This document shows, one piece after another, positions 1 through 64,000 of a DNA stretch of 64,000 nt (position 1 is the first letter of the stretch; every line of letters begins with the position of its first letter). This DNA is from Oceanospirillaceae bacterium (GTDB taxonomy: Bacteria; Pseudomonadota; Gammaproteobacteria; Pseudomonadales; Balneatricaceae). The DNA lies in the NCBI GenBank assembly GCA_013215505.1, contig JABSQZ010000008.1, positions 203,038-267,037 of the forward strand, given 5' to 3'. Both the position numbers and the translations under genes were made by a program. The notes beneath the pieces are model-generated. The model had not been told where the DNA came from, did no database searches, and was given only the letters and a program-made list of their open reading frames with translations.

Positions 1-350
1 TTCACGCTGAAGCCTATCCTGCCGGGGAGCTCAAGCACGGGCCGCTGGCACTGGTGGATAAAGATATGCCAGTAGTGACTGTGGCACCGGATAACAAGAT
101 GCTGGAGAAACTGAAAGCTAATTTACAGGAAGTGCGGGCGCGCGGTGGGGAGTTGTTTATCTTCTGCGGCAGCGATACGATTGCCACTGACAATGGTTAC
201 CATGTGTTGCGGATGCCGTCGATGCCGGAGATTCTGGAGCCTATTGTGTATACCATTCCGATGCAGTTGTTTTCTTATCATGTGGCGGTATTAAAGGGCA
301 CTGATGTGGATCAACCGAGGAATTTGGCGAAATCAGTGACTGTTGAGTAG
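1..350 (+). CDS. glmS: Glutamine-fructose-6-phosphate aminotransferase, C-terminal part
   Basis: This is the end of GlmS, which makes glucosamine-6-phosphate from fructose-6-phosphate and glutamine for cell-wall and LPS synthesis. The gene enters from the left edge; the reading frame starts at base 3 and ends with TAG at 348-350. About 116 residues remain, from the second SIS (isomerase) domain: the motif [16 protein letters not shown] that lines the sugar-phosphate site, followed by the typical tail ending NLAKSVTVE. The amidotransferase domain lies outside the window. A strong terminator follows at 367-394, so this is the last gene of its transcript. Identification is secure from the motif and the tail. 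Confidence 0.97.
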
Positions 351-366
351 CGGTTTTTTTTAATGG

Positions 367-394
367 AAGGGGATGCATTTGGCATCCCTTTTTT
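367..394 (+). terminator. Rho-independent terminator of glmS
   Basis: GGGATGC (370-376) pairs with GCATCCC (382-388) over a 5-nt loop and is followed by six T. It begins 17 bases after the glmS stop codon. Classic intrinsic terminator. Confidence 0.9.
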
Positions 395-427
395 GTGGCT
401 GGTTAGTGGGGGTTGTTTATTTAAATT

Positions 428-728
428 CAAAAGACTTTTACTGATTTCTTTTTTAAGGTTGAAAATCAAAATAATTTCGCCGTTGGCGAGTTACTTTCTC
501 TTTACGTGCATAAAGAGAAAGATAACCAAAGAGAAAGTGCACCCAATATTACCGAAAGCTCCCTCCGCTATTGATTAAATTGCCGGCCGCTCACAGAGAC
601 ATCCATGTCTCGCACGCTCTGCGCGACATCCTGTCGCTCCGCTTCGTCAATTTAACCAATAGCTCCGGCGGGAATAGATGGGGCGGTAGCTCCGTTGTTA
701 AAGCGCAGCTTTTGGAGCTACCGCTAAA
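428..728 (+). repeat. Structured dispersed repeat, copy 1
   Basis: About 300 bases that recur, inverted, at 6410-6714 and, shorter and diverged, at 39995-40194. The element holds an ordered set of hairpins: TTTCTCTTT/AAAGAGAAA; an outer stem ATTGATTAAATTG (570-582) with a near complement around 648-660; inside it GAGACAT/ATGTCTC (596-602/605-611) and GCGACA/TGTCGC (623-628/632-637); then GGTAGCTCC with GGAGCTACC at the end. The three copies differ in the stem sequences but keep the pairing. Open frames across it are not conserved as proteins. It fills the gap between glmS and the DapA-like gene; nothing else is seen in 729-834. Confidence 0.85.
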
Positions 729-834
729 TGCGCTTGCGCCTTCTCCATTCTTTTCTCCGTTTTTGAAGCGGAGCATTTAGTGTTTCTTGATTGCTTAAAG
801 GCTTAAATGTTGGGTGACTAGTGCAACCGAACTA

Positions 835-1728
835 TCAGGCCAGAACTAACTCATCGAGCAAGTTCGCAAGTTGCTGGCGGTCTTCTCCTGCTAATGATTT
901 GAGCGGCAGTGGCAGGCTAGTGTGTTCTGTTAAGCCCAGTAATTCTGCGGCAGTTGCTATTACGCGGATGCTGCCGTTGTGTTGGCTGAACTGGTCCCAG
1001 ATCGGCTGCAGGCGGTTGGACAGGCGGGTTGCCTCTTGGGCATTGCCCGCTTGTGCGGCGCGGGTGATGGCCAGAATGGTGTTGGGGAACAGGCCGCCGA
1101 TTACTGAGTACCATAAATCGCATCCGGCATTTAGTCCGGTGGCCCCGAAGGCATCGCCGCTGACACCTATGCTGACTTTTGCCGGGATCATGGCGCGCAG
1201 GCGCTGAACGCGAGCCTTGGCGGCATCCGGGTCGGTCGGCACTCCTGGAATCTTGATTGACTGCACTTTATCGAGTGCGGCGATACGGGCATGTAGCTCA
1301 TCAGTGAACGCAAAATGTGTGGTGCCGGGGTTATCGTAGACACACAGCGGCACCGACAGAGAGCTGTTCACCGCTTCATAGAGGCCAAACACCTCATCGG
1401 CAGATAGCTTTTGGTAGGACATGGGGGCCAATAATACGGCACTGGCGCCGGCATTTTGTGCAGCTTCGGCCAGAGTCAGTACGTCGCGGCTACGCAGTGC
1501 GCTGATGCCGATAATCACCGGAATGTCCTGGGCGTGTTGTACTGCCAGTTGGCTGATGCGTATCCGCTCGGCCAGTGTCAGGTAGGCATAGTTGCCGGTG
1601 GAACCTAAGGCGCCGATCGAGTCGACAGCGGAAGCGACAAGACGTTCTAACAGTTTTATAAACGCCGATTCGTCTACGCCGTTCTCGTTCATGGGGGTTA
1701 GGGGAAATGCGCTGAGTCCTGAAAACAT
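835..1728 (-). CDS. DapA/N-acetylneuraminate lyase family aldolase
   Basis: A (beta/alpha)8-barrel pyruvate-type class I aldolase of the dihydrodipicolinate synthase/NAL family, 297 residues, about the usual length. The start is the ATG at 1728, because AAGGAG lies ten bases upstream; an in-frame codon further upstream would run into the operator. Visible motifs are GSTGNY (the GTTGE-like substrate loop), VYDNPG with the proton-relay Tyr, and IKIPG with the Schiff-base Lys. The Arg that binds aspartate semialdehyde in true DapA (after NVPSRT) is replaced by NPGTT, so lysine biosynthesis is unlikely and a catabolic 2-keto-acid aldolase or hydratase is inferred. It is divergent from a MocR regulator, which probably controls it. 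The substrate is unknown. Confidence 0.85.
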   Translation of the reverse strand: MFSGLSAFPLTPMNENGVDESAFIKLLERLVASAVDSIGALGSTGNYAYLTLAERIRISQLAVQHAQDIPVIIGISALRSRDVLTLAEAAQNAGASAVLLAPMSYQKLSADEVFGLYEAVNSSLSVPLCVYDNPGTTHFAFTDELHARIAALDKVQSIKIPGVPTDPDAAKARVQRLRAMIPAKVSIGVSGDAFGATGLNAGCDLWYSVIGGLFPNTILAITRAAQAGNAQEATRLSNRLQPIWDQFSQHNGSIRVIATAAELLGLTEHTSLPLPLKSLAGEDRQQLANLLDELVLA

Positions 1729-1793
1729 CTTGATACTCCTTATGTCAGTTGAGCTTAGAAAACAGCTATTTTGCTGTAACTGCAATGATGTTA

Positions 1794-1833
1794 ACATTGT
1801 CACAGACAAAAACAAACATTGTCATAGGACAAA
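1794..1833. promoter_or_regulatory. Paired direct repeats between dapA-like gene and mocR
   Basis: ACATTGTCACAGACAAA (1794-1810) and ACATTGTCATAGGACAAA (1816-1833) are direct repeats whose starts are 22 bp apart, two helical turns. Direct-repeat operators at helical spacing are typical for dimeric MocR regulators. The site ends just before the MocR start and lies about 65 bases upstream of the aldolase start, so it could control both. The TTGTCAC/TTGTCAT cores also resemble Pho half sites; the MocR reading is preferred because of gene context. Confidence 0.6.
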
Positions 1834-1834
1834 A

Positions 1835-3139
1835 ATGAAAATCATTGGAAAGACCTCAGTTGAAATTTCAGATTGCATCCGCGAAGGGGTGCAAAGTGGT
1901 CAGTTATTGGCCGGTGATTCACTACCGCCGGTTCGCGAGCTGGCAGAGTATCTGGGGGTGAATCGCAATACCGTCGCGGCAGCTTATCAGCGGTTGGCGA
2001 AAGCGGGGATTGCCATCACTAAGGGACGCTTAGGCACCAGTATTTGTGCACCACAACAAGCTGGCGAGCAAGAGGGATTAAGTAGCTCAACAGCACTGAT
2101 TGACCTGGCTGATGGCAACCCCAACCCACAGTGGCTGCCAGAGCTACAGAAGCTACTGAGCTTGTGCCGGCCTGAGACATTTCTCTATGGTGATGACACT
2201 ATCCTGCCCGAGCTTCGCCACTGGGCAGCAGATAACTTCCAGGCTGATTGCCCGGTTGATAACCAATTGCAATTGACTCATGGTGCTGTTGATGCCGTGG
2301 AGCGGTTGGTGTTTGCGCATCTGGCCCCCGGTGATAAAGTGGCGGTTGAAGATCCCTGTTTCCTAGGCACTATCAACGCGTTGCGCCTGGCGGGTATGCA
2401 CAGTATCGGCATAGCAGTCGATGCTCAGGGTATGCGACCGGAGAAACTGGCACTGGCCCTGGATGCAGGAGTCCGGGCGATTGTGATCACCCCCCGTGCG
2501 CACAATCCTACCGGCTGTAGTTTATCTAAGGATCGCGCCTGGGAACTGCAGCAAGTGTTGGCGGCCTATCCGAATGTGCTGGTAATTATCGATGATCACT
2601 TCGCCCTGCTGGCCGATACCCCCTATTACTCTGTTATCCCGGATAACACTATGCATTGGGCCTTAGTGCGCTCAGTATCAAAAGCTCTGGGACCGGATTT
2701 ACGTTTGGCTTTTGTGCTCAGCGACCCGACGACAGGGGCTAGGCTGAGTGCTCGCCTGGCACCGGGTATGACTTGGGTTAGCCATATTCTTCAGGCGCTG
2801 GTCAGCACTTGCTTGAACTCAGCAGGTATATGCCGGCAGGTTGCAGATGCACGTTTCCAATATAGTCTTCGCAGTGACCGGTTATGCAGGGCGCTGCAAG
2901 ATCAGGGCATTGCAGTAGCAACTTATTCGGCGGGGCTAAATCTCTGGATAGCAGTAGCTGTGGACGCAAAAGAGCTCGTTTACGCAATGGCGCAAAAAGG
3001 CTGGCTGGTGCGCCTGGGTACTGTTTTTGCGGTGCAGGGGCAAGCTCAGGCAATTCGAGTGACAATATCCAAGTTAGAGGCTGAGCAGACGCAGCGTTTT
3101 GCAGTGGATTTGCAAGCTTGCCTCACTCGCTTGGCATAA
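1835..3139 (+). CDS. MocR-type GntR regulator with aminotransferase domain
   Basis: A 434-residue transcription factor with an N-terminal GntR winged helix-turn-helix (about residues 10-75, including the LPPVRELAEYLGVNRNTV motif) and a fold-type I aminotransferase domain (about 95-434). The PLP-lysine region reads RSVSKALGPDLR, and HNPTGC and IIDDHF match the cofactor pocket, so PLP binding looks intact. The start at 1835 was chosen because the GntR domain begins there; a longer frame reaching back to 1592 would overlap the divergent gene antisense. MocR proteins sense an amine or amino-acid-derived ligand through PLP and control adjacent genes; the DapA-like aldolase is the obvious target. 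Confidence 0.9.
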   Translation: MKIIGKTSVEISDCIREGVQSGQLLAGDSLPPVRELAEYLGVNRNTVAAAYQRLAKAGIAITKGRLGTSICAPQQAGEQEGLSSSTALIDLADGNPNPQWLPELQKLLSLCRPETFLYGDDTILPELRHWAADNFQADCPVDNQLQLTHGAVDAVERLVFAHLAPGDKVAVEDPCFLGTINALRLAGMHSIGIAVDAQGMRPEKLALALDAGVRAIVITPRAHNPTGCSLSKDRAWELQQVLAAYPNVLVIIDDHFALLADTPYYSVIPDNTMHWALVRSVSKALGPDLRLAFVLSDPTTGARLSARLAPGMTWVSHILQALVSTCLNSAGICRQVADARFQYSLRSDRLCRALQDQGIAVATYSAGLNLWIAVAVDAKELVYAMAQKGWLVRLGTVFAVQGQAQAIRVTISKLEAEQTQRFAVDLQACLTRLA

Positions 3140-3253
3140 ACATTGGTCTCTTGAATGCTGATTCGATCCTAGAATGGATGTCCGCTGATCGGTGTATGCT
3201 GCAGAATTAATGCAGAAGCCAGATACCCCTGATAGCGCTTTAAAATGGCTCGA

Positions 3254-4132
3254 CTAGTTAATTAAATCAATATCATCGATTTGGTATACGTCGAGTTTAT
3301 TGTCTAACATCATAGGCACAATCAGCTTACCGTCGTACAAGCTGATATCGGCGGCGCCAGGGCCTGCGTTGAACAGCAGCTCAGACTGGCCATCTTTTAA
3401 GCTAAAGACGTTGCCATTGATCCAGTCATTGATGAATAAGCGACCTCGGTGAGTGGCGATGCCATCTAAGTTACCCATTGGGCCACTGATGCTCCGTAGC
3501 TTCTTTGTGGAATCTGCCAGCGCAAGTTGATAAACCTTGCCGGGTGTTTTAGTGCTGAAATCTGCCTGCATTTTCCGACCCCAAGTGGCGATGTATAGCT
3601 GATCTTGCTGAATAAACAGGCCATTGGGATGCGGGAGCAAGTCAGAGCTCAACCATTTTTGAAATTTTCCCTGTTGCAAGCGATAGACACCGCCAGCTAT
3701 TAAGTCTGATACATAGACATTGCCCTGGCTATCTATGCTGACGTCGTTGAGCATTTTACTTTCAGCGGCAAAATAGCTGGTCAAAATTTTGCCACTGTTG
3801 CGCTCTACCAGATGTAAGTTCTGCAGATCAGCGACATACAGTTTATCTCCAACGATTGCCATGCCCTTGGGTGCGTCAAAGCCCTGTGCCCAGTACTTTT
3901 CCAATAACTGGCCATCCATTGATATTTTACTGATGTAACCTTTGCCATTTAACTCTAGTGGGGCGCCATTAATATTACTGACCAATAATTGCTGGCTGGT
4001 CGGGTCTAGCAGTACCGATTCTGGCTGATCAAATCCCTCCAGCGACCAGGCAATGGCGGGATCTGCAATGGCAGTACTATTCCAGCTAACGCTGGCGACA
4101 AGGAGTGCGACGAATAATGATTTTTTGTACAT
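3254..4132 (-). CDS. Secreted SMP-30/NHL-like beta-propeller protein
   Basis: A 292-residue protein with a Sec signal peptide (residues 1-23, ending around STAIA-DPAIAW) and a string of beta-propeller blades, for example SVLLDPTSQQLLVSNI, MLNDVSIDSQGNVYVSDL, PNGLFIQQDQLYIATWG and NLDGIATHRGRLFINDW. This spacing of VSD/ATW/NDW blades is typical of SMP-30/gluconolactonase and NHL folds. It probably acts in the periplasm; whether it is a lactonase or a binding protein cannot be decided. It is divergent from an XRE regulator across an inverted repeat, which suggests local control. Confidence 0.75.
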   Translation of the reverse strand: MYKKSLFVALLVASVSWNSTAIADPAIAWSLEGFDQPESVLLDPTSQQLLVSNINGAPLELNGKGYISKISMDGQLLEKYWAQGFDAPKGMAIVGDKLYVADLQNLHLVERNSGKILTSYFAAESKMLNDVSIDSQGNVYVSDLIAGGVYRLQQGKFQKWLSSDLLPHPNGLFIQQDQLYIATWGRKMQADFSTKTPGKVYQLALADSTKKLRSISGPMGNLDGIATHRGRLFINDWINGNVFSLKDGQSELLFNAGPGAADISLYDGKLIVPMMLDNKLDVYQIDDIDLIN

Positions 4133-4186
4133 GCTGTTGTTCTCTCAAGTTTTGGATGTATTTTGCAGGTGACTTAGATTGACATA

Positions 4187-4227
4187 TAAGATACTATTTT
4201 GAAATTTAAAATATAAAAGGTATCTTA
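4187..4227. promoter_or_regulatory. Inverted repeat between propeller gene and XRE regulator
   Basis: TAAGATAC (4187-4194) and GTATCTTA (4220-4227) are perfect inverted arms separated by 25 AT-rich bases in the 129-bp divergent intergenic region. They lie 34 bases upstream of the regulator start. This is a candidate operator for the XRE protein, possibly looping over the promoters of both genes. Confidence 0.55.
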
Positions 4228-4261
4228 TGGTGATACTTTTTTGCTTGTAGAGTAACAACTG

Positions 4262-5011
4262 ATGAATGATGGCCAGCAACGAGAAAGTTTATTTTCGGTT
4301 TTGAAGCAAGTATTAAAAACGCGGGGCTTCACTTATGCCTCAATAGCACAGGCACTGGGAGTCACTGAGTTAACGGTAAAAAGATTGTTTAAAGATCGTG
4401 ACTGCAAGATGAGTCGGCTGTTGGAAATCTGTGAAATAGCCGGACTCAGCTTGAGTGATTTAGTGACGATGCAAGAGCGTATCAGCAGCAGTGCGCAGTA
4501 CTTGCCGGCGGCGGCAGAAAAGGCCCTGGCGACGAGTCCCAGGACTTTTGTGTTTTTGTTATTGTTAGTTTCCTGGGTCGATTTAAAGCGCATCGGGGCA
4601 GAGTGCCAACTGAGTGAACAGCAGATTTATCTGTTACTGCGTGAGCTGGAGAAGATTGGCATCATCGAATTGCAGGCCGACAATAAGATCAAATACCTGG
4701 TCAGTTTACCTATTCGCTGGCGCTTAAATGGCCCGCTCGGCGATCAGATCAAAAGCGCCAATATGAAGTACATCAGTCATTGTATTGATCATAACAGCGA
4801 TCCTGAATATGAGTTTTCGGCGGCCAGCAGATTGATGAGCGAGACCAGCGTGGCACAGATACAAGAGTCGATGCGGCAGCTAATGCGGGATTTTGATTAT
4901 CTGGCGACTCAAGATCAGATGTTTTATCCGTCTAAGGATTTGCTGTTAACTAAGATGGTATTCGCGGTGGGGCCGTTTCCTATATTGGAAATTTTTCCAA
5001 TGGATAAGTAA
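4262..5011 (+). CDS. XRE-family transcriptional regulator
   Basis: A 249-residue regulator with an N-terminal Cro/CI-type helix-turn-helix (about residues 10-65: YASIAQALGVTELTVKRLF, then a second helix region LLEICEIAGLSLSDLV). The rest, about 80-249, contains a second winged-helix-like stretch (LSEQQIYLLLRELEKIGIIEL) and an acidic C-terminus; I do not recognise a ligand domain. This two-part layout is seen in a group of small gammaproteobacterial regulators of unknown signal. It is divergent from the propeller gene, its likely target. The protein ends beside a tandem heptamer repeat. Confidence 0.75.
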   Translation: MNDGQQRESLFSVLKQVLKTRGFTYASIAQALGVTELTVKRLFKDRDCKMSRLLEICEIAGLSLSDLVTMQERISSSAQYLPAAAEKALATSPRTFVFLLLLVSWVDLKRIGAECQLSEQQIYLLLRELEKIGIIELQADNKIKYLVSLPIRWRLNGPLGDQIKSANMKYISHCIDHNSDPEYEFSAASRLMSETSVAQIQESMRQLMRDFDYLATQDQMFYPSKDLLLTKMVFAVGPFPILEIFPMDK

Positions 5012-5013
5012 AA

Positions 5014-5076
5014 AGTAATAAGTAATAAGTCGTGAGTAGCGAGTAGTAAGTAGTAAGTAGTAAGTCGTAAGTCGTA
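5014..5076. repeat. Tandem heptamer repeat, nine units
   Basis: Nine consecutive 7-bp units of the form AGTMGTA (AGTAATA twice, AGTCGTG, AGTAGCG, AGTAGTA three times, AGTCGTA twice) fill the space between two convergent genes. It starts three bases after the XRE stop codon. The units are imperfect at the left and homogeneous at the right, as in a slipped-strand array. Confidence 0.9.
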
Positions 5077-5094
5077 AGTTCAAAGTGTGTTCAA

Positions 5095-5694
5095 TTATGT
5101 TTTCAGCAACATCCAGATGGCGACTGATGCCAACAGCAATGCAAAAAATCGGTTTTGTCGTCTGGCCTGTACATCTTTGGCAAATAGTTTGGCTAGGCGC
5201 TCTCCTGCGATAGTCCAAATACTAAAGGCGATAAAATTATTCAAGGTAAAAATACTGGTAATCCACAGCGCATGTAGCCAAATGCTTTGCCCCTCTAGCA
5301 AGCTGAACTGGCTAAACATCAATACTATGATCACATAGGCTTTCGGGTTTAACAGTAATAAAATACCGCCATCTACAAAACCTGCCCGCGATGCCCGAAT
5401 CTCGTTTTTGCTAGTCCCCGCTGTTGCCAGGCACCAGGCTAAATACAGGACATAAGCGCTTCCAGCGAAGCGCAGTACAGTCAGTAACAGTTCTGATGAA
5501 CGGGTAAATGTTGCAAAACCTAAACCAATAGCCAAAGTCACCAGCCAAGTTGCCAGGTGGTAGCCAAAATTTGCATTTAAAGTACTGACAAAACCAAAAC
5601 GTGCGCCATTAGCGGCAAAAAATAAATTACCCGGGCCCGGGCTGTAAGCTAGTGGGAAAAGAAATATTAGTAGTGCAATAGTTAGTTCGAGCAT
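5095..5694 (-). CDS. LysE/RhtB family amino-acid exporter
   Basis: A 199-residue inner-membrane exporter with six predicted hydrophobic segments. The family signature is clear: SPGPGNLFF in the first helix region, YLAWCLATA, and LLLNPKAYV before the fourth helix. LysE/RhtB proteins export amino acids or analogues by proton antiport; the substrate cannot be told. Length is normal. The MarR gene upstream on the same strand (137 bp away) may regulate it. A second, unrelated-in-sequence LysE paralogue lies at 7426-8052. Confidence 0.88.
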   Translation of the reverse strand: MLELTIALLIFLFPLAYSPGPGNLFFAANGARFGFVSTLNANFGYHLATWLVTLAIGLGFATFTRSSELLLTVLRFAGSAYVLYLAWCLATAGTSKNEIRASRAGFVDGGILLLLNPKAYVIIVLMFSQFSLLEGQSIWLHALWITSIFTLNNFIAFSIWTIAGERLAKLFAKDVQARRQNRFFALLLASVAIWMLLKT

Positions 5695-5830
5695 TACGCA
5701 AACCTTACAAGTTGATAGCCCAGATTATAGAGAATGTCCGCGCTGTTAATATCCGAAACTTGCGAATGGTAAAACAGTTGCCCTCCAAAGCCAGACAATG
5801 CGACTGTCTGCTGGAGCTTGTTTGCGTTAA

Positions 5831-6253
5831 CTATAAAATCCTTGCCGTTAAACTCAGTAATTTTTCAATCTGATTTGGCGTTAGATTCCCCATCACCTCC
5901 TGGGTACAGTGCTCAAAGCTGACACTGGCATCTTTATATAGCTGTTGCCCGGCCTCTGAAAGCTTCACCAAACTCTGCCTTGCATCGCGCGGATTGGCTT
6001 CCTTCTCAACTATTTTTATTTTCTCCATTGGCGCTATTAAACGTGTCACCCCTGAGGCACTTATACCTACTCGCTCCGCCAGTTCAATCCTGCGCATAGT
6101 TTTCAGGACACTGCCATTGAGGTGATGCATTATCATATATTCGGTAAAGCTGATCCCGTGATAACTTAATTGCCCGTCAATACGCTTAGATATTTTTGAT
6201 GCCAACAACATATTATGAATAATGAATTCAGCACTTAATGATTTTTTTGGCAT
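5831..6253 (-). CDS. MarR family transcriptional regulator
   Basis: A 140-residue winged-helix regulator. The recognition region reads RIELAERVGISASGVTRLIAPMEK, and the beta-wing reads NPRDARQSLVKLSEAG, both typical of MarR. The helices at both ends would form the dimer interface. Length is usual. A perfect 9-bp inverted repeat lies 16-37 bases before its start codon, so autorepression is likely. It reads toward the LysE gene and may control it. Confidence 0.88.
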   Translation of the reverse strand: MPKKSLSAEFIIHNMLLASKISKRIDGQLSYHGISFTEYMIMHHLNGSVLKTMRRIELAERVGISASGVTRLIAPMEKIKIVEKEANPRDARQSLVKLSEAGQQLYKDASVSFEHCTQEVMGNLTPNQIEKLLSLTARIL

Positions 6254-6268
6254 GATTTATCCTTGTTA

Positions 6269-6290
6269 TATGCTTGAGTAGTCAAGCATA
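6269..6290. promoter_or_regulatory. MarR-type palindromic operator
   Basis: TATGCTTGA (6269-6277), GTAG, TCAAGCATA (6282-6290): perfect 9-bp arms around a 4-bp centre, 16 bases upstream of the marR start. Size and position fit an autoregulatory MarR box. Confidence 0.7.
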
Positions 6291-6409
6291 AATCAATTAA
6301 AAAAAATTACAATAGACTTATCAACACTTACAGAAAAGTAATATTCAAGGATCTAACGCTATAAGTTAGTTATTTAATGCAGGGAAATATAAGAAAGAGC
6401 AGCACACTT

Positions 6410-6714
6410 AGCGGTAGCTCCAAAAGCTGCGCTTTTAAAACGGAGCTACCGCCTCACCATCTAGTGCCGCCGGAGCTATTGATTGAATTGACGAAGCGGA
6501 GCGACAGGACGTCGCGAAGAGCGAATGGGGCATGGATGCCCCTGATGAGCGGTCGGCAATTTAATCAATAGCGTAGGTAGCTTTCGGCAATAGTGGGTGC
6601 ACTTTCTCTTTGGTTATCTTTCTCTTTATGCACCTAAAGAGAAAGTAACTCGCCAACGGCGAAATTATTTTGAATTTTAAAACCTCAAAAGAGAAATCAG
6701 TTAAAGTTTTTTGA
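6410..6714 (-). repeat. Structured dispersed repeat, copy 2 (inverted)
   Basis: Reverse-complement copy of the element at 428-728, most of it readily alignable. Stem 1 is GGGGCAT/ATGCCCC when read in this orientation (6527-6533/6536-6542), different bases from copy 1 but still perfectly paired. Stem 2 is GCGAC/GTCGC (6501-6505/6511-6515). Outer arms ATTGAATTG/CAATTTAAT and the terminal GGTAGCTCC/GGAGCTACC arms are kept. It occupies the marR-GNAT intergenic space; 6715-6838 shows no further feature. Confidence 0.85.
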
Positions 6715-6838
6715 CAAAATAACAATTGTTCAAAGTTAAAACATATAATCGGGATAGCTTCCCCATAATAGCGAAGTAGCCGTATTTCGACTATAAAAAT
6801 CAGCAGCTAATGAATACCAACCCCAGGGGTACCAACCT

Positions 6839-7330
6839 ATGGAATATCATATTCGAACATACCGCGAGACTGATAAAAATTCACTCAACCAGATAGCGGT
6901 GTTAGCTTTCGAGCAGTATTCCCATCTCTATTCCGATTGGCCTGAATTTAGTAGAAAAGTGGCACGAATGTCTGCTCTTGCGGAAAACTCTGAAATATTG
7001 ATTGCGTCTCAAGGCTCAACGATCCTTGGCGCCGTTGCTTACAATGGACCCTATAAAGCTAAAGCGGAGTTTTTCAAACCTGAGTGGGCGGTTATACGAA
7101 TGCTGGTGGTTAACCCCGAACATCGCGGTTCGGGTATTGGTCGCCGGTTAACTGAAGAATGCCTGGCACATGCAAGACGAGACGATGTGCAGGTAATTGC
7201 CCTGCACACATCGACGATGATGGAAGTTGCGCTAGCTATGTATCAGGCAATGGGTTTTGCGTACTATGCACAAGCGCCCGATATACACCGAGTTAAATAT
7301 GCTATCTATACCCACAGACTGGCAGCATAA
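6839..7330 (+). CDS. GNAT family N-acetyltransferase
   Basis: A 163-residue single-domain GNAT protein. Motif A, the acetyl-CoA pyrophosphate loop, is visible as MLVVNPEHRGSGIGRRL (about residues 88-104), followed by the motif B region YQAMGFAYYAQAP. The start at 6839 has an AGGGG sequence about ten bases upstream. The acceptor substrate is unknown. It lies 95 bp before a LysE-type exporter on the same strand, so the two may be cotranscribed; an acetyltransferase plus exporter pair would fit detoxification of an amine or amino acid, which is inference. Confidence 0.85.
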   Translation: MEYHIRTYRETDKNSLNQIAVLAFEQYSHLYSDWPEFSRKVARMSALAENSEILIASQGSTILGAVAYNGPYKAKAEFFKPEWAVIRMLVVNPEHRGSGIGRRLTEECLAHARRDDVQVIALHTSTMMEVALAMYQAMGFAYYAQAPDIHRVKYAIYTHRLAA

Positions 7331-7425
7331 CTATCGATTTACAGTATTAGCAATTTTGTTCAATAATGCGCCCAAATTAGCTGTTAGTATTGCCGCTTAA
7401 GAATGCTTACAGCAGAGGGATTACG

Positions 7426-8052
7426 ATGCTCGATTACACACAAGTTATTGCTTATACCATAGCGCTGGGAATAGCCGCCGCCATACCCGGGCCCGGTATG
7501 ATTGCTTTAGTGGCGCGCAGTTTAAGTACTGGGGCAGTGACTGGCTTCGCATTGTTATTCGGGATTATTTTAGGGGATTTGTTGTATCTGTCATTCGCGG
7601 TATTTGGTCTGGCGCTTCTCGCGCAAAGTTTCAATGTACTCTTTGTACTGATCAAATGGGGCTCAATTTTGTACTTGTGCTATTTAGCCTGGCAGTTTTG
7701 GCACGCCAAAGCTCAGTCAATTCACAGTTCCGAAAAGCTAGACCACAAAGATATGTTTGCCGCCGGATTATCTGGTCTGACTATCACTTTAGGTAACCCT
7801 AAAACTATTGCCTTTTATCTGGCGTTGTTACCCGTCGTTATCAATTTAGAAACAATCACTTTACAGACCTGGGCCAGCGCGTTGATACCTCTGACTATCG
7901 CCATTTTATTTGTCGTGGGGACAGTGTTTATTCTCGGGGCAGTCGCGGTCAGGCGAAGTTTATCCGGAGCGCATGCGCAGAAAGTGATTCACCGCAGCGC
8001 TGCAACCGCTATGTTTTTAGCGGCAGGGTCACTGGTCAGTAAAGAGTTATAA
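7426..8052 (+). CDS. LysE family translocator
   Basis: A 208-residue LysE/RhtB exporter with about six membrane segments. The family signature AAIPGPGMIALVARSL lies in the first segment and TLGNPKTIAFYLALLP in the middle. The ATG at 7426 was chosen because AGAGGG precedes it and the first helix begins immediately; an alternative start at 7390 adds residues without membrane character. The substrate is unknown. Probably follows the GNAT gene in one transcript. A hairpin with a short T run at 8103-8133 may end it. Confidence 0.88.
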   Translation: MLDYTQVIAYTIALGIAAAIPGPGMIALVARSLSTGAVTGFALLFGIILGDLLYLSFAVFGLALLAQSFNVLFVLIKWGSILYLCYLAWQFWHAKAQSIHSSEKLDHKDMFAAGLSGLTITLGNPKTIAFYLALLPVVINLETITLQTWASALIPLTIAILFVVGTVFILGAVAVRRSLSGAHAQKVIHRSAATAMFLAAGSLVSKEL

Positions 8053-8102
8053 AAATTAGCGACAGGGTGAATAAGTTGCTCTAGCAAAGCTGGGGTTACT
8101 GT

Positions 8103-8133
8103 CTGTGAAACTGTTGTATTCACAGCTATTTTA
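8103..8133 (+). terminator. Probable terminator after lysE-like gene
   Basis: CTGTGAA (8103-8109) pairs with TTCACAG (8119-8125) across a 9-nt loop and is followed by CTATTTT. A moderate intrinsic terminator. Confidence 0.5.
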
Positions 8134-8470
8134 CTGTTAACAAAAGAAAATACTCAGATGCCACTTTATGCCTCTAGCAGTGGATGCATTACAGTCATCT
8201 GCTTTGTTTTCCGGGTCAACAGAATAGCTCTTTCAGGCTTACTGCAAAGGGCTGCTACCTCTGGAAATCCATTATTTGATCTGCTCTGTCTACCGCAGAG
8301 GCTATTTTAGATCTCTTTAGATGTTTATTCCCTCTCTGAAAAATGTATCACCGTTCATAGATAAAGCTATTAAATAGTAGTTATCAAACCGCTAACCAAT
8401 GTTCTTGTGGTTGAAGCTGTCTCCCCTTGCCTCATCTACCTTGCTAGTGACCTTTTTGCCGCCTTGTAAC
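8134..8470. other. Intergenic stretch without recognised gene
   Basis: AT-rich sequence between the exporter and the Pho-box promoter. No frame with a ribosome site and no RNA-like fold could be supported. Confidence 0.5.
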
Positions 8471-8474
8471 AAAT

Positions 8475-8514
8475 TTGTCATATAAGTTAAATATGCTTGT
8501 CATTTAATTGTCAC
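8475..8514 (+). promoter_or_regulatory. Tandem Pho box upstream of chemoreceptor
   Basis: Four 7-bp half sites at exact 11-bp steps: TTGTCAT (8475), GTTAAAT (8486), TTGTCAT (8497), TTGTCAC (8508). The last two form a near-consensus PhoB box, TTGTCAT-TTAA-TTGTCAC, to compare with CTGTCAT-AWAW-CTGTCAC. An AT-rich -10 candidate (TTTAATAAAAAT) starts about eight bases downstream, as expected when PhoB replaces the -35 element. The GTG start is 72 bp further on. Confidence 0.8.
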
Positions 8515-8586
8515 AAAGTCGTTTAATAAAAATACGTTGCATGCCAATAAACACATTTAAGCTGTGCGTGGCCGTGGGGATAAAAA

Positions 8587-10488
8587 GTGAACAAATTAAC
8601 AATTAAGCAAAAAATGTTACTGATGGCTGCGATAGCCGGTATGGGATTGGTCGCACTGGTCAGCTTAAACAGCCTGGCGATGGAGGCTTTAGGGCGGCTG
8701 AACAACGTCTCCTCGCTATCTGCTGAATTACGCTCTGATATGTTGATGTTACGTCGTCACGAAAAAGACTTCCTGGCCAGAAAAGAGCTGAAGTACCTGC
8801 AAAAATTTCAACAGACTTATCAGCAGATGATGCAGCGTGTCGAACAATTGCAAGCACAAGTGCATAGCGCGGATATAGAAAAGCAGCAGGTCAACAACTT
8901 GGCCAATGTCATTAGTGACTATAGGCAGCACTTTTTACTGTTAGCTGAACAGCAGCAGATAATAGGTTTAGACGCCACCGATGGCTTGTACGGATCACTG
9001 CGTGCACAAGTACATAAAGTGGAGTCTCTGATCAAAGAGTACGAACAGCAGCATGGCGAGAGTGCCGAGCTACACAGTTTAATGCGCACTATGCTGATGC
9101 TGAGGCGTCACGAGAAAGATTTTATGCTCAGGAAACAGCTTAAATACGTTGCCCAGTTCACTGCGCGTATGGCTTTGATGCAACAAAAAGTTCGGGCAGC
9201 GTCTCTCGAAAATAGTTTCAAAAACAGTGCCGTCACTGCTCTAAATCACTATGATCAACAATTTTTGCAGCTGGTAAGTGCCGAACAAAAGCTTGGCTTA
9301 AATAGCCAGCAGGGGATTTTGGCACAGATGCGTGCAGTTATTCATCAGAGCGAGACTCTGTTAAATGCACTGGGGCAGCAAATAACGACAGCAACCGTCA
9401 ATCTTATTAGCCGGGAAAAACTGCTGAATTTATCCGCTGCTGGGCTGTTGCTGGTTGTAACCATGGCAGCTATTTTTGCGCTGTCGAAGAATATAACTGG
9501 ACGCATTTCACTACTGGCACGTTTAATGTCTAAGGCGTCCAGAGAGAGAGACTTGAGCAGTCGGATTAATTTATCAGGGGCCGACGAAATTGCCGCCATG
9601 GCCAATGTTTTTGATCAGATGATGCAAGAGTTTGATAATTTGATGCAGCAAGTTCGACAATCTTCCAGACAATTATCTCAAGCTGCTACTGAGTTACAAG
9701 AATCGAGCGAGCAATCCCATCGTGGGGTTAATTTGCAGTTGCTCAACAGTGAACAACTGGCGGCGGCAATGGACCAAGTGAATGTATCCGCTACTGAAGT
9801 GGCTGGGCATTGCGCAGAAGCTGTGGCGGCGTCAGAGCAGGCTCAGCAAGCGTCTGCCAAAGGTCAGCTACGGGTGCAGGAAAATGTACTCAGCTATACA
9901 AAATTAATTGACGAAATACAAAGCTCCAGCCTGATCATCGAAGAGCTAAATCAACAGAGCAGCAATATTGGCGCTATGTTGGAAAATATTGGCAGCATTG
10001 CAGATCAAACTAATTTACTGGCGCTCAATGCTGCCATAGAAGCCGCCCGTGCCGGAGAGCAGGGCCGCGGTTTTGCAGTGGTTGCCGATGAAGTGAGAAA
10101 CCTGGCTATGCGCTCGTCGCGCTCTACCCAAGATATAGAAGAAGTCATTGGCAAGCTGCAGCGGTTGGCTGGCAACGCGGTGGCGGCAATGACCAGAGGA
10201 GGGCTGCAAGCCGAAGACAGCATGCAAAACACCGATAATGTCAGTGTAGCTCTTGAACATATTAATGGTTCCAGTGAGGCGGTCAATATTATCAATGTGC
10301 AAATAGCTGCAGCGGCTGATGAGCAGTTATTAGTCTGTACCGAGGTTAGTCACAATATTGAATCTATCGCTGCAATCGCCCGTGAAACAGCAAGTCTGTC
10401 TGAGCAAGTCGCAGATTCAGGGTTGGCGTTACAATCGCTGTCTGAACAGCTTTCTGAAAATGTGCAGTTGTTTAAGTTATCCGCCTAG
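8587..10488 (+). CDS. HBM-domain methyl-accepting chemoreceptor (CtpL-like candidate)
   Basis: A 633-residue transmembrane chemoreceptor. Order: TM1 (about 8-30), periplasmic helical bimodular sensor (about 35-275), TM2 (about 283-303), HAMP (about 304-355), cytoplasmic signalling domain with the hairpin tip [20 protein letters not shown]. The two sensor modules are internal repeats: [19 protein letters not shown] and [22 protein letters not shown] domains bind organic acids in McpS, and in Pseudomonas aeruginosa CtpL they mediate phosphate taxis through PstS. The start is GTG at 8587. A Pho-box array lies directly upstream, so phosphate control is likely. No C-terminal CheR-docking pentapeptide is seen. 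Confidence 0.92.
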
Positions 10489-10585
10489 CAACATTGTTAA
10501 TAGTAACTCGCAGTGTGCACATTATTTATATGCTGTGATCTTAAGGATAGATAGGGGCGAGCCGATATAGGATAAGTGCTGTTAC

Positions 10586-10603
10586 AGCCACTATACAGTG
10601 GCT
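10586..10603. terminator. Bidirectional hairpin between convergent genes
   Basis: AGCCACT (10586-10592), ATAC, AGTGGCT (10597-10603). It overlaps the last bases of the leftward gene ending at 10591 and lies about 100 bp after the chemoreceptor. There is no strong T run. Confidence 0.45.
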
Positions 10604-10986
10604 AAGTTGGCAACTACCCACTGCTCTGCGAGGAGCAGATCATTAAAAAATTTAAATTTAATCCCAGCATAGTCATACACCCTGGTCAGCTGCCCTCGGG
10701 TGACAAAACTAGAGCCGTTTTCAGAAAATACTACCCCGGATATACAACAACCTCTGTTCTTTCTGTATTTGCAGGCGAGTTTTAATTCTTTTTCCGCCTC
10801 CGGAGTAAGCAAAGAATCTTGATAGACTGTGACCACTTGTCCCCATACCTCGGGCATCTGGGCAATGACACTCTCAATGTCACGGTTATAGTTTTGCACA
10901 AACTGTAAGTTGAACGGGCCTTTGGAATTGATGATCAGTAAATTCCCTTTTCGCTCTACTTTGCTCTCTCCGTGAGATTTATACAT
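10591..10986 (-). CDS. Hypothetical protein, STAS-like fold possible
   Basis: A 131-residue soluble protein I cannot assign firmly. The start at 10986 has AAGGAA eight bases upstream. The pattern KVERKGNLLIINSKGPFNLQ, then a helix NYNRDIESVIAQMP, a strand WGQVVTVYQD, and a C-terminal helix LLLAEQWVVANL resembles the alternating strands and helices of SpoIIAA/STAS-like regulators. Two adjacent Cys (CCISGVVF) are seen near residue 80. It is convergent with the chemoreceptor and alone on its strand. A regulatory or structural role is possible, but no function is claimed. Confidence 0.6.
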   Translation of the reverse strand: MYKSHGESKVERKGNLLIINSKGPFNLQFVQNYNRDIESVIAQMPEVWGQVVTVYQDSLLTPEAEKELKLACKYRKNRGCCISGVVFSENGSSFVTRGQLTRVYDYAGIKFKFFNDLLLAEQWVVANLATV

Positions 10987-11294
10987 ATGTTCCTTAGTTA
11001 GCTATTCACTTTTGCTTCCACATTTAAAGGAAATTTCATTCTCAGTAGTTACACTACTTACATATTTAAGATATCAATGTTATTTTTCTTAAATATTAAG
11101 GTTCAATTAAAAATAATTTCTACCCACTAAGCAATTACTTCGCTTAAAGAATTCATACGTGCACTTTAAATTTAATTCAGAAAAGAGTTTAGCTAGATTT
11201 CTGACAGAAAAAACCGCTATTGTGTTGAGCATTGATGAGCAACTTCTAAAGCAAATATGCGTACCTTACTTAACGAGCTAAAAGATACATTACC
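10987..11294. other. AT-rich divergent intergenic region
   Basis: It should carry the promoters of the leftward hypothetical gene and the amidase. No clear repeat, operator or small gene was found. Confidence 0.4.
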
Positions 11295-12575
11295 ATGACA
11301 ACAAAAACTTGGTCAACGGCGACGGCTGCTGCACGAATAACAGAGACTTTTGCGCGCATTGCTGCGCATGACCCGCAAGTACAAAGTGTCTTTACTGAAA
11401 CATTTATTAGCGCTGCCAGGCAGGATCTGGCCAATCTAGCCACTGTGCCCGAGACTGAACTCAGCGGTGCACTGATCTCTGTGAAAGACCTGTTTGATGT
11501 TAAAGGTTTTGTCACTAGAGCGGGTAGCCACATCTTAGAGGACAATCCAGCGGCCACAGCAGACGCCGAGCCTATCGGGCTGTTGCGCGAGGCGGGGGCA
11601 ATCCTGGTTGGACATACAAATATGACTGAGTTGGCCTATTCCGGGCTGGGCTTAAACCCGCATTTCGGCACTCCGGAAAATGTACTCTATGCCGATTGTA
11701 TTCCCGGTGGTTCCAGCTCTGGTGGGGCAGTATCGGTCGCCAGAGGCCTAGTGGATATTGCCATTGGCACAGACACTGGAGGCTCAGTGCGCATTCCGGC
11801 GGCCTTCAATGGCATAGTAGGTTTTAAGCCGAGTCAGTACAGTGTTTCCCGTCGGGGCTGCAAGGCGTTGTCCAGAAGTCTGGACAGCGTCGGTCCTATG
11901 GCTAAAACGGTGGCGGCCTGTAGGGCCAGTTATCAAGTGATTTCCCATAGTCATGGAGGGATGACTAATCAGCAGCCCAGAGAATTTGTCATCCCCACAA
12001 ATTTTGGTATGGACGATTTGTCTGGGGCAGTAGCCAGTGCTTTTGCAACTGCGGTTGGCAAATTGGCGGATGCGGGCTGTCATATAGTAGAGCGACCGCT
12101 CGCTGTTTTAGATGATTACCAGCAGCTGCCAGTCTGGCACTTTTCCTCAGTTGAGTGTTATGTCGAGTATCAGCAGTATTATCAGACGGTGCCGGAGCAA
12201 TTTGATCCGCGGGTGTTGAAACGCCTGCATCGGGCTCTGGAAGTGGATGCCATCAGCTATCGTCAGACCTTAAACCAACGCCAGGCACTGATTGAGCAAT
12301 ATCAGTTGCAGTTGGCCGATAGCATTTTGCTGCTGCCGACAGTACCCGTGTTGCCGCCTAAGTTTAATGAGTTTGAGCAAGAGTCTGAATACGACCGGCT
12401 CAATTTATTGATCTTAAGAAACCCGACATTGAGCAATGTAATGGATGGTTGCAGTATTTCGCTACCTTTTTGCGGCGAAGGTCACCACATAGGGGTTATG
12501 CTCAGCGCAGTCAATGGCCGGGATCAGGCCCTGCTCAACAGCGCAGAATTCTGTGAGCAGATATTGACAAAATAA
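11295..12575 (+). CDS. Amidase signature family hydrolase
   Basis: A 426-residue enzyme of the amidase signature family, which hydrolyses carboxamides through a Ser-cisSer-Lys triad. The triad is visible: Lys64 in ISVKDLFDVKG, cis-Ser near 140-141 in GGSSSGG, and nucleophile Ser164 in TDTGGSVRIPAA. Glycine-rich signature and length are normal. The protein starts with a cytoplasmic N-terminus without a signal peptide. The substrate is unknown. A terminator follows at once, so it is probably a single-gene transcript; the XRE-cupin regulator downstream is on the other strand. Confidence 0.92.
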   Translation: MTTKTWSTATAAARITETFARIAAHDPQVQSVFTETFISAARQDLANLATVPETELSGALISVKDLFDVKGFVTRAGSHILEDNPAATADAEPIGLLREAGAILVGHTNMTELAYSGLGLNPHFGTPENVLYADCIPGGSSSGGAVSVARGLVDIAIGTDTGGSVRIPAAFNGIVGFKPSQYSVSRRGCKALSRSLDSVGPMAKTVAACRASYQVISHSHGGMTNQQPREFVIPTNFGMDDLSGAVASAFATAVGKLADAGCHIVERPLAVLDDYQQLPVWHFSSVECYVEYQQYYQTVPEQFDPRVLKRLHRALEVDAISYRQTLNQRQALIEQYQLQLADSILLLPTVPVLPPKFNEFEQESEYDRLNLLILRNPTLSNVMDGCSISLPFCGEGHHIGVMLSAVNGRDQALLNSAEFCEQILTK

Positions 12576-12580
12576 TGGTC

Positions 12581-12617
12581 CGGGCTACTTGCTAAGCTCA
12601 AGTGGCCCGAATCTTTT
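12581..12617. terminator. Terminator after amidase
   Basis: CGGGCTACTTG (12581-12591) pairs with CAAGTGGCCCG (12599-12609), one G-T wobble, 7-nt loop, then AATCTTTTGTT. It lies between convergent genes and may serve both. Confidence 0.75.
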
Positions 12618-12669
12618 GTTCCTCTAAACTTTCTGTTTTTAAAAGTCACTCCAGTAATACCCGTTTCCG

Positions 12670-13230
12670 TTAGTTCTGCTCCAGCACTAAGACTGCAGTG
12701 GTATCTGCTGCCAGTGCCCGAAAGATATGTGGCTGGTCTCCGGGATAGCTGATGTAGTCCCCCTCACTGAGTTCAACCGGCTGGTCAACTAATCCCACCA
12801 ACGCCTTGCCACTGGTGATTATCAAATGCTCAATAACCCCTGCGCCATGAGCTGCAGAGAGCTTGTCAGTGCCAGGTTGAGCGCTCAGCGAATAGATATC
12901 GCGGCGCGCGGCAGGTGGGCAAGTGGCTAGCAGTATGGCGCTGTAGTTTGATTGCTCCGATGTAACACTGACACCTTCTCCCCGGCGAATTATCTGCACT
13001 TGCGCTTTAGAGGGCTCTATTAAGCGGGCAAAGGGGATGTTCAGTGCGCCACACAGCGCCCAGAGTGTCTCTAAGCTGGGGTTTCCCACCCCTGACTCCA
13101 ACTGCGACAGAGTGGATTTAGCGATGCTGGCGCGCTTGGCTATTTCGCTGAGCGAGCAGCCGGATCTTTTACGTTCGCGCAGCAGTGCTGCAGAAATTAA
13201 GGCGATAGGCGCAGAGTCAGAGTTTTTCAT
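12670..13230 (-). CDS. XRE-cupin transcriptional regulator
   Basis: A 186-residue regulator with an XRE helix-turn-helix (about residues 15-70: LSEIAKRASIAKSTLSQLE) and a C-terminal cupin ligand domain (about 105-186: GVIEHLIITSGKALVGL, LSEGDYISYPGDQPHIF). The ATG at 13230 was chosen because GGAA precedes it and the protein aligns from there; a GTG-type start 13 codons upstream is possible. This class commonly represses or activates a divergent transporter. Here azlCD lies divergently, 97 bp away, so control of amino-acid export is inferred. Confidence 0.88.
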   Translation of the reverse strand: MKNSDSAPIALISAALLRERKRSGCSLSEIAKRASIAKSTLSQLESGVGNPSLETLWALCGALNIPFARLIEPSKAQVQIIRRGEGVSVTSEQSNYSAILLATCPPAARRDIYSLSAQPGTDKLSAAHGAGVIEHLIITSGKALVGLVDQPVELSEGDYISYPGDQPHIFRALAADTTAVLVLEQN

Positions 13231-13267
13231 GGCTATTCCGTTATATAAAACGTTTGTTCGATTTGAC

Positions 13268-13279
13268 ATAATATATTAT
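13268..13279. promoter_or_regulatory. Palindrome in XRE-cupin/azlC intergenic region
   Basis: ATAATATATTAT (13268-13279) is a perfect 12-bp palindrome inside GACATAATATATTATC, midway between the divergent starts. It could be an overlapping -10 element pair or the regulator site. Two TCGTTCGA/TTGTTCGA-like words flank it. Confidence 0.4.
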
Positions 13280-13327
13280 CTGGTTCATTATATCGATCAA
13301 TCGTTCGAAATGGAATTAGGTGCAACA

Positions 13328-14007
13328 ATGCGCAGTGGAATATCCGCCTTAAAGAAAAATAAAGTGCTGTCAAGCATCGCCTTGGTCTGCCTGGCGGATG
13401 GCGTAGTCGGTGTCTCTTACGGCGCAGTATCAGTAGCCGCCGGCCTGGAGCTGTGGCTGCCACTGACACTGGCTATACTGGTACTCGCCGGGGCTTCAGA
13501 GTTTCTGTTTGTCGGTATTCTCGCCGCTGGTGGCAGCCCTCTGATGGCGGCGTTGGCTGGCTTACTGGTCAACATCCGGCTACTGCCATTTGGTCTGTCA
13601 GTACAACAACAGCTGGGGTCGGGGCCATTAAGTTATTTTGGCTGCCATCTGCTCAATGATGAATCGGTGGTCTTTGCGGTTAGTCAGTCCTGTCCTGTCC
13701 TGCGCAGCGCAAAAGTGCTTTTTGGCTCTGTGGTCTGGGTATCTTGCTGATGTGGCCACTGGGGGTTTATCTGGGGACCATTTTGGGTGCTCTGGTCGAA
13801 GATACCGCAGTATTTGGCTTAGATGCGCTGTTCCCGGCCATCCTCTTAGGGCTGGTGGTGCCGGGATTAAACTCGCTACGGCAATTGACTGCGACTTTTA
13901 GCGGGGCGGCATTAACATTGCTGGCGACGCCTTTTTTAGCGGCGGGTCTGCCCGCAGTGTTATCAATAGCCGGTGTTTACCTGGGAAGAAAATTATATGC
14001 AAAATGA
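13328..14007 (+). pseudogene. azlC: AzlC family exporter subunit, frameshifted
   Basis: Large membrane subunit of the AzlCD branched-chain amino-acid exporter. The first frame runs from ATG 13328 (AGGTG upstream) through SYGAVSVAAGLELWLPL and LNDESVVFAV, then ends at a TGA at 13748-13750. Frame 1 continues the family pattern as FWLCGLGILLMWPLGVYLGT and runs to 14007. The two frames meet near the run AAAA at 13711-13714, needing a -1 shift. Joined, the protein would be about 226 residues, the usual size. Cause may be a real mutation, a sequencing error at the homopolymer, or slippage on AAAA. azlD downstream is intact. Confidence 0.85.
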
Positions 14008-14323
14008 TACAAGCCTACTACTTGTGGGGGTTCTGTTGCTGGTCGTCGGTACTTATCTGCTGCGTATAGCGGGACCATTGCTAAGTCGGCACTACCGATT
14101 CAGTGGCGAATTTAAGCAGTTACTGGCTGAAATGGTGGCAGTACTGCTGTTTGCAGTGGCTGTTTCAGCGACCTTTTTCGAAGCCGACCACTACGCCGGT
14201 CACGCCCGGGTGTTGGGTGTTTGTGTGGCCGCCTATTGCGCTTACAAGAAGTTACCTTTTGTAGTCACAGTACTGAGTGCCGCGCTCAGTACTGCCTTAG
14301 TGCGACAATTGGGGATAGCTTAA
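13997..14323 (+). CDS. azlD: AzlD family small exporter subunit
   Basis: A 108-residue protein with three or four hydrophobic segments, the small partner of AzlC. Characteristic features are VVGTYLLRIAGPLL near the start and AYKKLPFVVTVLSAALSTAL near the end. The ATG at 13997 overlaps the azlC reading frame by 11 bases, the usual translational coupling of this pair. Its intact state suggests that the azlC break is recent or an artefact. Function of the pair is export of branched-chain or aromatic amino acids or analogues. Confidence 0.88.
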   Translation: MQNDTSLLLVGVLLLVVGTYLLRIAGPLLSRHYRFSGEFKQLLAEMVAVLLFAVAVSATFFEADHYAGHARVLGVCVAAYCAYKKLPFVVTVLSAALSTALVRQLGIA

Positions 14324-14347
14324 CGAGGATACCGCAGGGAACCAGTG

Positions 14348-14830
14348 TCACTCCTGAAGATATTTTTCAATTTTTGTCGCTTGCATCAAATAACCGGTTT
14401 GCGCCAGTTCATGGGAGTTGCTCTGGGTTTTAAGCAGTCCCTGCACATAGACGACTTCCCATATCTCGGGAAGTGGCGCACCCTCGGCAAATTTTACATA
14501 GATTATCTGGTTCGGTTCCGGGGCCGGTACATGCAGGCAGGCGCCGTAGAAAGGGACTAATAATAGCTCAGTGACTGTTTCTGCATCGCTTTGCAGTGGG
14601 ATAACAAATCCGGGAATGCGGATCAGAGTGTCGTTTAATTCAGCGCGGGTCTGGCCAAACTGGCTCTCGTCAAAGTCTATCTCCTCGCCATTGAGTTGCG
14701 CCAGGCCGATTTTCTGGTATAGATCTTTTTCAATCTGGGGAACCAGGTCCTGCCACTGTAAGTTCAGTGGCTCACTGGCGTGAACAGTAATAGATAGACA
14801 GCAAAAGAGCATAAAAATTAAGCGTTGCAT
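14348..14830 (-). CDS. DUF3299 periplasmic protein, zinc operon
   Basis: A 160-residue exported protein; signal peptide about residues 1-19 (ending VHASEP). The start at 14830 has GGAG nine bases upstream. The core LIRIPGFVIPLQ, ELLLVPFYGACLHVPAPEPN is the DUF3299 signature, with a conserved Cys-x-His pair. It is the last gene of the leftward operon, 25 bp after the ABC permease. In Vibrio, genes of this type belong to the Zur-controlled zrg zinc-uptake cluster. The Cys and His suggest metal binding or transfer in the periplasm, which is inference. Confidence 0.82.
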   Translation of the reverse strand: MQRLIFMLFCCLSITVHASEPLNLQWQDLVPQIEKDLYQKIGLAQLNGEEIDFDESQFGQTRAELNDTLIRIPGFVIPLQSDAETVTELLLVPFYGACLHVPAPEPNQIIYVKFAEGAPLPEIWEVVYVQGLLKTQSNSHELAQTGYLMQATKIEKYLQE

Positions 14831-14855
14831 AGTGACTCCGGGCATAGTTGTTGGG

Positions 14856-16109
14856 TTAAATTCGAATGGTCATGCCATCTGCGAGTGATTGTCGGTAGGC
14901 GCGAAAAGCCGGAATCAGGCCGATGGTCATCCCTGCAAGCAGCACCGTGGCTATTAATTTCAGCTCGTGTGTGCTGATGGCGGCTAGCTCAATATTGATA
15001 CCAAAACGGCTGCTGATAAAAGGCCCCAGAGCCGCCAGCAGCAAGTACAGAAAACTGACCCCCATGATAATCCCAGCGGCTGTTATTAAGGTCGCCTCAG
15101 CGACTAACAGCGCAAAGATGTGTTTAGGTCTGGCGCCCATCGCTCGCAGGATTGCCATCTCCCGGCGTCGCTCCTGCAGACTGGTCAACAGACAACTGAG
15201 CATTCCCAGTAACCCGGCAACGACGACAAATCCTGATACCGCCAACAGCGCCTGCTCGGCAATCGACATCATCGACCACAATTGATGCAGTGCTATTCCC
15301 GGCATGATGGCCGTTAGCGGTTCTCTCGGGTAGTTGTTGATTCTTCGCTGCACTGAAAACGTTTTAATTTTCGATTTCAGACCCAACATAAATGCCGTAA
15401 TTTGCCCGGGATGAAAATTCAGTTGCTGCAGTTGTTGCTGATTATTAGCGGCGTAGCCAGCGGGCTTGAAGCCGCTGTGCAGTGCCTCAATGGCAGCTAA
15501 GCTTAAGTGCACGGTTTTATCGACAGGGGTACCAGTGGGCGCCAATATACCTATTACTTGAAAGGGTAAGTTATCGTGGCGGGTGAAGGATTTATCGCTG
15601 ATACCGTGGGCGATAATGATTTTCGAGCCGACACTATAGCCCAGTTGCCTGGCGACATCCGCTCCTATGACCGTATCGAACAACTGCGCAAAGGGCTGGC
15701 CGCTAGCGAATTGCAGTGCTTGCCTGTTGCCATATTGATAGAATTTAAAGTAGTCAGTGTTAGTACCCATGACCCTGAATCCGCGGTGCGAATCACCCAG
15801 AGAAATAGGGATAGACCATTTCACCTCCGCTTGATTGGCGATCTGCTGGTAGCTCTGCCAATCGATGTTATTAGTGGCATTGCCAATTCTAAACACTGAG
15901 TACAACAGTAAATTGACTTCTCCTGAGCGGGCTCCGACGATCAAATCGGTATTGGAAATGGTATTGGCGAAGCTGTCTTTAGCCTGGGTTCTGATGCGTT
16001 CCACCCCCAGCAACAAGATCATTGAAATGGCCACAGTTAATACCGTTAACAGGGCACTGGAGCGACGGTTATTAATACTTTTCCAAGTCAGCAGTGCAAT
16101 AGTTTTCAT
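14856..16109 (-). CDS. ABC transporter permease, FtsX/LolC-like
   Basis: A 417-residue inner-membrane permease of the FtsX/MacB class: one N-terminal membrane helix (about 15-35), a large periplasmic domain (about 45-270), then three C-terminal helices (about 285-410). The stretch LTSLQERRREMAILRAMGARPKHIFALL is broken here only for description; its core RRREMAILRAMGA is the family hallmark. It overlaps the ATPase stop by four bases, which couples translation. This class moves substrates within or out of the periplasm and not by a classical import channel, so its role in zinc acquisition is unusual and is inferred from the operon. Confidence 0.88.
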   Translation of the reverse strand: MKTIALLTWKSINNRRSSALLTVLTVAISMILLLGVERIRTQAKDSFANTISNTDLIVGARSGEVNLLLYSVFRIGNATNNIDWQSYQQIANQAEVKWSIPISLGDSHRGFRVMGTNTDYFKFYQYGNRQALQFASGQPFAQLFDTVIGADVARQLGYSVGSKIIIAHGISDKSFTRHDNLPFQVIGILAPTGTPVDKTVHLSLAAIEALHSGFKPAGYAANNQQQLQQLNFHPGQITAFMLGLKSKIKTFSVQRRINNYPREPLTAIMPGIALHQLWSMMSIAEQALLAVSGFVVVAGLLGMLSCLLTSLQERRREMAILRAMGARPKHIFALLVAEATLITAAGIIMGVSFLYLLLAALGPFISSRFGINIELAAISTHELKLIATVLLAGMTIGLIPAFRAYRQSLADGMTIRI

Positions 16110-16798
16110 CGTATAATCCCCTGTAAATTTATCTCCTGCAATTGCACACTGCGATCAAACAGCGATTCCAGACTGGGATCATGGCTAACAAAAATCAGCG
16201 TCGCACCACTGTTGTGACACTCTTGCATCAGCAGCTCGATAAAGGCGTTGCGATTGTCGTGATCCAGTGCCGAACTGGACTCGTCGGCAATAATCAATTC
16301 TGGGCTGCCGATCAGGGCTCTGGCAGCTGCCACCCGCTGTTGCTGACCAATGCTCAACGAGGTAACAGGGGTGTAAATATCTTTTTCGCTAAGTTTTAAA
16401 TTGGTCAGTAACTTGCGTGCCTGCAGTCTAGAGTCAGTTTTTATGCTGTCAGCGCGTCTACTGGAAAATCGGCAGGGCAAGAGTACATTTTCGATAACCG
16501 ACAAGTAGGGAATCAAGTTGAATTGTTGAAAAATATAGCCTATATGATCGGCCCTGAACTTATCCCGACTGGCGCTGCTCAGCTCAGATAGCTGCTGACC
16601 TAATACTTTGATTGAGCTTCCCGGATTGGCCGGGATGATGCCGGTCAGTAAATTCAGCAGCGTTGATTTGCCGCTGCCACTGCGGCCTTTTATAAAGAGT
16701 TTCTGCCCTTGTTGTAAACTAAAATGTTTGATATTAATGCTCAGTTGTCGCTGTTTTGGCCAACTGTAAGTCAAATTATGCAGTTCTATAATATTCAT
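16106..16798 (-). CDS. ABC transporter ATP-binding protein, LolD-like
   Basis: A 230-residue ATPase. Walker A GRSGSGKST, signature LSIGQQQR and Walker B LIIADESSSALD are all intact, and the H-loop reads IFVSHD. The ATG at 16798 is preferred since the family begins MNIIELHNLTYSW; a GTG eight codons upstream falls inside the hairpin at 16806-16829. It pairs with the FtsX-type permease downstream and follows the ZrgA-like gene by 41 bp. The family normally extrudes lipoproteins or peptides; here the operon suggests a zinc-linked function. Confidence 0.9.
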   Translation of the reverse strand: MNIIELHNLTYSWPKQRQLSINIKHFSLQQGQKLFIKGRSGSGKSTLLNLLTGIIPANPGSSIKVLGQQLSELSSASRDKFRADHIGYIFQQFNLIPYLSVIENVLLPCRFSSRRADSIKTDSRLQARKLLTNLKLSEKDIYTPVTSLSIGQQQRVAAARALIGSPELIIADESSSALDHDNRNAFIELLMQECHNSGATLIFVSHDPSLESLFDRSVQLQEINLQGIIR

Positions 16799-16805
16799 AG
16801 GAATA

Positions 16806-16829
16806 TTAGCAAGTGTTGCCACTTGCTAA
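16806..16829. other. Perfect hairpin before the ABC ATPase start
   Basis: TTAGCAAGTG (16806-16815), TTGC, CACTTGCTAA (16820-16829): 10-bp arms in the 41-bp gap between the zrgA-like gene and the ATPase. It would end seven bases before the ATPase start and could cover its ribosome site or act as an RNA-stability element. Confidence 0.6.
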
Positions 16830-16839
16830 CCTGTAACAG

Positions 16840-17535
16840 TTAAAAATGAATAACAGCCTGGCTGGCAGTCAGAGACAGTGATTTTTCAGTGCGATCAGTG
16901 ATCATCTGCACTGTTATTTTTTCACTGGCGGGAAAGTACTCAAACCAGTGACTGGTGATTTGTGTCAATCGAAAAATATTGTTGCAGCTGAACTGGTATT
17001 GGGCGCTAAAACCGCCATGCTCACCCTGTTCTTCATGTTCTTCATGTTCTTCATGTTCTTCATGTTCTTCATGTTCTTCATGTTCTTCATGTTCTTCATG
17101 TTCTTCATGTTCTTCATTTTCTTTAGCTTGAGTGCTACCTGCTTGTTGGTCGCTTTCAGTCTCTGGGGCTAAACTGTGTTGCACTGCGACACTTTGCAGT
17201 GTGCATTGTCCCCCAGCGGCCAGGCTAAACAGTTGCTGCGGTTGTTGTAACTGCGCCAGTGCCGTTGCCAATTGCTGTTGTTGTTGATCAGTTTCAGCTG
17301 CGTGCTCGAAACCCAGCAGATCAGAACCCGGCGCATGTATCTCGATCAGTAATTTTTTTCCCTGTTGGGCGATATTAAATTCCACCAGCCCGTGCTGGTG
17401 GCTTTGATGTTGAATAAATGTTTGCTCCGAGTGGTCTTCCCCGGCTGCACTGACCAGCAGACTTATGCTGGAGACCAATAAAGCTAAAATAGCTGAGATA
17501 TAGGATATTGCAGTAGGTTGAGTGCGAAGAGTCAT
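16840..17535 (-). CDS. zrgA: ZrgA/DUF2796 family zinc uptake protein
   Basis: A 231-residue exported protein of the DUF2796 (ZrgA) family; signal peptide about residues 1-30 (ending VSAAGE). The core is HQHGLVEFNIAQQGKKLLIE, then the late part QYQFSCNNIFRL and WFEYFPASEK. Between them, about residues 139-170, is a Glu-Glu-His tract of ten near-identical triplets, a likely zinc-binding loop. Two Cys, in GQCTL and FSCNN, fit a disulfide. In Vibrio cholerae zrg genes are Zur-repressed and support zinc uptake. It is followed by ABC genes and DUF3299 on the same strand. Family assignment rests on motif and context. Confidence 0.85.
   Translation of the reverse strand: MTLRTQPTAISYISAILALLVSSISLLVSAAGEDHSEQTFIQHQSHQHGLVEFNIAQQGKKLLIEIHAPGSDLLGFEHAAETDQQQQQLATALAQLQQPQQLFSLAAGGQCTLQSVAVQHSLAPETESDQQAGSTQAKENEEHEEHEEHEEHEEHEEHEEHEEHEEHEEQGEHGGFSAQYQFSCNNIFRLTQITSHWFEYFPASEKITVQMITDRTEKSLSLTASQAVIHF
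17029..17115. repeat. 9-bp tandem repeat encoding the Glu-Glu-His tract
   Basis: Nine perfect copies of TTCTTCATG (17029-17109) plus a partial TTCTTC on the + strand, inside zrgA. Because units are nine bases, copy-number change keeps the frame and would change only the number of His-Glu-Glu triplets. Confidence 0.95.
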
Positions 17536-17808
17536 AGTGGCTCCTAAAAGTTGTACTGGAGAACTGTGCGGCGAATAGCTGTGTTATAAGCAGCCTGAAA
17601 TTCTAGTTCGCTATTAATCCGGCAAAAATTGCCTATAGCGGTAATTTGAGCACAGTTGATCGAACTCGACATTAGCGAAGAGTTTTCTCAAAAAATTGAT
17701 TAGTCGTTGTGGGCTAACAGAAAAATTCCGGCAAATAACCATTGCCATAGTGAATGCGCTAGAAAATGCACAGAGCACTGAACTAAATGGAGGTTTTTGT
17801 CGGGAATT

Positions 17809-18093
17809 CTAGGACAGTAGCGGTGGGCCGCGCGCTTGTAATTGATAGATTGTGACTGTGGGTGAGTGAAACAAACGCTCGGGGGTGGTGACAAACCTGG
17901 CTTTGCTAAGTTCTGTGCTGGTAACATCACCGCTGATGGCATCGGCACAAGCGTTAAACAGACTGCATTGGTGCTCGGCGTGATGAGCTGCATCATTGTC
18001 AGTTTGGTGGGCAATTACACTGAAATTTAGCAGCAGTAATAGCAATGCCAAAGCGCAGTGAAAGTACTTGATTGACAGCAGAGGGTTAACCAT
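17809..18093 (-). CDS. Small exported His-rich protein, first gene of Zur-type operon
   Basis: A 94-residue protein with a signal peptide (about residues 1-28, LALLLLLLNFSVIAHQ) and a short mature part rich in His, Asp and Cys: HQTDNDAAHHAEHQCSLF and NACAD. Small proteins of this kind (DUF2607-like) accompany ZrgA genes in other gammaproteobacteria, though I cannot confirm the family here. It is directly downstream of the Zur-like box and 273 bp before zrgA on the same strand. Metal binding in the periplasm is likely from composition. The gap to zrgA holds no clear second promoter. Confidence 0.7.
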   Translation of the reverse strand: MVNPLLSIKYFHCALALLLLLLNFSVIAHQTDNDAAHHAEHQCSLFNACADAISGDVTSTELSKARFVTTPERLFHSPTVTIYQLQARGPPLLS

Positions 18094-18119
18094 TAGCGGC
18101 TCTTAAGGTGATGTTAAAT

Positions 18120-18142
18120 GTTATGTTATACTATAGCATTTG
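18120..18142. promoter_or_regulatory. Zur-like box
   Basis: GTTATGTTATA (18120-18130), C, TATAGCATTTG (18132-18142). Compared with the gammaproteobacterial Zur consensus GAAATGTTATA-N-TATAACATTTC, 18 of 22 arm positions agree. It lies 27 bases upstream of the small His-rich gene that opens the zinc operon, the expected place for repression. Confidence 0.75.
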
Positions 18143-18301
18143 TTTTATCAGTTATTTTTTCCCTATTTAGTCAGTTTATGACAGACCTGAACTCAGGCTT
18201 GGGGTGCATATGCAGTCAAAAACCAATTTTTGCCTATGAATTCAGCAACCACTCTGTGTTAGAGTCTGCGCTTATCAATGGCTAACTTTAGATACCCAAT
18301 T

Positions 18302-19225
18302 ATGACCCAAGTAAACTACCAGGCACTGTTCAGTGAGATCATTGCCGAACTGCAACATGCCGATAACTTAGGGGAGGTTGCCTCTTATATCCCTGAGCTG
18401 GCACATGTAGATGCCAATAAGTTAGGGATACACTTGACCACCTTAGATAACAGTCATTTTTCGGCGGGGGATTCCCAGGAAAAATTTTCCATCCAAAGTA
18501 TTTCTAAAGTGCTGTCACTGACCTTAGCATTTAGTTTACAGGGCAGTAAATTATGGAGCAGAGTCGGGGTTGAGCCATCGGGCTCCGCTTTTAACTCCCT
18601 GGTGCAGCTGGAGCACGAGCGCGGCATACCCCGTAATCCTTTCATCAATGCCGGGGCTATAGTGGTCTGCGATCTGTTGATTAGCCTGCTGCAAGAGCCA
18701 AAAAAAGAACTGTTAGCTTTTATTCGTAAAGTGGCCGGCAGTGATGATATTCACTACAACGAACGGGTCGCGGTTTCGGAAATTCTCTCCGGTCATCGCA
18801 ACTATGCACTGATTTATCTGATGCGCGACTTTGGCAATATCCACAACGATGTAGAAGATGTACTGGATTTGTACTTTTACCTCTGCTCCATTGAGATGAG
18901 CTGCAGCGAACTGGCACAAGCTTTTATGTTTCTGGCCGCCAATGGCATCAGCCACCTCAGTGGCGAGATGATTGTTAGCCCCAGCAAGGCCAAGCGCATC
19001 AATACCATAATGCAGTTGTGTGGTTTTTACGATGAAGCGGGGGAGTTCTCCTTTAGGGTGGGGTTACCGGGAAAAAGTGGCGTAGGCGGCGGTATAGTCG
19101 CAGTGCACCCCGGCAAGTATGCGATAGCAGTGTGGAGCCCTAAGTTGAATAAAAAAGGCAACTCCTATCAGGGCATGAAAGTACTGGAGTTGCTGACTAC
19201 TAAGACTGAATCGTCGATCTTTTAG
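18302..19225 (+). CDS. glsB: Glutaminase
   Basis: Glutaminase of the beta-lactamase-like family, converting glutamine to glutamate and ammonia. From 18302 it is 307 residues, close to Escherichia coli YneH/GlsB. The catalytic Ser-x-x-Lys is in FSIQSISKVLSL; further signatures are GSAFNSLVQLE, RNPFINAGAI, and GLPGKSGVGGGIVAV. The start at 18302 aligns with homologues; an ATG eight codons earlier (18278) is possible, and neither has a strong ribosome site. It stands alone between the Zur box and a terminator. Confidence 0.95.
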   Translation: MTQVNYQALFSEIIAELQHADNLGEVASYIPELAHVDANKLGIHLTTLDNSHFSAGDSQEKFSIQSISKVLSLTLAFSLQGSKLWSRVGVEPSGSAFNSLVQLEHERGIPRNPFINAGAIVVCDLLISLLQEPKKELLAFIRKVAGSDDIHYNERVAVSEILSGHRNYALIYLMRDFGNIHNDVEDVLDLYFYLCSIEMSCSELAQAFMFLAANGISHLSGEMIVSPSKAKRINTIMQLCGFYDEAGEFSFRVGLPGKSGVGGGIVAVHPGKYAIAVWSPKLNKKGNSYQGMKVLELLTTKTESSIF

Positions 19226-19256
19226 GCCCACCCTTTTCACTGGTGACATTTGCATA

Positions 19257-19284
19257 AGCCCCACTAGATTGGGTGAGTGGGGCT
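19257..19284. terminator. Hairpin between convergent glsB and di-haem gene
   Basis: AGCCCCACT (19257-19265) pairs perfectly with AGTGGGGCT (19276-19284), loop 10 nt. Placed midway between the two stop codons; probably bidirectional, without a long T run. Confidence 0.65.
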
Positions 19285-19323
19285 GTAAGTTTGCAGTCGA
19301 GGTGCAGTGAAGTTTTTGACTGT

Positions 19324-20838
19324 TTATTCTGGCTCCTCTGCCTTGTATAGCACTAAGTTATTCAAAAACGCCAGCAACGCTTGTTTATCGGCTTGCGGTA
19401 AACCCTGATACTGTTGTTTGGCTGCCAGGGCCTCGCCGCCGTGCCAGAGAATTGCTTCGTCTAAAGTAGTGGCACGACCATCGTGTAAGTAGGGGGCAGT
19501 TGAACCCACGCCCCACAATTCTTTAGTGATGAAGTTAGCGGCACCCGTGCCGGCTTCGTCAATAGGCTCGGCCAGATCCTGGCCCATATCGTGGCGCTTC
19601 AAATCGGCGAATAAGCGCACAATAGCTTGACCCGACTGGTTAGTCTGGAAGTTTCCTAAATGCGTTTTGCTGCCATCGGCGTGTTCTATAATGTTGTCCG
19701 GCAGGTCTTTGGTCAGATCAAAGGTGATCGCCTGCTGTAGCGAAAGTCCCTGTTCAATAGGGTCTTGGCCGGCCGGGAACAGCTGGTCGCGGTAGCTTTG
19801 ACTGCGGCTGGGCTCACTGTATATCGGGTTGTCGATCAGCAGTTGTGGGGTGTGACAACTACTGCAACCGCTGTTGCTGAACAGTGTTTCTCCGCTGTTT
19901 ATTTGCTGTTGCTGCTCGGCGTTTAAAGGTTCAGCCAGGCCTAAGCTGGCCAGTTCCTGTACGGTAGTTGGCCGCGGTTGCGCCGCCTGATAAATCACTA
20001 TCGCAGTAATGTCGCCAACACTGAGCTCATTGACTACACCGTCGCCGTCGCCATCGACATCATCGCCGACTATTTCGGTACTCTGCATCCCCAGTTCATT
20101 GTGACCGGCATCGCGGACGAAAGCGCGGATATTGGAAGTGATACCTTTCCATTCGATGGGTTTTATCAATAAATCTGTACCAATCCCCTGCAGTTGACGA
20201 GTGTCTATGCTGCCATCGGCGGCGACACTCAGAGTGCCAAATTCAATCTGTTTGGCGCGCAGAGCCAGCTGCACTGTTTTACCGCTGGCCGCTGCCTGTG
20301 TTTTAGCTTGTTGCAGTTGCCGTTGCAGGGCATCACTCATCTCCTCTGCCAGTAGTTGCAGTGCGCCCAGACCAAAAATGTGTGGTGGCTGGCGACTGAT
20401 AAACTTACTCGGGTCGGCGCTGTGTAGCGGGTCGCGGATGTTATTCATCATCACTTTGCCGGCGCCATCGCCAAAGGGTAAGCTGTGACAGGCATCACAG
20501 CTCTGGGCATTGGGGCCAGTAACCCGCTTGGGCAAGTGTTGCGCCCACTGCTGTTCATTGTCCAGATCTGCCCTGGGAACTAAAGTGAAGCGAATACCAA
20601 AACCTACGTTGGCACCCACCCCCTCAGCGGCGGTAAAAGAGTGCTCAAAAAGTTCATCACCCACCTCAAAAGCGGTTTCGAAAGCTACCTTAGGGGCCAG
20701 TTTATTGAGTTCGCCCTGGCTGATGTGCTCGGCTTTCTCAGCACTACTGAAAGTGCTGAAAGCGCAGACAAATAGCGTGCTCACTAATAGTGTGGAAAAT
20801 TTTCTAGCTGAAGGGTGCAGCTGTTGATTATTCTTCAT
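19324..20838 (-). CDS. Di-haem oxidoreductase (DHOR/DUF1111 type)
   Basis: A 504-residue periplasmic c-type cytochrome with signal peptide (about 12-34, ending FSSAEK). Two haem-binding CxxCH motifs are seen: CDACH near residue 115 and CSSCH near residue 330. A Ca-binding-like loop, DVDGDGDGVVNE, lies about residue 265. LWGVGSTAPYLHDGRA near the end is the hallmark of the di-haem peroxidase-like family. Start at 20838: AGAGGT sits 7 bases upstream, whereas the ATG at 20844 is too close to it. Its electron donor and substrate are unknown. It follows the small gene at 20857-21315 closely, so the two form an operon. Confidence 0.88.
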   Translation of the reverse strand: MKNNQQLHPSARKFSTLLVSTLFVCAFSTFSSAEKAEHISQGELNKLAPKVAFETAFEVGDELFEHSFTAAEGVGANVGFGIRFTLVPRADLDNEQQWAQHLPKRVTGPNAQSCDACHSLPFGDGAGKVMMNNIRDPLHSADPSKFISRQPPHIFGLGALQLLAEEMSDALQRQLQQAKTQAAASGKTVQLALRAKQIEFGTLSVAADGSIDTRQLQGIGTDLLIKPIEWKGITSNIRAFVRDAGHNELGMQSTEIVGDDVDGDGDGVVNELSVGDITAIVIYQAAQPRPTTVQELASLGLAEPLNAEQQQQINSGETLFSNSGCSSCHTPQLLIDNPIYSEPSRSQSYRDQLFPAGQDPIEQGLSLQQAITFDLTKDLPDNIIEHADGSKTHLGNFQTNQSGQAIVRLFADLKRHDMGQDLAEPIDEAGTGAANFITKELWGVGSTAPYLHDGRATTLDEAILWHGGEALAAKQQYQGLPQADKQALLAFLNNLVLYKAEEPE

Positions 20839-20856
20839 TTTCATACCTCTAAATGC

Positions 20857-21315
20857 TTACGCCTGAGTGTCTCTCAGGCCATGGGTTTTAGAGTGATGAA
20901 ACAGCTCGCGGACTTGGCTAAATGCTTGTTCACTCTGTTGCTCGGATATATCGGCTTGCTCTAAATAGCTGATAAGCTGCTCCAGTCGGTTTATCAAGCT
21001 GCCACCTTTGTTAAAATTTGTCTGCGCCTGTGGGTTCACATTTGCGCATTGGGTTCTTTGGCCAATGCCTGCCAGCTGCGCTAGTTCGGCGGCGTCGAAC
21101 CCTGACAGGGATATTAATTGTGCCAGTTCCCGACTGGAGTGAATCGACTGTTGTTGAAACAACTGCACTATCTCTTTAGCATGCTGTGCGCTCAAGTTGC
21201 TGGGGTCATATTGCTGCAGGGTTTCCTGCACCCATTGTCGCTGTTGCTTGGATAGTGCCGGGGCCGATCCCTCAGCTGCCGTAGAAGGTCGTAAACTCAT
21301 TTGATTGATTTCCAT
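20857..21315 (-). CDS. Hypothetical protein upstream of di-haem gene
   Basis: A 152-residue soluble, Gln-rich protein, not recognised. The start at 21315 has AGGAG eight bases upstream, stronger than a start at 21342. It is mostly helical: LSKQQRQWVQETLQQYDP, HAKEIVQLFQQQSIHSSREL, and a C-terminal helix pair with LINRLEQLISYLEQAD. One Cys (TQCANVN) and no signal peptide are seen. It stops 19 bases before the di-haem gene and is probably cotranscribed; a role as regulator or maturation helper of that protein is only a guess. Confidence 0.65.
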   Translation of the reverse strand: MEINQMSLRPSTAAEGSAPALSKQQRQWVQETLQQYDPSNLSAQHAKEIVQLFQQQSIHSSRELAQLISLSGFDAAELAQLAGIGQRTQCANVNPQAQTNFNKGGSLINRLEQLISYLEQADISEQQSEQAFSQVRELFHHSKTHGLRDTQA

Positions 21316-21504
21316 CCATGTTCTCCTGTGAGCAGAACGCACAACCCAAACATTGGGCGGTAACTATTCGCGCGTTGCACAATTGAAGTCTTAGTCTAGT
21401 CGGGGGATGAGGGCACATTGTGTGGATAATGTGGAGTTATAACTAGTGTTGTAATATCAAGGATTAACAGCTGAATGTTAGGGTTTACCGCTGTAGGAAA
21501 GCGC

Positions 21505-22191
21505 TTATTGTGGGGAAAATTTATAGCCAACGCCGTAGATCGATTGGATCATTTCATCACCATGGAACAATGAAGTCAGCTTTTTACGCAAATTTTTGAT
21601 ATGGCTGTCGATGGTGCGGTTAGAGACGTAGCGATAATCGTCGTAGATAACATCCAGTAGTTGATCGCGACTAAAAATCACTTGGGGGTGACTGATAAGA
21701 TGGTTCAGCAGTCTGAACTCAACCGCGGTCAACTGTAGCAAAGTTCCCCTGGCGTGAATCTGCATTTTTTGCATATCAACCTGAAAAGGTTGGGCAAGCT
21801 GGGCCTGTGGTAAAGGCTGTACCCGGCGTAACATCGCCGTCACCCTGGCCACCATCTCGCGCATACTGTAGGGCTTGCAGACATAATCATCGGCTCCCTG
21901 CTGCCAGCCGAGCAATCTATCTTCCTCGGTCACTCTGGCGGTCGCCAGCAAAATAGGCACTTTGGACTGCTGGCGTATTTGCGCGCAGAGGCTGATACCG
22001 TCTACTTTAGGTAACATCAGGTCTAAAATAATCAAGTCGGTATTGTTGCCCTCCAGCCAGGGCATTACCTGGTCGCCACTGTACAGGCAGTGAGTTTGAT
22101 AGTTGGCCGACGTTAAGTATTCCTCCAGCACCTTGGCCAATTTACGCTCGTCTTCAACAATTAGTACATGTGCTATTGCTGTGGAAATCAT
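21505..22191 (-). CDS. baeR: OmpR-type response regulator, BaeR-like
   Basis: A 228-residue response regulator. The receiver domain (about 8-120) keeps the acidic pair VEDE, the phospho-acceptor Asp in LIILDLMLPKVDG, and the Lys in DDYVCKPYS. The winged-helix DNA-binding domain (about 130-225) ends with NRTIDSHIKNLRKKL and SIYGVGYKF. The sequence around DDYRYVSNRTIDSHIKNLR is very close to E. coli BaeR. It lies four bases after the sensor kinase stop codon. By homology it would respond to envelope stress and drive efflux genes; targets are not visible here. Confidence 0.88.
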   Translation of the reverse strand: MISTAIAHVLIVEDERKLAKVLEEYLTSANYQTHCLYSGDQVMPWLEGNNTDLIILDLMLPKVDGISLCAQIRQQSKVPILLATARVTEEDRLLGWQQGADDYVCKPYSMREMVARVTAMLRRVQPLPQAQLAQPFQVDMQKMQIHARGTLLQLTAVEFRLLNHLISHPQVIFSRDQLLDVIYDDYRYVSNRTIDSHIKNLRKKLTSLFHGDEMIQSIYGVGYKFSPQ

Positions 22192-22195
22192 GCAT

Positions 22196-23689
22196 TTATT
22201 CCGTTGTTGTCAGTGGCACTGGGGTTGAATTATGCTCTGGCAGAGGTAAAAGAACGGTTATCGCTAACCCTCCCAGGGAAGTCTGAGCTGCACTGATTTC
22301 ACCCTGGTGCAGTTCGACGATGCTCTGGCAGATAGCCAGACCTAACCCGGAACCGCCGCTGGCGCTGTCACGTGATTTGTCGGCCCGGTAGAGTCGCTGG
22401 AATATCTGTTTTAAATCGGCATCGGCGACCTGAGGAGCGCTATCTCGCACCACTAACTTTAGCCAATTTTGCTCTGTGCTCAACGCTATCACGCTCTGGC
22501 CACCCGCATCAGTGTAGCGCAAACTGTTTTCTAACAGGTTAGCTAATAGCTGGGCCAATTTGTGCCTGTCTGCAAAAATGTCAAATTGCAGCCCCCCGGT
22601 CACTTGTAACTTTAAGTTCAGCCCCGCTCTGGCCATCCTGGCGCTGAACAAATCCTGCTGTTCTGCACACAACTGTCGCATATCAAAGTGACTGCCAACC
22701 AGTTGCATCGCCCCCTGGTCAGCCATTGACAATTGATGCAGATCATCCACCAGCGCAGTGAGGTTTTGCACATCCACATACAGTGATTCCATCCGCCGGG
22801 CGCTAGGCTGGCGAATACCGTCTCTGATCGCCTCGATCTCTGCACTGAGTACGGCTATTGGGGTACGTAACTCGTGAGAGATATCTGAAATCCACTGTTT
22901 TCTGAGAGTATCGTTCTGCTGCAGTTTACTGGCCATCTGATTGAAGTTTGAAGATAGCTGCGCCAGCTCATCTTCACCGCTGACGGGCACCGAAATATTC
23001 AACTCACCACTTGCCAGCTTTGCCGCTGCAATGGCTAGCTGGTTTATCCGCCGGGTGAAAAACCTCGCCAGTAGCGCTGAAACGGATGCTGTCAGTAATA
23101 GCGCCAACAGTGAAAATATCGCCACGGTATTAAATTGTTGCTCGACAAAACTGCTGGCTAAATCGTCGGTCTCTAATTCCAGCGGGATGACCCCGAGCCA
23201 GCCAACAGTGTTATCTGCCAGCTTTATTTCCAGCCACTGGCTGACTTTTCGCTGTTGGTGCGGACCAAAAACCATGGCACGGTTTTGATCCGTCAATATC
23301 AGGCGCTCGGCAAGAGATTGCTGACCGGAGCTGTGTCCAGCTCCCGGAGGTGGTGGTCTCGGTGGTGGCGGTCGGAGATTGGCTCTAGGGGGCCTGGGTG
23401 GTGGAGGCCGGATAGCGGGAGGCCCAAAACTCAGGGATTCGGAGCTGTCTCTGAGCACCTGAGCCCACTTTCTTGGATTATTGCGTATCGATTGCCAGCT
23501 AGCTTGTCGCTGATAGAAATTCTCCAGACTAGTGACCACAGCTGCGCTGCTATTTAAATCTTTTTGCCAAAGAAAATCTGTGAAGCCCTGGCGGAAAGAC
23601 CAATTGATAACCAGCAATAGTGCTAACAATAATGTACTAAAAGTCACCATCAGGGTTAGCAGTAGCTTGGGAAAGATATTCAGTCGCAC
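22196..23689 (-). CDS. baeS: Sensor histidine kinase, BaeS-like, with proline-rich sensor
   Basis: A 497-residue inner-membrane kinase: TM1 (about 9-30), periplasmic sensor (31-170), TM2 (about 185-210), HAMP, dimerisation domain with the phospho-acceptor His in WISDISHELRTPIAVL, and ATP-binding domain (NLLENSLRYTD, GSGLGLAICQ). It is about 30 residues longer than E. coli BaeS, mainly because of a Pro-Arg tract at residues 90-115 (PPAIRPPPPRPPRAN and following) in the periplasmic domain. The start is GTG at 23689. It precedes the regulator on the same strand and the two are translationally close. Confidence 0.88.
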   Translation of the reverse strand: MRLNIFPKLLLTLMVTFSTLLLALLLVINWSFRQGFTDFLWQKDLNSSAAVVTSLENFYQRQASWQSIRNNPRKWAQVLRDSSESLSFGPPAIRPPPPRPPRANLRPPPPRPPPPGAGHSSGQQSLAERLILTDQNRAMVFGPHQQRKVSQWLEIKLADNTVGWLGVIPLELETDDLASSFVEQQFNTVAIFSLLALLLTASVSALLARFFTRRINQLAIAAAKLASGELNISVPVSGEDELAQLSSNFNQMASKLQQNDTLRKQWISDISHELRTPIAVLSAEIEAIRDGIRQPSARRMESLYVDVQNLTALVDDLHQLSMADQGAMQLVGSHFDMRQLCAEQQDLFSARMARAGLNLKLQVTGGLQFDIFADRHKLAQLLANLLENSLRYTDAGGQSVIALSTEQNWLKLVVRDSAPQVADADLKQIFQRLYRADKSRDSASGGSGLGLAICQSIVELHQGEISAAQTSLGGLAITVLLPLPEHNSTPVPLTTTE

Positions 23690-24124
23690 AGTCAGTCTCT
23701 CAAAGAATGTTCGGGCTCAGTGTAGCTGAATAATGATCTTCGAGCCTAGAGTTAAGTTTTACCCCAGCTGCAGCAGAGTTAAAAAATAGTTGACAGGGGC
23801 AGGGATATTGAACGGTTAAAAACGGAGCGTCCCCAAGATTATAGAAGGAGAGTTTCTGCACAATACAAGTATCGTTCAGGGACTCTGTTCGCTGCTTTAA
23901 GCAACGAAAATAAAGAGGCTGCATGTGGTTTTGGAAAACTTTCTTTTGGAGTCATAAAGTGCTTTTTAATCGCTCTGGCAGAGGCTTTGAAATGAATGCT
24001 AAATATGCCAAAAGTCGCTGGTGTTAAGGCTGGTTTATTAATAACATGCGAGAAATTATTAGTCGGCATCAGCGTACTCTTAGGTGTTCAACTGCGACTT
24101 ACCGAGCCATCTCAGGGAGGGAAA
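23690..24124. other. Divergent intergenic region, 435 bp
   Basis: It should hold promoters for baeS and the pentapeptide-repeat gene. Short open frames on both strands lack ribosome sites and known motifs. AGGGAGGG at the right end is the ribosome site of the next gene. Confidence 0.4.
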
Positions 24125-25006
24125 ATGAATAAAAGTAACCTAGATGCACTAGATGCTTCTCTGGCCAAACTGGAAAACAATCGCCGTGGCAAAACGTCGT
24201 CTCGACAACCATCCCCGAAGAAAAATATCACCGCTGAAATTCCACAAGCCGAAGCAGTGCAGCATGATAATTCTTTGCAGCAGCAGCAGCTAAGCTACAG
24301 CGACCAGATTTTCACCGATTTAGACTTTAGCCATAGCCCATTGGAAGAGAAGGTTTGGGTTAATTGTGAGTTTCATCAATGTGACTTCAGCTTTGCCTCG
24401 CTGGCTTTTCTACAGGCGAATAACTGTAAGTTTTACGACTGCAATTTTAAACAGAGCAATCTAAAAGAGTCGCTGTTTAGCCAGTGCTCATTCTACGACA
24501 GAGATCGGCAATTAGGCTGTAACTTCTACGCCGCGAATTTAACCAATGCTAAATTTTCTAAGGCCGACATTTCTCTGTGTGTTTTCGAGCGCAGCTCAAT
24601 GTTCGGCGTAGAAGTTGTTGACTGCCAGGCCCAGGGCAGCAGTTTTAAAATGGCTGACTTTAGTCGCCTGATCAGACGCAATAAACCCTTTTACAGTGCT
24701 TTTCTAAACAACAGCAATTTTCGCTATGCCGATTTTTCAGGTTGTCAGCTGGTCAAATGTGATTTGGCGGGCAGCACTTTCACTAGTGCTAATTTTCTGG
24801 ACGCAGATTTGCAAGACTGTACTTTATGCGCAGCTGATCTGTCTGCAATCCAATTCGACACTCTGTCGTTGGCAGGGGCCGATCTGCGCAATGCACAAGT
24901 GACGGATTTGGATATCCGAAAAGTGGATTTGCAGGGGGCAAAAATCAATGATTGGCAGCAGCCGATACTGTTAGCTGCTATCGGTGTAGTAGTATTCCCA
25001 GATTAA
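24125..25006 (+). CDS. Pentapeptide-repeat protein with N-terminal extension
   Basis: A 293-residue protein. Residues 1-70 are polar and low in complexity (SRQPSPKKNI, LQQQQLSYSD). From about residue 75 to 280 it is built of pentapeptide repeats of the A(D/N)LXX type: CEFHQCDFSFASLAF, CNFKQSNLKESLF, ANLTNAKFSKADISL, CDLAGSTFTSANFL, ADLRNAQVTDLDI. These form a right-handed quadrilateral beta-helix; Qnr and McbG members mimic DNA and protect gyrase. A short hydrophobic tail closes it. The start is at 24125, with a strong AGGGAGG. Gyrase protection is possible but not shown. Confidence 0.85.
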   Translation: MNKSNLDALDASLAKLENNRRGKTSSRQPSPKKNITAEIPQAEAVQHDNSLQQQQLSYSDQIFTDLDFSHSPLEEKVWVNCEFHQCDFSFASLAFLQANNCKFYDCNFKQSNLKESLFSQCSFYDRDRQLGCNFYAANLTNAKFSKADISLCVFERSSMFGVEVVDCQAQGSSFKMADFSRLIRRNKPFYSAFLNNSNFRYADFSGCQLVKCDLAGSTFTSANFLDADLQDCTLCAADLSAIQFDTLSLAGADLRNAQVTDLDIRKVDLQGAKINDWQQPILLAAIGVVVFPD

Positions 25007-25083
25007 TTTTTTAGTGACAATAAAAAACGGAATAACTGAGAGAGATGGGTGATATTTATTTCATCAGAAAAGTAATGGTATAT

Positions 25084-25105
25084 AGAGCTAGCAGGGGCTA
25101 GCTCT
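25084..25105. terminator. Hairpin between convergent genes
   Basis: AGAGCTAGC (25084-25092), AGGG, GCTAGCTCT (25097-25105): perfect 9-bp stem between the pentapeptide gene and the leftward oxidoreductase. Confidence 0.65.
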
Positions 25106-25134
25106 AGGGTGTCTGGATACAGGTGAAAAAACAG

Positions 25135-26073
25135 TTAGTCTGCTATTACCTGTAAGACGATTTTACCGACTGTGCGTTTGCTTTCACTGCGTTGATGCGC
25201 CAGTTGCGCGTCGGCCAGTGGAAATAGCGAATCCAGATGTACTTGCACTTTGCCCTGTTCCAGTAAGTCTTTGATCTGGGTTAAATCTGCAGCGTTAGGC
25301 TGCACCCAAAGTCGTTGATAAGTGACTTGTTGCTCTGTTGCCAGCACTTCATCGATCTCGTCAAACAGGGAAATCAAATGACCGCCCGCTTTTATCACTG
25401 CCAGTGAGCGGGCCACTATGTCATCGCCGCCGACTGCGGCGAAGACTAAATCGACCGGTGCTACTTCACCTTCAAACTTGTTGTTTTGGTAGTCAATAAA
25501 CTCATCGACTCCGAGGCTTTCGACGAACTCTCTATTTTTTTTCGATGCAGTACCTATCACGTAGGCACCTGCCGCTTTAGCCAGTTGCACCGCAAAGCTG
25601 CCCACGCCGCCGCTGGTATTGTGAATCAAAACTCTCTGTCCCGCCTTAAGCTTACCCTCAGTGAACAGCCCCTGCCAGGCGGTCAGTGCAGCCAGTGGCA
25701 CCGCTGCGCTCTCGGCAAAACTTAAGTGCTTGGGCTTGCTGACAACGATATCAGCCTCTATTGCCAGGTATTCAGCGTAGCTACCGTTTTTGGCGAAAGG
25801 GGCAAGGGCAAAGACTTGATCGCCGACTTTGTGCTCAGTGACACGTTCGCCAATTTGCTCAATGGTGCCCGCTGTATCCCAACCTAAAGTCAGCGGTAGG
25901 CTGTGGGTGCCGGTATCTTTAAACATGCCACTGCGGATGTAAAAATCCACTGGATTGACTCCGGCGGCGTGAACCTTGATCAATACCTGGTCGGCTGCAA
26001 TTGTTGGAATCTGAGTTTCTGTGACGATAAGTTGCTGGATGTCGCCGTAGTTTTCGATCAGTGCTGCTTTCAT
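25135..26073 (-). CDS. Zinc-independent NADP-dependent oxidoreductase (quinone reductase type), paralogue 1
   Basis: A 312-residue medium-chain dehydrogenase/reductase of the quinone oxidoreductase group. It starts MKAALIENYGDI; the GroES-like part contains VHAAGVNPVDFYIRSG, and the Rossmann fold has NTSGGVGSFAVQLAKAAGAYVIGTAS. Zinc ligands are absent. AGGGG precedes the ATG at 26073. It is very similar to the gene just upstream at 26225-27175, so the pair arose by tandem duplication, including part of the promoter (26101-26127 equals 27202-27228). Substrates are probably quinones or enals; control by the divergent LysR gene is likely. Confidence 0.88.
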   Translation of the reverse strand: MKAALIENYGDIQQLIVTETQIPTIAADQVLIKVHAAGVNPVDFYIRSGMFKDTGTHSLPLTLGWDTAGTIEQIGERVTEHKVGDQVFALAPFAKNGSYAEYLAIEADIVVSKPKHLSFAESAAVPLAALTAWQGLFTEGKLKAGQRVLIHNTSGGVGSFAVQLAKAAGAYVIGTASKKNREFVESLGVDEFIDYQNNKFEGEVAPVDLVFAAVGGDDIVARSLAVIKAGGHLISLFDEIDEVLATEQQVTYQRLWVQPNAADLTQIKDLLEQGKVQVHLDSLFPLADAQLAHQRSESKRTVGKIVLQVIAD

Positions 26074-26100
26074 GATGTTGCCCCTAATATTGCAATGTTA

Positions 26101-26127
26101 TGTTTTGAAGTGAGTCCATATTGCACT
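26101..26127. repeat. Duplicated upstream segment, copy a
   Basis: 27 bases, TGTTTTGAAGTGAGTCC and following to TTGCACT, identical to 27202-27228. Both copies precede an oxidoreductase paralogue, so the duplication included regulatory DNA. Confidence 0.85.
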
Positions 26128-26175
26128 AATGTTACTCAGTGGTTTGTAGCTGGCAAAACACCTTAATGGGTATGT

Positions 26176-26204
26176 TCCAGAGTTAGCTATGCACTAACTC
26201 TGGA
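26176..26204 (-). terminator. Hairpin between the two oxidoreductase paralogues
   Basis: TCCAGAGTTAG (26176-26186), 7-nt loop, CTAACTCTGGA (26194-26204). It follows the upstream paralogue by about 20 bases and would separate the two transcripts. Confidence 0.6.
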
Positions 26205-26224
26205 GCGTCTGTGTAGTAAAATAA

Positions 26225-27175
26225 TTAATCTGCTATTACCTGTAGGACGATCTTACCGACTGTGCGTTTGCTTTCACTGCGTTGATGCGCCAGTTGTGCG
26301 TCGGCCAGAGGAAATAGCGAATCAAGATGTACTTTTACTTTGCCCTGTTCCAGTAAGTCTTTGATCTGGGTTAAATCTGCAGCGTTAGGTTGCACCATGA
26401 GTTTATGATAAGTAACGCCTCGCTCCAGCGCCAGCGCTTCATCTATTTCGTCAAACAGGGAAATTAAATGGCCTCCGTTTTTGATCACCTCCAGAGAGCG
26501 GGTAACTACATCGTCGCCTCCGACGGCACCGACGGCTCCGGCGAAGACTAGATCAACCGGATCTACTACATCTTCAAACGTGCTGTTTTGGTAGTCGATA
26601 AACTGATCAACTCCCAGGCTTTCGACGAATTCTCTATTTTTTTCAGATGCAGTACCTATTACGTAGGCGCCAGCTGCTTTAGCCAGTTGTACGGCAAAGC
26701 TGCCCACGCCGCCGCTGGTGTTGTGAATCAAAACTCTCTGTCCAGCCTGCAATTTACCTTCAGTGAACAGCCCCTGCCAAGCGGTCAGCGCCGCCAGTGG
26801 TACCGCTGCGCTCTCGGCAAAACTCAAGCGTTTAGGTTTGCTGACAACGATATCAGCCTCTATGGCTAAGTATTCTGCGTAGCTGCCGTTTGTGGCGAAA
26901 GGAGCCATGGCAAAAACCTGATCACCCACTTTGTGTCCAGTGACAGCCTCGCCAACTTGTTCCACGGTGCCTGCTGTGTCCCAACCTAAAGTCAGCGGCA
27001 GGCTGTGGGTGCCGGTATCTTTGAACAAGCCGCTGCGGATGTAACAATCTACTGGATTGACTCCTGCTGCGTGTACTTTAATCAATACCTGGTTGGCTGC
27101 AATTACTGGAGTTTGCGTGTCTGTGTAAATAAGTTGACCAATGTCGCCGTAGTTTTCGATCAGTGCTGCTTTCAT
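26225..27175 (-). CDS. NADP-dependent oxidoreductase (quinone reductase type), paralogue 2
   Basis: A 316-residue sister of the gene at 25135-26073, with the same MKAALIENYGDI start and the same NTSGGVGSFAVQLAKAAGAY nucleotide site. Differences include AGAVGAVGGDD near residue 220, a small Gly/Ala insertion missing in paralogue 1. The ATG at 27175 has AGGAG twelve bases upstream. It is divergent from the LysR regulator across a perfect 10-bp inverted repeat, so this copy is probably the directly controlled one. Biological substrates are unknown. Confidence 0.88.
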   Translation of the reverse strand: MKAALIENYGDIGQLIYTDTQTPVIAANQVLIKVHAAGVNPVDCYIRSGLFKDTGTHSLPLTLGWDTAGTVEQVGEAVTGHKVGDQVFAMAPFATNGSYAEYLAIEADIVVSKPKRLSFAESAAVPLAALTAWQGLFTEGKLQAGQRVLIHNTSGGVGSFAVQLAKAAGAYVIGTASEKNREFVESLGVDQFIDYQNSTFEDVVDPVDLVFAGAVGAVGGDDVVTRSLEVIKNGGHLISLFDEIDEALALERGVTYHKLMVQPNAADLTQIKDLLEQGKVKVHLDSLFPLADAQLAHQRSESKRTVGKIVLQVIAD

Positions 27176-27201
27176 GGTAGTGCTCCTAGTACTCGGGGTT
27201 G

Positions 27202-27228
27202 TGTTTTGAAGTGAGTCCATATTGCACT
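27202..27228. repeat. Duplicated upstream segment, copy b
   Basis: Identical to 26101-26127. It lies just upstream of paralogue 2 and is probably the original copy, since it is next to the LysR operator. Confidence 0.85.
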
Positions 27229-27265
27229 GTTCAATTCATATCTTCTAATTGATCATTAATATAAT

Positions 27266-27288
27266 ATACATTGATAAAATCAATGTAT
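27266..27288. promoter_or_regulatory. LysR-type operator
   Basis: ATACATTGAT (27266-27275), AAA, ATCAATGTAT (27279-27288): perfect 10-bp arms, containing the T-N11-A pattern of LysR sites. It lies 12 bases before the regulator start and about 90 bases upstream of the divergent oxidoreductase. Confidence 0.75.
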
Positions 27289-27299
27289 TGAGAGTAATT

Positions 27300-28235
27300 A
27301 TGAATAGAGCAGATCTGAATTTATTTGTTATTTTTGATGCCATAATGCAAGAGCAGTCAATTTCCGTTGCTGCGCAGCGCTTGTTTATGACCCAGCCCTC
27401 AGTCTCAAATGCGGTCTCGCGAATGCGCCATAGCTGGAATGATGAGCTATTTGTTAAACAGGGGCGCGGTATTAAGGCGACTCCTTTTGCAGATCAATTG
27501 TGGCAGCAAATATCCGCACCACTAAATACCATCAGCAATGCGGTTAACCCAGTACAGTTTATTCCCGCCTTAGCCCGACACAGGTTTCGTATTGCGCTCA
27601 CCGACGGCATGACCAGTGTCCTCTGGCTACCGCTGCGACAAATGCTGGAAAAGCAGGCACCGGGCATCGATTTACACGCAGTGCCCTTTCGCGGTGATGG
27701 CGAAGCGTTGCTACTGAGTAACGAAGTGGATCTGGTGCTGGACAGCTACAGCGGCGGCCATAAACTTATTCACAGCCAGTGGATGAGTGATTTCAACTTT
27801 GTCTGCGTGATGCGCCCGGATCACGCACTGGCAGATCAGCCATTGAGTTTAGCTAAGTTTCTGGCGGCCGAGCATTTGTTTGTCTCACTCTCGGGTGACG
27901 CTCAGGGCACAGTAGATACTAAGCTCACTGAGCTGGGAGAAAAACGCCGCATCGCTATGACCGTGAATAGCTTTGGTGGCGCCTTCCCGCTGCTGGCTGA
28001 AACTAACCTGATTACTGTTTTGCCAGAGGCGGCAACCGTCAATGCAGTTAGTCAGGGATTAGTGATCACAAAGCGCTTACCTATAGATATTAGCGATGCA
28101 AAAATCTATATGGCCTGGCACACCCGGCAACACCGCGATCCAAAGCTGAACTGGTTGAAAAACAGGATCAACAAAATTTATATCCAGGCTATTATTGAAC
28201 CTATGGGAAGTTGTGGAAATGGGTATACCCCCTAA
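27300..28235 (+). CDS. LysR family transcriptional regulator
   Basis: A 311-residue LysR protein: winged helix-turn-helix at about residues 5-62 (VFDAI region, SISVAAQRLFMTQPSVSNAVSR in two parts), linker helix, and a periplasmic-binding-like effector domain from about 90. The effector side is of the NodD/PcpR/LinR type, judged from RIALTDGMTSVLWLPL and VMRPDHALADQPLSLAKFL. The ATG at 27300 begins MNRADLNLF, the usual start of this group; an earlier in-frame start would overlap the operator. It is divergent from the oxidoreductase pair, its probable target. Confidence 0.9.
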   Translation: MNRADLNLFVIFDAIMQEQSISVAAQRLFMTQPSVSNAVSRMRHSWNDELFVKQGRGIKATPFADQLWQQISAPLNTISNAVNPVQFIPALARHRFRIALTDGMTSVLWLPLRQMLEKQAPGIDLHAVPFRGDGEALLLSNEVDLVLDSYSGGHKLIHSQWMSDFNFVCVMRPDHALADQPLSLAKFLAAEHLFVSLSGDAQGTVDTKLTELGEKRRIAMTVNSFGGAFPLLAETNLITVLPEAATVNAVSQGLVITKRLPIDISDAKIYMAWHTRQHRDPKLNWLKNRINKIYIQAIIEPMGSCGNGYTP

Positions 28236-28303
28236 TAAATTGTGTTGTAAATGAGTTGCTTGTGGTAGATTTTTAATCCTCAAAAATTCTGGAGATAGCT
28301 GTG

Positions 28304-29248
28304 ATGATTAAACTGGCAATTATTGGTCTCGGGACTATAGGTAATAGAATTTTACGTGCCGCTGCCGGGCATCCGGATATCGAAGTTGTGGCGGTGTATG
28401 ATCTGGCGACTGTGGAGTTAACCGACCCCGCCTATCGCACTGTACAAGTAGAGGAATCTGCGCAAGCATTAGTGCAGCGTGTCGATGTAGACATTGTCTA
28501 TATTGGCACACCGCCAGCGACACATACCCAGTACTGTCACCTGGCGTTGGATGCCAACAAGGCGATTTGGTGTGAAAAACCCCTGGCGGTAGACATCCAA
28601 GAGGCCGAACAGTTAGTGGCCAGATTGGCGCAGTGCAACACTAAGTCGGCAGTCAACTTATCGCTGGCGTCCAGCCCGGTGGTCAGACAAATCGAGCAGT
28701 TAATGGCTGACATCGACAACTGCGATATTTTGAGTGTCGATTTCCAGTTCCACTACAGTTGTTGGCCGCGGCGCTGGCAGGCGGGGGCCAGTAACTGGCT
28801 GTGTCTGCCAGAACAGGGCGGTTTTCTTCGCGAGGTATACTCGCACTTTGTCTTTTTGCATCAGCGATTAATAGGCGATCTGCAGCTGCTTAATAGCCAG
28901 ATAGAGTATCAGCGCGAGGGGTATGCAGAGACTTATGTGCAAGCAAATTATTGCACTGACAATATCCCGGTACGGCTGCAAGGGGTAATAGGCGGTAATG
29001 GTCCGGATACTAATAACTGGATTGTTTACACTAAAGATAAATCTATTCACTTCAGCGGATTTCGCGCTTTAAAAGTCAGTGTCGATAATTGCTGGCAAGA
29101 GCAACCAATCAGCTTAGAGGGCGATCTGGATGTTACTCAATTGAGTGAGGTGGTAAAAATGATGCGCGGTGAAAAGCACAAGCTGGCCAGTTTTGCAGAG
29201 GCATTAAAAGTACAAAAAGTAGTAGAAGCTCTGTTAGTTAAAGGTTGA
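28304..29248 (+). CDS. Gfo/Idh/MocA family oxidoreductase
   Basis: A 314-residue NAD(P)-dependent dehydrogenase-like protein. The N-terminal Rossmann motif is LAIIGLGTIGNRILRAA, the second motif is VDIVYIGTPPATHTQYCHLAL, and the family EKP motif is seen in AIWCEKPLAVDI. The C-terminal alpha/beta domain begins near residue 125 with the substrate region DFQFHYSCWP. The substrate, probably a sugar or polyol derivative, is unknown. GGAG sits nine bases before the ATG at 28304; a GTG at 28301 is an alternative. The nearest neighbours are a LysR gene and an FkbM methyltransferase, all rightward. Confidence 0.87.
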   Translation: MIKLAIIGLGTIGNRILRAAAGHPDIEVVAVYDLATVELTDPAYRTVQVEESAQALVQRVDVDIVYIGTPPATHTQYCHLALDANKAIWCEKPLAVDIQEAEQLVARLAQCNTKSAVNLSLASSPVVRQIEQLMADIDNCDILSVDFQFHYSCWPRRWQAGASNWLCLPEQGGFLREVYSHFVFLHQRLIGDLQLLNSQIEYQREGYAETYVQANYCTDNIPVRLQGVIGGNGPDTNNWIVYTKDKSIHFSGFRALKVSVDNCWQEQPISLEGDLDVTQLSEVVKMMRGEKHKLASFAEALKVQKVVEALLVKG

Positions 29249-29254
29249 TTAAAG

Positions 29255-29270
29255 AGGCACGAAAGTGCCT
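29255..29270 (+). terminator. Hairpin with GAAA loop after Gfo/Idh gene
   Basis: AGGCAC (29255-29260), GAAA, GTGCCT (29265-29270), with outer TTGAT/ATCAA arms. Begins seven bases past the stop codon. Stable tetraloop, no T run. Confidence 0.55.
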
Positions 29271-29411
29271 GATCAATAATAAATACTGCAGCTGGCGGTC
29301 AAAAACAGCGATAAACCCGGATATTGAACTCGGCAGCGCTTTAATTTAATTGCCATGCCCCCATTATCTAGATAGTAATGTTTTTAGCGAAAAAATTGAT
29401 GGGAGACAGGC

Positions 29412-30182
29412 ATGGCCGATAGAGATTCAGAACTGCGAGATGAGTATCTTGTTAAAGGATATATGGATGCAAATATCGCGGGTTATGAGGTTAAAGTAGA
29501 TCCCTATCACGTAGATTTTTGGCGCAAGGCGGCATCCGGTACCTGGGAGCCCAACACTTACAAGATTCTCTCCCATTATCTGACGGCAGACAGTCACTAT
29601 TGTGACATAGGGGCCTGGATAGGCCCAACCGTTTTACACGCGGCGCAGCTGGCAAAAAAGGTCATATGTTTTGAACCTGACCCCACAGCCTATCGCTACT
29701 TGCGCTGGAACATTGATTTAAATAAGTTAAAAAATGTCAGTTCTTATAGCTTTGCACTGGCGGAAACTATGTCGATCTCGCGGATGGCCAGCCACCGCGG
29801 TAAGCCCGGGGACAGTATGACTAGCCTGCTGTTCGACAACGAGGGCAGCGGCGTTGATGTACTGACAATGCAGTGGCAGCAATTTCTGGATATGTCTCCA
29901 GTGCAGCACATAGATTTTATGAAAATTGATATCGAAGGCGGCGAATACCAGCTGATGCCCAGCTTAAAAGAGTATTTGCAGCTAAATAAACCAGTGTTGT
30001 ATCTGTCTACCCACGCACCACTGCTGGAACCGGAGCAGCGCCTGGCTAAAATGCAGGGGCTGATTGATGTTCTGAGCATCTATGACAAGTGTCTGGACGA
30101 TGATTTACAACCGATTGATATTAATACTTTAGTGAGCGAGGATGCTTTAGAGCACTTTCGCTCTTATGTTTTCACAGATTAA
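29412..30182 (+). CDS. FkbM family methyltransferase
   Basis: A 256-residue SAM-dependent methyltransferase. The SAM motif region reads HYCDIGAWIGPTVLHAAQLA (about 63-82), then VICFEPDPTAYRYLRWNI with the acidic ribose-binding residue, and the FkbM-type motif IDFMKIDIEGGEYQLMPSL. Members methylate sugars or small molecules or are of unknown target. GGGAG lies ten bases before the ATG at 29412. It is upstream of an aldehyde dehydrogenase, 50 bp apart, and probably shares its transcript. Confidence 0.88.
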   Translation: MADRDSELRDEYLVKGYMDANIAGYEVKVDPYHVDFWRKAASGTWEPNTYKILSHYLTADSHYCDIGAWIGPTVLHAAQLAKKVICFEPDPTAYRYLRWNIDLNKLKNVSSYSFALAETMSISRMASHRGKPGDSMTSLLFDNEGSGVDVLTMQWQQFLDMSPVQHIDFMKIDIEGGEYQLMPSLKEYLQLNKPVLYLSTHAPLLEPEQRLAKMQGLIDVLSIYDKCLDDDLQPIDINTLVSEDALEHFRSYVFTD

Positions 30183-30232
30183 AAACCACAAATAAATACA
30201 GCTGCTGAAACAGTGAGCAAAGGAGAGTTGGA

Positions 30233-31666
30233 ATGTTGGATAAACGTAACTTTTATATCGATGGCGCCTGGGTTACCCCGGCAGTCGACAATGATTTTTC
30301 AGTCATTAACCCTGCTACTGAACAGCCCTGTGCGGTTATTTCACTGGGTGATCAGGCGGATACAGACGCTGCGGTAGCAGCTGCGCGCAAAGCTTTTGAC
30401 TCTTGGTCACAGACCTCTAAAGAGTACCGTCTGCAGTTGTTACAAGCGCTGCTGGCAGAGTATAAAAATCGAGCCGCGGACATGGCGGCGGCGATCTCGA
30501 TGGAGATGGGGGCCCCTATCGACCTGGCGACCACAGCACAGGCAGGCTCTGGTGTTTATCACATCCAGGGATTTATCGATGCCTTTGCCGAGATGGAGTT
30601 TGAACAGCCGATCAGTGCGCAAAATAGCTCTGAGCAGATTATTAAAGAACCTATCGGCGTCTGCGGTCTGATTACTCCCTGGAACTGGCCGATGAACCAA
30701 GTCACGCTGAAAGTGATTCCGGCATTGGCGGTAGGTTGCACTGTAGTACTTAAACCCTCTGAAATTGCGCCGCTGTCCTCTATCGTCTTCGCCGAAATTG
30801 TTGAAGCGGCAGGCTTCCCGGCCGGGGTATTTAACATGCTTAACGGCGATGGAGTAGGGGTCGGTACTCAGCTATCATCACACCCTGATGTAGACATGTT
30901 GTCTTTTACCGGATCAACCAGAGCGGGGGCGCTGATTACTAAGGCAGCCGCCGATACTGTTAAGCGGGTGACTTTAGAACTGGGCGGTAAAGGCGCGAAT
31001 ATCATCTTCGCCGATGCCGATGATAAAGCCGTTAAACGCGGCGTTATCCACTGCTTTGGCAACACTGGACAATCTTGTAATGCACCCTCGAGAATGCTGG
31101 TGGAGCGCTCTATATACGCCCAGGCAGTCGTGACTGCTAAAGCTGCAGCTGCCTCCGTTAAAGTGGGTAGCCCCACACAAAGAGGCCGTCATATCGGTCC
31201 GGTGATCAGTGAATTACAGTTCGACAAAATTCAGGGGCTGATCAAAGTGGGCATCGATGAAGGAGCCAACTTAATCGCTGGCGGCTTGGGTCGCCCAGAG
31301 GGATTAGAGCAAGGTTACTATGTACAGCCGACTATTTTCGCCGATGTTAACAATGATATGCGCATCGCCCGCGAGGAAGTATTCGGTCCAGTACTGACCA
31401 TCATCCCCTTCGATACTGAAGAGGAGGCGATTGCCATCGCCAACGATACTGTCTATGGCTTAACTAACTACCTGCAAACTCAGGATCCAGAGAAAGCCAA
31501 ACGAGTGGCCCGCAGGTTACGCAGTGGCATGGTCAGAGTTAACGGTATCGATTCTCAGCAGGCAGCCCCCTTTGGCGGCTACAAGCAATCCGGTAACGGT
31601 AGAGAAGGCGGAGTCTGGGGTCTCGAAGACTTCTTAGAGATCAAACACGTCACCGATTGGAAGTAG
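30233..31666 (+). CDS. Aldehyde dehydrogenase family protein
   Basis: A 477-residue NAD(P)-dependent aldehyde dehydrogenase. The oxyanion Asn is in LITPWNWPMN, the general-base Glu in VTLELGGKGANI, and the catalytic Cys in NTGQSCNAPSRML. The C-terminal MVRVNGIDSQQAAPFGGYKQSG is broken here as MVRVNGI and PFGGYKQSG; both are family marks. Length is normal for a soluble tetramer. An AGGAGAG ribosome site lies eight bases before the ATG. The substrate is unknown. A strong bidirectional terminator follows at 31692. Confidence 0.93.
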   Translation: MLDKRNFYIDGAWVTPAVDNDFSVINPATEQPCAVISLGDQADTDAAVAAARKAFDSWSQTSKEYRLQLLQALLAEYKNRAADMAAAISMEMGAPIDLATTAQAGSGVYHIQGFIDAFAEMEFEQPISAQNSSEQIIKEPIGVCGLITPWNWPMNQVTLKVIPALAVGCTVVLKPSEIAPLSSIVFAEIVEAAGFPAGVFNMLNGDGVGVGTQLSSHPDVDMLSFTGSTRAGALITKAAADTVKRVTLELGGKGANIIFADADDKAVKRGVIHCFGNTGQSCNAPSRMLVERSIYAQAVVTAKAAAASVKVGSPTQRGRHIGPVISELQFDKIQGLIKVGIDEGANLIAGGLGRPEGLEQGYYVQPTIFADVNNDMRIAREEVFGPVLTIIPFDTEEEAIAIANDTVYGLTNYLQTQDPEKAKRVARRLRSGMVRVNGIDSQQAAPFGGYKQSGNGREGGVWGLEDFLEIKHVTDWK

Positions 31667-31691
31667 ACAACAAAGTTGTCACTTGTAATAC

Positions 31692-31717
31692 AAAACGCCA
31701 GCAACTGCTGGCGTTTT
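31692..31717. terminator. Bidirectional intrinsic terminator
   Basis: AAAACGCCAGCA (31692-31703), AC, TGCTGGCGTTTT (31706-31717): a perfect 12-bp stem with A run on one side and T run on the other. Serves the dehydrogenase and the leftward WYL gene. Confidence 0.93.
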
Positions 31718-31752
31718 ATATTCAAAAACTAATAAGACTTCCAACTTCCTCT

Positions 31753-32433
31753 TCAACCCGCCTGCTTAATATAATGCTGTAAATTAATCTCCTCACTGTG
31801 CGGGTAATCTTTTGCTGTGGTCTCTAGCTGCATTATCCTGTCCAGACGAAATGACCGGTAGTCACTGCGCAGCTCGCACCAACTCACTAAAGTCCAGACA
31901 TTGCCCCAGAAAACCAATCCCAGAGGCCATATTTCCCGCGTTGATTGTCGATCTTCACCGGTTTTATACTGAATTTTTAATATCTTTTGCTGTTTAATGG
32001 CGGCCCTGATCTGCTCGCCAAAGCGGGCATTTTCCCCAGAGGAATACTCAGGTACTAACATCCATTCAGGCTTCAGGGTGTGCTCAAAATGTAATCTGTC
32101 GGGTAGGATGGCGCGTATTTTGGTCAGCGCGCTGTCGGCTGCTGCCCCCAGTTCATCGTCGGCCCAGCGCTGCACCATACGCGCGCCAAGCTGTAGTGCC
32201 TCTAGCTCCTGAGCGTTAAACATAATAGGCGGGATAGAGAATCCCGGCTTAAGTCGATAGCCAACACCTGCCTCTCCCTCTATCGGAATACCCGATAGTG
32301 TTAACGCTTGCATATCGCGATAGATAGTACGCTCTGAAACTTGCAGAGACTCGGCCAGTGACCGGGCAGTGATTACTGTGCGCCTGCCACGCAATAATGT
32401 CAGTAGTTGAAATAGCCGTTCTGCTTTTCTCAT
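31753..32433 (-). CDS. YafY-like HTH/WYL transcriptional regulator
   Basis: A 226-residue regulator: HTH_11 winged helix (about residues 5-60, TARSLAESLQVSERTIYRD) and a WYL sensor domain (about 135-215). The WYL core triplet appears as IQYKTG, with WTLVSWCELRSDYRSFRLDRI around it. Members of this group often control a neighbouring small gene for an antibiotic-monooxygenase or glyoxalase-like enzyme; the ABM-like gene lies just upstream on the same strand. The segment between the two, 32434-32616, contains the duplicated 3' end described at 32537. Confidence 0.9.
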   Translation of the reverse strand: MRKAERLFQLLTLLRGRRTVITARSLAESLQVSERTIYRDMQALTLSGIPIEGEAGVGYRLKPGFSIPPIMFNAQELEALQLGARMVQRWADDELGAAADSALTKIRAILPDRLHFEHTLKPEWMLVPEYSSGENARFGEQIRAAIKQQKILKIQYKTGEDRQSTREIWPLGLVFWGNVWTLVSWCELRSDYRSFRLDRIMQLETTAKDYPHSEEINLQHYIKQAG

Positions 32434-32536
32434 CGAGGTCTCAAATAGTATCCAGATCCAGCGACCATAACCTTAAACTCGTGGCTTTGTCACTAGATCA
32501 GGACGGAGTGCCGCTTATAATTTTGTGTTAGCGCAA

Positions 32537-32576
32537 TTAAGCTGCATCTCGCTTTACTAATATTTCAGACAGAGCA
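32537..32576 (-). pseudogene. Duplicated 3' end of the ABM-like gene
   Basis: This 40-bp segment matches 32617-32656, the end of the gene upstream, at 39 of 40 positions and exactly 80 bp away. In the leftward direction it encodes the same last residues, ALSEILVKRDAA, and a stop codon. Only the tail is present, so it is a remnant and not a gene. Confidence 0.85.
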
Positions 32577-32616
32577 CACAATTGAGTGCATCTTCATATT
32601 TGTGCTTTTGAGATAT

Positions 32617-32937
32617 TTAAGCTGCATCTCGTTTTACTAATATTTCAGACAGAGCATCCATGTGACGCATCACCACGGAGGGACCATCGATCAGTGGCAT
32701 CAGAGCGGCACAGGCTGCTGAGCGCATAAAAGCTTCTCCACCAGTTTTGGCGCTGGTTTGATCTAGCCAGTAGACGATATCAAACCACTGGCCATCTTCA
32801 TCTTGGCTTAACGAGCGGTAGATGAAACCGGGCTGTTGAGTTAAAAACGCTTGCATAGCATCGTTAGTGGCTACTAATTGCTCAGGCTTGACGCCTTCTG
32901 CCAACTTAAAAGTTACTAGTTCAATTGAAGTGTTCAT
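32617..32937 (-). CDS. ABM-like dimeric alpha/beta-barrel protein
   Basis: A 106-residue protein with the ferredoxin-like fold pattern of the antibiotic biosynthesis monooxygenase family: IELVTFKLAEGVKPEQLVAT, then FLTQQPGFIYRSLSQDEDG, WFDIVYWLD, and a helix with GGEAFMRSAAC. Such proteins are small cofactor-free oxygenases or unknown dimers. The ribosome site AGAAAAC is weak. It is the likely target of the WYL regulator immediately downstream on the same strand. Its 3' end has a second copy at 32537-32576. Confidence 0.75.
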   Translation of the reverse strand: MNTSIELVTFKLAEGVKPEQLVATNDAMQAFLTQQPGFIYRSLSQDEDGQWFDIVYWLDQTSAKTGGEAFMRSAACAALMPLIDGPSVVMRHMDALSEILVKRDAA

Positions 32938-33118
32938 GGTTGTTTTCTCCCGTTATGTTGTAGTGACAGTGTAAGTTGCCCCTACTGACAGCATTGTGTC
33001 AGTAGGGAATTAATAAATTCTGTATGCAGATATTGTAAAGCCGGATAGCTATGCTGTATCTTGGCTGGCAGCAACTGCTATTGGCAGCAAAAATTTATAC
33101 AATTCTGAGGGTTAATTG

Positions 33119-33751
33119 ATGAGATTGGCTTTACCGGCAAGGCTTGGCAGCAGGCGTTTAGGCTTGGTTTTATTATGCACTTTATTGATATCCGGCTGCG
33201 CTACTTACCGCCCGTCGAGCCCGACCAACCTCTGTAGTATCTTTCGCGGTAACATAAGCTGGTACGAAGATGCCAAGCTCTCCAATAGTAGCTGGGGTAC
33301 CCCTATTCCGGTGATGATGGCGATAATGCAGCAGGAATCTAACTTTGTGGATGACGCCCGTCCCGGCTATAAATATTTCTTAGGCATTATTCCCACAGGT
33401 CGAGTTTCCAGTGCCTATGGCTATTCTCAGGCGCTCAATGCAGTCTGGGGTGAATACAAAACCTCTACCAACAACTGGGGTGCCGATCGCGATGACTTCG
33501 ATGATGCGATTGATTTTATCGGCTGGTATACCGCGGGTACACAGCGCATGACCGGGGTCTCGAAGTGGGATGCCTACGGCCAGTACCTGGCCTATCATGA
33601 GGGGCGCGGCGGCTACAAGCGCAAGACTTATAACAAGAAGCCCTGGTTATTGGGGGTGGCAAAAAAAGTTAAAACACGGGCAGCCAATTACACAACTCAG
33701 TTAAAAAGTTGCAAGGCAGATTTAGACAGCCGCAGCAGCGGCTGGTTTTGA
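33119..33751 (+). CDS. Lipoprotein with SLT transglycosylase-like domain
   Basis: A 210-residue lipoprotein: signal peptide with lipobox LISGC (Cys at about residue 28), then a lysozyme-like SLT domain. The catalytic Glu is in MAIMQQESNFVDDARP, and SSAYGYSQALNAVWGEY matches the GLMQ-type region of soluble lytic transglycosylases. DAIDFIGWYTAGTQRMTG and YLAYHEGRGGY follow the family pattern. It is expected to cleave peptidoglycan at the outer membrane. The ATG at 33119 with TGAGGG upstream was preferred over TTG 33116. It is convergent with putA. Confidence 0.87.
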   Translation: MRLALPARLGSRRLGLVLLCTLLISGCATYRPSSPTNLCSIFRGNISWYEDAKLSNSSWGTPIPVMMAIMQQESNFVDDARPGYKYFLGIIPTGRVSSAYGYSQALNAVWGEYKTSTNNWGADRDDFDDAIDFIGWYTAGTQRMTGVSKWDAYGQYLAYHEGRGGYKRKTYNKKPWLLGVAKKVKTRAANYTTQLKSCKADLDSRSSGWF

Positions 33752-33808
33752 TAGGCAGATACTGGAAAGTTCATTTCTGCGAATGAATATAACTGACAGC
33801 AAGGAAAT

Positions 33809-33841
33809 CAGTCATTGTGGGCAGGCTGCTCACAATGACTG
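33809..33841. terminator. Long hairpin between convergent lipoprotein and putA genes
   Basis: CAGTCATTGTG (33809-33819) pairs with CACAATGACTG (33831-33841); the inner GCAG/CTGC extends the stem. No T run, but the position fits a bidirectional terminator. Confidence 0.65.
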
Positions 33842-33878
33842 GGTTTACCGAACAGTGTGGCATTTAACTAGCCCTTGG

Positions 33879-36800
33879 TTAATCTTCCACTGCTGCAATC
33901 AAACTGGCATTGCCACCGGCAGCAGTAGTGTCTACACACAGATGTCGCTCTAATATATAGCGCTCTGGTGTCGCTTCATTGATCAGCGGCAATAGTGCCC
34001 CTTCTCTGGCGGCTAAGGCGATACGGTAACTACGCATGCTCTCTTTGCCGGCATCTGTGGCTATGCCGGCAAAGCCCTTTAATACCGTTAAATCAGATGC
34101 CTGTAATTGTCCGCAAATCCATTGCACAGGAATCGCTAATTCTGCTGCTCTGGCCATCAGTTGCGCTAAGTCTATTGGCTGCTCAGTCTCTTGCATGATG
34201 ATAATCACTGGGTTTCCCTGAGCCAGGGCACAGGCGGTCTGTGTCAATGCAGTATTGTGCTGGCTGCCCAGGCACAATATTAAACCTCGGGGATGCTGGG
34301 ACAATATGTTCAATTCTCCGGTGGGGCCCGGCATCGCTAATGGCGCAGTATCCGAGCTGATTTTATCAATCAGTTTATCTTTACAGGGAAGCTCAGAAAA
34401 CCACTGGCTTAACCTATCAAGCCGGTTATCTGCCTGTTGCCAGGCACCGCTCAATGGAGCGTTTTGCAGGGTGTTTATCTGCTGTTGCAATTGATAAGAG
34501 TCAATAAACGTTGGTTTATCAGTGCCGACAGGAGTCTGTGCATCTGTGTCACTGCTTTTATTTACTTTGCAGAAACGCTGCAAATAGTGCGGTCCACCGG
34601 CTTTGGGGCCAGTACCGGACAAACCTTCGCCGCCAAAAGGCTGTGTGCCTACGACTGCGCCTATCTGGTTGCGATTGACATAAGTATTACCTGCTTTAAT
34701 GGTGCTTACCAACTGCTGTACCCGGCTATCGACTCGGCTGTGCAGTCCAAAAGTCAGGCCATAATTTTGTGCATTAATGGTTTCAACTATGCTGTTTAAC
34801 TCGGGGCCTTTAAAGGTTGCCACGTGCAGCACCGGACCGAATATTTCCTGGGTTAGCTCTTCAATGCCGGATACTTTTAATACGGTCGGGGCGATAAAGT
34901 AGCCCTGCTCGGGGGCTGCCAGGCTCTTTAATACCTTGCCCTGCGCCTTATAAGCTGCGCAGTGTTGTTGTATTTTTTGCTTGGCGGCAGCATCTATTAC
35001 CGGACCAACATCTGTGCTCAGCTGCCAGGGGTTGCCCAGCACTAGTCCATCCATGGCGCCGTATAACATCGTTAATAGCTCTTCGGCAATGTCTTCCTGT
35101 AGGTACAGCATGCGCAGTGCGGAGCAGCGCTGGCCGGCACTTTGAAACGCCGATGCCAATACATCGCGCACTACTTGTTCGGGCAGGGCGGTGGAATCGA
35201 CGATCATCGCATTCAAACCACCGGTCTCGGCGATTAATGGGGCGTCTGGCGCCAGTGTTTTGGCCATCAGTCTGTTGATGCGCTGCGCGGTATCGGTAGA
35301 GCCGGTGAAGCAGACACCCGCTATGCGCGGATCACTGGTCAGTAGTGCACCAACAATAGCACCTGATCCAGGTAACAGCTGCACCGCGTCCGTGGGAATA
35401 CCCGCCCGATGCATCAGCTCAACCGCTTTAGCGGCGATGAGTACGCTCTGCTCTGAGGGTTTGGCCAGCACGGTATTACCGGCCGCCAGCGCCGCCAGGA
35501 TTTGTCCGGAGAAGATAGCCAGTGGGAAGTTCCAGGGAGAAATACAAGTGATCACGCCGCGGCCACTGCTGTTTTGTGGGTTCTTAAGTGCCTGGGCGGC
35601 GTAATAGCGGGCAAAATCCACTGCCTCGCGCAGTTCACCGACCGCATCTAATAAGGTTTTACCTGCCTCTCTGGTCGCCAGAGCAAAAAACTCTACGGCG
35701 TGTTGCTCATATAAGTCTGCCAGCTTGTTCAGGCATTTGGCGCGGTGCGCAGCGCCGAGCTGGTTCCAGCTGTCAAAACCCGCTGTCGCAGCTCCAATAG
35801 CGGCGTCGACATCATCTGCGCTACTTTCTAGCACGGTGCCGACTAAATCGCTTGGGTCAGTGGGGTTGTAGATAGCAATGGCAGCCGCGGTGGGGCGCGT
35901 TTGCTGATCGCCCCCGTCAACGATCGGCTGTACTTGCCATTGATAAGTACCAAAACGGGCTCTGGCGGCTTCTATCTCACTGTAGGTCTTGGCATCAGTA
36001 ATATCCCAGCCCTTAGCGTTAACTCTGTCGGTGCCGTAAATCGCCGCTGGCTGCGGTATCATCTGACTGGCAATATGCTCGCCTAGCGCCAGTACCGCGG
36101 TGATAGGGTCGCGGGCTATTTCCTCTGGGGCAATGCTGGTATCGACAATCTGGTTGACAAAAGAGCTGTTGGCACCGTTCTCTAACAGTCGTCTGACCAG
36201 ATAAGCTAGCAGGTCTTTGTGCGCGCCGACCGGTGCGTATACCCGGCAGCGAGTCTGGTTGCTGGATAGCACATGCTGGTGCAGCGACTCTCCCATGCCG
36301 TGCAATCTTTGAAATTCATACTGGCTGCCGTCTAAGTGCCCGGCCAGGTTGAGTACTGCAGTGACTGTGTGCGCGTTGTGGGTGGCAAACTGTGGGTAGA
36401 TAGTATCGGTCATGGCCAGGAGTTTTTTGGCGCAACACATGTAAGCGACATCGGAGTTCAGTTTGCGGGTAAATACCGGATAGCCGGATAATCCCAGCAC
36501 TTGAGCACGTTTGATTTCCGCATCCCAGTAGGCGCCTTTGACCAGCCTGACCATAATTTTGCGATCCAATTTTTTTGCCAGTGCGTACAACCAGTCTAAA
36601 ACCAAACTGGCTCTGGGGCCAAAGGCTTGCACTACCACACCAAAACCACTCCAGCCAGCCAGTGAAGGATCGGATAAAACGGCTTCTATGACATCTAAGG
36701 ACAAATCCAGCCGGTCGGCTTCTTCGGCGTCGATGTTAAAGCCCATGTTGGCCGCCTTGGCCTGTTGAGCAAGTGCCAGAGTACGGGGCACTATTTGCTG

Positions 36801-37589
36801 CATCACTTGTTGGCGCTGAGGATACTCGTACCTTGAATGCAGTGCCGACAGTTTTACCGAGATCCCCGGGTTAACTCTGATATCGGTATCTTTACAAGTA
36901 CTGGCTAATTCGCCGATGGCGAGAGAATAAGATTTAAAGTAGCGCTGTGCATCTGTTTCAGTGCGCGCGGCCTCACCTAACATATCGTAAGAGTATGAGT
37001 AGCCCTGCTTTTCAAATTTAGCGGCTCTTTTACAGGCCTCTTTTATATCTCTGCCCAATACAAACTGGCTGCCGAGTTCTCTCATCGCCTGCCCCACCGC
37101 GGTGCGTACCAGTGGCTCGCCCATTTTTTTTACCAGTGAGCGTATTGACTTGGCAATACTTTGCTCTTGGTTTTCTCCAGCGACTGGTGCTATTACTTTG
37201 CCGGTTAACAGCAGCGCCCAGGTCGAGCTATTGACCAGTGAGGAATTTGAGCTTCCCAGGTGACTGTGCCAGTTGCCACTGGCTACTTTGTCTTCGATTA
37301 ATGCATCGATAGTGTAAGAGTCCGGCACCCGCAATAAAGCTTCAGCCAGGCACATCAGCGCCACTCCCTCTTTCGTGGTTAAGCCATATTCCGCCAGAAA
37401 TTTTTCCATCATTGAAGGGTTTCCGGCAGCGCGCACACTAGTAACTAGCGCAGCTGCCTGCTCACAGATGTTATTGCGCTGCTCAATACTGATATCGGCA
37501 TCGTCAATCAGCTGAGTAATAACGCTCTGCTCTGGTGCCAGGTAATAATCGAGAATATTTTGCCGAATAGCAGCGAGTGAATGGCTCAT
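33879..37589 (-). CDS. putA: Bifunctional proline dehydrogenase/glutamate-5-semialdehyde dehydrogenase
   Basis: A 1236-residue PutA oxidising proline to glutamate at the membrane face. Order: alpha-helical arm (about 1-120), flavin PRODH barrel (about 190-480, with RLVKGAYWDAEIKRAQ), aldehyde dehydrogenase (about 560-1010, with LIAETGGLNAMIV and the catalytic Cys in QSAGQRCSALR), and a C-terminal ALDH-like domain (to 1236) as in long PutA. The N-terminal ribbon-helix-helix of E. coli PutA is absent, so this is a non-repressor form. The start at 37589, MSHSLAAIRQ, has GGAG upstream. Regulation must come from elsewhere, perhaps the Lrp gene at 39301. Confidence 0.97.
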   Translation of the reverse strand: MSHSLAAIRQNILDYYLAPEQSVITQLIDDADISIEQRNNICEQAAALVTSVRAAGNPSMMEKFLAEYGLTTKEGVALMCLAEALLRVPDSYTIDALIEDKVASGNWHSHLGSSNSSLVNSSTWALLLTGKVIAPVAGENQEQSIAKSIRSLVKKMGEPLVRTAVGQAMRELGSQFVLGRDIKEACKRAAKFEKQGYSYSYDMLGEAARTETDAQRYFKSYSLAIGELASTCKDTDIRVNPGISVKLSALHSRYEYPQRQQVMQQIVPRTLALAQQAKAANMGFNIDAEEADRLDLSLDVIEAVLSDPSLAGWSGFGVVVQAFGPRASLVLDWLYALAKKLDRKIMVRLVKGAYWDAEIKRAQVLGLSGYPVFTRKLNSDVAYMCCAKKLLAMTDTIYPQFATHNAHTVTAVLNLAGHLDGSQYEFQRLHGMGESLHQHVLSSNQTRCRVYAPVGAHKDLLAYLVRRLLENGANSSFVNQIVDTSIAPEEIARDPITAVLALGEHIASQMIPQPAAIYGTDRVNAKGWDITDAKTYSEIEAARARFGTYQWQVQPIVDGGDQQTRPTAAAIAIYNPTDPSDLVGTVLESSADDVDAAIGAATAGFDSWNQLGAAHRAKCLNKLADLYEQHAVEFFALATREAGKTLLDAVGELREAVDFARYYAAQALKNPQNSSGRGVITCISPWNFPLAIFSGQILAALAAGNTVLAKPSEQSVLIAAKAVELMHRAGIPTDAVQLLPGSGAIVGALLTSDPRIAGVCFTGSTDTAQRINRLMAKTLAPDAPLIAETGGLNAMIVDSTALPEQVVRDVLASAFQSAGQRCSALRMLYLQEDIAEELLTMLYGAMDGLVLGNPWQLSTDVGPVIDAAAKQKIQQHCAAYKAQGKVLKSLAAPEQGYFIAPTVLKVSGIEELTQEIFGPVLHVATFKGPELNSIVETINAQNYGLTFGLHSRVDSRVQQLVSTIKAGNTYVNRNQIGAVVGTQPFGGEGLSGTGPKAGGPHYLQRFCKVNKSSDTDAQTPVGTDKPTFIDSYQLQQQINTLQNAPLSGAWQQADNRLDRLSQWFSELPCKDKLIDKISSDTAPLAMPGPTGELNILSQHPRGLILCLGSQHNTALTQTACALAQGNPVIIIMQETEQPIDLAQLMARAAELAIPVQWICGQLQASDLTVLKGFAGIATDAGKESMRSYRIALAAREGALLPLINEATPERYILERHLCVDTTAAGGNASLIAAVED

Positions 37590-37815
37590 AGGGAACTCCA
37601 ACAAATGAATAATTAGGGCTATTTTAGCAATTAACGGCTAGACGAAATCGTCAATAATTACTGTTTTATGAGTATTGCGTCTAAAATTATCATTGATATT
37701 AGATTAAGTGGCCTGAAATCTAACAATAGCTGGGCTAATTCTCTAAATGGAAGAATGTAGCTGTAGTCTGAGGTTAAGCAATAACTCGCCCAGAAGATAC
37801 TGGAGTTATTCGCAT

Positions 37816-37864
37816 CTTGATTCTGCACCCGCATGGCCGTGGGCTACGCGGGTGTAGAATCAAG
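37816..37864. other. Long near-perfect hairpin upstream of putA
   Basis: Arms of 17 bases, CTTGATTCTGCACCCGC (37816-37832) and GCGGGTGTAGAATCAAG (37848-37864), pair fully with one G-T wobble around a 15-nt loop. It lies 49 bases after the permease stop and 227 before putA, in the 323-bp gap where nothing else was found. No T run follows on either strand. Confidence 0.75.
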
Positions 37865-37912
37865 GGGAGTGAGCGTCACACTGGCGAATGTTAGCGGTTA
37901 AACAGAACTCTG

Positions 37913-39151
37913 CTACCGACTTAAATAATTCTTTTGCCAGTACAGAACCGGGCAGAGCAGTATTAAAACTAGCAGGGCATAGAGCATATTTGCGCCGATC
38001 GAAATAGCGATGGCGGCGAAAAACAGACAGCTTAAAATGATGATGGGTAAATACTTGCGACTCAAAAGCTTAAAGGACGCCAGCATAGTTGCAGTGTATA
38101 TGACCACAAAGACGCCGTTAGTCCAGGCAATCAGCTGTTCTAATTGCTGACCAAATTGATGAGTTAAAACAATAGCTAGCAGCATCAACAGCAAGATGGC
38201 ATAGAGCGCGCGCATGGGTACTTGATGTTGGTTGAGCTGATCAAAATACTTTGGCAGTACTTTGTCGCGGCTAAAACTCCACAGCAATCTGGACGAACCG
38301 GCTGTGTATACGTTGACTGTCGCCAGGCCGCTGGCTATACCTAAAGTGCCTATCACTTGGGCACCATAGCCGCCGAGCAGCTGGTCAAATACGTCGACTA
38401 TTGCCAGCGCACTTGTGCCGGGCATAATAATCAATAAGTAAGTACAAGCTATATAGATGATACCGACTAATATTGTGCCTATCATCATCGCTGGCAACAT
38501 GTCTTTTTTCGGATCGCGAAAATCCGTGGCTAAATGGGTCATAGCTTCGACTCCGAGAAAACTCCAGAAAGCGATCCCGGCAGCACCCATCACGGCACTA
38601 AAATCAGCCTGCTGCAGTGCATTCCTTAAGTGGTAGCGTGGGACTTCAAAGCCAGCAGATATAAGCATCAGCAAGACCACAGCCACTATCACCAAGGTCA
38701 GTAAAAACTGCAACTTGGCAGAGACGTGAATACCTCTGATATTGATCGCTAGCAACAGCAATATCATCCCCATCTGTACCAGCAGCTCGCCAATGCCAGT
38801 GACCGGGAAAAACACCGTAAAAAATTTGAAGGCGATTAAAATCGCGGCGGCACTGCCGATGGGTATTAACAGCAAAAAACTCAGCCCGATACAGCGACCG
38901 GCGAAGCTGCCAAATGCCAGTTCGACAAAGTGTGCCGGGCCTCCAGCGTGCGGGAACTTGCTGGCGAGACGGCCGAAAACTAGTGTCACCGGGATAATGG
39001 CTAAGGTCAGTAGCAGCCAGGCCCAGAGGGCCCCGGCTCCGGCAATTTCCACAGTGATTTGAGGCAAAATAAAGACGCCGGTGCCCAAAAGTGTCGTGGC
39101 CATTAAACCGGCGCCATGCCAGCGGCCTATAGTAGCTGTTGCATTACTCAT
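37913..39151 (-). CDS. APC family amino-acid permease, YjeH-like
   Basis: A 412-residue integral membrane protein of the amino acid/polyamine/organocation group with about 12 hydrophobic segments. The start is LMATTLLGTGVFILPQ, the unwound TM1 motif. Later GPAHFVELAFGSFAGR and FWSFLGVEAMTHLATDFRDP are close to E. coli YjeH, an exporter of methionine and branched-chain amino acids. It is divergent from an Lrp-type regulator 149 bp away, an arrangement typical for such exporters. Whether it exports or imports is not decided by sequence. Confidence 0.85.
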   Translation of the reverse strand: MSNATATIGRWHGAGLMATTLLGTGVFILPQITVEIAGAGALWAWLLLTLAIIPVTLVFGRLASKFPHAGGPAHFVELAFGSFAGRCIGLSFLLLIPIGSAAAILIAFKFFTVFFPVTGIGELLVQMGMILLLLAINIRGIHVSAKLQFLLTLVIVAVVLLMLISAGFEVPRYHLRNALQQADFSAVMGAAGIAFWSFLGVEAMTHLATDFRDPKKDMLPAMMIGTILVGIIYIACTYLLIIMPGTSALAIVDVFDQLLGGYGAQVIGTLGIASGLATVNVYTAGSSRLLWSFSRDKVLPKYFDQLNQHQVPMRALYAILLLMLLAIVLTHQFGQQLEQLIAWTNGVFVVIYTATMLASFKLLSRKYLPIIILSCLFFAAIAISIGANMLYALLVLILLCPVLYWQKNYLSR

Positions 39152-39300
39152 AATCAGATGTTCTCAATTGGCTTGAATACTGTATAGAAACTCAGTATAA
39201 CTTTAAACGATGCGGCAATCTGCCGCACTATGCCTGCAAAATGACGGCAGTGACAGACAAACTGACAGCAAATTTCACAATAATTGCAGAGACCTAGACA

Positions 39301-39732
39301 GTGGATAAATTCGACCAGGCAATCATTCAGGCACTGCGTGACGATGCGCGGCAGAGTATTTCAAAAATTGCGGTACAGGTAAACCTCTCTCGATCTTCGG
39401 TTACTGCCAGAATTAAAAACCTCGAACAGAGCAAAGTGATTCGCGGCTATCAAGTACTGCTCAGTGAGTCGCAAAAGAGTGCTGTCAGCGCATACTTTGA
39501 AATCCAGTATGTGTCTTCCTGCTGTGCAAAAGTGTTGCAAGTATTCAACAGTATCCCGGAAATAGTCACTTGCCACGGGATCACCGGGGATATGGATTTA
39601 TTAGTGTTCGTGAAAACCCCAAGTATGCAACGGCTGCATGAGATCCGTGAATATATTGATAGCCAGGATGATATCTCCAAGATGAAAACTCATGTAGTCA
39701 TGAGTGAGTGGATTAATAATCACGGTGATTAG
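39301..39732 (+). CDS. Lrp/AsnC family regulator
   Basis: A 143-residue feast/famine regulator: N-terminal helix-turn-helix (about 5-50: ISKIAVQVNLSRSSVTARIKNL, quoted in two parts as ISKIAVQVN and LSRSSVTARI) and C-terminal RAM ligand domain (about 65-140: GITGDMDLLVFVKT). The start is GTG at 39301, because the family begins with the pattern LDxxDxxII, here VDKFDQAII. It is divergent from the YjeH-like permease, and probably controls it in response to an amino acid; putA, further left, is a second candidate target. Confidence 0.9.
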   Translation: MDKFDQAIIQALRDDARQSISKIAVQVNLSRSSVTARIKNLEQSKVIRGYQVLLSESQKSAVSAYFEIQYVSSCCAKVLQVFNSIPEIVTCHGITGDMDLLVFVKTPSMQRLHEIREYIDSQDDISKMKTHVVMSEWINNHGD

Positions 39733-39777
39733 CCGTCATTGTGGTCGTGACTATTAAGTTTTGTTAGCAACGTATAT

Positions 39778-39910
39778 TTAATCACTTAACTCTGGATTTG
39801 GCTTGGCGCCTTTATTGAATGTTACTTCTTCATCAATCGGGGTGTCTTGCGGCAATAGTGGCTGTACGGTCATGGCGACAGGTAGCGCTGTGGTTTCTTC
39901 CTCGGTTTCG
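39778..39910 (-). pseudogene. Diverged duplicate of the 3' end of the YiiX-like gene
   Basis: About 133 bases that match the end of the gene at 40390-41331. Translated leftward it reads ETEEETTALPVAMTVQPLLP and on to FNKGAKPNPELSD and a stop; the true gene ends with the same last 13 residues. The copy lacks a 12-bp segment (residues NAED) and has several substitutions, so it is not a fresh duplication. No upstream part of the gene precedes it. The structured repeat at 39995-40194 lies between it and the intact gene end. Confidence 0.85.
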
Positions 39911-39994
39911 TACGATAGGTTTAATACCAGTGTTTGGTTTAGATTTCTATTGGATCAAACTAATCCCAATGTTCCTTTTCTGTCTGCTAGGCTT

Positions 39995-40194
39995 TATTTC
40001 GCCTTCTGGCGAGTCACTTTTTTTTGCGTTGCCCAAAAACAAAGTAACCAAATAAAAAGGGCACCCTAAGATTACCGAATACTCCTACACACAAGGCTAA
40101 ATTCCTGGCCGCTCATCAGCGCCATCCATGGCGCATTCGCTCTTCGCAACATCCTGTTGCTACGCTTCAGAAATTTAACCTTATGCTCCGGCGG
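39995..40194 (+). repeat. Structured dispersed repeat, copy 3 (short, diverged)
   Basis: Same element as 428-728, in the same orientation, with loss of the last segment. It begins TTTCGCCTTCTGGCGAGTCA and ends GCTCCGGCGG. Stem 1 is GCGCCAT/ATGGCGC (40119-40125/40128-40134) and stem 2 GCAACA/TGTTGC (40146-40151/40155-40160); both differ in bases from the other copies but keep pairing. The outer arms are AAGGCTAAATT/AATTTAACCTT. 40195-40389 shows no recognised feature. Confidence 0.8.
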
Positions 40195-40389
40195 TAATCC
40201 AAGGGCTGTTTTCAGTCCGCTGCTAAATTTACACTATGTTGATATATGAAAAAGACAAAGCGCTGTTTGATGTCTTCATAAATTCATCTAGCATCATAAA
40301 TTCAAAGACTAGTCTTAAGTTGTGATTTTTTAAACCAGATATTAGTGACTTCGATAGATCCGAAGCGGTGATTCATCGGTAGCAGGATA

Positions 40390-41331
40390 TTAATCACTTA
40401 ACTCTGGATTTGGCTTGGCGCCTTTATTGAATGTGGCTCCTTCATCAATCGGGGTGTCTTCGGCGTTGTCTTGCGGCAATAGTGGTTGTACGGTCTTGGC
40501 CACAGGTTGCTCTGTGGTTTCATCCTCATCATCTTTTTCTGGCTCTGTTTCAGTTTTCTGTTCCAGATCGTCCCGCATGGGCTCTTTCCAGATGAGACTA
40601 TGGTGGTTGAAGCCGTTTTGTACTATGGGTTTTATTACTTCAAAGTAGGGCGATACATCAAAGTCTCGGGGGGCGAATAGACTGGGGTCGCGGCGCCGAT
40701 GCATTTTTTTATAAGTATCGATACGTTTTGAGTCACTCGGGTTCTCATAGGTAATATCCGGCAATATCGGGTAGCGAATAGATTGGAATGCCTGGGCGAT
40801 GAGTGATGAACAAATTGCTCTGGTAGGGTCTCCGCTACCCAGTGACAGTGCCTTGCGGCGCCATCTGGACGGTATAGGTGGGGTCGGTATTAGATAGCGG
40901 GCCAGATCGAAGATGTTTTTTAAATCGTAGCTATTGCCTATTCTGGCAACGGCATATTGCAGAACTTGGTTGATCTCGCTCTCCGATAAACCTATGGGCC
41001 TACAGATGCGGCTGTGCTGATCGGCATACATACTCAGCGGCACCGCACGCACTCCCGCTTCTATGTCTACTTCCAGCAGAGATAAGAATTCAGAATCTTG
41101 TTTTTCGCCTAAATGATCTCCGATATAGAGCAGAGCGTGTGACCAGGTGGATTGGGTGAAAAATTTAATGCTAGTGCTGAAACGACTGCTTCCCTCGATC
41201 AGCAGAATATCTCCCTTGCGCAAGGTTCTCTGCAATAACTCAGGGTTACTGGTCGAAAATAAATCATCATTGGAATGGGGCTTTGCTAAAAAATGTGCCA
41301 GCTTAGTGCCCAAAAAACTAAATAATTGCAC
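40390..41331 (-). CDS. YiiX/YebB-type permuted papain-like hydrolase
   Basis: A 313-residue protein with a permuted NlpC/P60 (papain-like) fold. The segment GDILLIEGSSRFSTSIKFFT with the His in WSHALLYIGD forms the first part, and the catalytic Cys appears late in RAICSSLIAQAF, the order of the YiiX family. The C-terminal 60 residues are acidic and Pro/Gln-rich (EPEKDDEDETTEQP). The start is GTG 41331, because AAGGAG lies seven bases before it; a longer ATG frame to 41385 lacks a ribosome site. It may be an amidase acting on peptides or lipids. Its 3' end is duplicated downstream at 39778. Confidence 0.82.
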   Translation of the reverse strand: MQLFSFLGTKLAHFLAKPHSNDDLFSTSNPELLQRTLRKGDILLIEGSSRFSTSIKFFTQSTWSHALLYIGDHLGEKQDSEFLSLLEVDIEAGVRAVPLSMYADQHSRICRPIGLSESEINQVLQYAVARIGNSYDLKNIFDLARYLIPTPPIPSRWRRKALSLGSGDPTRAICSSLIAQAFQSIRYPILPDITYENPSDSKRIDTYKKMHRRRDPSLFAPRDFDVSPYFEVIKPIVQNGFNHHSLIWKEPMRDDLEQKTETEPEKDDEDETTEQPVAKTVQPLLPQDNAEDTPIDEGATFNKGAKPNPELSD

Positions 41332-41429
41332 AAATGACTCCTTGTGATAGAGACTTGGAAATTTTTGCATCTCGCACTTTTTCATGCACTTTTCCTGTGC
41401 GGTTGTCTAAGAAACATTCAGTATCAGTA

Positions 41430-41561
41430 CCATTAATATTAGATCTGCAATCTAGACAAAACAAGTTATTAGCTGACATTCTTTATAACGCTAAGCTGGC
41501 TGTAACTGAACATGAGTGCGATCACCTGCAGTACTTAGCAGGGTTTTTACCAGCGGCATAA
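41430..41561 (+). pseudogene. Possible peptide deformylase remnant
   Basis: An open frame ending at 41561 finishes with LAVTEHECDHLQYLAGFLP. The HExDHL pattern is the zinc motif 3 of peptide deformylase, where the family has QHExDHLxG. Motifs 1 (GxGLAAxQ) and 2 (EGCLS) are absent upstream. The rest of 41332-41655 has no gene. It could equally be a chance HExxH; low confidence. Confidence 0.3.
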
Positions 41562-41655
41562 AGCAGAATTTCACAGTCATGTTATGATGGCGTTTTTTCA
41601 TTATGTAACATGCTGACCGCTCAGCTTCGCATGTTCTCTGACACTATGGTAAATG

Positions 41656-42237
41656 ATGGCTCAGTTGTATTTTTATTACTCCGCGATGAACGCGGGAAAA
41701 TCCACTTCACTGTTACAGTCCGCCCATAACTACACCGAGCAGGGCATGTCAGTGCTGCTTTTTACCGCTGCGCTAGATGAGAGAGTGCAAAAGGGCATCA
41801 TTGCCTCGCGCATCGGGCTGCAAGCAGATGCCAGTGTTTTTGAACAGCAGACAGATTTGTTCGGGCAAATAAGCGAGGTTTTAGCCGAGCGCAAATTGCA
41901 TTGTATTTTTGTCGATGAAGCGCAGTTCTTATCCAGAGAGCAGGTGGATCAGCTGGCGAAAGTGGTAGACACTCTGCATGTCCCGGTTCTTTGTTACGGC
42001 ATTCGCTCCGACTTTCAGGGCGAGTTATTTCCCGGCAGTCAGCGGCTGTTGAATATTGCAGATAAGCTTACAGAGCTTAAAGCCGTCTGCCACTGTGGCC
42101 GCAAAGCAACTATGGTGGTAAGACGCGATGGCCAGGGGCAAGTGGTAAAAGCGGGGGAGCAAGTAGTGATAGGGGGCAATGACAGTTACGAGTCTATGTG
42201 TCGCAAACACTTCTTCAAAGCGGTTGATATTTATTAG
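41656..42237 (+). CDS. tdk: Thymidine kinase
   Basis: A 193-residue type II thymidine kinase, phosphorylating thymidine to dTMP in the salvage pathway. It starts [20 protein letters not shown] with the P-loop NAGKST, identical in style to E. coli Tdk; the catalytic Glu is in FVDEAQFLS, the lasso region is [14 protein letters not shown], and four zinc Cys/His ligands are in VCHCGRK and SMCRKHF. An ATG one codon earlier (41653) is possible. The last four bases overlap the convergent Lrp gene. Expressed alone. Confidence 0.97.
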
Positions 42238-42716
42238 TTATCGGCGACATAAGTTAAAGGCAGTCGGGTAGTTTGTTTCATCGTTTCCATTACAAAGCTG
42301 GAGCTGATATCGATAAGGTCTGCTTTACTCAGTTGTTTAAACAATAGATCGTAACCGGACATGTCGGTCACTACTGCCTTTAGCAGATAATCTCTGTCTC
42401 CTGTCATACGGTGCACTTCTAATAACTCGGGTATATCCAGCACTAGGGTTTCAAACATCTCAGCCCATTGCTCAGTGTATTGCTTAGTGCGTACGGAGAT
42501 ATACACCGTCAGGTCCAAATTGAGCAATTTTTGATTCAACAGCGTCACTTTATGGGTGATAACGCCCGTATCAATTAAATTTTGCAGGCGTCGCCAGCAG
42601 GCGGATTTAGAGAGATTAACTTGTTGCGCTAAACTTTCCACAGATAAGTTCGCATCCGCTTGTAATAATTCCAGCATCTTCCGCTCTGCTTTGCTTAATT
42701 TTAATATTGACTGCAT
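42234..42716 (-). CDS. Lrp/AsnC family regulator
   Basis: A 160-residue regulator: helix-turn-helix at about 10-55 ([19 protein letters not shown]) and RAM domain at about 70-150 ([13 protein letters not shown]). It is divergent from the Cys/Met-metabolism enzyme at 42892 across 175 bp, the usual arrangement of an Lrp protein with an amino-acid catabolic gene it activates. It also overlaps the end of tdk by four bases, tail to tail. The ligand is probably the amino acid handled by the neighbour. Confidence 0.9.
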
Positions 42717-42891
42717 ACAAAATACCCGAAATTTATATAAGTCTGAAAGCGTGAAACTTTATCTCACTATTTTTTCTGATAGCGGCACAATATCACTTAT
42801 TTACCGCTATTACTTGAGCAGATAGAGACAATGTCTAAAGCTCGATCAATTAACATAGATCTGAACTATTCATTCATGCCGAGGATCAGTT

Positions 42892-44049
42892 ATGAGCAAG
42901 CCCAACAATATGTCTACCTTATGTGTCCATGCAGGGGTCTCGCCTGACGCTACCCATCAAGCGATAATGACACCCATATTTCAATCATCTACTTACGTGC
43001 AAGATTTTCCAGGTCAGCCCAAAACTCATGACTACGGAAGAGCCGGCAACCCAACCAGAGATGCTTTAGAAACTTCCCTGGCGGCATTGGAAGGGGCTGA
43101 TAAAGCACTGTCTTTTGCCTCGGGGTTGGCGGCTATTCAAGCCGTTGGTCAGTTGTTGGAGCCCGGTAGCCATGTGTTAGTCTGCGATGATGTTTACGGT
43201 GGAACCGGACGCTTGTTCAGGGAGTTCTACGCCAAATACGATATCGAGTTTGAATTTGTCGATATGAATGTGTCCAGCGCAGAATTTAAACAATACTTTA
43301 AAGAAAACACCCAGCTAGTCTGGTTAGAGTCACCCACGAACCCACTGTTAAAGATCATAGACATTGCCGCTATAGCGACACTGACAAAACAACAAGGGGT
43401 TATCTTGGCGGTAGATAATACTTTTGCCTCGCCAATTTTTCAGTCACCACTGGCTCTAGGTGCCGATATAGTGATGCACAGTCTGACCAAATATATTGGC
43501 GGTCACAGCGATATCATCGGTGGCGCTCTGATGCTCAGTAATGATCAGCTGTATCAAAAGTTACGCTTTGTGCAATTCGCCGCGGGTGCCGTGAACGCGC
43601 CTCTGGACTGTTTCCTACTGCTTAGAAGTATTAAGACTCTGGCGATCCGCATGCAAGTCCATCAGCACAATGCACTGGCATTTGCCAAGGCTCTGGAGCA
43701 GTTGCCTGAATTCAGCGAGGTTCTGTATCCCGGTTTAGCCAGTCATCCTCAACATCAGCTGGCCAAAGTGCAAATGCATGGGTTTTCCGGCATTGTCAGT
43801 GTGCGACTAAATGCCGACTTTGCCACAGTCGCTGCCTTTATGCAGAACTTAAAAGTATTTAGCTTAGCGGAGAGTTTGGGCGGTGTTGAATCTTTGATTA
43901 ATCACCCCGAGACCATGACGCATGCCTCAGTGCCTCTAGCGCTGCGAAAGAAATTGGGGATAAGCAGTGATTTACTGCGTTTTTCCGTAGGCATAGAAGA
44001 TGTGCAAGATTTAATCGAGGATGTACAACAAGCACTGCAAAATTTGTAG
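42892..44049 (+). CDS. PLP-dependent trans-sulfuration enzyme (cystathionine gamma-lyase/synthase type)
   Basis: A 385-residue fold-type I enzyme of the Cys/Met metabolism family. The PLP-lysine is Lys200 in MHSLTKYIGGHSDIIGG, phosphate binding is seen in FASGLAAIQA, and YGRAGNPTRDALE and ESLGGVESLINHP are family marks. Length is normal. The set cannot be separated by eye into cystathionine gamma-lyase, gamma-synthase or methionine gamma-lyase; the gamma-lyase reading is favoured by the divergent Lrp-type regulator and by the lack of other met genes nearby. It ends before a hairpin terminator. Confidence 0.88.
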   Translation: MSKPNNMSTLCVHAGVSPDATHQAIMTPIFQSSTYVQDFPGQPKTHDYGRAGNPTRDALETSLAALEGADKALSFASGLAAIQAVGQLLEPGSHVLVCDDVYGGTGRLFREFYAKYDIEFEFVDMNVSSAEFKQYFKENTQLVWLESPTNPLLKIIDIAAIATLTKQQGVILAVDNTFASPIFQSPLALGADIVMHSLTKYIGGHSDIIGGALMLSNDQLYQKLRFVQFAAGAVNAPLDCFLLLRSIKTLAIRMQVHQHNALAFAKALEQLPEFSEVLYPGLASHPQHQLAKVQMHGFSGIVSVRLNADFATVAAFMQNLKVFSLAESLGGVESLINHPETMTHASVPLALRKKLGISSDLLRFSVGIEDVQDLIEDVQQALQNL

Positions 44050-44069
44050 TCCAACAACAAACTGCGTTT

Positions 44070-44092
44070 CCGGTACACCACAGCTGTACCGG
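44070..44092. terminator. Hairpin between convergent genes
   Basis: CCGGTACA (44070-44077), 7-nt loop, TGTACCGG (44085-44092), between the PLP enzyme and msrA. Confidence 0.55.
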
Positions 44093-44129
44093 AGTTGTCC
44101 GAAGCTTGGCAAGAGTGCCGGCTGCATCG

Positions 44130-44774
44130 TTATTCAGCAGTGCCGCTATTGTCAGCGCTGTCCAGGGCGCAGTAGCTGCCGGGATCTTTAGCTAAGTACT
44201 GCTGATGACATTCTTCCGCGTAGTAAAATTGACTTGCCGGTTTAATTTCGGTGCTGATCATATCCATAATCCCACCTTCTTCAAGCGCCTGCTGATAACT
44301 TTGCCTGGAAGCCAGCGCTTGCCCTAGCTGGGTTGGGCTGGTGGTATAAATGCCCGAGCGATACTGAGTGCCCACATCATTGCCCTGACGCATCCCCTGG
44401 GTGGGGTTATGTGATTGCCAAAAAACCTCCAGCAATTGCTGGTAGCTAATTTCACGGGGATCAAATACTACTAATACTGCTGTACAGTGCCCAGTTAAAC
44501 CACTGCAGACTTCTCTGTAGTTTGGATTGACTGTAGTGCCTGCAGTGTAGCCAACAGCAGTAGTCCATACCCCTGGTAGTGGCCACATTTTGCGTTCCGC
44601 GCCCCAGAAGCAGCCGAAGCCAAATATTGCCTGTTGCAAGTTGTCGGCAAAGGGAGGTTTGATGTTACGACTATGCACAAAGTGGCTGGTGGCGGTTTCA
44701 ATTTCATGATCACGACCTAATTTACTGGCGCTGGTGATAGGTTCAGGTTGATCAAAAAATGAAAAATCGCTCAT
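44130..44774 (-). CDS. msrA: Peptide-methionine (S)-S-oxide reductase
   Basis: A 214-residue MsrA reducing methionine S-sulfoxide in proteins. The catalytic Cys55 is in FGFGCFWGAERKMW, followed by VWTTAVGYTAGTTVNPNY and GHCTAVLVVFDP, all diagnostic. The last part (SQFYYAEECHQQYLAKDP, CALD) carries the recycling Cys region. An N-terminal stretch of about 45 residues precedes the catalytic domain, as in E. coli MsrA. It is single on its strand, convergent with the PLP enzyme, and part of oxidative repair. Confidence 0.96.
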   Translation of the reverse strand: MSDFSFFDQPEPITSASKLGRDHEIETATSHFVHSRNIKPPFADNLQQAIFGFGCFWGAERKMWPLPGVWTTAVGYTAGTTVNPNYREVCSGLTGHCTAVLVVFDPREISYQQLLEVFWQSHNPTQGMRQGNDVGTQYRSGIYTTSPTQLGQALASRQSYQQALEEGGIMDMISTEIKPASQFYYAEECHQQYLAKDPGSYCALDSADNSGTAE

Positions 44775-44954
44775 GGTTGTGTCTCAGACAAAAGGATCTA
44801 GGAGTAGTATGTTATAGAATAACGGCCCAGATAATAGCAAAATTTGCCGGTTTCAACATCCGCCAAGGTTCTGGGAATAGGATTTACAATACTGCTGAGC
44901 AGATTATTCAGGGCCGAATAAAACCGGCTCTGGAGCAGGAGATTTTAACCAGTG

Positions 44955-45152
44955 TTAATATAACCAATTATTCTCTAAATATTCAGCTAACTCGCGCCTT
45001 TCGCGATATTTTTCTATAGCCCGTCTGGCGGCAAACAGGCGCTTTGCCTGGTGCTTTTTACGCTGGTTGTTTTGATCTTCATTATGGCCAACAAAAGCAT
45101 TAAAAATGTCTGTTTCGAGGCTGAGTCCTGCTTGCTGAATATCTATCGACAT
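44955..45152 (-). CDS. Small charged protein, PA3496-like, paralogue 1
   Basis: A 65-residue basic, helical protein. The tail AARRAIEKYRERRELAEYLE resembles the small PA3496-type family annotated as putative envelope integrity proteins, though I cannot confirm it. A sister of 68 residues lies at 45503-45709 and shares the ARRAIEK(Y/H) core and the acidic start. AAGGAA lies eight bases before the ATG. No signal peptide or membrane helix is seen. Function unknown. Confidence 0.7.
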   Translation of the reverse strand: MSIDIQQAGLSLETDIFNAFVGHNEDQNNQRKKHQAKRLFAARRAIEKYRERRELAEYLENNWLY

Positions 45153-45502
45153 AGGTGCATTCCTTTTATTGTGGGAAACTGATTTGCTCAGAGAGTTTTC
45201 TGCTCCAATCGGTGAGCATGGGTAAATAGTCTGAAATTTTCAGATGTCAGCATAGAACAACAATATGACGGAGCAATGACAGATATAAGAGGGTACTGCC
45301 AAGACAGTATTTTTTAATTTTTTGCGGATTTAACAATGCAGGGGAAGTGGGTCGCGCCTTGGCCGATAAGGATTAGTTGAGGAAGTAGCGATCAATAGAG
45401 CAGCGCTTTCAGCGAACAGCCATAAGATCTTATGGCTGTTGGTGATTGCCTGGAAATCTTAGCAGTCAGAGAAACTGCGGCTGAATCCCAGCACAACAAA
45501 TG
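45153..45502. other. Intergenic region with perfect 26-bp palindrome
   Basis: At 45415-45440 the arm AACAGCCATAAGA is followed directly by its complement TCTTATGGCTGTT, without spacer. It follows the paralogue at 45503-45709 and could be its terminator or an operator. The rest of the region has no supported feature. Confidence 0.6.
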
Positions 45503-45709
45503 TTACTCAGCTTCGGCGATTGGCCAGTAGTCGTCTAAATTTTCGTTCAATTCTTTTTTCTCATGGTGCTTTTCAATGGCACGGCGAGCTTCTAAGATAC
45601 GTTTTGACAGTTGCTGTCGGTTTTTATTTTTGGCATGATCATCGTAGCCAATGATTGTATCAATGATCTCGGTTTTAAGTTGTCTGTTTTTATTTGTATT
45701 ATTAAACAT
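45503..45709 (-). CDS. Small charged protein, PA3496-like, paralogue 2
   Basis: A 68-residue protein related to the gene at 44955-45152: LEARRAIEKHHEKKELNENL aligns with AARRAIEKYRERRELAEYLE. The N-terminal parts also align, TEIIDTIIGYDDHAKNKNRQ with TDIFNAFVGHNEDQNNQRK. The start at 45709 has GAGGGGGG nine bases upstream. The two are separate transcripts, 350 bp apart. Function is unknown; conservation of the pair indicates both are real genes. Confidence 0.7.
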   Translation of the reverse strand: MFNNTNKNRQLKTEIIDTIIGYDDHAKNKNRQQLSKRILEARRAIEKHHEKKELNENLDDYWPIAEAE

Positions 45710-45913
45710 CAGATTCACCCCCCTCACGATAGGTTTATATCGATGACGGATAATCAATTTACCTCGTCATCAACATTCAGCCAGATTCAGATGTAGCTCA
45801 ATAATTGTTCAATCGAGCAGAAATGTCAATGCTCAATATTAACTCTCACTGCTCAAAAAATCTGAGTTAGCTCTCATGGGAGGGGTTCTGCAGTGCACAA
45901 ATTACTGTAGTAT

Positions 45914-46786
45914 TTACTTAGAGCTAAAGCCGCGCTTGTCATTCTGGCGCAAATTGCGCAAGCTGCGTTTGATGGTTTTTAAGTGATCCAGCACTCTGGG
46001 GCCGAGCTTCATGGCCACCCCGACAGCCAGCACATCCATGACCACTAAATGTAAAACTCGGGACGACATTAAGGCGCTGAGGTCTTTATCCTCTTCTAAA
46101 TCTATAGCGATTGAGATGCTTGCCAAGTCAGCGAGAGGGGTATTGCCTGGGCACAAAGTCAATAACGTCGCCCCCGTTTCACGCACTAATTTGCCGGCGT
46201 GCAGCATATCTTTGGTACGTCCTGTCTGCGATATAGCGACCACCACATCTTGCTCATTCATGGTTACCGCAGAGATAATTTGCATATGAGGATCGCTGTG
46301 CGCAGCGGCGGATATTTGCAATCGATGAAATTTGTGTTGCGCATCGCTGCACACCGCTGCCGAGGCACCAAAACCATAAAACTCAATGCGTCGGGCCTTC
46401 GCCAGTGCATCTATGGCTCGCTCTAGCTGAGCGGGCTCAAGGTGATCGCGGATATTGATTAAGTTACCTATCATGGAATCAAAAATTTTCTTTTGAAAAT
46501 CTTTGACACTGTCGTCAGTATCTAAAGTGAACTGCTCAAAATTTGGATTGCTGGCCAGGCCTTGAGCCAGTGTTAATTTGAAATCTTGAAAACCATCGTA
46601 ATCTAAGGCGCGGCAAAAACGTACCACAGTGGGCTCGCTGACATTCGCTTTGGCGGCCAGATCGATAATGCGCATATGAATGACATCTTCCGCATGCTCT
46701 AATACAAAATCAGCGACTTTTTGCTCTGATTTTCTTAATCTGTCACGTGCGCTTTCAATTGATTTTAATAAGTTACTAGAATTCAA
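45914..46786 (-). CDS. hexR: RpiR family regulator, HexR-like
   Basis: A 290-residue regulator with an N-terminal HTH_6 domain (about 5-80: IIDLAAKANVSEPTVVRFCR) and a SIS sugar-phosphate domain (about 125-255: IEFYGFGASAAVCSDAQHKF, ISQTGRTKDMLHAGKLVRE). The combination DAQHKFHR and SHSD-like SAAHSD is close to HexR of Pseudomonas and Shewanella, which represses glucose and central carbon genes and senses KDPG. No target gene lies next to it here; zwf-edd-type genes are outside the window. The symbol rests on similarity only. Confidence 0.85.
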   Translation of the reverse strand: MNSSNLLKSIESARDRLRKSEQKVADFVLEHAEDVIHMRIIDLAAKANVSEPTVVRFCRALDYDGFQDFKLTLAQGLASNPNFEQFTLDTDDSVKDFQKKIFDSMIGNLINIRDHLEPAQLERAIDALAKARRIEFYGFGASAAVCSDAQHKFHRLQISAAAHSDPHMQIISAVTMNEQDVVVAISQTGRTKDMLHAGKLVRETGATLLTLCPGNTPLADLASISIAIDLEEDKDLSALMSSRVLHLVVMDVLAVGVAMKLGPRVLDHLKTIKRSLRNLRQNDKRGFSSK

Positions 46787-47214
46787 GTCTGAGTACGTCC
46801 ATTAATTATTGTTATTTGATAGGGAATAGTCTTTGAGCCCGCTGAAAAATTTCAGAACTTATCTGCAGGTCCGACAATGACATCATATTTGACTATATCC
46901 CTATAGTTTAGAATGTTAATGCTGCAGAACCTATCAATAAGTGTGCAGCAGAGACAAGCACCATCATTGTAGCAGTAGCCAGCTGAATAAGTCAGGCACA
47001 GTTCGATGCTGGTTCAGCTGAGCCAGCTAGTGTTACAGCGAAGAAGATTGCAAAAAAGCACAAAAATCCGACAAAAACCTACATATTTGGCTGCAATAAT
47101 AGGAAAAAACTTTACAATACGCCATGCGACAATCGTATGACAATTGCCGGATGTTGATTAGTAGCTAAGCTACTTCTGGCTGAATCTGTTTTATTAAAAA
47201 TTGGAAAGATTTAC
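46787..47214. other. Divergent intergenic region with weak Pho-like site
   Basis: 428 bp between hexR and yjaG with promoters presumably for both. At 47126-47143, read leftward, TTGTCAT-ACGA-TTGTCGC has 7-4-7 Pho-box spacing with one core mismatch. No clear HexR palindrome (TGTARTN3AYTACA) was found. Confidence 0.35.
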
Positions 47215-47817
47215 ATGAATGATACTTTATTGTTAGAACCGCAGTTACGGGAACTTGATAAACCTAAGCTGATCGCTTACTGCATAGCAGTGACACAGCG
47301 GCAGTTTCCAAACTTTGCCCTGTTTAGCAATTTAGTGGAATTTGGTGATGCCAAGAAAATGGCCAATATCATTGACGGTATTTGGCAGTCGTTAATTCCC
47401 GGTGGTGCGAAGATGAATTTTGCACTGCAGTTGAGCAAAGTTGAAGATAATATGCCCGACTTAGATGCTTTCGATATGTATGGTGCCGCACCTGCTCTGG
47501 ATGCCATCACTTGTTTGCACGCGACTATCTCCTGCATATTAGAGGCTGAATACGAGGAGGCTGTCACTATAGGATTAGTTTCCAGGGAAACTGTCGCCAG
47601 CTTTATTGAAGTCTCTGAAGGTGACGATCAAATGTCTGATGCCGAAATCATGCGTTTAATCAGTAATCATCAGTTAATCGAGCAGGAAGAGGAATTCCAG
47701 GCTGAAGTACTGCAACGTCTGGAAAACGCCCCTGCGTTAGACAAAGACTTTATTAGTTCGCTAAAAGAGTTAGCCAGCAATCAGGGAGTGAGTAATATAG
47801 GCATCAGCCTGGACTAG
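47215..47817 (+). CDS. yjaG: YjaG family protein (DUF416)
   Basis: A 200-residue cytoplasmic protein of the YjaG/DUF416 family, function unknown. Close correspondences to E. coli YjaG include FPNFALFSNLVEFGDAKKM, the mid part MPDLDAFDMYGAAPALDA (in E. coli, DFDLYGVYPAIDA), and the end GVSNIGISLD. Length is normal. The ATG at 47215 follows GGAAAGA. It heads a rightward cluster with two small membrane proteins and cysZ, each with its own ribosome site. Confidence 0.92.
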   Translation: MNDTLLLEPQLRELDKPKLIAYCIAVTQRQFPNFALFSNLVEFGDAKKMANIIDGIWQSLIPGGAKMNFALQLSKVEDNMPDLDAFDMYGAAPALDAITCLHATISCILEAEYEEAVTIGLVSRETVASFIEVSEGDDQMSDAEIMRLISNHQLIEQEEEFQAEVLQRLENAPALDKDFISSLKELASNQGVSNIGISLD

Positions 47818-47886
47818 TCAACGCTGTTAACGTGCCATAAGGCACAAATCTGGCTCTATCCCACTATTTATAAGTTTCGGTATTCC

Positions 47887-48153
47887 ATGATTAGAATTGG
47901 CTTGTTATTACTTGTAGCCCCCTGTCTGCTATTGATGGGTTTGTATATGCCCGAGCAATCCAGGATTGCCGACTGCCTTGTCTCAGGGGGTTCCTACGAT
48001 TCGCTGCAGCAACTTTGTGATATGAACAATATCCATCCAGTACAACCTTTTATGGCCCGCAACAGCACCTTAGTTAACAGTGCTATGTTGTTGGCTATGC
48101 TTGGCTTTCTGCTCTGTATCATAGGCCTGTATCGGCCTCGCAAAGGGCGCTGA
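47887..48153 (+). CDS. Small two-helix membrane protein
   Basis: An 88-residue protein with hydrophobic segments at about 4-20 (GLLLLVAPCLLLMGLY) and 63-82 (AMLLAMLGFLLCIIGLY). The loop between them, about 22-60, has two Cys (ADCLVSGG, QLCDMNN) and would be periplasmic, possibly disulfide-linked. A basic tail PRKGR ends it inside the cytoplasm. I do not recognise the family. It stops six bases before the next gene, so the two are coupled. Confidence 0.65.
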   Translation: MIRIGLLLLVAPCLLLMGLYMPEQSRIADCLVSGGSYDSLQQLCDMNNIHPVQPFMARNSTLVNSAMLLAMLGFLLCIIGLYRPRKGR

Positions 48154-48159
48154 ATCACT

Positions 48160-48603
48160 ATGGAAAAAAAATTGTGGTGGGGATCGCTAGTCGCAATTCT
48201 ACTGGTGCTAGTGATCAGCGTGGTGTTTTTCTGGCTCAATCGCGAGCAGTGGTTGGCTGATTTCAATATTGAACGTCAGCAGCAAACTAAAAAATACATG
48301 CAAATGGGCAGTATGTTCGCCAAAACAGCGACTCATGATCAGTGTCTGCAACAGAGCTTTTCCCAGCTAGACAAATGTTTCGCCACTAAATGTACTTTGG
48401 ATCAGGCGGTCTTTCTCAAGTCCTGCTTAGCATCTGCCTCGATCAGTGAACACTTTTGTGACGCCGTGCCTGAGCACTCGGAAAAAATGACCCAAGACGC
48501 AAAAAAATGGCTTAAAGATAGCTGTTGGAGCAAAGATTTAAACGGTGAGAGCTGTAGATTTTTGTACAAGCAACAGATTCAATTCTGCTCTTCGAATAAA
48601 TAA
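48160..48603 (+). CDS. Membrane-anchored cysteine-rich periplasmic protein
   Basis: A 147-residue protein: an N-terminal membrane helix (about 5-24, SLVAILLVLVISVVFFWL) and a soluble part with eight Cys (QQSF region C's, DKCFATKC, LKSCLAS, HFCDAV, DSCWSK, ESCRFL, QFCSSN), which suggests four disulfides in the periplasm. No family is recognised. It is in a tight cluster with the small membrane protein before it and cysZ after it (26 bp), so its function may relate to transport or envelope, which is inference. Confidence 0.65.
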   Translation: MEKKLWWGSLVAILLVLVISVVFFWLNREQWLADFNIERQQQTKKYMQMGSMFAKTATHDQCLQQSFSQLDKCFATKCTLDQAVFLKSCLASASISEHFCDAVPEHSEKMTQDAKKWLKDSCWSKDLNGESCRFLYKQQIQFCSSNK

Positions 48604-48629
48604 ACCGTCGCAGACAAAAGAGGAAAGCA

Positions 48630-49358
48630 ATGATAGGTAATCCAGTCAGAGGTGGCAGCTATGTACTACGTGGTTTGCAGCTGCTACCAGAAAAAAAATT
48701 GCGGGTTTTTGTATTAGTACCGCTAATTATCAACATTTTGCTTTTTTCGCTGGCCCTGTATGTACTGTTTAACCAATTACCCGATTGGATAGATAGCTGG
48801 TTGAGCTGGATACCCGGCTTCCTCTCTTTTCTGGAATTTATCTTATATCCGCTGTTTGCAATAACTGCAGTGCTGGTGGTCTATTATAGCTTTAGTGTCG
48901 CAGCTAACATTATCGCTGCACCTTTTAACGGTTTGCTGTCTGAGCGGGTCGAGCAGCTGTTGACTGGTAGGAAAGTAGCTGAAGCAAGTGTTAAAGAGCT
49001 ACTGGCGATTATTCCACGCTCTATAGGCCGTGAATTAGCTAAGTTGGCCTATTATATTCCGCGACTAATATTATTATTTATTCTCAGTTTTATTCCCGGG
49101 ATAAACTTATTTGCGCCACTTTTTTGGTTCTTGTTTGGCTCCTGGATGATGGCGATTCAATATTGTGATTACCCTATGGATAACAATAACGTATCTTTTA
49201 GCGCCATGCGCAGCCAACTTAAAAAACAACGTTTTACCGGACTGGGATTTGGTGCTCTAGTGCAGTTGGGTATGATGGTGCCTATTTTAAATTTTATTAT
49301 GATGCCTGTAGCGGTCGTGGCTGCCACAATTTATTGGGTTGAAGAGCACCGCGACTGA
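48630..49358 (+). CDS. cysZ: Sulfate transporter CysZ
   Basis: A 242-residue inner-membrane protein. It matches CysZ through the start GSYVLRGLQLLPEKKLRVFV, the loop AAPFNGLLSERVEQLLTG, and the motif FGSWMMAIQYCDYPMDNN. Four to six membrane helices are visible (about 25-50, 62-90, 140-170, 205-230). CysZ imports sulfate for cysteine synthesis. GAGGA lies eight bases before the ATG. It ends the rightward cluster and is convergent with phoR. Confidence 0.93.
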   Translation: MIGNPVRGGSYVLRGLQLLPEKKLRVFVLVPLIINILLFSLALYVLFNQLPDWIDSWLSWIPGFLSFLEFILYPLFAITAVLVVYYSFSVAANIIAAPFNGLLSERVEQLLTGRKVAEASVKELLAIIPRSIGRELAKLAYYIPRLILLFILSFIPGINLFAPLFWFLFGSWMMAIQYCDYPMDNNNVSFSAMRSQLKKQRFTGLGFGALVQLGMMVPILNFIMMPVAVVAATIYWVEEHRD

Positions 49359-49417
49359 CCGCTTGAGCTGCTTTGGCTGTGCCATTCTAAGGCATAGACC
49401 GGTGGCTATAGGCTGTT

Positions 49418-50707
49418 TTAGAGTTCAGTCAAAGTATCTAGTGGGAAGTGGCAGCTAAAGCTGCTGCCCTGTCCCGGGGTGCTGTCTATAAGCAAGCTTG
49501 CCTGGTGTCTGCTCAAGACATTTTTAACGATAGCTAAGCCCAAACCAGTACCCCCGGTACTGACTGACCTGTCGTCATCCACCCGGTAAAAACGCTCTGT
49601 GAGTCGGTCGATGTGTATAGAGCTGATTCCCGGTCCGTCATCTGTCACTTTAAAATAGCCACCCGTGGCATCACAGCTCCAACTGATTTGAATATTGCCG
49701 CCCGCCGGAGTGTAGCGCACTGCGTTGTAAACTAAATTGGAAAAGGCACTGTGCAACTCTTTTTCTCTGGCTAACAGGCCAATATTTTCCGCTAAATCGA
49801 CGCTGATATGGTGGTCTTTATCTGCCGCTAAATGTTGCGCCGATTCCATGATAGTTAAGATCAGTGCCGGCACGTTGACGGGGGAGTCATCCATAATGAT
49901 CTCGGTAGAGTCTAATTTAGATAATAGCAGCAGGTCTTCTACTAAACTTTGCATACGATTAGATTGTTGCTGCATTTGTCCCATGGCCTTGCGCAGAGGG
50001 TTGGACAGCGGTTGGTCGAGAAAGGTCTCCAGATAGCCCCGAATCACTGTCAAAGGCGTACGCAGCTCATGCGAGGCGTTGGCGACGAAATCTTGCCGGG
50101 TCTGTTCCAACCTGATTAAGTGGGTAATATCTCTGGCGACTAATAAGCGCTCTGATGTACCAAACTCGGTAATTGAATACTGTAACTCGATACTGGCATC
50201 GTGCGGGCTTTTAAGCTGCAGTGGTTCACTGTAATCAGCTCTTTGGAAATAGCGAATAAAGTGGGGATCGCGCATTAAATTAAACAGCGGTTGGCCGAGA
50301 TCGGAATCCTTTTTTAGACCCAATAAATTCTCGGCGGAACGGTTCCACCACTGCATAGACAATTGCTGGTCGACGATAACGACAGCATCTTTGAGTGCGG
50401 CAGAAGATTGTTGAAAGCGGCTGATGACTTCCAGTAGTTCCTTTTCCCGGCGGCGGCGCTGTTTGCGAAACCGATACAGCTGATCAAAAATTTCGCCCCA
50501 GTCTCCTCTGGCTTCGGGGGGCTCTTTCTTAAGCCCCTGTTGCAGCCAAAGTTGCAGTCTGCTTTTTTCTCGCAGTTGCATAACTGACCAGGAGAACAGG
50601 GCAATCACTAAGCTCCAGGCCAGCCAATCAACAATCCAACCAACCAGTGCCGCGACGGCGATAGTGATAAAAAAACTGCTTAGAGCCCGGTAGGGAGATT
50701 TTGCCAA
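49418..50707 (-). CDS. phoR: Phosphate sensor histidine kinase PhoR
   Basis: A 429-residue kinase, the usual size. Two N-terminal membrane helices (about 8-50), a charged linker, a PAS domain (about 95-200: VVIVDQQLSMQWWNRSAENL), the dimerisation domain with phospho-His in DFVANASHELRTPLTVIRGY, and the ATPase domain (NLVYNAVRYTPAGG, GTGLGLAIVKNVL). The start is TTG at 50707, with AGGATGG eight bases upstream; no in-frame ATG fits. It phosphorylates PhoB when PstSCAB-PhoU reports low phosphate. It follows phoB after 173 bp on the same strand. Confidence 0.96.
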   Translation of the reverse strand: MAKSPYRALSSFFITIAVAALVGWIVDWLAWSLVIALFSWSVMQLREKSRLQLWLQQGLKKEPPEARGDWGEIFDQLYRFRKQRRRREKELLEVISRFQQSSAALKDAVVIVDQQLSMQWWNRSAENLLGLKKDSDLGQPLFNLMRDPHFIRYFQRADYSEPLQLKSPHDASIELQYSITEFGTSERLLVARDITHLIRLEQTRQDFVANASHELRTPLTVIRGYLETFLDQPLSNPLRKAMGQMQQQSNRMQSLVEDLLLLSKLDSTEIIMDDSPVNVPALILTIMESAQHLAADKDHHISVDLAENIGLLAREKELHSAFSNLVYNAVRYTPAGGNIQISWSCDATGGYFKVTDDGPGISSIHIDRLTERFYRVDDDRSVSTGGTGLGLAIVKNVLSRHQASLLIDSTPGQGSSFSCHFPLDTLTEL

Positions 50708-50880
50708 AGTGCCATCCTGTTAAAAAATTACTGGGTGCGGTTACCAACAGCTAACTGTTGCCCGGCAATATTGTAATCAGCCAGTGTGGAGCAGATCAAT
50801 AGCTAAACGCTTGATAGTTACATCTCTACTCTCTGCTAGTTCAACAACTAGCCCACTGGCATGTTGCCGCTCTTAAACGA

Positions 50881-51576
50881 CTATTGGGCCTGAGTAGAAA
50901 AGCGATAACCTGTGCCCCTTACAGTCTGGATCAAATACTGGTGGCGCTCACCGAGTGCTTTGCGCAAGCGCCGGATATGAACATCAACAGTACGTTCTTC
51001 AACGTAAACATTACCGCCCCAGACCATATCCAATAACTGTGTACGCGAGTAGGCACGATCTTGATGAGACATGAAAAATTGCAACAGCCGGTATTCCGTG
51101 GGCCCTAAATCAAGTGCAGCCCCCTCTGAGGTGGCGCGGTGTGATACCGGATCCAATCTCAATCCTGCCACTTCGACAACTTGATCAATACCTTTAGGTG
51201 TGACCCGGCGCAGCACCGATTTTAAACGCGCCACTAGTTCTCTGGGTGAGAATGGTTTAGTGATGTAATCGTCAATTCCAGCTTCAAGCCCATGAATTTT
51301 ATGATCTTCGTCATCTCTGGCTGTGAGCATAATAATAGGAATGTCGGCAGTTAATTCGTCACTGCGCAAGCGTCTGGCCAGCTCAATGCCACTCATCTTT
51401 GGCATCATCCAATCCAGCAGCACCATATCAGGCTTTGCATCGATAATTAACGCGTGTGCGGTCAGTGCATTATCCGCTTCAATACATTCAAAACCGGCCA
51501 TTTCCAGTGCCACGACGATCATTTCTCTGATTGCTGTTTCGTCGTCAACGATTAGAATTTGTTTAACTTGTCCCAT
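50881..51576 (-). CDS. phoB: Phosphate response regulator PhoB
   Basis: A 231-residue response regulator: receiver (about 5-120, phospho-acceptor Asp in MVLLDWMMPKMSGIE, Lys in DDYITKPFSPRE) and OmpR-type winged helix (about 135-228, with EERTVDVHIRRLRKAL and TVRGTGYRF). These are textbook PhoB features. The ATG at 51576, MGQVKQILIVDD, is preferred over a TTG four codons earlier. A Pho box lies 109 bp upstream, so it is autoregulated. It activates the pst operons and probably the chemoreceptor at 8587. Confidence 0.97.
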   Translation of the reverse strand: MGQVKQILIVDDETAIREMIVVALEMAGFECIEADNALTAHALIIDAKPDMVLLDWMMPKMSGIELARRLRSDELTADIPIIMLTARDDEDHKIHGLEAGIDDYITKPFSPRELVARLKSVLRRVTPKGIDQVVEVAGLRLDPVSHRATSEGAALDLGPTEYRLLQFFMSHQDRAYSRTQLLDMVWGGNVYVEERTVDVHIRRLRKALGERHQYLIQTVRGTGYRFSTQAQ

Positions 51577-51684
51577 GCCCAACCTCAAAATCCATATAAG
51601 ATAAATAGAGCGCGGTAAAATATCAGTTTAGTAATACTGAATGTTTTGTTACTGCTAACTCTTAGGGTATTACAAATCAAGAAT

Positions 51685-51702
51685 ATGACAAATATGTTAC
51701 AG
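51685..51702 (-). promoter_or_regulatory. Pho box of phoB
   Basis: Read leftward: CTGTAAC-ATAT-TTGTCAT, the 7-4-7 Pho-box layout. Twelve of fourteen core bases agree with CTGTCAT/CTGTCAC. Confidence 0.82.
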
Positions 51703-51752
51703 CGCCGAAAAATAGCGCCGGATTTGTCTATTTAGAGCATTAACAGCGCAAA

Positions 51753-52619
51753 TTAACGGGATAAATAGTCCAGCACAATGGCGATAAATACCAGTAGACC
51801 GGCATAGTGATTATTCAGGAATGCTTTAAAACACAAATCCCTGTCTCGGTCTTTGATCAAGTATTGCTGATAGACAAACAAACAGGCCATGCCCAGCAGG
51901 CCCAAATAGTAAATGCTGCCCAGATTAGCAATGAGACCCACACAAATCAGCAGTGCCAAGGTTAGCATTTGTAAGATGCCGTTGATCAATCGGTCCTGTT
52001 GACCAAACAAGATAGCGGTGGATTTAACGCCAATTTTTAAATCGTCATCGCGGTCGACCATTGCGTACATAGTATCGTAGGCGATGGTCCAAAAAATTTT
52101 GGCGAAATACAGTAACCAGGCCAACAGAGGTAATTGCTCGCCGGTAGCGGTAAAGGCCATCGGAATACCGAAGCCAAAAGCCGCACCTAAAACCAGTTGC
52201 GGTAACTGGGTATATCTTTTCATAAAGGGGTATAGCAGTGCTAACCCCAAGGCGATAAATGATAGGTACACTGTCATGCTATTGGTCGTTAAAAGCACCA
52301 GTAGAAAGGCGCTACCCATCAGCAAAATAAAAAGAGCCACTGCTTCTTTAGTGGAAATTAACCCTTTGGCGAGCGGTCTATTGGCGGTGCGTTTGACTTT
52401 TCCGTCAATTTTTCTATCCGCCACGTCGTTGATCACACAACCAGCAGATCGAGTTAGAAAGACCCCGAGGGTAAAGACAATGATTAAAGTCAGATCGGGG
52501 TTGCCATCACTGGCGATCCACAGCGCCCATAGCGTCGGCCACAACAGTAAATAACTGCCGATAGGCTTATCGAAGCGTGTCAGAGTGATATATATGTTGA
52601 GCCGATTTTTCAATGTCAT
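51753..52619 (-). CDS. ubiA: 4-hydroxybenzoate octaprenyltransferase
   Basis: A 288-residue membrane prenyltransferase that joins the polyprenyl tail to 4-hydroxybenzoate in ubiquinone synthesis. The first Asp-rich motif is [19 protein letters not shown], the second is [19 protein letters not shown], broken here for reading as [14 protein letters not shown]. About eight hydrophobic segments follow. Start and length agree with E. coli UbiA. It lies 30 bp after ubiC in one operon, as in Pseudomonas, where the same genes adjoin phoB. Confidence 0.96.
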
Positions 52620-52649
52620 AGTCTTTAAAACTTCTATTTACGGTTAGTT

Positions 52650-53240
52650 TTAGTGCCTTCGCTTAGGCAGCAGCGGTGGTTGGTAGTGCAGTTGCGCCAG
52701 GCGCGGCAAAAATACTTCACAGACCAGCAGGGGCTTGCCCGACAGATAAAAAACCGAGCGTCTGGCCCATACCGATTCTCCTGAGGGTAATTTCAGCTTG
52801 CTGATTTGGAATTTACCGCGGCGCATACTGTGGTCACTGAATAGCAGCGACCCCAGTGATCTATTACCTAACATAGCCAGCTGTTTCTGTTTGCCGGTTA
52901 AAGTGTCAGCTGGAATAACGGTGCGGGCGAAGACTAAAGGTTGGTCGGCACCGAGTAAGTTGACCTCGCGAATCAAAGCCACTTGGCGCGGGTTGATACT
53001 GAGAATTTTGGCTTCAGAGCGACTGGGCAGAAACCAGCCCTGTTGTTGCACTGCGACTTTAAACTGCTGGTCACTGGCGCAGCTCAAGTGTTCGGTAAGA
53101 GAGCCCCGGTCGCAGAGCCACTGTCGCCAGAGACGCGGTGCCTGCAAGCTATTGGGGCGTCTGTATGTGGTCCAGCGGGTATCGAAATTTATCTGCGATA
53201 ACGCGGCTTTGATGGGCAAACCAATACTCCTGAAGAGCAT
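52650..53240 (-). CDS. ubiC: Chorismate lyase
   Basis: A 196-residue UbiC converting chorismate to 4-hydroxybenzoate plus pyruvate, the first step of ubiquinone synthesis. Family features are WLCDRGSLTEHLS near the start, VFARTVIPADTLTG, LGNRSLGSLLFSD, and WARRSVFYLSGKPLLVCEVF near the end with the active-site Arg and Glu. The ATG at 53240 is used; a TTG seven codons later with AGGAG upstream is a real alternative. It is followed by ubiA. Confidence 0.93.
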   Translation of the reverse strand: MLFRSIGLPIKAALSQINFDTRWTTYRRPNSLQAPRLWRQWLCDRGSLTEHLSCASDQQFKVAVQQQGWFLPSRSEAKILSINPRQVALIREVNLLGADQPLVFARTVIPADTLTGKQKQLAMLGNRSLGSLLFSDHSMRRGKFQISKLKLPSGESVWARRSVFYLSGKPLLVCEVFLPRLAQLHYQPPLLPKRRH

Positions 53241-53436
53241 GTTTTACAGAACATGCGAAATAAGTTCGATAGCTACCCTGAACATAATATAGCTCAAGCA
53301 GAGGGGTTTACAGAGGCGTATCTAACTTGTTCGCAAGTTCCCTAGATCTAGATGAACATGCTAAAATTATTGCGGGTATAGTAGCGACTTCTGTCGCGGT
53401 AATACAGTAGTTGATAGTAAATATGAGTATATTTTG

Positions 53437-54000
53437 ATGGTTAAAAACACAGCGCAACAACAGCTTACACTGACCCAGCAATGGCTGGAAACGATAGTCG
53501 TAGGTATGAATCTCTGCCCTTTTGCAAAGCCGGTGATTAAAGCGCAGAGTCTGCGCTACGCCCTGACTGCAGAGTCTGATAACGAGCAATTACTGCAGTT
53601 TTTCCTGGCTGAATTAGAGAAAATTCAGCAGGCCAGTGAACAGCAGATCGCCACAACTTTAGTGATTATGCCCAACGCGGTAGCAGATTTTTATGATTAT
53701 TTAGACCTGCTGGCGCAGTGCGAAGCGTTGCTGGAAAGCGCCCATTTGGCTGATGAGTTCCAGCTGGCGAGTTTCCATCCCGGATATTTATTTGCCGGGG
53801 TAGACGCCGATGATATGAGTCACTGGACCAATAGGTCACCCTACCCTATGTTACATATTATTCGCCAGGGGCAAATGAGCCGGTTACTGGCAAACTACCC
53901 CAATCCGGAGAGTATCCCCAAGCGCAATATTGCGTTGCTGAGAGAGATGGGGAAGAGCGAGCTGATTCAGCGCTTCCCACCTTTTGCCGACTATGCATAA
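53437..54000 (+). CDS. DUF1415 family protein
   Basis: A 187-residue cytoplasmic protein of the DUF1415 family, function unknown. The marks are WLETIVVGMNLCPFAKPV near the start (a conserved Cys-Pro-Phe-Ala), LASFHPGYLFAGVDADD and NRSPYPMLHIIRQ in the middle, and PKRNIALLREMG near the end. The conserved His-Pro and Cys suggest an enzyme. The ATG at 53437 was chosen over a TTG one codon before. It is divergent from ubiC and convergent with the diguanylate cyclase, only 34 bp from its stop. Confidence 0.9.
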   Translation: MVKNTAQQQLTLTQQWLETIVVGMNLCPFAKPVIKAQSLRYALTAESDNEQLLQFFLAELEKIQQASEQQIATTLVIMPNAVADFYDYLDLLAQCEALLESAHLADEFQLASFHPGYLFAGVDADDMSHWTNRSPYPMLHIIRQGQMSRLLANYPNPESIPKRNIALLREMGKSELIQRFPPFADYA

Positions 54001-54034
54001 CAAAGCTGATTGAAAGGTTTTCCGGTGCTTGCCG

Positions 54035-55579
54035 TTACTGTAAATTGTCTTTGTTTTCCCGGTATTGACCGTCGACGGTGACCGCATTTCTGCAGGTCTC
54101 TTTGCTGTGGTACAGCGCTTTGTCCGCCGCTTGTATAAGCTGCATAGGAGAGTTGAAATCACTGGGAACAAAGCTGGCGACGCCCTGGCTGACAGTGACT
54201 ACATCACAAACACTGGAGCGATCGTGGGGAATCGCTCTTTTCATCACTGCCTCGCGCACTAGCTCTGCTACTTTATGGGCCCCACTGATGTTGGTTTCCG
54301 GCATCAGAATCGCGAACTCTTCTCCCCCGTATCGACAGACGGCATCATAGGGGCGACTCAGAGCATTTTGCAGTACTTCTGAAATTTGTCGCAGCGCGGA
54401 GTCTCCGGCCAAGTGCCCATAACTGTCGTTGTAGGGCTTGAAAAAATCCACGTCCAACATAATCAGTGCCAAACTCTGGTTGGTACGGGAGCTGCGGCGC
54501 CACTCCTGCTCTAAAAGCTTCTCGAACTCACGGCGATTATTGATTCCGGTCAGGCCATCGATACGCGCGGAACGCTCCAGGAAGTCGCGAGACTTTTTCA
54601 GGTCTAGCATCATGCTGATACGCGCTTTTAAAATTCCCGCAGAGCGGCCGGCGGGAATGTAGTCGGCGGCACCGGCTGCATAGGCCGATAGCTCCAAGCT
54701 GTCGTCATTTTCGGCACCGACAATGGCGATCGGTGTGTAGCTGATTTTCATCCGTTCGATAAAGCTCTGGTAACCGCGAAGCAAGTCGTGCCAATTTTCA
54801 TCGGCGTGTAACAGCACCAGATCGGGGGCATAATTATCTGAGTTGAACAGCTGTTTTAGCTCTTCCATGGAGGCCGGCAGCAGTAAGTTATATTCGCCGC
54901 GGATCGCTTCTAGGGGAGCCCATATTGAAGTGACATCTCCGGTGCTCAATATAGCGATAGAGTGCAAGCTGGAAGAGCGCTGTAATTTAGTTGAGTCGTT
55001 CTGTAAGTTTGACTCTTCTCCGGCAAAGAAGGCCCCTAAATCTTCGATACTGGGCAGGCCTAACAATTTGCGATTATCCGGGGCCACTATTGCCGGTATT
55101 CTCGATCCGACTTTGCTTTTGTCCCACTGCGAGTGCCATCGATCTAACTGATCTTCGCACTGCTCATCGACTTCTAACTCCACCGGTAAACCAGCCTTTT
55201 CGATACAGTTAAAAATGACACTGGGGCAGGCGATGTCTTTGCCATCGACCCATAGTGCCGTATAAAAAAGATCGCGTAGTGTTTCAGCTTGTTGCCGGTC
55301 AACGCTTTGCGCGGCAATGATACAGAGAATCGCAAAGCGGCTGTCGGGGCGTTCCGGAGGCAGTGCCAGAGGTACTTCCCCGGCCAGAGAGCGCACCGCA
55401 AAGACATCGCTGGCCAGCTCGGTTAAAATTTCTGGACGGTTGCCATACAGGCCTAAATCGGGAGCGTGCTCAACTAACCTGAACTCAACTTGATCCAGCA
55501 GTGTCAGCTGTTTTAATTTCTGGTGTACAGCATAGCTATAAGGGCAGTTAAGATCGCCATAGACGATGTATTTATCCAT
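54035..55579 (-). CDS. DsbA-like/degenerate receiver/GGDEF diguanylate cyclase
   Basis: A 514-residue cytoplasmic fusion. Residues 1-188 are a DsbA/FrnE-type thioredoxin fold: strand YIVYGDLNCPYSYA with Cys12-Pro-Tyr-Ser15, a helical insert, and the cis-Pro loop SRIPAIVAPDNRKLLGLP. Residues about 205-330 look like a receiver whose phospho-Asp is His (PDLVLLHADEN) and whose Lys is lost (DYIPAG). Residues 340-500 are a GGDEF domain with an intact GGEEF (418-422) and an RxxD inhibitory site, RPYD, five residues before it. It should make c-di-GMP; the N-terminal domain may sense redox, thiol or a small ligand. Only one active-site Cys is present, so a monothiol function is more likely than a disulfide oxidase. 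Confidence 0.9.
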   Translation of the reverse strand: MDKYIVYGDLNCPYSYAVHQKLKQLTLLDQVEFRLVEHAPDLGLYGNRPEILTELASDVFAVRSLAGEVPLALPPERPDSRFAILCIIAAQSVDRQQAETLRDLFYTALWVDGKDIACPSVIFNCIEKAGLPVELEVDEQCEDQLDRWHSQWDKSKVGSRIPAIVAPDNRKLLGLPSIEDLGAFFAGEESNLQNDSTKLQRSSSLHSIAILSTGDVTSIWAPLEAIRGEYNLLLPASMEELKQLFNSDNYAPDLVLLHADENWHDLLRGYQSFIERMKISYTPIAIVGAENDDSLELSAYAAGAADYIPAGRSAGILKARISMMLDLKKSRDFLERSARIDGLTGINNRREFEKLLEQEWRRSSRTNQSLALIMLDVDFFKPYNDSYGHLAGDSALRQISEVLQNALSRPYDAVCRYGGEEFAILMPETNISGAHKVAELVREAVMKRAIPHDRSSVCDVVTVSQGVASFVPSDFNSPMQLIQAADKALYHSKETCRNAVTVDGQYRENKDNLQ

Positions 55580-55890
55580 CAAGAAAGCTCCCGGGTAAGA
55601 CCTATGTAGAATTTTATCTCTTCATTATAGCTATAGCTTGAGCACTGTATGCCACTTGCCTTGGTTCAGCCATAGTAAAGTGTTTTTTCAGCGAACCCAA
55701 GCCTTGATTGTGGGTCGGTGGCCAGAGTCGGACATCACTGATCCTGTTGGTGTAGCGGGCAACAGAAGTGATTCAGTCTATATCGGCTCGTTGCAGGCAA
55801 GCTGAGGGTATTTTGCAATATATTTGCAGAGACTATGTCTGCTATTCGCAACCGGCTTGTAATTTCGGCGGAACAGGGAGAGGAGTGATT
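55580..55890. other. Intergenic region before the phoU end copy
   Basis: It should contain the diguanylate cyclase promoter. No operator or gene could be supported. Confidence 0.4.
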
Positions 55891-55914
55891 GCTGAGGGTG
55901 AAAACTCCCTCAGC
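55891..55914 (-). terminator. Hairpin just after the phoU end copy
   Basis: GCTGAGGG (55891-55898) and CCCTCAGC (55907-55914), 8-nt loop. It follows the duplicated phoU end on the minus strand, where a phoU terminator would be expected. Confidence 0.6.
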
Positions 55915-55919
55915 TGTAG

Positions 55920-55987
55920 TTATCCGGCTTTATCCATCGCCGATTTCATGTCGTTGAGGCTTAAGTGTCGAATATTTTGACCGCTGA
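55920..55987 (-). pseudogene. Diverged duplicate of the phoU 3' end
   Basis: About 66 bases match 56031-56096 with five or so differences, 109 bp apart. In the leftward direction it reads SGQNIRHLSLNDMKSAMDKA, then Gly and a TAA stop; intact PhoU ends SGQNVRHLSLNDMKSAMEKA, Arg and TGA. The changes are conservative (Val/Ile, Glu/Asp), as between orthologues and not as in random decay. Only the tail exists. Confidence 0.85.
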
Positions 55988-56002
55988 ACTCAAGTGCATG
56001 AT

Positions 56003-56021
56003 AGTGCGCGAGCTGCGCACT
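56003..56021 (-). terminator. Hairpin after intact phoU
   Basis: AGTGCGC (56003-56009), GAGCT, GCGCACT (56015-56021), eight bases past the phoU stop on the minus strand. GC-rich, no T run. Confidence 0.6.
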
Positions 56022-56028
56022 GCAGAGG

Positions 56029-56754
56029 TCATCGGGCTTTTTCCATCGCCGATTTCATGTCGTTGAGGCTTAAGTGTCGAACATTCTGACCGCTGACTAA
56101 GTAGATGATATGCTCTGCCATATTGCGCGAGTGATCACCGATGCGCTCCAGTGAGCGCAGTACCCAAATCACATTCAGGCAGCTGGAGATTGAGCGCGGG
56201 TCTTCCATCATCAAGCTGACCAGTGTGCGCATCGCCGAGCGGTACTCCTGATCGACAGCGCCATCGTTTTTGGCCACTCTATAGGCCTGTTCTACATCGC
56301 CACGGGCAAAAGCGGTCAATACATCTTTAACCATAGAGCGCACTAAATTACCAATGTGTCGTACTTCCTGAAAGCCGTGTTGGCTGCTACCTCTGGTCTG
56401 CATCTCCAGCGTTTGCCGGCAGATACGCACTGCTTCATCTCCCATTCGCTCCAAGTCAACTACCGCTTTGGATATAGCCACAATTAAGCGCAAATCACCC
56501 GCTGCAGGCTGGCGCCTGGCGATGATGCTAGTGCAGTGCTCATCGATATTCAGCTCCATCTGATTGGTTTGTAAATCAATCGCCAGTGCCTCTTCAGCAA
56601 GTTGCATATCGCCGGTTAGCAGCGCTTCAATCGACTGGTGTACCTGACGTTCAACAATGCCGCCCATCGCCAGCAGTTCAGTGCGTATTTGCTCCAATTC
56701 CTCGTTGAATTTTTTCGAGATATGGCTAGAGTAACCTTCGGTGTTTGCTTCCAT
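56029..56754 (-). CDS. phoU: Phosphate signalling protein PhoU
   Basis: A 241-residue PhoU, two similar three-helix bundles. Metal-site motifs EALAIDLQTNQMELNIDEHC and, in the second half, EQAYRVAKNDGAVDQEYRS are visible. The helix motifs MGDEAVRI and RIGDHSRNMAEHIIYLVSG are diagnostic. PhoU links the Pst transporter to PhoR so that the kinase is off in phosphate excess. AGGAG lies nine bases before the ATG. It is the last gene of the pstCAB-phoU run, 15 bp after pstB; its last codons are copied at 55920. Confidence 0.96.
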   Translation of the reverse strand: MEANTEGYSSHISKKFNEELEQIRTELLAMGGIVERQVHQSIEALLTGDMQLAEEALAIDLQTNQMELNIDEHCTSIIARRQPAAGDLRLIVAISKAVVDLERMGDEAVRICRQTLEMQTRGSSQHGFQEVRHIGNLVRSMVKDVLTAFARGDVEQAYRVAKNDGAVDQEYRSAMRTLVSLMMEDPRSISSCLNVIWVLRSLERIGDHSRNMAEHIIYLVSGQNVRHLSLNDMKSAMEKAR

Positions 56755-56769
56755 TGTAATAGCTCCTGT

Positions 56770-57600
56770 TTAGCCAAATCTGCCGGTGATGTAATCTTCG
56801 GTCTGTTTCATTTCCGGATTAGTGAAGATTGTGTCAGTGACACCAAATTCAATCAGGTCACCCATATACATAAAGGCGGTGTAATCGGATACCCGGGCCG
56901 CCTGTTGCATATTGTGGGTGACAATTAAGATGGTGAAATCCTTCTTCAACTCGTGAATTAACTCTTCTATTTTCAAGGTAGAGATCGGATCAAGTGCCGA
57001 GGCGGGCTCGTCCAATAATAATACTTCAGGTTTAACGGCGATAGTTCGGGCGATCACTAAGCGCTGTTGTTGACCACCAGAGAGTCCCAGGGCACTCTCG
57101 TGTAATCTATCCTTCACTTCATCCCAGAGCGCCGCGGACTTTAATGACCACTCGACCACTTCATCGATAACCCGCTTCTTTTTGACCCCCTGAATGCGCA
57201 AACCGTAAGCGACATTCTCATAAATGGTTTTAGGGAAGGGGTTGGGTTTTTGGAATACCATGCCGACCCGGCGTCGCAACTCTGCCACTTCAACGTCTTT
57301 GGCATAGATGTTTTTTCCGTCCAGCAGTATTTCTCCACTGATATTACAACTGTCCACTAAGTCATTCATGCGGTTAAAGCAGCGTAAGAAGGTAGATTTA
57401 CCACAGCCTGAGGGGCCGATAAAAGCCGTCACTTTATGCTTGGGAATCTGCATGTCAACGCCGTGCAATGCCTCCTTCTGGCCATAGCTGACTCGCAAGT
57501 CACGAGCGTGCAGCATGATTTGTTCATCTGCGAGTTGCTGGCTTTTCTGGCCATTGATGATAGAACTTAGGTCAATCTTCGCTGTAGTAATTTTTGACAT
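56770..57600 (-). CDS. pstB: Phosphate ABC transporter ATP-binding protein
   Basis: A 276-residue PstB. Walker A is GPSGCGKST, signature LSGGQQQR, Walker [14 protein letters not shown]-loop IVTHN. The PstB-specific [10 protein letters not shown] and [20 protein letters not shown] (Q-loop region) are present. It energises phosphate import through PstA and PstC. The first 25 residues precede the usual start, as in Pseudomonas. AAAGGA lies nine bases before the ATG. Downstream phoU follows at 15 bp. Confidence 0.97.
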
Positions 57601-57669
57601 GTTATGTCCTTTAAATTTTGCAAAAAATAAAGCTCATTTGACTGGTATTAGCCGGATCGAGCCAACGGC

Positions 57670-59358
57670 TTAAACTTCTAATGCTTTATATTTTTCACGT
57701 AGCCTGTTGCGAATAGCCACTGCTGATAAATTCAGCAGGGCTATCACTAAAATTAATAGAAATGCGGTAGCGTATACTAAGGGTCTGGATGCCTCGACGT
57801 TGGGGCTTTGAAAGCCCACGTCGTAAATGTGAAAGCCCAAGTGCATTATTTTTTGATCCAGATGCAAGTAGGGGTAATTCATATTCAGTGGCAGGGTGGG
57901 GGCGAGCTTAACCACACCAACCAACATCAGTGGCGCAACTTCTCCGGCTGCACGTGCTATGGCCAGGATAACCCCGGTCATCATCGCCGGACTGGTCATC
58001 GGCAAAATCACTTTGAACAGTGTTTCGGCCTTAGTGGCGCCCAGTGCCAGAGATCCCTCTTTGAGTTCGCGGGGAATACGGCTAAGCCCCTCCTCTGTTG
58101 CGACTATTACCACTGGCACAGTGAGTAGCGCCAGTGTGATCGAGGCCCAAAGCAAACCACCAGTACCAAAAGTAGGAGATGGCAGGGCCTCAGGGTAGAA
58201 CAGCTGATCCAGTGATCCACCTAACATATAGACAAAGAACCCCAGGCCAAATACTCCGTAGACAATGGAGGGCACTCCGGCCAAATTGTTAACCGCGATG
58301 CGGATCAGTCGGGTGGTGAACCCCTGTTTGGCGTATTCGCTTAAATACACGGCCGCTACCACGCCAAAGGGCGTGACCATGATCGACATCAAAATTACCA
58401 TCATCACAGTGCCGAAGATGGCAGGGAAAATTCCGCCTTCAGTATTCGCTTCCCTGGGGTCTTCGGAGACAAATTCCCAGACTTTCTCTAAGTAATGCAG
58501 GCTTTTCTGCCACTGATCCATATCGTTGGCACGAAATACCCGGACTATTTTAGCGACCTCAATCTGTACAATTTCACCGCTTGAGACCTCGGCGCTAATA
58601 CTGTCGCGATTAATTTCGCGATACAGTGTGATCAACTGATCTTCTAATGCCTTGTAATCCAGGTCCAGTTGCTGGCGGCGCAGATTAATAGCATCAATCT
58701 GCGCTCCCCGCTCAATACCCTGTAACTGCCAGCGTCGCTGCTCTAGTCGCAAGCGCTCCATTTCATGGTTGATACTGCCGATCTGATCCTTCTCGATCTT
58801 ATATATCTTGTCCCGGATGTCGCTGGCACGGGCGATACTCAACTCTAGCAGCTGCCAAAGCGCTAAATAATCACTGCTTTTAGCAGAACCTGCATAGCTG
58901 GCAATGACCTGATCTCCACGTTTGAAACTGCGCAGGAATCCGTAAAAATTACCCCACTCGTAGCGCTCGACAGTAAATAACATCTGTGGGAAAGCACGTT
59001 CGCTAAGATCTCTGTCCAGTACCCAAGTGAAATCTATGCCGCCGATATCACGGTTGCCGGTTTTCAATAGTTTACGCTCTAAACTGTCGACCCCAGCGGC
59101 CACTGCGATTCCGGCATCGCGCAATTGAGTGGCGCTGACCTGCTCGGACTGGACTATCTCACCTATCACAGTGCGGCTGCTGCCACCCTGGCTATAAGTG
59201 GCCTGCAGTACATCGGCGGGCCAAAAGTGTGCCAGGCCACGAACACCGATTAAAGTAATTAAACTGACTACCATTATCATGCTGATGGCGACAGCCCCGG
59301 CGTTTAACCAGATCCAAGGTGAACCGGATTTAACCCAACTGGAGACGGATGTTTTCAT
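57670..59358 (-). CDS. pstA: Phosphate ABC transporter permease PstA, long form
   Basis: A 562-residue permease, almost twice E. coli PstA. After the first helix (about 18-38) there is a large periplasmic insert (about 45-310) containing a helical, charged stretch (ARASDIRDKIYKIEKD, LRLEQRRWQLQG) that may form a coiled coil. The transport domain is about 320-560: NLAGVPSIVYGVFGLGFFVY, broken at GVPSIVYG, and the cytoplasmic EAA-like loop LKEGSLALGATKAETLF. The long form is also found in Pseudomonas. It pairs with PstC and PstB. Confidence 0.94.
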   Translation of the reverse strand: MKTSVSSWVKSGSPWIWLNAGAVAISMIMVVSLITLIGVRGLAHFWPADVLQATYSQGGSSRTVIGEIVQSEQVSATQLRDAGIAVAAGVDSLERKLLKTGNRDIGGIDFTWVLDRDLSERAFPQMLFTVERYEWGNFYGFLRSFKRGDQVIASYAGSAKSSDYLALWQLLELSIARASDIRDKIYKIEKDQIGSINHEMERLRLEQRRWQLQGIERGAQIDAINLRRQQLDLDYKALEDQLITLYREINRDSISAEVSSGEIVQIEVAKIVRVFRANDMDQWQKSLHYLEKVWEFVSEDPREANTEGGIFPAIFGTVMMVILMSIMVTPFGVVAAVYLSEYAKQGFTTRLIRIAVNNLAGVPSIVYGVFGLGFFVYMLGGSLDQLFYPEALPSPTFGTGGLLWASITLALLTVPVVIVATEEGLSRIPRELKEGSLALGATKAETLFKVILPMTSPAMMTGVILAIARAAGEVAPLMLVGVVKLAPTLPLNMNYPYLHLDQKIMHLGFHIYDVGFQSPNVEASRPLVYATAFLLILVIALLNLSAVAIRNRLREKYKALEV

Positions 59359-59384
59359 TTGTAAAATCCTTTAACAGGCTAAAC

Positions 59385-61661
59385 TTAAAGAGAGCCGTAT
59401 TTTTTACGTAGCCGATGGCGAATGACTTCGGCGAAAGTGTTGACCACAAAGGTAAATAAGAACAGTGAAAAAGCGGCTAAAAACAGCACTCTATAGTGAG
59501 TACTGGCCACTTCTGCCTCGGGCATTTCCACCGCTATATTCGCCGCCAGTGTACGCATGCCCTCAAAGATATTGACGTCCATGATCGGGGTGTTGCCAGT
59601 CGCCATCAGTACTATCATCGTCTCGCCCACCGCTCTGCCCATACCTACCATTAGGGCGGAGAATATTCCGGGACTGGCGGTCGGCAGTACCACTCTAACT
59701 AAGGTCTGCCAGGGTGTTGCCCCCAGCGCCAGAGAGCCGTAACTTAAATGTTTAGGTACCGAGAAGATGGCATCTTCAGTGATGGTAAAGATGGTTGGAA
59801 TAACCGCAAAGCCCATCGCAATTCCCACCACTAGCGCGTTGCGCTGATCAAAGGGGATGCCAGCTTCATCGGTCAGCCACTGGCGCAGGTCCCCGGAAAA
59901 TAATAGCGCTTCGACAAAATGTGCGCCGTTGATGCCAACTAAGGTGGCTATCGCTACCACTGGGATTAACAGTGCAGCATCCCACCCCTGAGGAATTAAG
60001 TTGCGCAGCTTCTTTGGCAGATTGGCCCAGCCGTAACCAAAGGCCAGGATAGCGGTAGGTATAGTTAACAAGCTGAGGAAAATTCCCGCTAAGTTTGTCT
60101 CGATAAAAGGCGCCAGCCACAGCCCTGCCAGGAAGCCCAAGATAACAGTGGGGAGCGCTTCCATGAGTTCAATTAACGGCTTAACTTTTCTGCGCATTGC
60201 CGGGGCCATAAAATAGGCTGTGTAAATGGCGCCGCAGATGGCCAGTGGGGTTGCCAGCAACATCGCATAAAAGGCTGCTTTTAAAGTGCCGAAGGCCAGC
60301 GGCATTAAGCTATATTTAGGTTCAAAGTCATTATTAGATGCCGAAGATTGCCAGATGTATTCAGGCTCCTGATAGCCTTCGTACCAGACCTTTTCCCAGA
60401 GTGCCGCCCAGGAAATATCCGGATGTTCATTATCCACCTGCCACAGTTGTATAGTATTCTGCTGTTCGACCAACAGCGCATTAGAGCGCGGCGAATAGGC
60501 GATAGCAACCGCGCCGCTGTTACCTAACTGAGCGGTTAGCACATTGCGGTTGGCGGTAGTGTTGTACAAATGTAATTCGCCATTGGCATCGATAGTGGCA
60601 AAACCTTTGCGTCTGTGCTCCATGGCAACCACTGCTATGGCGTTGCTGGAGCTCTGGAATTCTCTGATTTTTTGTAATTCCCAGTGATTTTGCTCATCTC
60701 TGACTAAGAACCACTGGGATAAGTTGCCAAGACTGTCACCAATAATTAAGGCGTTGTTGCCCAGCAGCAGTGCAAAGGTCTGGATTGAATTTGCAGTTGC
60801 CGAGATTACCTGACTAAGCTTGGCGCCGTCTTCGGCTTGCAGGTCAAAAACTGCAATTTTTCCCTGTTGTCCCGCAGCCAGTAACCAGCGATCACCCGGT
60901 AACATCAATAACTTACTAGCGGCAAAATCGAACCTTGGCAGACTGAAAGACTCGCTAGTGATTTCTAACTCATCAGTAAACAGATTTTCCTCAGCACTGA
61001 TATTAGTCTGGGTTAAAGCGGCATTACTGCCTGCCACTATAGTCCAATTCTCTTCATTATTAGAGACCGCCAGCAGTTCAATTTTGACCTCCCCAACTTT
61101 AATCGGCGCCTCTCCCAAAGGGTAGCTCAAAGAGGGAGTAATCATCCGCATATCATTGGGATAAGTACTAGTGTATTGATGTTTTACTATGCTGACTTCG
61201 CCATTGTCATAACCTATGGCAAAAATACCCGAGGCCTCTGAAACGACTGCAAAACTGGTGGCAGTGGCCGCTTCAGGTCCGGTGATGCTCTGCTCAGAAA
61301 TTATCTCACCACTGCGAGCGTTAAAGAAAATAGCACGCTGTTGATCGGTGATCCGCAGGCCTATTTCCGCTTGTTCTTCCAGCGCTAAATACCAGGTTTT
61401 TCCCTGTCCGGGGTTTTGATAGGCCTGGCTGGAAGTTTGCTGATGCTGCCAGGGTTGGATGCTCGCCGCTTTAAACAGTGGCATGATCTCGTACAGTAAG
61501 TAGAAAAAAATCAGCAGTATCGCGACGATGATACTGAGGCCACCAACGGCGATGGAGCCAGAGGCCAGGCGGTTTTTGAAGGCGCGAAACTTACGGTTGC
61601 GAACCATCGCCGGGGTATTAAAATCTATATCGGGAGTCTTTGAGGTTGAGGCGCTACTCAT
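59385..61661 (-). CDS. pstC: Phosphate ABC transporter permease PstC, with beta-propeller domain
   Basis: A 758-residue permease, more than double E. coli PstC. After a first membrane helix (about 38-60) comes a periplasmic region of about 400 residues with WD40/beta-propeller-like repeats: GIFAIGYDNGEVSIVK, WLLAAGQQGKIAVFDL, ALIIGDSLGNLSQWF, GFATIDANGELHLYN. The transport part (about 470-758) has ELMEALPTVILGFLAGLWL and HLSYGSLALGATPWQTL. The start at 61661 follows GGAA. A Pho box lies 50 bp upstream, so it may be expressed apart from pstS. Confidence 0.94.
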   Translation of the reverse strand: MSSASTSKTPDIDFNTPAMVRNRKFRAFKNRLASGSIAVGGLSIIVAILLIFFYLLYEIMPLFKAASIQPWQHQQTSSQAYQNPGQGKTWYLALEEQAEIGLRITDQQRAIFFNARSGEIISEQSITGPEAATATSFAVVSEASGIFAIGYDNGEVSIVKHQYTSTYPNDMRMITPSLSYPLGEAPIKVGEVKIELLAVSNNEENWTIVAGSNAALTQTNISAEENLFTDELEITSESFSLPRFDFAASKLLMLPGDRWLLAAGQQGKIAVFDLQAEDGAKLSQVISATANSIQTFALLLGNNALIIGDSLGNLSQWFLVRDEQNHWELQKIREFQSSSNAIAVVAMEHRRKGFATIDANGELHLYNTTANRNVLTAQLGNSGAVAIAYSPRSNALLVEQQNTIQLWQVDNEHPDISWAALWEKVWYEGYQEPEYIWQSSASNNDFEPKYSLMPLAFGTLKAAFYAMLLATPLAICGAIYTAYFMAPAMRRKVKPLIELMEALPTVILGFLAGLWLAPFIETNLAGIFLSLLTIPTAILAFGYGWANLPKKLRNLIPQGWDAALLIPVVAIATLVGINGAHFVEALLFSGDLRQWLTDEAGIPFDQRNALVVGIAMGFAVIPTIFTITEDAIFSVPKHLSYGSLALGATPWQTLVRVVLPTASPGIFSALMVGMGRAVGETMIVLMATGNTPIMDVNIFEGMRTLAANIAVEMPEAEVASTHYRVLFLAAFSLFLFTFVVNTFAEVIRHRLRKKYGSL

Positions 61662-61710
61662 ACTGGAAATTCCAATTATATAATCTATGCGCTAAAGGTA
61701 AGTTATTTAT

Positions 61711-61728
61711 GTGACAGAAATGTTACAG
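61711..61728 (-). promoter_or_regulatory. Pho box of pstC
   Basis: Read leftward: CTGTAAC-ATTT-CTGTCAC, thirteen of fourteen core bases as in the consensus. It is 50 bp before the pstC start and 135 bp after pstS. Confidence 0.85.
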
Positions 61729-61817
61729 CTTGTCATATAGCAAAAAAATATAGCTGACTCATGGTGCTGCTAAAGTGTAACTGGGTGTTGCGAGGGACGG
61801 CAGATAACTCAGAGGGA

Positions 61818-61842
61818 ACAAGAGGAGCTAAGCTCCCCTTGT
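61818..61842 (-). terminator. Hairpin in pstS-pstC gap
   Basis: ACAAGAGGAGC (61818-61828), TAA, GCTCCCCTTGT (61832-61842), one mismatch. It starts 22 bases after the pstS stop codon. No T run; probably reduces read-through or protects pstS mRNA. Confidence 0.6.
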
Positions 61843-61863
61843 AGTTTGCTGGCAGTTACTAAC

Positions 61864-62835
61864 TTACAGGCCCAGAGCTTTCATCTGCTTGGTGACTACT
61901 TTTGCTGGCAGTGGGATATAGCCATCTTTTACCACGACTTCTTGTCCCGATTTAGACATCACCATTTTCAGGAATTCACGCTCCATGGGTGGCAGTGCAT
62001 GACCGGGCTTCTTGTTAACGTATACGTACAGGAAGCGCGCTAATGGATAGCTACCATTGACAGCATTGTCAGGGGTTGCAGCAATGAAAGGGTTGTCCTC
62101 TTTTTTGGTGAGCGGTAAAACGCGAACAGAAGATGTCTTATAACCAATTCCGGAGTAGCCAATACCGTTTAGAGAGGTAGAAACGGATTGTACTACAGAG
62201 GCGGAGCCTGGCTGTTCGTTGACGCTGTTGCGGTAGTCACCTTTACACAGTGCTTTCTTCTTGAAGTAACCATAAGTACCAGACACTGAATTGCGACCAA
62301 AAATTTGAATGTTTTTGTTACCGATGGAGCCCGTTAAACCAACATCGCGCCACTTAGTGATGTCACTATCGCCACCACACTTGCGCGTTGACGAGAAAAT
62401 TGCATCTAACTGGGTGATGCTCAAGCCCTTCACCGGGTTGTCTTTATGTACAAATACTGCCAGAGCATCGATAGCGACTGCTACAGCTGTTGGCTTGTAG
62501 CCATATTTTTTTTCAAAAGCCGCCACTTCCTTGTCTTTCATCTTGCGACTCATCGGCCCCATGTTAGAAGTGCCTTCCGTCAGTGCTGGTGGAGCAGTTG
62601 AAGAGCCCGCCGCCTGAATTTGAATATTGACGTTGGGGTAGTGACGCTTAAAAGATTCAGTCCAAAGGGTCATTAAGTTAGCTAAAGTATCAGAGCCGAC
62701 ACTGGAGAGGTTTCCCGAGACCCCCGCCGCTTTTTTATACTGCGGTAAATTTTTGTCTAACAAGTCGGCGGCGTTTAGCGTAAAACCTGTAGTGCAGAGG
62801 GTGACGATAGCCAGTACTTTGATCATTGGTTTCAT
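61864..62835 (-). CDS. pstS: Phosphate-binding periplasmic protein PstS
   Basis: A 323-residue solute-binding protein with signal peptide (residues 1-22, ending TLNAAD). Phosphate-contact regions are visible: [17 protein letters not shown] near the start, [32 protein letters not shown] and [10 protein letters not shown]. It binds inorganic phosphate and hands it to PstCA. AGGAG lies nine bases before the ATG. A Pho box stands 71 bp upstream. In P. aeruginosa it also presents phosphate to the chemoreceptor CtpL, which is relevant to the gene at 8587. Confidence 0.97.
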
Positions 62836-62905
62836 TTTTAAAGCTCCTGAAAGCTATTAATTGAATTATCATTGGTTTCGATACTGGCTACTTTAAGAGC
62901 AGAAT

Positions 62906-62923
62906 GTGACAAAGCTGTGACAG
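62906..62923 (-). promoter_or_regulatory. Pho box of pstS
   Basis: Read leftward: CTGTCAC-AGCT-TTGTCAC, followed by ATT. 12 of 14 core bases match, at the correct 7-4-7 spacing. Confidence 0.88.
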
Positions 62924-63111
62924 CGCAGAGAATGAGTGTAAAAAAACATTTTTTCTAAACAGCGCGCTTCAAGATAGTAAGGCATAGCTAAATACATATA
63001 TACTAGTGGCTGTTTTTTCATCACTCGCAGCGACGCTAATAAAAAAACTAAACAGGGTTTTTAATCCTACCGTCAGCTGTAACAAAGACTCTCATTATTT
63101 TGGTATTTACA

Positions 63112-63510
63112 ATGCACAGTTCTGATCTACCTCTTAAGCCTAACGGCGAGCTAAGTTTAATGTTACCTGCTGATAGCCAAGCGACAAATATGTTTGGCGA
63201 TGTTTTCAGCGGTTGGGTTGCCTCTAAGGCAGTATTGGCGGCTGAAATTCGCTCCAGCGAGTTGGCTCGTGGAAGAGTGGCGACAATTTCCGTCGGTGCA
63301 ATGGAATTTATGTCGCCGGTTTTAGAAGGTACCATCGTCAGTTATTACACTGAGATGGTGGATCAGGGTAACAGCTCAATGACCATCAAAGTAGAAGTCT
63401 GGGGCAAGTGTCCGGACGGCACCGACATCAGAAAGATCTCTGAAACTAACTGTGTTCAAGTGGCTATTGATGGTCACGGACATATTCGCAGCTTGAGTTT
63501 CGGACAGTAA
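63112..63510 (+). CDS. Hotdog acyl-CoA thioesterase, YciA-like
   Basis: A 132-residue acyl-CoA thioesterase of the YciA/BACH hotdog group. The signature PADSQATNMFGDVFSGWVAS has the catalytic Asp region and the SGWV helix, and ISVGAMEFMSPVLEGTIVSYY the second strand. Length is normal. ATG 63112 was chosen since the frame upstream is not family-like. It may hydrolyse short or medium acyl-CoA. It is divergent from pstS across 276 bp without clear operator other than the pstS Pho box. Confidence 0.9.
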   Translation: MHSSDLPLKPNGELSLMLPADSQATNMFGDVFSGWVASKAVLAAEIRSSELARGRVATISVGAMEFMSPVLEGTIVSYYTEMVDQGNSSMTIKVEVWGKCPDGTDIRKISETNCVQVAIDGHGHIRSLSFGQ

Positions 63511-63569
63511 AAGCCCTCACCGCTGGGTAAATTTTCAGTCCACTAAGTAACCCTTGATGCGCTCTATTA

Positions 63570-64000
63570 CTAGGGTTGCATTGCCCGGCGCTGTTCAGAA
63601 ATTTTTGCATCTTTAGTGGCTACTCGCACACCGGGTAGCAACACTGCAACAGCGTTAACTTCTCGATTGAATACCTCGCGGAGCATCGGCTCAAAAAAAG
63701 CCAAGGGTAAGGTTGCATAATCGGGATCAAAACTGCGCTGATCCCAGTGGCCACAGAAATATACTGCATCCTGGTAAAAAGGGTGATCGATAAACTGCTC
63801 TCTGGCATCCGGGTTGCCGCCGGTGTGTTGGGCGTAGTATTTACGCTGAAAAATACCGTGTTTTTCTACCACCCAGCGGCACTGCTCACGCACATAGGGG
63901 GCCAGTACCACCGCCGCGTATTGATCGTGATTATAGGGGGCGTAAACATCACCAATATCGTGCAGTAATGCACAGACTATCCAGTCAATATCAGCACCGT
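63570..64000 (-). CDS. HD-domain protein, N-terminus beyond window
   Basis: A protein truncated by the right edge; about 143 residues remain, the frame being open from 63998. It contains the HD motif LLHDIGDVYAPYNHD with the metal His-Asp, then a second His in VVEKHGIFQRKYYAQHTGG, and DHPFYQDAVYFCGHWDQRSFD near the middle. These are marks of the HD phosphohydrolase superfamily, close to small PhnZ-like or inositol-oxygenase-like members. Substrate not known. It is convergent with the thioesterase. Confidence 0.8.
   Translation of the reverse strand, partial: GADIDWIVCALLHDIGDVYAPYNHDQYAAVVLAPYVREQCRWVVEKHGIFQRKYYAQHTGGNPDAREQFIDHPFYQDAVYFCGHWDQRSFDPDYATLPLAFFEPMLREVFNREVNAVAVLLPGVRVATKDAKISEQRRAMQP

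Follow-up and report, generated by a model that had tools for sequence, protein, structure and literature searches.

Many c-di-GMP enzymes have inputs that have not been identified. Catalysis by diguanylate cyclases needs two GGDEF domains to meet, and receivers can hold such a dimer. The second receiver of PleD is not phosphorylated and acts as an adaptor; DgcR has a phosphorylatable receiver and no N-terminal domain in front of it. Proteins with a DsbA fold can act by protein binding, as in YjbH, which binds Spx.

In the available passages of published work, YjbH is described as delivering Spx for proteolysis and as having a CXXC motif (PMC7889195). Redox control has been described for the c-di-GMP proteins HmsC/HmsD, PdeC with its CSS domain, AxDGC2, RmcA and CdgF, with periplasmic disulfides, a flavin PAS, heme or hemerythrin as inputs, according to the available parts of a review in the text of which the word thioredoxin is absent and DsbA occurs once (PMC8846402). 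Two further papers, as far as their accessible passages go, describe neighbouring genes for a cytoplasmic thiol oxidoreductase and a diguanylate cyclase in Leptospirillum TFP8 (PMC7084401), and two different Ser/Thr kinases of which one carries a DSBA domain and the other GGDEF, never both (PMC1262709). A fusion of a DsbA fold to GGDEF was not found described in the abstracts and passages of the open-licence PMC literature, in agreement with an earlier reading of the letters of this DNA by a model (the sequence-only reading), which knew of no described c-di-GMP system with such an input; subscription papers or domain databases such as InterPro may list the layout without having studied it.

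Here we analyze such a fusion, encoded in a 64,000 nucleotide stretch of DNA from an Oceanospirillaceae bacterium (the window). A sensor domain followed by GGDEF is a known kind of protein; the DsbA-fold input is unusual, real and conserved.

Results

A single frame encodes a DsbA-like domain, a degenerate receiver and a GGDEF domain

The gene starts with an ATG at position 55579 of the minus strand and ends at 54035, and its product contains, from N to C terminus, a DsbA-like domain, a degenerate receiver-like domain and a GGDEF domain (Table 1). Two Pfam families scored above their cut-offs: DSBA (PF01323) over residues 6-133, with 32.9 bits against 25.6, and GGDEF (PF00990) over residues 339-498, with 157.9 bits against 23.8. 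DSBA was also found at an E-value of 0.01 or better in all 17 scanned members of alignment A2. An AlphaFold2 model of the full-length protein, based on the window protein and nine full-length relatives, had a mean pLDDT of 79 and a pTM of 0.56, so that the domains are modelled and their mutual arrangement is not. Foldseek matched this model to WspR, DgcR and PleD, with WspR first by E-value.

Table 1. Positions in the window of the fusion gene, its domains and key residues, and its two neighbours
Feature	Position	Strand	Remarks
Whole gene, DsbA-fold / pseudo-receiver / GGDEF	54035..55579	-	514 aa; full-length homologues found
DsbA-like thioredoxin-fold input domain, residues 1-190	55010..55579	-	Pfam DSBA, AlphaFold2 pLDDT 88.4, Foldseek
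C12-P-Y-S15 motif	55535..55546	-	CPFC or CPYC in 34/60 homologues
Cys86	55322..55324	-	41/41 pho-locus homologues, 0/19 others
Cys141	55157..55159	-	17/26 CXXS homologues, 0/34 CXXC homologues
Pro162, cis-Pro place	55094..55096	-	60/60 homologues
Gln200, hinge position	54980..54982	-	Cys in 18/19 outside pho locus, 16/41 inside
Degenerate receiver (pseudo-REC), residues 205-335	54575..54967	-	Phospho-Asp replaced by His, Lys by Ala
GGDEF diguanylate cyclase domain, residues 339-498	54086..54565	-	RxxD 409-412, GGEEF 418-422
phoU (named by reading), upstream neighbour, same orientation	56029..56754	-	Conserved synteny
DUF1415 gene, convergent downstream neighbour	53434..54000	+	Conserved synteny

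We collected 60 fused homologues, which include near-copies, so that the motif counts given below are not counts of independent events. The collection sought the motif and GGDEF; all 60 listed rows passed and none was removed thereby. It excludes the two pieces of a broken copy in genome G017 (L199) and the broken copy in genome G750 (L208, L135, L153). Open frames of 501-585 aa were found in 59 of the 60 and one of 443 aa in the remaining one, in many assemblies, nine of which are titled records. These intact long frames refute an origin of the fusion in misassembly, a frameshift or chance, the probability of which we put at practically nil. Broken copies do exist in the two other genomes; nothing in the window points that way. 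Moreover, the same architecture in dozens of other species is more than chance would give. The sequence-only reading had seen one frame with these three parts, and Pfam, AlphaFold2, Foldseek and the homologues confirm that it is a real one.

In both L199 and L208 the fusion frame is broken in its N-terminal part, by assembly error or by decay.

The N-terminal domain has a predicted DsbA fold of the FrnE, DsbM, kappa-GST and YjbH kind

When residues 1-193 were modelled alone, the best of five AlphaFold2 models had a pLDDT of 88.4 and a pTM of 0.87 (the two worst reached 73 and 60). The order of elements in this model is strand, helix, strand, helical insertion, two strands and helix, and both the model and its Foldseek matches correspond to a thioredoxin fold with a helical insertion. 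Against the PDB, Foldseek returned kappa GST, YjbH, FrnE, DsbM and HCCA isomerase, all with a probability of 1.00 and query TM-scores of 0.55-0.73. The five best matches are kappa GST (best E-value 7e-9), two YjbH chains from complexes with Spx (6gho and 6ghb) are within the ten best, the entry titles of the matches FrnE 5xwh and DsbM 5hfi mention GSH, and ScsC and classical DsbA rank lower. A DsbA fold had been expected from the sequence-only reading and was found; by the predicted model, the domain is nearest to the FrnE, DsbM, kappa-GST and YjbH kind, above classical DsbA.

In sequence comparisons, the top profile match of the domain is a YjbH chain (E-value 0.017), and hhalign aligned it over 177 columns to six free-standing CPFC proteins of gammaproteobacteria, which we call FrnE-like, with a probability of 98.9 and an E-value of 1.1e-17. 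The two motifs picked out by the sequence-only reading were found at their places, C12-P13-Y14-S15 and S159-R-I-P162-A-I-V, and P162, judged by its position, would be the cis proline. FrnE/DsbM-type thiol oxidoreductases have a CXXC dithiol, and the window protein has CPYS instead. The first strand consists of residues 4-8, which leaves no space for a leader, and a hydrophobic leader was found neither by reading nor in the AlphaFold2 model. As read from its N-terminus, the protein is cytosolic and not an exported periplasmic DsbA.

Kappa GST and HCCA isomerase have a catalytic serine at the first position of their motif S-P-Y/F-S. The resemblance of CPYS to this motif, together with the rank of kappa GST in the fold search and the HCCA isomerase matches, would fit a domain with a small-molecule ligand (glutathione or an aromatic compound), as in those two enzymes, so that the cyclase reports this ligand and not a redox potential. 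In addition, a GST-like gene (by reading) is next downstream in two loci of genus g11 that were read (L167 and L173). This explanation is unlikely in our judgement: the residue at the place of the catalytic serine is Cys in 60/60 homologues, identity to the kappa GST and HCCA isomerase matches is only 13-19%, and the GST-like gene has the opposite orientation and no counterpart at the locus in the window.

The receiver is degenerate and the cyclase is apparently competent

Aligned with the PhoB encoded in the same window, the receiver has Ser-Thr for the acidic pair, His for the phospho-Asp, Gly for the Thr and Ala for the Lys, which bears out the loss of Asp and Lys noticed before and leaves a receiver that lacks the usual means of being phosphorylated. 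In the same comparison for the 60 homologues, nine have the phospho-Asp, nine the Lys and none has the two together; the first acidic residue is kept in two. The domain is too degenerate for Pfam Response_reg (PF00072) to match at its cut-off (12.4 bits, cut-off 30.2). DgcR entry 6zxb (REC-GGDEF) nevertheless matched the full-length model with a target TM-score of 0.86 (second DgcR entry 0.52). A receiver-like fold in front of GGDEF, and the Asp or the Lys kept in some homologues, could be taken to indicate an ordinary response regulator driven by phosphorylation. With His and Ala at the two positions in the window protein, no homologue that keeps both residues and a Response_reg score this far under the cut-off, we consider this highly improbable; the sequence-only reading had called phosphorylation an unlikely input. 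Two distant fused members (L206 and L153) keep the Lys-Pro of a receiver (AKPFHP), and the receiver may have been functional in some ancestor.

The window protein has an intact GGEEF motif and an intact RxxD inhibitory site (R409, D412), as had been noted from the letters. Among the 60 homologues, GG[ED]EF is present in all and RxxD in 57, those without it being L006-L008. Judged by these motifs, the cyclase is apparently competent. The genome of the window contains 69 matches to the protein; one is full-length and the others fall within residues 185-510. The retention in the N-terminal domain of C12 and P162, key residues of an enzyme of this fold, might also indicate the reversed direction, in which the N-terminal domain has a thiol-disulfide activity that is under the control of c-di-GMP or of the GGDEF domain. 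This is very unlikely, since GG[ED]EF in every homologue suggests that the GGDEF domain is probably not a mere receptor of c-di-GMP.

One fusion event suffices on a tree of the cyclase halves

A scan of titled genomes kept 80 loci, nine of which (L001-L009) aligned over nearly the whole length. Their hosts are the Osedax symbionts Rs1 and Rs2 (L001, L002 and L005), two Oceanospirillaceae MAGs, Marinobacterium jannaschii, an Acidiferrobacteraceae MAG and two gammaproteobacterial MAGs; L003-L005 and L009 are from genomes already counted and are among the rows dropped. We also searched samples of the family, order, class and phylum of the window for the N-terminal domain. These samples overlap, and in the order, class and phylum searches the first 8 or 9 candidates per genome were scored, so that matches may have been missed. 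Within the family, matches were obtained in 45 of 116 genomes and 6 of 16 genera, and of the 53 matches, 50 have an open frame of 501-565 aa; the three shorter frames (443, 186 and 91 aa) all belong to G017. Thus, the domain is nearly always fused within this family. At least 13 of 390 genomes of the order sample match, of which 10 are fused (6 of the same family and 4 others) and 3 unfused. For the class sample the number is at least 22 of 369: three intact fusions including that of the window, one fusion whose frame is broken and 18 more matches, nine of which were read and have no GGDEF, the remainder being in frames of 200-242 aa. The phylum sample of 398 genomes gave at least three matches, G000 and two short frames (242 and 258 aa), and no fusion beyond that of the window. 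As to how widespread the fusion is, a question raised by the sequence-only reading, it accounts for nearly all matches of the family, the domain also being present in scattered other gammaproteobacteria; the fusion is kept in a number of marine bacteria.

A tree of the cyclase half was made with 27 fused rows out of the 60 and with 33 loci out of L010-L080 (71 loci). None of the 33 has a C-P-[FYWH]-[CS] motif upstream in frame; the other 38 loci were left out. Fused and unfused sequences are separated by one branch with a support of 100/100 in this tree, which has long branches. One fusion event would suffice on the tree, which does not by itself prove a single origin. The closest free-standing relatives found for the N-terminal domain carry CPFC.

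Seven fusion copies with CPFC lie outside the pho locus described below, in genera g2 and g1 (L190-L193, L197, L198 and L200). Their genomes also carry a copy at the pho locus, which is broken in G017.

A clade of 41 homologues lies at a locus with phoU and a DUF1415 gene

In a tree of the N-terminal domain, 41 rows form a clade (support 100/99) that corresponds to the locus of the window, here called the pho locus; apart from DUF1415, its genes were named by reading. In these rows phoU lies just upstream in 37 and DUF1415 downstream in 38, with at least one of the two in each. Neither was seen near the other 19 rows, within about 2-10 kb on each side (less than 1 kb upstream for L196). In 19 genomes of the family that lack the fusion, the match to phoU is next to that to DUF1415, with 72-688 bases between them, which indicates that the slot is simply empty there.

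Between phoU and the fusion gene of the window, the best candidate for a PhoB site has 9 of the 14 core positions of a Pho-box consensus; by the same consensus, the best in the same gap of other loci have 8-10, and 7 in one. Three Pho-box-like sites with 11/14 on the minus strand (62923, 61728 and 51702) precede the ORFs of pstS (site beginning 88 bases from the ORF start), pstC (67 bases) and phoB (114 bases), and a stronger match (13/14) is present at 45282. We do not claim phosphate control of the fusion gene. Read-through from pst-phoU is possible in relatives with gaps of 112-187 bases. A scan for promoters and terminators gave no excess over shuffled sequences.

The gap between phoU and the cyclase gene contains a partial second copy of the phoU 3' end, seen as a direct repeat of 69 bases that are 93% identical (55919-55987 and 56028-56096). 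A second piece of phoU is also present at the same locus in L005/L210. In L167 and L173, pyridoxamine-oxidase-like and LysR-type genes (by reading) lie together with the GST-like gene between the fusion and DUF1415.

The cysteines of the family differ between branches

The motif is CPFC in 33 of the 60 homologues, CPYC in one, CPYS in 15 and CPFS in 11, residue 15 being Cys in 34 and Ser in 26. Among the columns counted, N11, C12, P13, P74, Y106, W110, W152 and P162 are invariant. CXXC is present in 19/19 homologues outside the pho locus and in 15/41 inside (genera g11 and g16), for which reason CPYS looks derived. Outside the pho locus, a cysteine at the hinge position, some seven residues ahead of where the pseudo-receiver begins its first strand, sits in an otherwise variable linker. 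Inside, it is found in 5/5 members of genus g16, 4/10 of g11, 7/8 of g12, 0/11 of g2 and 0/7 of g1. The second motif Cys and the hinge Cys are both absent from all seven pho-locus members of the genus of the window.

Other cysteines were counted as well. In addition to Cys86 and Cys141 (Table 1), Cys125 is found in 32/41 pho-locus rows, CXXC rows included, and in 0/19 others, and Cys118 in 6/60, all of genus g1. Clean compensation for the lost second cysteine was rejected, as none of the listed columns, Cys86, Cys125, Cys141 and Cys118 included, has Cys throughout the CXXS rows of the 60 while lacking it throughout the CXXC rows.

The CXXS rows form one group (97/91) in the N-terminal tree (61 rows, with a very long outgroup branch); in the cyclase-half tree the CPFS rows are placed beside CPFC rows with weak support (80/86). 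The second cysteine may thus have been lost once by the former tree or twice by the weakly supported latter. The order with the fewest steps would be CXXC and a hinge Cys at the time of the fusion, gain of Cys86 in the pho-locus branch and then loss of the second Cys, with separate losses of the hinge Cys, one of them probably in the genus of the window. A fuller reconstruction, which we consider doubtful as a whole, is a cytosolic cyclase family of single origin that reads cellular thiol state by means of a FrnE-type DsbA fold, with an ancestral three-cysteine switch of CXXC and hinge that would have been rebuilt stepwise in the pho-locus branch: Cys86 would come in, the second motif Cys would go out and the hinge Cys would go out in some genera, Cys141 appearing only where the second motif Cys is gone.

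Two readings of this pattern can be weighed. The DsbA-fold domain may be a docking platform, where a partner at the C12/P162 cleft places or switches the cyclase and, at least in the lineage of the window, thiol chemistry plays a minor part or none. The YjbH matches in the fold and profile searches agree with this, the latter only at an E-value of 0.017, and so does the loss of the second Cys in 26/60 homologues and of the hinge Cys in the genus of the window, as if the domain had been freed from redox chemistry. Cys12 in 60/60 homologues, and CXXC with a hinge Cys in 18/19 of those outside the pho locus, would not be demanded by a purely structural cleft. We regard docking as possible, short of probable. 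The other reading is thiol input. It is favoured by DSBA and GGDEF above their Pfam cut-offs, the fold matches to thiol proteins and the profile match to free-standing CPFC proteins; by the retention of C12 and P162 throughout and of CXXC in 34/60; by the hinge Cys outside the pho locus despite an otherwise variable linker; and by the patterns of Cys86 and Cys141, with GG[ED]EF and RxxD kept, the receiver Asp and Lys lost and no space for a leader at the N-terminus. Against it stands the loss of both the second motif Cys and the hinge Cys in the genus of the window. Judged from the alignment, this loss would fit a redox role that has decayed equally with one that has changed, and Cys12 could have been retained for structure or docking; YjbH is an example of this fold acting through protein binding. 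The cysteines of the family at large look like a thiol device, yet one probably reduced to a single motif Cys in this genus. Because the pattern cuts both ways, we slightly lowered the weight of thiol input for the window protein and slightly raised those of docking and ligand binding.

Discussion

Our favoured reading, held at somewhat less than even confidence, is that of a cytosolic diguanylate cyclase with a FrnE/DsbM-type DsbA-fold input that acts via the pseudo-receiver, with Cys12 as the reporting residue. The pseudo-receiver would serve as a dimerization and coupling adaptor between input and GGDEF. Upon a change in the state of Cys12, the residue that would report, the DsbA-fold domain would move or brace the GGDEF dimer. 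In relatives with CPFC and a hinge Cys, a disulfide among the three cysteines may lock or free the joint of input and pseudo-receiver, and the state of this joint would set how the two GGDEF domains meet. Product feedback via RxxD would be retained. The sequence-only reading had suggested redox state, a thiol or a bound ligand as the input, and any of these may act on the cyclase.

In the window protein the usual C12-C15 disulfide is impossible, as CPYS has no second Cys, and with the hinge Cys also absent from its genus at the pho locus the simplest switch is excluded here and possible in relatives. A redox switch is plausible for the family at large. With the single thiol left to it, the window protein may use another way of sensing or may serve to dock a partner. 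Cys12 could form a mixed disulfide with glutathione, another small thiol or a partner protein or, alternatively, a bond with Cys86 or Cys141.

A c-di-GMP signal may be set by cellular thiol state or by a partner of the DsbA-fold domain. If true, a cytoplasmic DsbA-fold input would tie thiol stress directly to decisions on biofilm or symbiosis. Homologues of the CXXC and the CXXS type, some having a hinge Cys and others lacking it, constitute a natural mutant series that makes the question directly testable.

The protein can be compared with several known systems. In HmsC/HmsD, PdeC, AxDGC2, RmcA and CdgF redox alters c-di-GMP, and in the available passages on them the inputs differ from a DsbA fold. 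The neighbouring genes of Leptospirillum TFP8 are, in the accessible text, two separate genes, in contrast to the fusion in the window. FrnE of Deinococcus and DsbM of Pseudomonas are cytosolic DsbA-fold thiol proteins with the fold of the window domain; they are single-domain proteins, whereas the window domain is fused to a cyclase and has CPYS in its lineage. The Spx adaptor YjbH/SpxH is a DsbA-fold regulator that works by protein binding and has no cyclase. DgcR of Leptospira (REC-GGDEF) corresponds in structure to the C-terminal 300 residues of the window protein and, unlike it, has nothing in front of its receiver. PleD of Caulobacter crescentus (REC-REC-GGDEF) resembles the window protein in that its RxxD-bearing GGDEF domain is immediately preceded by a pseudo-receiver. 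The sequence-only reading had proposed PleD with its first receiver replaced; this holds as a layout and not by score, since the NCBIfam PleD model (PRK09581) aligns to residues 238-502 with 170.4 bits against a cut-off of 474. Where PleD has a phosphorylated first receiver, the window protein has a DsbA-fold domain.
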